From Dehalococcoidia bacterium (GTDB taxonomy: Bacteria > Chloroflexota > Dehalococcoidia > UBA3495): DNA of 14,318 nt. Positions 1-14,318 of this stretch are shown here, one piece after another (within the stretch, counting starts at the first letter, position 1; the number at the start of each line of letters is the position of its first letter). The stretch spans positions 1-14,318 of the forward strand of contig JASMCQ010000036.1 in the NCBI GenBank assembly GCA_030753265.1, given 5' to 3'. The notes beneath the pieces were generated by a model that saw only the letters and a list, made by a program, of their open reading frames with translations, made no database searches and had not been told where the DNA came from. The position numbers and the translations under genes are program-made.

Positions 1-18
1 CCATGGCGGTGGAATAAC

Positions 19-35
19 CGGGCCGGAGCGGCCCG
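19..35 (+). terminator. Hairpin after a possible upstream gene end
   Basis: A perfect 6-bp GC stem (CGGGCC at 19-24, GGCCCG at 30-35) encloses a 5-nt loop. It lies two bases after a TAA at 15-17, which could be the stop of a gene that begins before the window; only four codons of that frame are visible, so I do not call a CDS. No T-run follows, so this is at best a weak intrinsic terminator. Confidence 0.25.
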
Positions 36-103
36 TTGCCCTGGCCGGTCTTCCGGATGCCACCGGCCGGGCACAATAACAATCTTGCCGGGAGGACGTC
101 GCG

Positions 104-1006
104 ATGAGCTGGCAGTTCCAATTGCTCCACAGACCATTTGGCGGAATAACCGAGGGCCCAGTCTGGGACGGGGAGGCCATCTACTTTACCCACATTCCGG
201 CCAACCGCATCATGCGCCTCAACCCTAACACCGGGGAGATCACCCAGTCGCGGGGCGAGACCAACCATACCAACGGGCTGGCCTACGATTCCCAGGGGCG
301 ATTGTTCGGGTGCTGCTCCGGAGGGCGCGCCATCGTACGGTTCGACCCCGACGGGACCACCGCCACAGTGGCCGACCGGCTGAACGGCGAGAAACTGAAC
401 ACCCCCAACGATCTGGCCTTTGACCGGCGGGGAAGGATCTGGTTCACCAATCCCTGGAACGCGGTCAATATCGACCCCAGCGAGCGCGAAGTGCTGGACC
501 ACCGCTCGGTGCTCCGGGCCGACCCCCAGGCCGATGGCAGCTACTTGGTCACCCGGGTCACCTTCGACACCACCATGCCCAACGGCATCCTCGTGTCCGG
601 CGACCAGCGCACCCTGTACGTGGCCGAGAGCAACTCAGAACGGGCTGACATCGACCGGGAGCTGCGGGCCTACCCGATAAACGACGACGGCACTCTGGGC
701 CCCTACCTGGTGCTGCATTCCTTTGGCAAGGACTCGGCCGGGGTGCAGCGGGGCATCGACGGCATGTGCCTGGACGCGGAGGGCAATATCATCGCCACTG
801 CCGGCTGGGATCGATCCGGCCCCGGTCCCATGATCTACGTCTTCTCTCCGGCCGGCCGGGTCCTGGAAACCCACCCGGTACCGTGCCTGCAACCCACCAA
901 CTGCTGCTTCGGCGGCCCCGGCATGACCACCCTTTACGTCACCAGCGTTCACGGCCATCTGTTCCGGGCGGAAACGGACCGGGTGGGCTCGGCCATATAC
1001 CCGTGA
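104..1006 (+). CDS. SMP-30/gluconolactonase/LRE family beta-propeller hydrolase
   Basis: This 300-aa protein has the length and motif order of the SMP-30/gluconolactonase six-bladed propellers, metal-dependent hydrolases of sugar lactones and related esters. The metal-site residues can be placed by motif: Glu17 in the N-terminal ITEGPVW, Asn102 in TPNDL, Asn160 in MPNG and Asp219 in GIDGM. These match the Glu/Asn/Asn/Asp set of mammalian SMP30. The last blade has a Cys-rich PTNCCFGG motif followed by TLYVTS, typical of the family. No signal peptide is seen, so it is probably cytoplasmic. The ATG is preceded by GGGAGG at 90-95. A gap of more than 300 nt separates it from the reductase module, so it is probably a separate transcription unit. 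The lactone or ester substrate is unknown. Confidence 0.88.
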   Translation: MSWQFQLLHRPFGGITEGPVWDGEAIYFTHIPANRIMRLNPNTGEITQSRGETNHTNGLAYDSQGRLFGCCSGGRAIVRFDPDGTTATVADRLNGEKLNTPNDLAFDRRGRIWFTNPWNAVNIDPSEREVLDHRSVLRADPQADGSYLVTRVTFDTTMPNGILVSGDQRTLYVAESNSERADIDRELRAYPINDDGTLGPYLVLHSFGKDSAGVQRGIDGMCLDAEGNIIATAGWDRSGPGPMIYVFSPAGRVLETHPVPCLQPTNCCFGGPGMTTLYVTSVHGHLFRAETDRVGSAIYP

Positions 1007-1158
1007 GGGAACTTAACCCCGGCCCGCCCGACGATATTGCCCGCACCTCCCGCCAGGATTGCCTGACCCGGGCGGGGCGCTTACGAAAACCGTACTAATA
1101 AGCCAGGGATAAGGCCCTTGCGCGTAGCTGCCTATCACTTTTCGATGTTTCGCACGTC

Positions 1159-1187
1159 TTGCGCGCATTTGACTGTGGCTTTATACT
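1159..1187 (+). promoter_or_regulatory. Candidate sigma70-type promoter for the reductase module
   Basis: A good -10 hexamer TATACT (1182-1187) lies 17 bp downstream of TTGCGC (1159-1164), which keeps only the TTG of a consensus -35. A better -35-like TTGACT (1169-1174) has no -10 at proper spacing. The site is in the AT-richer part of the gap, about 140 nt before the first activator gene, leaving room for a regulated leader. Confidence 0.3.
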
Positions 1188-1207
1188 GCGTTCGTCGCCT
1201 TGGTTGG

Positions 1208-1282
1208 AATATTCGCCCCCGGTCGTGAGACTGGGTAAGGTCGGCCGGCAGCGATGTGTATTCGCATTTGTAATATTCGCCC
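1208..1282. repeat. Exact 11-bp direct repeat AATATTCGCCC (two copies)
   Basis: The same 11 bases occur at 1208-1218 and 1272-1282, a 64-bp period. The first copy is inside GAATATTC, a perfect 8-bp palindrome; the second begins a hairpin. Paired copies between a candidate promoter and the first gene resemble operator sites, but no regulator gene is in the window. Confidence 0.35.
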
Positions 1283-1294
1283 ACGCGAAGTATT
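1272..1294. promoter_or_regulatory. Inverted repeat in the leader of the reductase module
   Basis: AATATTCGC (1272-1280) pairs with GCGAAGTATT (1285-1294) across a CCAC loop, giving nine base pairs with one bulged G. It lies 19 nt upstream of the ribosome binding site of the first activator gene. It could be a DNA operator or an RNA hairpin. The left arm is also the second copy of the 11-bp direct repeat. Confidence 0.35.
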
Positions 1295-1327
1295 ATGGTA
1301 CCCGAATCAACGCGGAGAGGTGGGCCT

Positions 1328-2122
1328 ATGGCAGTCGCAGGAATTGATGTTGGAGCGGAAACGACCAAAGCCATAATCCTGGACGATGGCCGGGTTATTG
1401 CCCATGCCATCGGGCACCAGGGCAGGCATGCCGCCTCCACCGTGGCGGCATCGATGCTGAACGAGGCGGCTCAGAAGGCCGGTGTCTCCTTGGATCAGCT
1501 AGAGCACGTCGGCGTGACCGGCATAGGCAGAGAGCAGGTGAATGGGGGGTGGCTGAAAGTGCCCGAGCCCTCCGCTCTGGCCAGGGGCATACCGCACTTC
1601 GTTCCCTCGGCGAAAACCGTGCTGGACATTGGCGCCCAAAAGGCCCTGGCGGTCGGGTGCGTGGATAGCCGGGTCCGGAAGCAGGCCAAGAATGAGAAGT
1701 GCGCCTCGGGGAGCGGCCTGTATCTGGAAGTGGTGTGCGACATCTTGGGCGTCGACATCGCGGAGATGGGGGAATTGGCGCTGAGCGCGGAGGCGCCGGT
1801 AGAGGTGGCCCACGTCTGCACCGTCTTCGCCGAGTCCGAGATCATCTCCCTGATCCACGTCCAACGCGAGAAGCAGGAGAACATCGTCGCGGGGGTCCTG
1901 ATCGGCATGGCCAAACGGCTCTACCCGCTGGTGTTGAAAGCCGGAATGGAGCAGGATGTGGTGATAGTTGGCGGGGTGGCCAAGAACAAGGGCATCAAGA
2001 AGTTTTTGGAGGAGACGGTCGGGTTCTCCGTGCTTACCACCGAAGTCCCGGAAATCGTGGGCGCCGTCGGGGCCGCGGTGACCGCCCAGGCTTCAGTTCG
2101 GGCTTCGTCAGAGGGGAGTTAG
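1328..2122 (+). CDS. BadF/BadG/HgdC-type activator ATPase, divergent subunit
   Basis: 264 aa, BcrAD/BadFG/HgdC ATPase family. These ASKHA-fold enzymes use ATP hydrolysis to push one electron at very low potential into a reductase or dehydratase. Visible elements: phosphate-1 loop GIDVGAETTKA (residues 5-15), TGIGRE (64-69), the two cysteines that bind the dimer-bridging [4Fe-4S] cluster (C125 in NEKCASGSG, C164 in HVCTVFAES), and the adenosine-site VGGVAKN (214-220). The loop usually written DIGGQD is DIGAQK here (100-105), a departure shared with one of the two ATPase types in benzoyl-CoA reductases as I remember them. The ATG at 1328 is chosen over an in-frame ATG at 1295 because GGAGAGG (1314-1320) precedes it and homology starts there. 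It is two bases from the next gene and surely cotranscribed with it. Confidence 0.88.
   Translation: MAVAGIDVGAETTKAIILDDGRVIAHAIGHQGRHAASTVAASMLNEAAQKAGVSLDQLEHVGVTGIGREQVNGGWLKVPEPSALARGIPHFVPSAKTVLDIGAQKALAVGCVDSRVRKQAKNEKCASGSGLYLEVVCDILGVDIAEMGELALSAEAPVEVAHVCTVFAESEIISLIHVQREKQENIVAGVLIGMAKRLYPLVLKAGMEQDVVIVGGVAKNKGIKKFLEETVGFSVLTTEVPEIVGAVGAAVTAQASVRASSEGS
2111..2118 (+). promoter_or_regulatory. Ribosome binding site inside the end of the first activator gene
   Basis: GAGGGGAG lies within the last codons of the upstream gene, 6 nt before the ATG at 2125. It decides the start of the second activator; the same frame is open far upstream (from 1699) but only as an overlap shadow. The arrangement suggests translational coupling of the two ATPase subunits. 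Confidence 0.6.
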
Positions 2123-2124
2123 AT

Positions 2125-2970
2125 ATGTTGTTTGCTGGAATCGACGTAGGCAGTTTGACCGCCAAGGCGGCGATACTCAACGAAGGAGAGATCGTCTCTT
2201 GGGCGGTCATTCCCACCGGGCCCGACAGCGTGAAGGCCGCTCGGGACGCCCTGGCCAAGGCCCGAGCCTCGGCCTCACTCGACATGAATGACCTGAAAAG
2301 CATCGTGGCTACCGGCTACGGTAGGGAGAACGTCGATTTCTCCTCGGCCAGCGTGACCGAGATTTCCTGTCATGCCAAGGGCACCTGGTGGTTTCGCCCG
2401 GAGGTGAGGACCATTCTGGACATGGGCGGCCAGGACTGCAAGGCTATCAGCTGTGATGACAAGGGCCAAGTCCTGAAATTTGTCATGAACGATAAGTGCG
2501 CCGCGGGGACCGGGAGATACCTGGAGCGCGTCGCCAGGGCGTTGGAGATGCCTCTGGAGGAAATCGGGCCGACCTCGTTGACCGCCACCTCGGAACCGGT
2601 GAAGATCAGCGCCTACTGCACCGTATTTGCCGAGCAGGAAGCGTGGGGCCTGGTCCGCCGGGGCGTGGAAAGCTCGGCCATCCTTGCCGGGGCCTTCGAC
2701 GCCCTGGTGCGGCGGATCAAGAGCCTGCTGGCCCGCAACGGGGGAATAGAGGAAGAGTTCGCCATCAGCGGCGGGGTAGCTAAGAACATCGGCATCGTAT
2801 CGAGGGTGGAAACCGTGCTGGGCGTCAAGGCCCAGTTGGCGTTCGAGCCTCAAATCGTCGGAGCCGTTGGGGCTGCCGTCTTCGCCAAAGACCTGGCCTT
2901 GACCGGCGCGGTGGTCGGGGCGGCGCCGGTCGGGATAAGCATGGGGGCCGCGGGAGCAGAGCCGGTCTGA
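2125..2970 (+). CDS. BadF/BadG/HgdC-type activator ATPase, canonical subunit
   Basis: 281 aa, same ATPase family as its upstream neighbour but clearly a different paralogue. It has GIDVGSLTAKA (5-15), ATGYGREN (62-69), the canonical DMGGQDCKAI (99-108), cluster cysteines C125 in NDKCAAGTGRYLE and C165 in YCTVFAEQE, and SGGVAKN near the C-terminus. Two unlike ATPases side by side is the composition of ATP-dependent benzoyl-CoA reductases (BcrA/BcrD, BadF/BadG, BzdP/BzdQ); dehydratases normally use one homodimeric activator. Both being short (264 and 281 aa) looks more like the Azoarcus Bzd pair than Thauera Bcr, where one ATPase is much longer; this comparison is from memory. Expected role: heterodimeric electron activator for the next two gene products. 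Confidence 0.9.
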   Translation: MLFAGIDVGSLTAKAAILNEGEIVSWAVIPTGPDSVKAARDALAKARASASLDMNDLKSIVATGYGRENVDFSSASVTEISCHAKGTWWFRPEVRTILDMGGQDCKAISCDDKGQVLKFVMNDKCAAGTGRYLERVARALEMPLEEIGPTSLTATSEPVKISAYCTVFAEQEAWGLVRRGVESSAILAGAFDALVRRIKSLLARNGGIEEEFAISGGVAKNIGIVSRVETVLGVKAQLAFEPQIVGAVGAAVFAKDLALTGAVVGAAPVGISMGAAGAEPV

Positions 2971-3036
2971 AGACCCCGGGCGAACCACGGATTGGGTAGG
3001 TAGCGCCTGCACCACTCTACCACTCCGGGGATGGGA

Positions 3037-3055
3037 GGGCCCAGGGTTCGGGCCC
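3037..3055. other. GC hairpin between activator and catalytic subunit genes
   Basis: GGGCCC at 3037-3042 and again at 3050-3055 can pair across a 7-nt loop. It lies in the 137-nt spacer between the ATPase genes and the catalytic genes. It may stabilise or process the mRNA, or attenuate transcription. There is no T-run. Confidence 0.25.
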
Positions 3056-3092
3056 AGCACGGAGCCGGGAGGATGTAGCGCACTCAGCTAGA

Positions 3093-3100
3093 GAAAGGGG
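3093..3100 (+). promoter_or_regulatory. Ribosome binding site selecting a TTG start
   Basis: GAAAGGGG ends 7 nt before TTG at 3108, which is good spacing. The first in-frame ATG is at 3123 and has no better site, so TTG is the likely start of the first catalytic subunit. Confidence 0.5.
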
Positions 3101-3107
3101 TGCCACT

Positions 3108-4256
3108 TTGCAAAACACTGAAATGGAGGCCAGGCTTCAGCAACTGCTGGCGGCCAACGGCGAAGAGGAAAGGATCGCCCGGGGGAGAGAGCTGAAAAAG
3201 CAGGGCCGGCAGATTGTGGGCTCGGTTTGTCACTTCATGGCTAACGAACTCTTTTGGGCTGGGGGCCTGCAATCCTGGCGCATCAGCGGCACGTGGCGCG
3301 CCGCCGTCCCCAGGGCCGACGTGTACCGACCTCAAAATGCCTGCGGGTTCTGTACCCACGTGCTGGAGTCCATGTTCTCGGGAGACCTGGACTTCCTGGC
3401 GGGCGCCGTCATCTCCTTCAAGGACGATGACATGCGCCGCTTGCACGGGGTGATAGAGCACAAGAAGCAGGTCCCGTTCTTGCGATACCTCCACGTCCCG
3501 CATAAAGACATCGACACCAGCGTCAACTTCTTCACGGAAGAACTCCAGGACCTGCGGAAGGCCATCGAAGACCACTTCAAAGTGGAAATAACGGAACAGA
3601 CCCTGGGGGACGCGATTGGGCTCTACAACGAGAACCGCAGGCTCTTCCAGGAGCTATACGAGCTGCGCAAGCGGGACGTGCCCCCTCTATCGGGCGCCGA
3701 GTACCTGTCCATCACCACCGCGGCCTTCGGCCTGCCCCCCGACGATCTCAACCGGGAGCTGAAGGCGTTGATGCCCTACCTGAAGGAGCGAGAGGCCACC
3801 TTCGTGAGCATGCGTCCGCGGCTAATGGTCTCATCGGACCACCTGGACCACCCCGGCTACATGGAGATGATCGAGAGCGCCGGCTGTGTGGTGGCGATGG
3901 ACGACATGGACACCGGTACCGGCTCCTGCTGGGGCCAGGTGGACCCCAACCTGCCGCCCCTGGAAGCCTTGGCCCGCCACTACCTGACCGACGTGCCCAA
4001 TGCCCGGGCCGACTTCTGGGAAAAACAGTTGGACCAGGTGGTAAGCTGGGCCCGCGACTGGCGGATCGACGGCGTCCTTGAATTTCCCCAGATGTATTGC
4101 CAGCCTCGCCTGTATGGAGTGGTCTACTTTGAGGCCCGGATGAAACAGGCGGGTATCCCGGTGGTGACAATCCTGCGGGACTACGCGTTGACCAACATGG
4201 GGCAGCTTCGCACCAGGGTCGGCGCATTCCTGGAGGTGCTCAAGGTCCATGCCTAG
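3108..4256 (+). CDS. 2-hydroxyacyl-CoA dehydratase/benzoyl-CoA reductase family subunit (BcrC/BzdN-like)
   Basis: 382 aa from a TTG start (GAAAGGGG upstream); the alternative ATG at 3123 removes five residues. It belongs to the HgdB/BcrB/BcrC family, [4Fe-4S] proteins that receive a low-potential electron from the activator and reduce an acyl-CoA thioester to a ketyl radical. Supporting features are an N-terminal Cys region (C41, then NACGFC with C79 and C82), a middle region with SSDHLDHPG and AMDDMDTGTGS (about 242-273), and a late Cys after FPQMY (C331). Cys in the first and last regions are the probable cluster ligands. The length fits the shorter catalytic subunit (BcrC type), and the next gene is the longer partner. 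Whether it reduces an aromatic ring or dehydrates a 2-hydroxyacyl-CoA cannot be decided from the sequence alone. Confidence 0.83.
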   Translation: MQNTEMEARLQQLLAANGEEERIARGRELKKQGRQIVGSVCHFMANELFWAGGLQSWRISGTWRAAVPRADVYRPQNACGFCTHVLESMFSGDLDFLAGAVISFKDDDMRRLHGVIEHKKQVPFLRYLHVPHKDIDTSVNFFTEELQDLRKAIEDHFKVEITEQTLGDAIGLYNENRRLFQELYELRKRDVPPLSGAEYLSITTAAFGLPPDDLNRELKALMPYLKEREATFVSMRPRLMVSSDHLDHPGYMEMIESAGCVVAMDDMDTGTGSCWGQVDPNLPPLEALARHYLTDVPNARADFWEKQLDQVVSWARDWRIDGVLEFPQMYCQPRLYGVVYFEARMKQAGIPVVTILRDYALTNMGQLRTRVGAFLEVLKVHA

Positions 4257-4271
4257 CTGGCCCCTGTCCAA

Positions 4272-4313
4272 CCAGCCCAATGCCTGCGCGCGCGACGTGG
4301 CGGGGCGGGCTGG
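4272..4313. other. Inverted repeat in the spacer before the second catalytic subunit
   Basis: CCAGCCC (4272-4278) can pair with GGGCTGG (4307-4313) over a 28-nt interval that includes a GC-alternating run. It is in a 107-nt spacer without a gene. Significance is uncertain in such GC-rich DNA. Confidence 0.15.
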
Positions 4314-4363
4314 GAGAGCCATTTTCGGGCCCATAACAACTAAATTGTAAGGGAGGGCAACCG

Positions 4364-5647
4364 ATGAACTTTTTCGAGAGGGAAATAGCCAAGTACGAGC
4401 GGCGGGTCAAGAAGATCGAGGCGAACCCGGATCCTAATCTGCTGGCCAGCAACAAACTGCTTTACGAGATGTGGATTCACCATCGGAAGGATGAGTTGGC
4501 CGCCTGGAAGGCGGGGAAGCCCTTCGCCGTATTGGACGGGCTTGGCGCCGAGCGGATCCTTACCGCGATGGGTTTCCACACCATAGGTATGGCCGCCGAC
4601 GCCGACCGCGAGGTGCCGGAGTTCCCCAAGCACTTCGAAACCTCCAAGGCCTTGGGCCTCCACGACAGCCTCTGCGACCGGATCATCGGGGGCATGGGCA
4701 TGGTGTTTGACGGTGACCTGCCGGAGCCGGTCTTCTGCACCACCGGCAACTTCTCCTGCAGCCCCCACCAGTTGTCCGTTCTCGCCGTGGCCCGGCACTA
4801 CAAGGCGCCCCACTTCATGATTGACATTCCAATCGACTACAACGAAGACACCGTGAAATACATGGCGAAGCAACTCGAGGAGCTTATCGAGTTCGCCGAG
4901 GCTAAGGTCCCCGGGGTCAAGTTCGACATGGACAAGCTGGTCGAGGCCCAGGAGTGGGAAGCGAAGTTCATGGCCCACCAGAAAGAGGCCTACATGCTGC
5001 GGACGACCGTCCCCTGCCCCATCAGCGGCCGGGACGTCATCCGCATGCCCCGGTTCCACCACTCCGACCGCGAGCGGTCGGTGGAGTATTCACAGATGCT
5101 GGCCCAAGAGATGAAGGTGAAGGCCGATTCCGGCAAGGGGGCCCTGGAGAACGAGAGGCTGCGCTTCTACTGGATGGTCAGCGCGCCCTTCTACGCCAAC
5201 CCCTTCAAGTTCCTGGAGGATCGCGGCGTTGCCACGGTCATCTTCGAGTTCGGCGGCGCCTCCCGCTCTTCCGACTACAAGAACAGCCCTCCCGGTCTGG
5301 GCGAGCCGGAGTTCGGTCGCAAGCTGACTCCGCTGGAGGAGGAGGCCCGCTGGATGGGCTGGAACACCTGGGGCGGCGACACCGAGCGCCGGACCCAGTT
5401 CGTGCTGGACCAGGTTGAGTGCTTCAAGATCGATGGCATCGTTCACTTCCAGCAATCCGGTTGTCCCTTGGCTCTGGGCTCGGCACAGGTAATAGCGGAC
5501 CGGGCCGAGGACGCGCTGGGTATCCCCAGCCTCCTTCTGGAAGGGCGGATGCTGGACGAAGAGTTCTACAACGAGGAAGAGGTGCACGAGAAACTCGAAG
5601 AGTTCATCGAGCTGTGCATCGACCGCAAGGAGATGGCCGTCGTATAG
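4364..5647 (+). CDS. 2-hydroxyacyl-CoA dehydratase/benzoyl-CoA reductase family subunit (BcrB/BzdO-like)
   Basis: 427 aa, the second catalytic-type subunit, related to but clearly different from its upstream neighbour. The N-terminal half holds GLHDSLCDR (C104) and VFCTTGNFSCSPHQ (C125, C132); the C-terminal half holds HFQQSGCPLALG (C367), matching the position of the last cluster Cys in this family. MVSAPFYANPFKF (271-283) and FEFGGASRSSDY (294-305) fill the central domain. The length matches the larger catalytic subunit of class I benzoyl-CoA reductases. The start is fixed by GGGAGGG (4351-4357), 6 nt before ATG. With the 382-aa protein it should form the heterodimer that binds substrate, with the two activators docking on it. 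A 107-nt spacer and the same strand indicate one operon. Confidence 0.85.
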   Translation: MNFFEREIAKYERRVKKIEANPDPNLLASNKLLYEMWIHHRKDELAAWKAGKPFAVLDGLGAERILTAMGFHTIGMAADADREVPEFPKHFETSKALGLHDSLCDRIIGGMGMVFDGDLPEPVFCTTGNFSCSPHQLSVLAVARHYKAPHFMIDIPIDYNEDTVKYMAKQLEELIEFAEAKVPGVKFDMDKLVEAQEWEAKFMAHQKEAYMLRTTVPCPISGRDVIRMPRFHHSDRERSVEYSQMLAQEMKVKADSGKGALENERLRFYWMVSAPFYANPFKFLEDRGVATVIFEFGGASRSSDYKNSPPGLGEPEFGRKLTPLEEEARWMGWNTWGGDTERRTQFVLDQVECFKIDGIVHFQQSGCPLALGSAQVIADRAEDALGIPSLLLEGRMLDEEFYNEEEVHEKLEEFIELCIDRKEMAVV

Positions 5648-5923
5648 AGTTCGGCCCCCTTCTTTTTCACCGGGCAACATATTCGTACTGCCAGATCCTG
5701 GCTGGGGCGGCAACGCCGGACGAGAGCCAATGCCGCCCCGGTCACGGTTTGGTGAGGATGCTCAAAATCCCCTTAGTCCCCCATCGGTACAGGGAGAAAA
5801 GGGGAATTCCCCCCGTCACCCTCGAAGAGGCCCGACGCGAAATCCGGGTTGGCTCAAGGGCGATAGGGGTTTGTTATGAAAACTTGGATGGACTCCCCTG
5901 TTTGAAAGGATTCTCCTGTTTGG
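5648..5923. other. Spacer between the reductase module and the CoA-transferase block
   Basis: This 276-nt stretch has no gene I can support. It contains an imperfect hairpin (5766-5808) and, at its end, three degenerate 18-nt repeats that run into the next start codon. I found no convincing -35/-10 pair, so whether the CoA-transferase genes have their own promoter here is open. Confidence 0.5.
5766..5808. repeat. Imperfect hairpin, possible dispersed repeat or terminator
   Basis: AATCCCCTT (5766-5774) pairs with AAGGGGAATT (5799-5808, one bulged A), and TCCC (5777-5780) pairs with GGGA (5792-5795) around an internal loop. It looks like the C-run/G-run palindromic repeats scattered in many environmental genomes. 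It follows the last reductase gene by about 120 nt and could end that transcript, although no T-run follows. Confidence 0.3.
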
Positions 5924-5939
5924 ATGGAAACTCCCGTGG
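5886..5939 (+). repeat. Three degenerate 18-nt tandem repeats overlapping the A1 start
   Basis: Three consecutive 18-nt units (5886-5903, 5904-5921, 5922-5939) share the pattern GGATGG-(A)-CTCCTGTTT with several substitutions. The first unit contains an ATG in the A1 frame that stops after five codons; the third contains the ATG used as the A1 start. The third unit passes directly into sequence homologous to the start of A2. Confidence 0.4.
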
Positions 5940-7195
5940 GGAAGGAGAGCGTGGTCAAGCGCGACGAAACCGCCCTGGGGCCCTACCGAGTCCTGGACCT
6001 TACCAACGAGTTGGGCGTCTTCGGCGCCAGGATGCTGGGCTGCCTGGGCGCCGACGTCATAAAGGTAGAGCCTCCCGGTGGCGACCCAATGCGTCGCCGA
6101 GGGCCCTTCTACCACGACTCGCCCGGCCCGGAGCGCAGCCTGTTCTGGCTCCATTTCAACGTGAACAAGCGTAGCGTAACCATCGACCTGGAGTCCCCGG
6201 CGGGCCAGCAGCTCTTTCGCCGGCTGGTCAAGACGGCCCACTTCGTTCTCGAGTGTTTCGAGCCGGGCTATCTGGACGGCCTGGGTATCGGCTATGAGAG
6301 CCTCAAGGAGGAGAACCCTTCCCTGGTGTGGACCGCCATCAGGCCCTTCGGCAGCCAGGGGCCCCGGGCTTCCTGGAAGGGCGGGCATCTGGTGACCAGC
6401 GCCACGAGCGGTTTCCTGCAGGGTACCGGCTCCCCCGACCTGCCCCCGGTCCAGGTGAGCCTGCCGGTGACCGAGCTTCTGACCGGCTCCTACGCCTGCG
6501 TGGGCAGCCTCATGGCCCATTTTCATCGCCAGCGCACTGGGAAAGGGCAGTTCGTGGACGTCTCAGCCCAGGAGAGCATGTTGCGGGCGGCGATCAACGC
6601 GCCGTCCTTCTACCGGAGCCACGGCCTGGTGGGGCGCCGGGACCCTTCGGGCCCCTATGTTCCCGGCTCCCAGAGCGAGCGGCGGCTTTTCGCCTGCAAA
6701 GACGGGTACATCACTTGCTACGTCACCTACTGGCCCGATCGCCGGGAGGTACGGGAGTGGATGGCCGGCGAGGGCATAGGCCAGGAGCTATATGGGGACG
6801 AATGGAACGAGCCGTTCGAAGAGGGCGGCCAGTTCACCGAGGTTCAGCGCGCCCACATGTATGAGCTGTTCGAGGCCTTCGCCCTGCGTCACGAACGCGA
6901 CGAACTGGTGGAGAAGGGCCAGGGACGGGGCATCCAGGTGTGTCCGTTCAAAGGGGTGGAGGGGGTATCCACGGACCTACACCTTCAGGAGCGGGAGTAC
7001 TTCGTCAGTCTGGAGCACCCGGAGTTGGGGACGGAGCTTTCGTATCAGGGACCGCCCTTCCGCATGGGGGAGAGCCCCTGGCACATCGGGAAAAGAGCCC
7101 CCTTCATCGGCGAGCACAACGAGGAGATATACCTGGAAGAGCTTGGCCTTTCCTCGGAAGAGATGGCCCGGCTACAACAGTTGGGAGCGGTATAG
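5924..7195 (+). CDS. Class III (CaiB/BaiF) CoA-transferase subunit A1, Glu at the usual Asp position
   Basis: 423 aa, family III CoA-transferase, which moves CoA between carboxylic acids through an aspartyl-CoA thioester. Family marks: YRVLDLTNELG (21-31), GADVIKVEPP (42-51), NVNKRSVTIDLE (79-90), GYESLKEENP (123-132), TGKGQFVDVS (205-214). Counting back from TGKGQ, the residue aligned to the catalytic Asp of B1 (and of formyl-CoA transferase/CaiB by motif) is E184 in PVTELLTG. It is about 77% identical (hand count) to A2 and has its partner B1 downstream, so I infer it is one subunit of a heteromeric enzyme comparable to BbsEF. Start uncertain: ATG 5924 has no strong ribosome site; GTG 5951 (residue 10) has AAGGAG at 5942-5947, but only 3 nt away. 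Confidence 0.85.
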   Translation: METPVGKESVVKRDETALGPYRVLDLTNELGVFGARMLGCLGADVIKVEPPGGDPMRRRGPFYHDSPGPERSLFWLHFNVNKRSVTIDLESPAGQQLFRRLVKTAHFVLECFEPGYLDGLGIGYESLKEENPSLVWTAIRPFGSQGPRASWKGGHLVTSATSGFLQGTGSPDLPPVQVSLPVTELLTGSYACVGSLMAHFHRQRTGKGQFVDVSAQESMLRAAINAPSFYRSHGLVGRRDPSGPYVPGSQSERRLFACKDGYITCYVTYWPDRREVREWMAGEGIGQELYGDEWNEPFEEGGQFTEVQRAHMYELFEAFALRHERDELVEKGQGRGIQVCPFKGVEGVSTDLHLQEREYFVSLEHPELGTELSYQGPPFRMGESPWHIGKRAPFIGEHNEEIYLEELGLSSEEMARLQQLGAV

Positions 7196-7241
7196 CGGCC
7201 TCAGCGACTATCACAGAAACTTTAGTGCCGACCCCAGCGGT

Positions 7242-7307
7242 CCTTCGACAGGCTCAGGACGAACGGATAGCGCGCTCCTGCTCCGTTCGTGGTGAGCTTG
7301 TCGAACC
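7242..7307. repeat. 66-nt inverted-repeat element, copy 1
   Basis: The 25-nt left arm (7242-7266, beginning CCTTCGACAGG) and right arm (7283-7307, beginning CCGTTCGTGG) are complementary at 20 of 25 positions around a 16-nt loop. From memory, this arm sequence is a common dispersed palindromic (REP/MITE-like) unit in GC-rich environmental bacterial genomes. No transposase or target-site duplication is visible. Confidence 0.7.
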
Positions 7308-7326
7308 ACCTTTTGAGATCGATATT
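7298..7326 (+). promoter_or_regulatory. Candidate promoter overlapping the repeat's right arm (copy 1)
   Basis: TTGTCG (7298-7303) and GATATT (7321-7326) are separated by exactly 17 bp, each matching four of six consensus bases. The -35 part lies in the right arm of the inverted repeat and the -10 just outside it. The pair is perfectly kept in the second unit. It could give B1 its own transcript. Confidence 0.25.
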
Positions 7327-7438
7327 CAGTGGTTCAGGGCAATTGGTGGCGCCAACCACCTGCCACCGGCGGCGGGCCGGGCCACCGGCAGGGGTTGAGC
7401 AGGCATTGTCGCGCCAAATCACGCAGCAGAGGTGTCCC

Positions 7439-8656
7439 ATGGACTCGAGGCAAGCGCTGGAAGGTGTTAGGGTCATCGACTTCTCCATCGCCGGGGTCGG
7501 CACTCTGACTACCCACCATTTCGCCGACTTCGGGGCCGAGGTCATCAAAGTGGAGTCCTCCACGCGGCTGGACGTCATGCGCAGGCACGGTCCCTGGGTG
7601 GGGGACACGGCGAATGTCGACAAGGCCGTGATGTTCCACCGGTTCAACCAGAACAAGAGGGGTATCCAGCTGAACCTGAAGCGGCCTGAAGGAGCGGAGC
7701 TGGCCAAAAGACTGGTCAGTGTTGCCGACGTGGTGGCGGAGAACTGGACCGTGAGGGCAATCGACAAGCTGGGGCTGAGCTACGCGGAGTTGAAGAAGGT
7801 CAAACCCGACATCATCATGATCGCGATGTCTCTGGCGGGCCAGTCCGGGCCTTACCAGAACTTCCGGGGACACGGGCCGGTCTTGGCCGCCATGACCGGC
7901 CTCTACGAATTCACCGGCTGGCCGGATGGGGAGCCCATGTCCCCCGGAGGCGCCCTGACCGACTACTACCTGCCCCCCGTGTGGGTGACGGCGGTTATGG
8001 CCGCCCTGGAGTACCGGGACCGGACGGGCAAGGGCCAGTTCATCGACGCGTCGGACTTCGAGTCCGCCCTGGACTTACTAGGTACCGCGATTGTTGACTT
8101 CAGCGCCAACGGCCACGTCCAAACCCGCCGGGGAAACCGGGACCCCGACGCCGCGCCCCATGGCGTGTACCGCTGCCAGGGCGATGACCGCTGGTGCGCC
8201 ATCACGGTGTTCAACGAGGAGCAATGGCTGGCCTTCTGTCACGTGATGGGCAATCCGCCCTGGACCCAAGAAGGGCGGTTCTCCACCGAAGCACAGCGGC
8301 ACGAGCATGCCGATGAGCTGGACCTTCTGGTGGAACTCTGGACCCGGGAGAAAAGCGCCGAGGACGCCGCAACCGTTCTACAGGAAGCCGGCGTGCCTGC
8401 CGGCGTCTCCCTCGACGGCGCTCAGCTGTGGGATGACCCCCAGCTAGCCTACCGGGGGCACTTCTGGGGCCTGGACGATCCTCGGGCGAGCCGGTTCACC
8501 TACGAGTCCCCGCCTTGCCTTTTGGATGAAACCCCCGCGCGCTACCGGTCCACGGCGCCAACCCTGGGCGAGGCCAACGGCTACGTCTACTCGGAGCTTC
8601 TGGGCCTGTCGGACGGGGAGTTCGCCCGCCTGGTGGAAGAGGGCGTCGTAGAGTAA
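7439..8656 (+). CDS. Class III (CaiB/BaiF) CoA-transferase subunit B1, catalytic Asp present
   Basis: 405 aa, family III CoA-transferase. Motifs in order: GVRVIDFSIAGVG (9-21), ADFGAEVIKVES (29-40), NQNKRGIQLNL (70-80), ADVVAENW (96-103), SLAGQSGPY (131-139), the nucleophile D175 in GALTDYYLP, and DRTGKGQFIDAS. The start at ATG 7439 is preferred over the longer open frame because AGAGGTG (7428-7434) precedes it and family homology begins at residue 7; upstream codons come from the repeat-containing spacer. Its partner is A1, which has Glu at the nucleophile position, so B1 is likely the conventional catalytic subunit of the pair. The closest neighbour by sequence is B2, the same length, downstream. 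Donor and acceptor acids are unknown. Confidence 0.88.
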   Translation: MDSRQALEGVRVIDFSIAGVGTLTTHHFADFGAEVIKVESSTRLDVMRRHGPWVGDTANVDKAVMFHRFNQNKRGIQLNLKRPEGAELAKRLVSVADVVAENWTVRAIDKLGLSYAELKKVKPDIIMIAMSLAGQSGPYQNFRGHGPVLAAMTGLYEFTGWPDGEPMSPGGALTDYYLPPVWVTAVMAALEYRDRTGKGQFIDASDFESALDLLGTAIVDFSANGHVQTRRGNRDPDAAPHGVYRCQGDDRWCAITVFNEEQWLAFCHVMGNPPWTQEGRFSTEAQRHEHADELDLLVELWTREKSAEDAATVLQEAGVPAGVSLDGAQLWDDPQLAYRGHFWGLDDPRASRFTYESPPCLLDETPARYRSTAPTLGEANGYVYSELLGLSDGEFARLVEEGVVE

Positions 8657-8733
8657 AAGATACTACCCTGGCGATCACCACCCCCACCTTCAACTGGCCC
8701 AGAGCCGGTCCAAAAGCGGATGGTGAATTTTCC

Positions 8734-8751
8734 GGTCAGTTGGAACTGACC
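8734..8751. promoter_or_regulatory. Palindrome immediately before A2
   Basis: GGTCAGTT (8734-8741) and AACTGACC (8744-8751) are perfect inverted 8-mers separated by GG, ending 5 nt before the A2 ATG. This is the shape of a dimeric-regulator operator, or of an RNA hairpin occupying the place where a ribosome site would be. It has no counterpart before A1. Confidence 0.4.
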
Positions 8752-8756
8752 CCCAA

Positions 8757-10016
8757 ATGGGAAAGGAGAACGTGGTCAACCGCGACGAAACCGCCCTAGG
8801 GCCCTACCGGGTCCTGGACCTCACCAACGAGTTGGGCGTCTTCAGCGGCCGGATGCTGGGTTGCCTGGGCGCCGACGTAATCAAGATCGAGCCGCCCGGG
8901 GGCGATGCCATGCGCCGCCGCGGCCCGTTCTACCATGACTCGCCCCACCCGGAGCGCAGCCTGTTCTGGCTCCTGTACAACGTGAACAAGCGCAGCGTAA
9001 CCCTCGATCTTGAGTCCGAGCCCGGCCGGCGGCTCTTCCGCCGGCTGGTCCAAACGGCCCACTTCGTTCTCGAGTGTTTCCCGCCCGGCTATCTGGACAG
9101 CCTCGGTATCGGCTATGAAAGCCTCAAGCAGGAGAACCCCTCCCTGGTGTGGACCGCCATCGCGCCCTTCGGGAGCCAGGGGCCCAGGGCTTCCTGGCAA
9201 GGCGGGCATCTGGTGGCCAGCGCCATGAGCGGCTTCCTCCAGGGCACCGGCTCTCCCGACCTGCCGCCGGTCCAAGTGAGCCTGCCGGTGACGGAGCTGA
9301 TGACCGGCAGCCACGCCTGCGTGGGCACCATGATGGCCCACTTCCATCGCCAGCAGACCGGGGAAGGGCAGTATGTGGACGTGTCGGCCCAGGAGAGCAT
9401 GATGGCGGCCACGCAGACCACCTCCGTCGTCTACAAGAGCCACGGCGTCGTGGGAAAACGGGACCCTTCGGGGCCCTATCTTCCCGGTATCCGGTACGAG
9501 CGGCGCCTATTCGCCTGTCAGGACGGTTACATCACCTCCTACGTCACCTACTGGCCCGATCGCCGGCAGGTGCGCGAGTGGATGTCTGGCGAAGGCGTGG
9601 GGCAGGAGCTGTACGGGGAAGAGTGGCACGACGTATTCGAGGAGGGCGGCGAATTCACCGACTCGCAGCGCGCCCGAATGTACGAACTGTTCGAGGCATT
9701 CGCCTTGAACCATCAACGGGACCGGCTGGTGGAGGCGGGCCAGGGCCGGGGCATCCAGGTGTGCGCGGTCAAGGGGCCGGACCAAGTGTACCAGGACCAG
9801 CACCTCCGGGAGCGCGAATACTTCGTCCACTTGGAGCACCCGGAGTTGGAAACCGAGCTGCCCTGTCAGGGTCCCCCCTTCCGTATGGAAGAAAGCCCCT
9901 GGCGAATCTGGCGAAGGGCCCCGCTCATCGGCGAGCACAACGAGGAGATACTGGTTGGGGAGCTTGAGGTCTCCCCAGCTGAGCTGACGGAACTGCGAAA
10001 ACAAGGGATCGTATAG
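8757..10016 (+). CDS. Class III (CaiB/BaiF) CoA-transferase subunit A2, Glu at the usual Asp position
   Basis: 419 aa; aligns to A1 without visible gaps apart from four extra N-terminal residues in A1. Family marks are kept: YRVLDLTNELG (17-27), GADVIKIEPP (38-47), NVNKRSVTLDLE (75-86). As in A1, the position of the catalytic Asp is Glu: E180 in PVTELMTG. That both copies keep Glu argues against a random loss. The most changed blocks relative to A1 are residues about 219-230 and the last 20 residues, plus a patch near VKGPDQVYQDQ; these are candidate specificity or interface regions. ATG 8757 follows a palindrome and lacks a clear ribosome site; GTG 8772 has AAGGAG nearby at a short 3-nt spacing, as in A1. 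Confidence 0.85.
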   Translation: MGKENVVNRDETALGPYRVLDLTNELGVFSGRMLGCLGADVIKIEPPGGDAMRRRGPFYHDSPHPERSLFWLLYNVNKRSVTLDLESEPGRRLFRRLVQTAHFVLECFPPGYLDSLGIGYESLKQENPSLVWTAIAPFGSQGPRASWQGGHLVASAMSGFLQGTGSPDLPPVQVSLPVTELMTGSHACVGTMMAHFHRQQTGEGQYVDVSAQESMMAATQTTSVVYKSHGVVGKRDPSGPYLPGIRYERRLFACQDGYITSYVTYWPDRRQVREWMSGEGVGQELYGEEWHDVFEEGGEFTDSQRARMYELFEAFALNHQRDRLVEAGQGRGIQVCAVKGPDQVYQDQHLREREYFVHLEHPELETELPCQGPPFRMEESPWRIWRRAPLIGEHNEEILVGELEVSPAELTELRKQGIV

Positions 10017-10062
10017 CGGCCTCAGCGACTATCACAAAACCTTTAGTGCCGACTCCAGCGGT

Positions 10063-10128
10063 CCTTCGACAGGCTCAGGACGAACGGATAGCGCGCTCCT
10101 GCTCCGTTCGTGGTGAGCTTGTCGAACC
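10063..10128. repeat. 66-nt inverted-repeat element, copy 2
   Basis: Identical to copy 1, 2821 nt downstream: arms at 10063-10087 and 10104-10128 with the same 16-nt loop. It was most likely copied with the A-B unit rather than inserted independently, since it lies at the same place relative to the flanking genes. Confidence 0.7.
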
Positions 10129-10147
10129 ACCTTTTGAGATCGATATT
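10119..10147 (+). promoter_or_regulatory. Candidate promoter overlapping the repeat's right arm (copy 2)
   Basis: TTGTCG (10119-10124), 17 bp, GATATT (10142-10147). Same arrangement as before B1 and unchanged in sequence; could serve B2. Confidence 0.25.
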
Positions 10148-10266
10148 CAGTGGTTCAGGCAAAGCGGCGGCGCCAACCACCGGCCACCAGCCACCGGCGG
10201 CGGGCTGGGCCACCGGCAGGGGTTAAGCAGGCATGCTCGCGGCAAATCACGCAGCAGAGGTGTCCC

Positions 10267-11484
10267 ATGAACCCAAAGCAGGCGTTGGAAGGCATCAGGG
10301 TCATAGATTTCTCCATAGCAGGAGTCGGCCCGTTGACCACCCATCACTTCGCCGACTTCGGGGCCGAAGTGATCAAAGTGGAGACATCCACCCGTTTGGA
10401 CGTCATGCGCCGGCACGGACCCTGGGTGGGCGGCCCTCCGGACGCCGATAAGGCCGTGATGTTCCACCGGTACAACCAGAACAAGAGGGGGATCCAGCTG
10501 AACCTGAAACGCCCGGAAGGGATGGAATTGGCCAAAGGCCTGGTGAAGGTTGCCGACATCGTCGCGGAGAATTGGACCGTGAGGGCCATCGACAATCTGG
10601 GGCTGGGCTACGATGAGTTGAAGAAGGTCAAGCCGGACATTATCATGATAGCAATGTCTCTGGCCGGCCAGTCCGGGCCCTACCAGAACTTCCGGGGCCA
10701 CGGCCCGGTCCTGGCCGCGATGACCGGGCTCTACAAGGTCACCGGCTGGCCGGAGAGGGAACCCATGTCTCCCGGAGGAGCGCTGACCGACCACTTCCTG
10801 CCCCCGGTCTGGGTTACGGCGGTCATGGCCGCCCTGGAGTACCGCAACCGGACGGGCAAGGGCCAGTTCATCGACGCCTCGGATTTCGAGGCCGCCATTG
10901 ACCTGCTGGGCACCGCGATAATGGATTACAGCGCCAACGGCAGGGTTCAGACCCGCCGGGGGAACAGCGACCCCGAAGCCTCTCCCCACGGCGTCTACCG
11001 TTGCCAGGGCGATGACCGCTGGTGCGCCATCACCGTCTTCAACGAGGAGCAATGGCTGGCATTTTGCCGGGTGTTGGGCAACCCGGCCTGGACCCGTGAA
11101 GAGCGGTTCTCCACGGAATCAAATCGGCGCGGGCACACCGATGAACTGGACCGGCTGATCGAGAATTGGACCGAGCAAAGAGATGCCGAGGAGACCGCCA
11201 CCGTGCTGCAGGCGGCCGGCGTTCCGGTCGGTATCTCCCTCGACAGCGCCCAAGTGAGGGCTGAACCCCAGCTACGCCACCGGGGGCACTTCTGGGACGT
11301 GGAAGACCCCGAGGTTAGAGATTTCACCTACGAGGCCTCGCCCGCTTTCCTGAGCGAAACCCCGGCCCGCTTCCGGCGCCCGGCGCCATCCCTGGGCGAG
11401 GCCAACGGCTACGTTTATTCCGAACTCCTGGGCCTCTCCGACGGGGAAATTGCCCGGCTGGTGGAAGAGGGCGTCATCGAGTGA
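10267..11484 (+). CDS. Class III (CaiB/BaiF) CoA-transferase subunit B2, catalytic Asp present
   Basis: 405 aa, the same length as B1 and closely similar throughout. Motifs: GIRVIDFSIAGVG (9-21), ADFGAEVIKVET (29-40), NQNKRGIQLNL (70-80), SLAGQSGPY (131-139), nucleophile D175 in GALTDHFLP, RTGKGQFIDAS. ATG 10267 has AGAGGTG upstream, as in B1; the longer open frame upstream is spacer sequence. Partner of A2, forming the second copy of the A-B unit. Differences from B1 concentrate at VGGPPDADK (55-63), YKVTGWPERE (156-165) and the C-terminal third, which suggests altered acyl specificity rather than decay; the frame is intact. Confidence 0.88.
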   Translation: MNPKQALEGIRVIDFSIAGVGPLTTHHFADFGAEVIKVETSTRLDVMRRHGPWVGGPPDADKAVMFHRYNQNKRGIQLNLKRPEGMELAKGLVKVADIVAENWTVRAIDNLGLGYDELKKVKPDIIMIAMSLAGQSGPYQNFRGHGPVLAAMTGLYKVTGWPEREPMSPGGALTDHFLPPVWVTAVMAALEYRNRTGKGQFIDASDFEAAIDLLGTAIMDYSANGRVQTRRGNSDPEASPHGVYRCQGDDRWCAITVFNEEQWLAFCRVLGNPAWTREERFSTESNRRGHTDELDRLIENWTEQRDAEETATVLQAAGVPVGISLDSAQVRAEPQLRHRGHFWDVEDPEVRDFTYEASPAFLSETPARFRRPAPSLGEANGYVYSELLGLSDGEIARLVEEGVIE

Positions 11485-11770
11485 ACGGGACCGCTTCCAG
11501 AAGACTCCGTCCGTCCCTCGGCAGGTCCGGCCCAGTCAAGGCTCTCGAGGATGAATCTCCCATATCTCCGTTTGCTTTGGGCCAAAAGGAGCTTCCCAGC
11601 CGGCTCGCGGGGCCTTGGGCGGGGGCGGGCCTGATTTTCACGTCGCGAAATGACGTAACGGTTCGAAATGGTATCGCATGTGGCCCGTCGCCGGTCGCGG
11701 CGGGTGAGATTAATAGACATCGAACGCGGTGTCTCTCAAAGGAGAGAACCGCTGGGCACAGGAGGAAACC
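11485..11770. other. Spacer upstream of the flavoprotein gene
   Basis: 286 nt, no supported gene. It contains a small inverted repeat (ACGTC 11640-11644, GACGT 11652-11656) in a locally AT-richer patch and a strong hairpin at 11726-11752. I could not find a convincing -35/-10 pair. The length and structure suggest the flavoprotein has its own regulation. Confidence 0.45.
11726..11752 (+). promoter_or_regulatory. Strong leader hairpin before the flavoprotein ribosome site
   Basis: GCGGT (11726-11730) pairs with ACCGC (11748-11752), and TCTCTC (11732-11737) with GAGAGA (11742-11747), enclosing the tetraloop AAAG with one bulged G. Eleven pairs stop 7 nt before the AGGAGG ribosome site (11760-11765). 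It could be an operator or an RNA element controlling translation or mRNA stability. Confidence 0.45.
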
Positions 11771-13255
11771 ATGGTTGCCTTGACCAATATGCAACACTTG
11801 AGCGCGTCCATTGAATCAGAGGAAGAGACCGATGTGGTGGTGGTCGGCGGCGGGACCGCCGGATGGGCCGCGGCCTATGCCTCCGCCCGGAAAGGGGCAC
11901 GCACCACCCTCGTGGAGAGCCTGCCGTTCCTGGGCGGCACCATGACCGGGGCAATGGTCCTGGGAAGCGCCGGCTTCCGCCACCAGGGCATTGCCACCGA
12001 AGACCAGGAGATATCCTACGAAGGGGACCCGCTGGTCCGGGGCGTGGCCCAGGAGTTCCTCAACCGGCTCATCGGATTGGGAGGCGCCTGGGGGAAGAAA
12101 GACGATCCCACCGTCAAGCTGAATTTCGACCATGAGCTGACCAAGGTGGTCATGGAAGATATGATGACCGACGCCGGGGTCGACATCTGGTTCAGCGCCC
12201 AGTTCGTCGATGTGGTGATGGACGGCAACCGGGTGGCCGGGGTGCTGGTTTCCACCAACGGCGGCCTGAACGTCATCTGGGCCAAGGTGGTGGTGGATTG
12301 CTCCGGCGACGGCGCGGTGGCCCACCGGGCCGGGGCGCCCTTCGAGGTGGGGCGCGCGTCGGATGGCCGTCCCCAGGCGTCCAGTCTCTACTTCCTGGTG
12401 GGTGGCGTGAACATCCAGGGCGTCCTGAACTACTTCAAGGAGAACCCCGACGAGCTTCGCCGGGAGAGTTCCGCCAGCAAGAGCACCCCCGAGGTGCTGG
12501 AGCAAAGGTTGAAGGCCGGCATGCCCCTGATGTTCCAGGGGTTCAAGAAGGTGCATCACCAGGCCATCGAAAACGGCGACTTCCCGGTGGCCCTGGGCGC
12601 CAAGGGTCCGGTCTTTCAACTGGGGCCCTTCCGCACCATCTGGCGGGGCGGCCGGGCCGACCCCTACATCACCGCCCACAACATGGACACCTCGTTCGGC
12701 ATCATGCCCACCAACCGAAAGGAGCTGGCCCAGGCCATCATGGCCTCCAGGAAGTTCATTCTGGGGATGGTCGCCTTCTACCGCAAATACATTCCCGGCT
12801 ACGAGAACTGCTATCTGCTGCTCTCCGCGCCCATGTTCGGAATCCGGGAGAGCCGGCGCATCACCGGGGATTACATCCTGACCGAGGCGGACGCGATGGA
12901 AGGGCGGGAGTTCATGGACGCCGTTGGCCGCTGCGGGGCCTACGTTGACATCCACGACGAGGACGGCGGAACAAAGCCCACCGATCTGCGTGAGGTCGGA
13001 GGCGAAAAGGGCTGGTTCCACATTCCATACCGGGCCCTCCTGCCGAAAGACGTGGAGGGGCTGCTCACCGCCGGCCGGTGCATATCCGCCGATCACATAG
13101 CTCAGGCTTCCGTCCGGCAACAGTCCGTGTGCATGACCACCGGCCACGCCGCGGGCGCCGCCGCGGCCCTGGCGGCTCAGGAGGGCACGACCCCCAGAGA
13201 CCTGGACGTGGAAGTCCTACAGACCGCCCTCCGAAATCAGGAGGCTATAATCTAA
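11771..13255 (+). CDS. FAD-dependent oxidoreductase (PF12831-type)
   Basis: 494 aa. The N-terminal Rossmann motif DVVVVGGGTAGWAAA (21-35) with E49 after the second strand binds FAD; PFLGGTMTG (52-60) and VVVDCSGDGAVAHRAG (173-188) are typical of GIDA/FAD_oxidored-like flavoproteins. A REXRR-type motif, GIRESRRITGDY (357-368), and the C-terminal FAD segment LLTAGRCISADHIAQASVR (431-449) complete the fold. No transmembrane segment or signal peptide is seen. ATG 11771 is chosen over GTG 11729 because AGGAGG is 5 nt upstream and the GTG falls inside a hairpin. It probably oxidises or reduces an acyl intermediate or a hydroxy acid, but PF12831 proteins rarely have known substrates. It lies between the CoA-transferases and the racemase, consistent with one pathway. 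Confidence 0.85.
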   Translation: MVALTNMQHLSASIESEEETDVVVVGGGTAGWAAAYASARKGARTTLVESLPFLGGTMTGAMVLGSAGFRHQGIATEDQEISYEGDPLVRGVAQEFLNRLIGLGGAWGKKDDPTVKLNFDHELTKVVMEDMMTDAGVDIWFSAQFVDVVMDGNRVAGVLVSTNGGLNVIWAKVVVDCSGDGAVAHRAGAPFEVGRASDGRPQASSLYFLVGGVNIQGVLNYFKENPDELRRESSASKSTPEVLEQRLKAGMPLMFQGFKKVHHQAIENGDFPVALGAKGPVFQLGPFRTIWRGGRADPYITAHNMDTSFGIMPTNRKELAQAIMASRKFILGMVAFYRKYIPGYENCYLLLSAPMFGIRESRRITGDYILTEADAMEGREFMDAVGRCGAYVDIHDEDGGTKPTDLREVGGEKGWFHIPYRALLPKDVEGLLTAGRCISADHIAQASVRQQSVCMTTGHAAGAAAALAAQEGTTPRDLDVEVLQTALRNQEAII

Positions 13256-13269
13256 CCCGGAAGCCGCAA

Positions 13270-13310
13270 GCCGGGGGCGAGGGGAGTCGTTTCTCGAAAG
13301 GGCCCCGGGC
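13270..13310. other. Imperfect GC hairpin between flavoprotein and racemase genes
   Basis: 13270-13278 can pair with 13302-13310 at eight of nine positions over a 23-nt loop. It lies in the 87-nt spacer after the flavoprotein stop. It may attenuate or end transcription; only a TCTT follows, so the evidence is weak. Confidence 0.2.
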
Positions 13311-13342
13311 TCTTCACCAAGGAAATACTGAAGGAGGGGAAT

Positions 13343-14318
13343 ATGACTGCACCAATGAATGGAATACGAATCCTGGAGTTGACCCGGGTGGGTCCCGGCG
13401 CCTTCTGTACCAGGCTGATGGCGGACATGGGCGCCGAGGTGATCAAGATCGATGGGCCCGACGACCCCGTTCGAGGGTCCCGGGGCACCGACCGGGAGCA
13501 AAGGATTCGACGCCAGGGGCTCGACCGCAACAAGAAGAGCATCGTCCTTGACCTGAAGCAGGCCGCCAGCCAGGAGGTTTTCCAAAAGCTGGCCGCCACG
13601 GCCGACGTGGTGGTGGAAGGGTACAGGCCGGGGATCGCCAAGCGGCTGGGCGTGGATTACGACACGATCCGAGCCATCAACCCCCGGATCGTCTACTGCT
13701 CGCTCAGCGGCTACGGTCAGACCGGGCCTTACAGCCACCTCCCCGGCCACGACCTGAACTACATGGCCATGTCCGGTGTCCTGGACATGCTCGGCACCCG
13801 GGGCGGCCCGCCGGTCGAGCCCCTCAACCTGATCGCCGACCTCTCGTCGGCATCCCTGCACGGAGTCATCGCGGTCCTGGCCGCGCTGATGGCCCGGCAG
13901 CAAACGGGAAAGGGCCAACATCTCGATGTGTCCTACGTCTATGGGGTGGTCAGCATCATGAGCGGCTCCGGTGCCCTCTACAGCCACATCCTGGAAGGTG
14001 TAGGCCCCAAGCGGGGGGAGCCCGCCACCGCCGGCTCCTACCCTTACTACAGCGCCTACGAGACCAAGGATGGGAAGTGGTTCACCATCGGGTGCATCGA
14101 GCACCACTTCTGGGAGAACTTCTGCCGCGTCATCGAGCGGGAGGACCTGCTCCCCTGGAAGCAAGCCCCCGAGCATCAGGACGCTCCCCCCACCGAGGAG
14201 TGGGACGAGGTGCACCGGGAGCTGGAGAGAATCTTCATGACCCGGACCAGGGACGAATGGTGGGACCTTTTGAAGGACCACAACATCTGCATCGGCAAGG
14301 TTTACACCATCGACGAAG
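13343..14318 (+). CDS. Alpha-methylacyl-CoA racemase-like protein (partial, runs off the window)
   Basis: The first 325 codons are visible with no stop before the window end. It belongs to the CaiB/BaiF fold but carries the racemase residues: H136 and D137 in PGHDLNY, D166 in LIADLSS, and E253 in GCIEHHFW. These correspond in motif and nearly in spacing to H126, D127, D156 and E241 of the Mycobacterium tuberculosis racemase MCR. The expected reaction is inversion of the 2-methyl stereocentre of a branched acyl-CoA via an enolate. Other marks: RILELTRVGPG (9-19), GAEVIKIDGP (30-39), DRNKKSIVLDL (61-71), TGKGQHLDVS (188-197). AAGGAGGGG (13331-13339) supports ATG 13343. It is 87 nt after the flavoprotein and likely cotranscribed. 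The C-terminus is missing, so the assignment rests on the catalytic motifs. Confidence 0.83.
   Translation, partial: MTAPMNGIRILELTRVGPGAFCTRLMADMGAEVIKIDGPDDPVRGSRGTDREQRIRRQGLDRNKKSIVLDLKQAASQEVFQKLAATADVVVEGYRPGIAKRLGVDYDTIRAINPRIVYCSLSGYGQTGPYSHLPGHDLNYMAMSGVLDMLGTRGGPPVEPLNLIADLSSASLHGVIAVLAALMARQQTGKGQHLDVSYVYGVVSIMSGSGALYSHILEGVGPKRGEPATAGSYPYYSAYETKDGKWFTIGCIEHHFWENFCRVIEREDLLPWKQAPEHQDAPPTEEWDEVHRELERIFMTRTRDEWWDLLKDHNICIGKVYTIDE

Follow-up and report, generated by a model that had tools for sequence, protein, structure and literature searches.

Two tandem BbsEF-type class III CoA-transferase gene pairs of a Dehalococcoidia bacterium with the nucleophile aspartate in only one subunit of each pair

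We analyzed a 14,318-nucleotide stretch of DNA from a Dehalococcoidia bacterium (the window), which carries two pairs of class III CoA-transferase genes, A1-B1 and A2-B2. Each pair very probably encodes an obligate heterodimer of the BbsEF type, in which B would hold the one working aspartyl site and A would be a non-nucleophilic partner. On the + strand, an SMP-30-like gene is followed by genes for two BcrAD_BadFG ATPases and two HGD-D proteins, and then by A1, B1, A2, and B2 (Table 1). A gene for a PF12831 flavoprotein is located downstream of B2, followed by a third class III CoA-transferase gene (13343-14317) that is truncated by the window end. The product of this last gene is of the canonical type with Asp at the site, and a canonical-type class III gene also follows A-B in loci L002, L014, and L015.

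The frames of A1, B1, A2, and B2 contain no internal stops. The start codons of B1 and B2 were set at ATG codons inside the longer ORFs 7289-8656 and 10150-11484, respectively. All four proteins exceeded the curated cut-off of PF02515 (23.3 bits), with 260.6 bits for A1, 345.3 for B1, 274.1 for A2, and 364.4 for B2, which confirms the class III family proposed in the first-pass annotation.

Table 1 Features of the window. Residues of 9fn0 were counted through printed alignments.
Feature	Position	Strand	Match or alignment
Activase-type ATPase (BcrAD_BadFG)	1295..2122	+	PF01869; TIGR00241 above cut-off
Second activase-type ATPase (BcrAD_BadFG), closest to BzdQ	2107..2970	+	PF01869; TIGR00241 above cut-off; TIGR03192 242 bits < 380
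HGD-D protein, BzdN-like	3108..4256	+	PF06050; best PDB match BzdN 8s02_B, E 1e-31
HGD-D protein, BzdO-like	4364..5647	+	PF06050; best PDB match BzdO 8s02_A, E 2e-13
A1, BbsE-type class III CoA-transferase subunit, 423 aa, Glu184	5924..7195	+	PF02515 E 3e-77; 9fn0_A E 2e-69
A1 Glu184 codon, class III nucleophile column	6473..6475	+	aligned to Tyr171 of 9fn0_A
A1-B1 spacer, imperfect hairpin, near-identical to A2-B2 spacer	7196..7438	+	
B1, BbsF-type class III CoA-transferase subunit, 405 aa, Asp175	7439..8656	+	PF02515 E 6e-103; 9fn0_B E 1e-78
B1 Asp175 codon	7961..7963	+	aligned to Asp178 of 9fn0_B
A2, second BbsE-type subunit, 419 aa, Glu180	8757..10016	+	best PDB match 9fn0_A, E 3e-61
A2-B2 spacer, same hairpin as A1-B1 spacer	10017..10266	+	
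B2, second BbsF-type subunit, 405 aa, Asp175	10267..11484	+	best PDB match 9fn0_B, E 2e-80

The residue at the nucleophile position was identified by motif reading and a MAFFT alignment. It is Glu in A1 (E184, PVTELL) and A2 (E180, PVTELM) and Asp in B1 (D175, ALTDYY) and B2 (D175, ALTDHF), and MAFFT placed all four residues in the same column, as the first-pass annotation had read from the motifs PVTEL and ALTDxxLP. Each precedes the T of the TGKGQ/TGEGQ motif by 21 residues; the position is shared as had been claimed, and the distance of 20 residues given for it is corrected accordingly. Misalignment as the source of the Glu was considered and rejected, because phmmer, in aligning human SUGCT (9br6, 9br7) with A1 and A2, set this Glu opposite Asp. 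The alignment of A2 is gap-free near the Glu, and the nearest gap in that of A1 is nine residues further on. By PF02515, A1 and A2 are in the fold family without its nucleophile Asp, and are not by themselves members of the catalytic class.

The best PDB matches of the A and B proteins were chains A and B, respectively, of benzylsuccinate CoA-transferase (9fn0). The AF2 model of A1 (pLDDT 90.3) likewise had 9fn0_A as its best Foldseek match, with a TM of 0.85. These results uphold BbsEF, succinyl-CoA:(R)-benzylsuccinate CoA-transferase (9fn0, 9fol), as the precedent that had been named for the pairs. Residue 178 of 9fn0 chain A, counted through the printed alignment, is Ala, and the entry title of 9fol reads 'D178-CoA adduct + succinate (weakly occupied)'. 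From the chain alignments and this title, the BbsEF precedent already combines an Asp subunit with a non-Asp subunit; it consists of two class III subunits with the Asp in chain B and none in chain A, and in both window pairs the Asp is similarly confined to the F-type chain. The finding is mostly ordinary, as it matches a toluene-breakdown enzyme whose structure has already been solved. No report of the 9fn0/9fol structure or of a silent BbsE subunit was found in a literature search limited to open-access articles. The window pairs differ from BbsEF as follows: A1 is 36% identical in the VIA alignment, A1 and A2 have Glu where the E-type subunit has Tyr, and the window has two pairs in tandem. 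No other bbs-like or benzylsuccinate pathway genes were recognised among the window proteins scanned.

We examined how far the split extends among homologues and gene loci. Asp was present in all of the 120 listed B homologues (the best 120 of 3270 hits). Among the best 120 of 7327 hits for A, counted after removal of five window rows, the residue was Tyr in 83, Asp in 8, Glu in 7, and Phe in 5; the remainder had Ser, His, or Trp (4 each), Asn (2), or Leu, Cys, or Ala (1 each). One of these homologues, P0001, is 99% identical to A1 and is probably A1 itself. Among 393 genomes of a single class that were searched for relatives of the window, 3 gave a match at E 1e-105, the best being 49% identical, with no more than 4 candidates scored in each genome listed. 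In the 104 loci and the window, with duplicates and domains not covering the site removed, all 60 separate B domains had Asp, as did 2 of the 64 separate A domains. Domains were called A or B by a profile score difference of more than 60 bits and not by the residue alone; the profiles do include the residue. In these sequences the Asp/non-Asp split between B and A is not due to chance (Fisher p 3e-33, related domains being treated as independent). Thus, B stands as the Asp-bearing subunit, and the split that the first-pass annotation described as fixed is fixed on the B side, whereas the A residue varies.

Unclassified, canonical-type domains in the loci had Asp in 49 of 51 cases. A Phe at the site in L014 and L015 was dismissed as a one-place offset, the context being LIADFAAG with Asp one position off. 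A-type proteins with Asp were P0007, P0009, P0014, P0019, P0028, P0034, P0038, and P0039 among the listed homologues and L101 and L033 among the loci. Since Asp occurs in 8 of the 120 listed A homologues and 2 of the 64 A domains, some A subunits may be active; such proteins may have two active sites, or one that was regained. In P0154 and P0213, two of the 18 listed B homologues of 480-539 aa, a block like 'APHGAYRC...DRWC' is present twice.

The history of the A position was followed on a tree of 137 hand-picked rows, obtained by a quick search with short sequences left out. From the 240 listed homologues, 59 rows were taken; the loci supplied 59 A, 8 B, and 9 unclassified domains, and A1 and A2 completed the set. 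The A, B, and canonical-type groups each fell on one side of a branch, with SH-aLRT values of 96, 99, and 98, respectively. Among the 120 A rows, the column required 43 changes on the tree, and Glu five; when the tree was rebuilt without the site and its two neighbours, the same three groups were obtained with 44 changes and again five for Glu. The Glu clade of the window consists of four tree rows (A1, A2, P0002, and P0003), and the nearest row outside it, P0006, has Ser. We also aligned the three groups jointly (137 A, 108 B, and 49 canonical-type rows, covering part of the listed homologues), which gave 376 comparable columns. Only the nucleophile column was invariant across the B and canonical-type rows yet different in A. 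Of the rows with a residue at the position of B1 P240, all 107 B rows and 46 of 47 canonical-type rows have this proline; it is found in 12 of the 137 A rows, of which 14 are gapped at this position.

These data bear on the two roles that had been offered for A, a non-catalytic partner or a subunit that uses a glutamyl thioester. If Glu184 of A1 and Glu180 of A2 were real nucleophiles, forming a glutamyl anhydride and thioester, each pair would have two active sites that differ in chemistry. In favour of this, the exact column holds a carboxylate, E184 lies near the start of a helix (182-205) in the AF2 model of A1, and Glu is kept in both copies and in the five A homologues nearest to them among the best 120 of 7327 (P0001-P0005; 77-99% identity, two partial). 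However, the column is Tyr in most of the listed A homologues, Glu had at least five separate origins on either tree, and A1 and A2 lack the proline kept by the B and canonical-type rows. In the FRC literature, the D169E mutant of FRC is said to be inactive. That mutant has been made and its structure solved, as the entry title of 1vgr indicates. A glutamyl thioester in A is unlikely on this comparison, and we consider nucleophilic Glu184 and Glu180 very improbable. Because the A position in the wider family is mostly Tyr with many other residues, A is not being kept for a conserved Glu chemistry. The retention of Glu in both copies, which had been taken to imply a function, is weak evidence for the Glu itself, since the two A proteins are duplicates of each other within a small Glu clade and the nearest row outside it has Ser. 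We also rate as very remote the idea that the window clade and the Asp-bearing A proteins regained a carboxylate at a second site that works again, which would give aspartyl and glutamyl sites, possibly one per acid. The best reading is that the Glu of A1 and A2 would be a local variant, and A is probably a non-catalytic partner.

The A position also shows a bias, as Tyr, Phe, Trp, and His together account for 81 of the 120 A rows of the tree. This share indicates that some constraint acts on the site, and the position may have a role of its own. It is possible, though rather doubtful, that CoA or a second acid can still bind at the degenerate site of A, so that A would be a regulatory or half-of-sites partner and not a plain scaffold. 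The aromatic bias agrees with such binding, as do the many Rossmann residues conserved in the A, B, and canonical-type groups (for example, G42, A43, V45, E49, R57, and K82 of A1), but fold constraints alone could preserve these Rossmann residues.

We evaluated the pairing of A with B in the 104 loci and the window. With duplicates and site-lacking domains removed, A adjoins B in 59 of 64 cases, and 9 of the 59 are fused. The B site in these pairs is Asp in 57 of 59 and unreadable in the other 2. A was without a close B in L021, L027, L030, and L033 (near locus end) and in L066 (not near the end); the B of L033 is about 5 kb from its A. The fusions are single open frames in L008, L018, L019, L022, L023, L032, L038, L054, and L074, and seven of the nine come from records named Chloroflexota or its classes. 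By eye, P0045, P0090, P0103, and P0172 also have an A-type followed by a B-type sequence. The predicted structure of an A-B fusion from another genome had a pTM of 0.89, resting on 7 sequences. The spacers of 243 and 250 nt in the window exceed most A-B gaps elsewhere, as might suit separate neighbouring enzymes that form no complex, with A being racemase-like or an unrelated CoA enzyme. We hold this to be highly improbable, given the frequent adjacency, the nine fusions, and best PDB matches to both chains of a single enzyme.

Identity is 77.6% between A1 and A2, 80.0% between B1 and B2, and 28-33% between A and B; by sequence, A1/A2 and B1/B2 are tandem duplicates and A and B are distant paralogues. 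The dN/dS between the copies was 0.26 for A and 0.19 for B, indicating that both subunits are under purifying selection. A therefore matters as a protein. The A1-B1 and A2-B2 spacers are identical at 229 of 243 aligned bases, including one identical run of 105, whereas identity between the copies falls to 81-82% in the coding sequences on either side. The spacer hairpin is imperfect, with 36-base arms that are 78% complementary. The likeness of the spacers perhaps reflects a REP/MITE-like element or homogenisation.

For the heterodimer with one aspartyl site, we propose that Asp175 of B would attack the acyl-CoA donor and that the reaction would proceed via acyl-anhydride and aspartyl-CoA intermediates, after which CoA would be handed to a carboxylic acid. 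A would retain the fold and interlock with B. As the interlocked dimers of this family suggest, the small domain of A may be lent to, or close, the active site of B and help choose the acid. The nucleophile of A would have been lost, and the position would have drifted to Tyr, Glu, and other residues.

SptAB, succinyl-CoA:phthalate CoA-transferase, has two different subunits and an aromatic dicarboxylate acceptor, and resembles the window pairs as a family III enzyme. No UbiD-like decarboxylase was present among the window proteins scanned. DddD is one polypeptide with two CaiB/BaiF-like domains and in this layout resembles the A-B fusions seen here; its chemistry is other than that of the window enzymes. 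The single-gene class III enzymes FRC/YfdW, CaiB, SUGCT, and MCT share the fold of A and B, SUGCT aligning also in the nucleophile column. Unlike the window pairs, they have one subunit kind, which bears Asp, according to passages of PMC9196870. The active-site Asp of SptAB is discussed in part of PMC11659651. In passages of PMC5395668, DddD is termed CaiB/BaiF-like, and many CaiB/BaiF proteins in SAR202 genomes have already been published there.

Two activase-type ATPases and the BzdN-like and BzdO-like HGD-D proteins are encoded upstream of A1 (1295-5647). Their NCBIfam equivalog scores were 109 bits against a cut-off of 454 for BzdN, 54 against 449 for BzdO, and 242 against 380 for BzdQ; on these scores, the proteins are relatives, not members, of the BzdNOPQ benzoyl-CoA reductase. 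In the printed BzdN alignment, Cys is opposite Cys in three blocks. The four genes possibly encode a divergent four-subunit benzoyl-CoA-reductase-like enzyme. Matches to the window HGD-D or activase proteins were found in 2 of 86 loci besides the window (L004 and L018; the count excludes L087-L104), so the link with A-B recurs but is rare there. In L018, two HGD-D genes are directly upstream of the A-B fusion, and in L004, two HGD-D genes and an activase gene precede A-B by some 6 to 7 kb. It is a reasonable guess that an acid is activated via CoA transfer and then reduced by the benzoyl-CoA-reductase-like enzyme.

What is mildly new here is the drift of the A position, the A-B fusions, and the BzdN/BzdO-like reductase upstream, through which one A-B set is linked to a possible benzoyl-CoA-reductase-like enzyme. 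The results correct the reading of BbsE-like genes, in that their chemistry cannot be read from the residue that occupies the nucleophile position, while the B partner always kept its Asp in the sets we examined. The new pairs and the nine natural fusions provide material for the question of why a symmetric dimer gave up one site.
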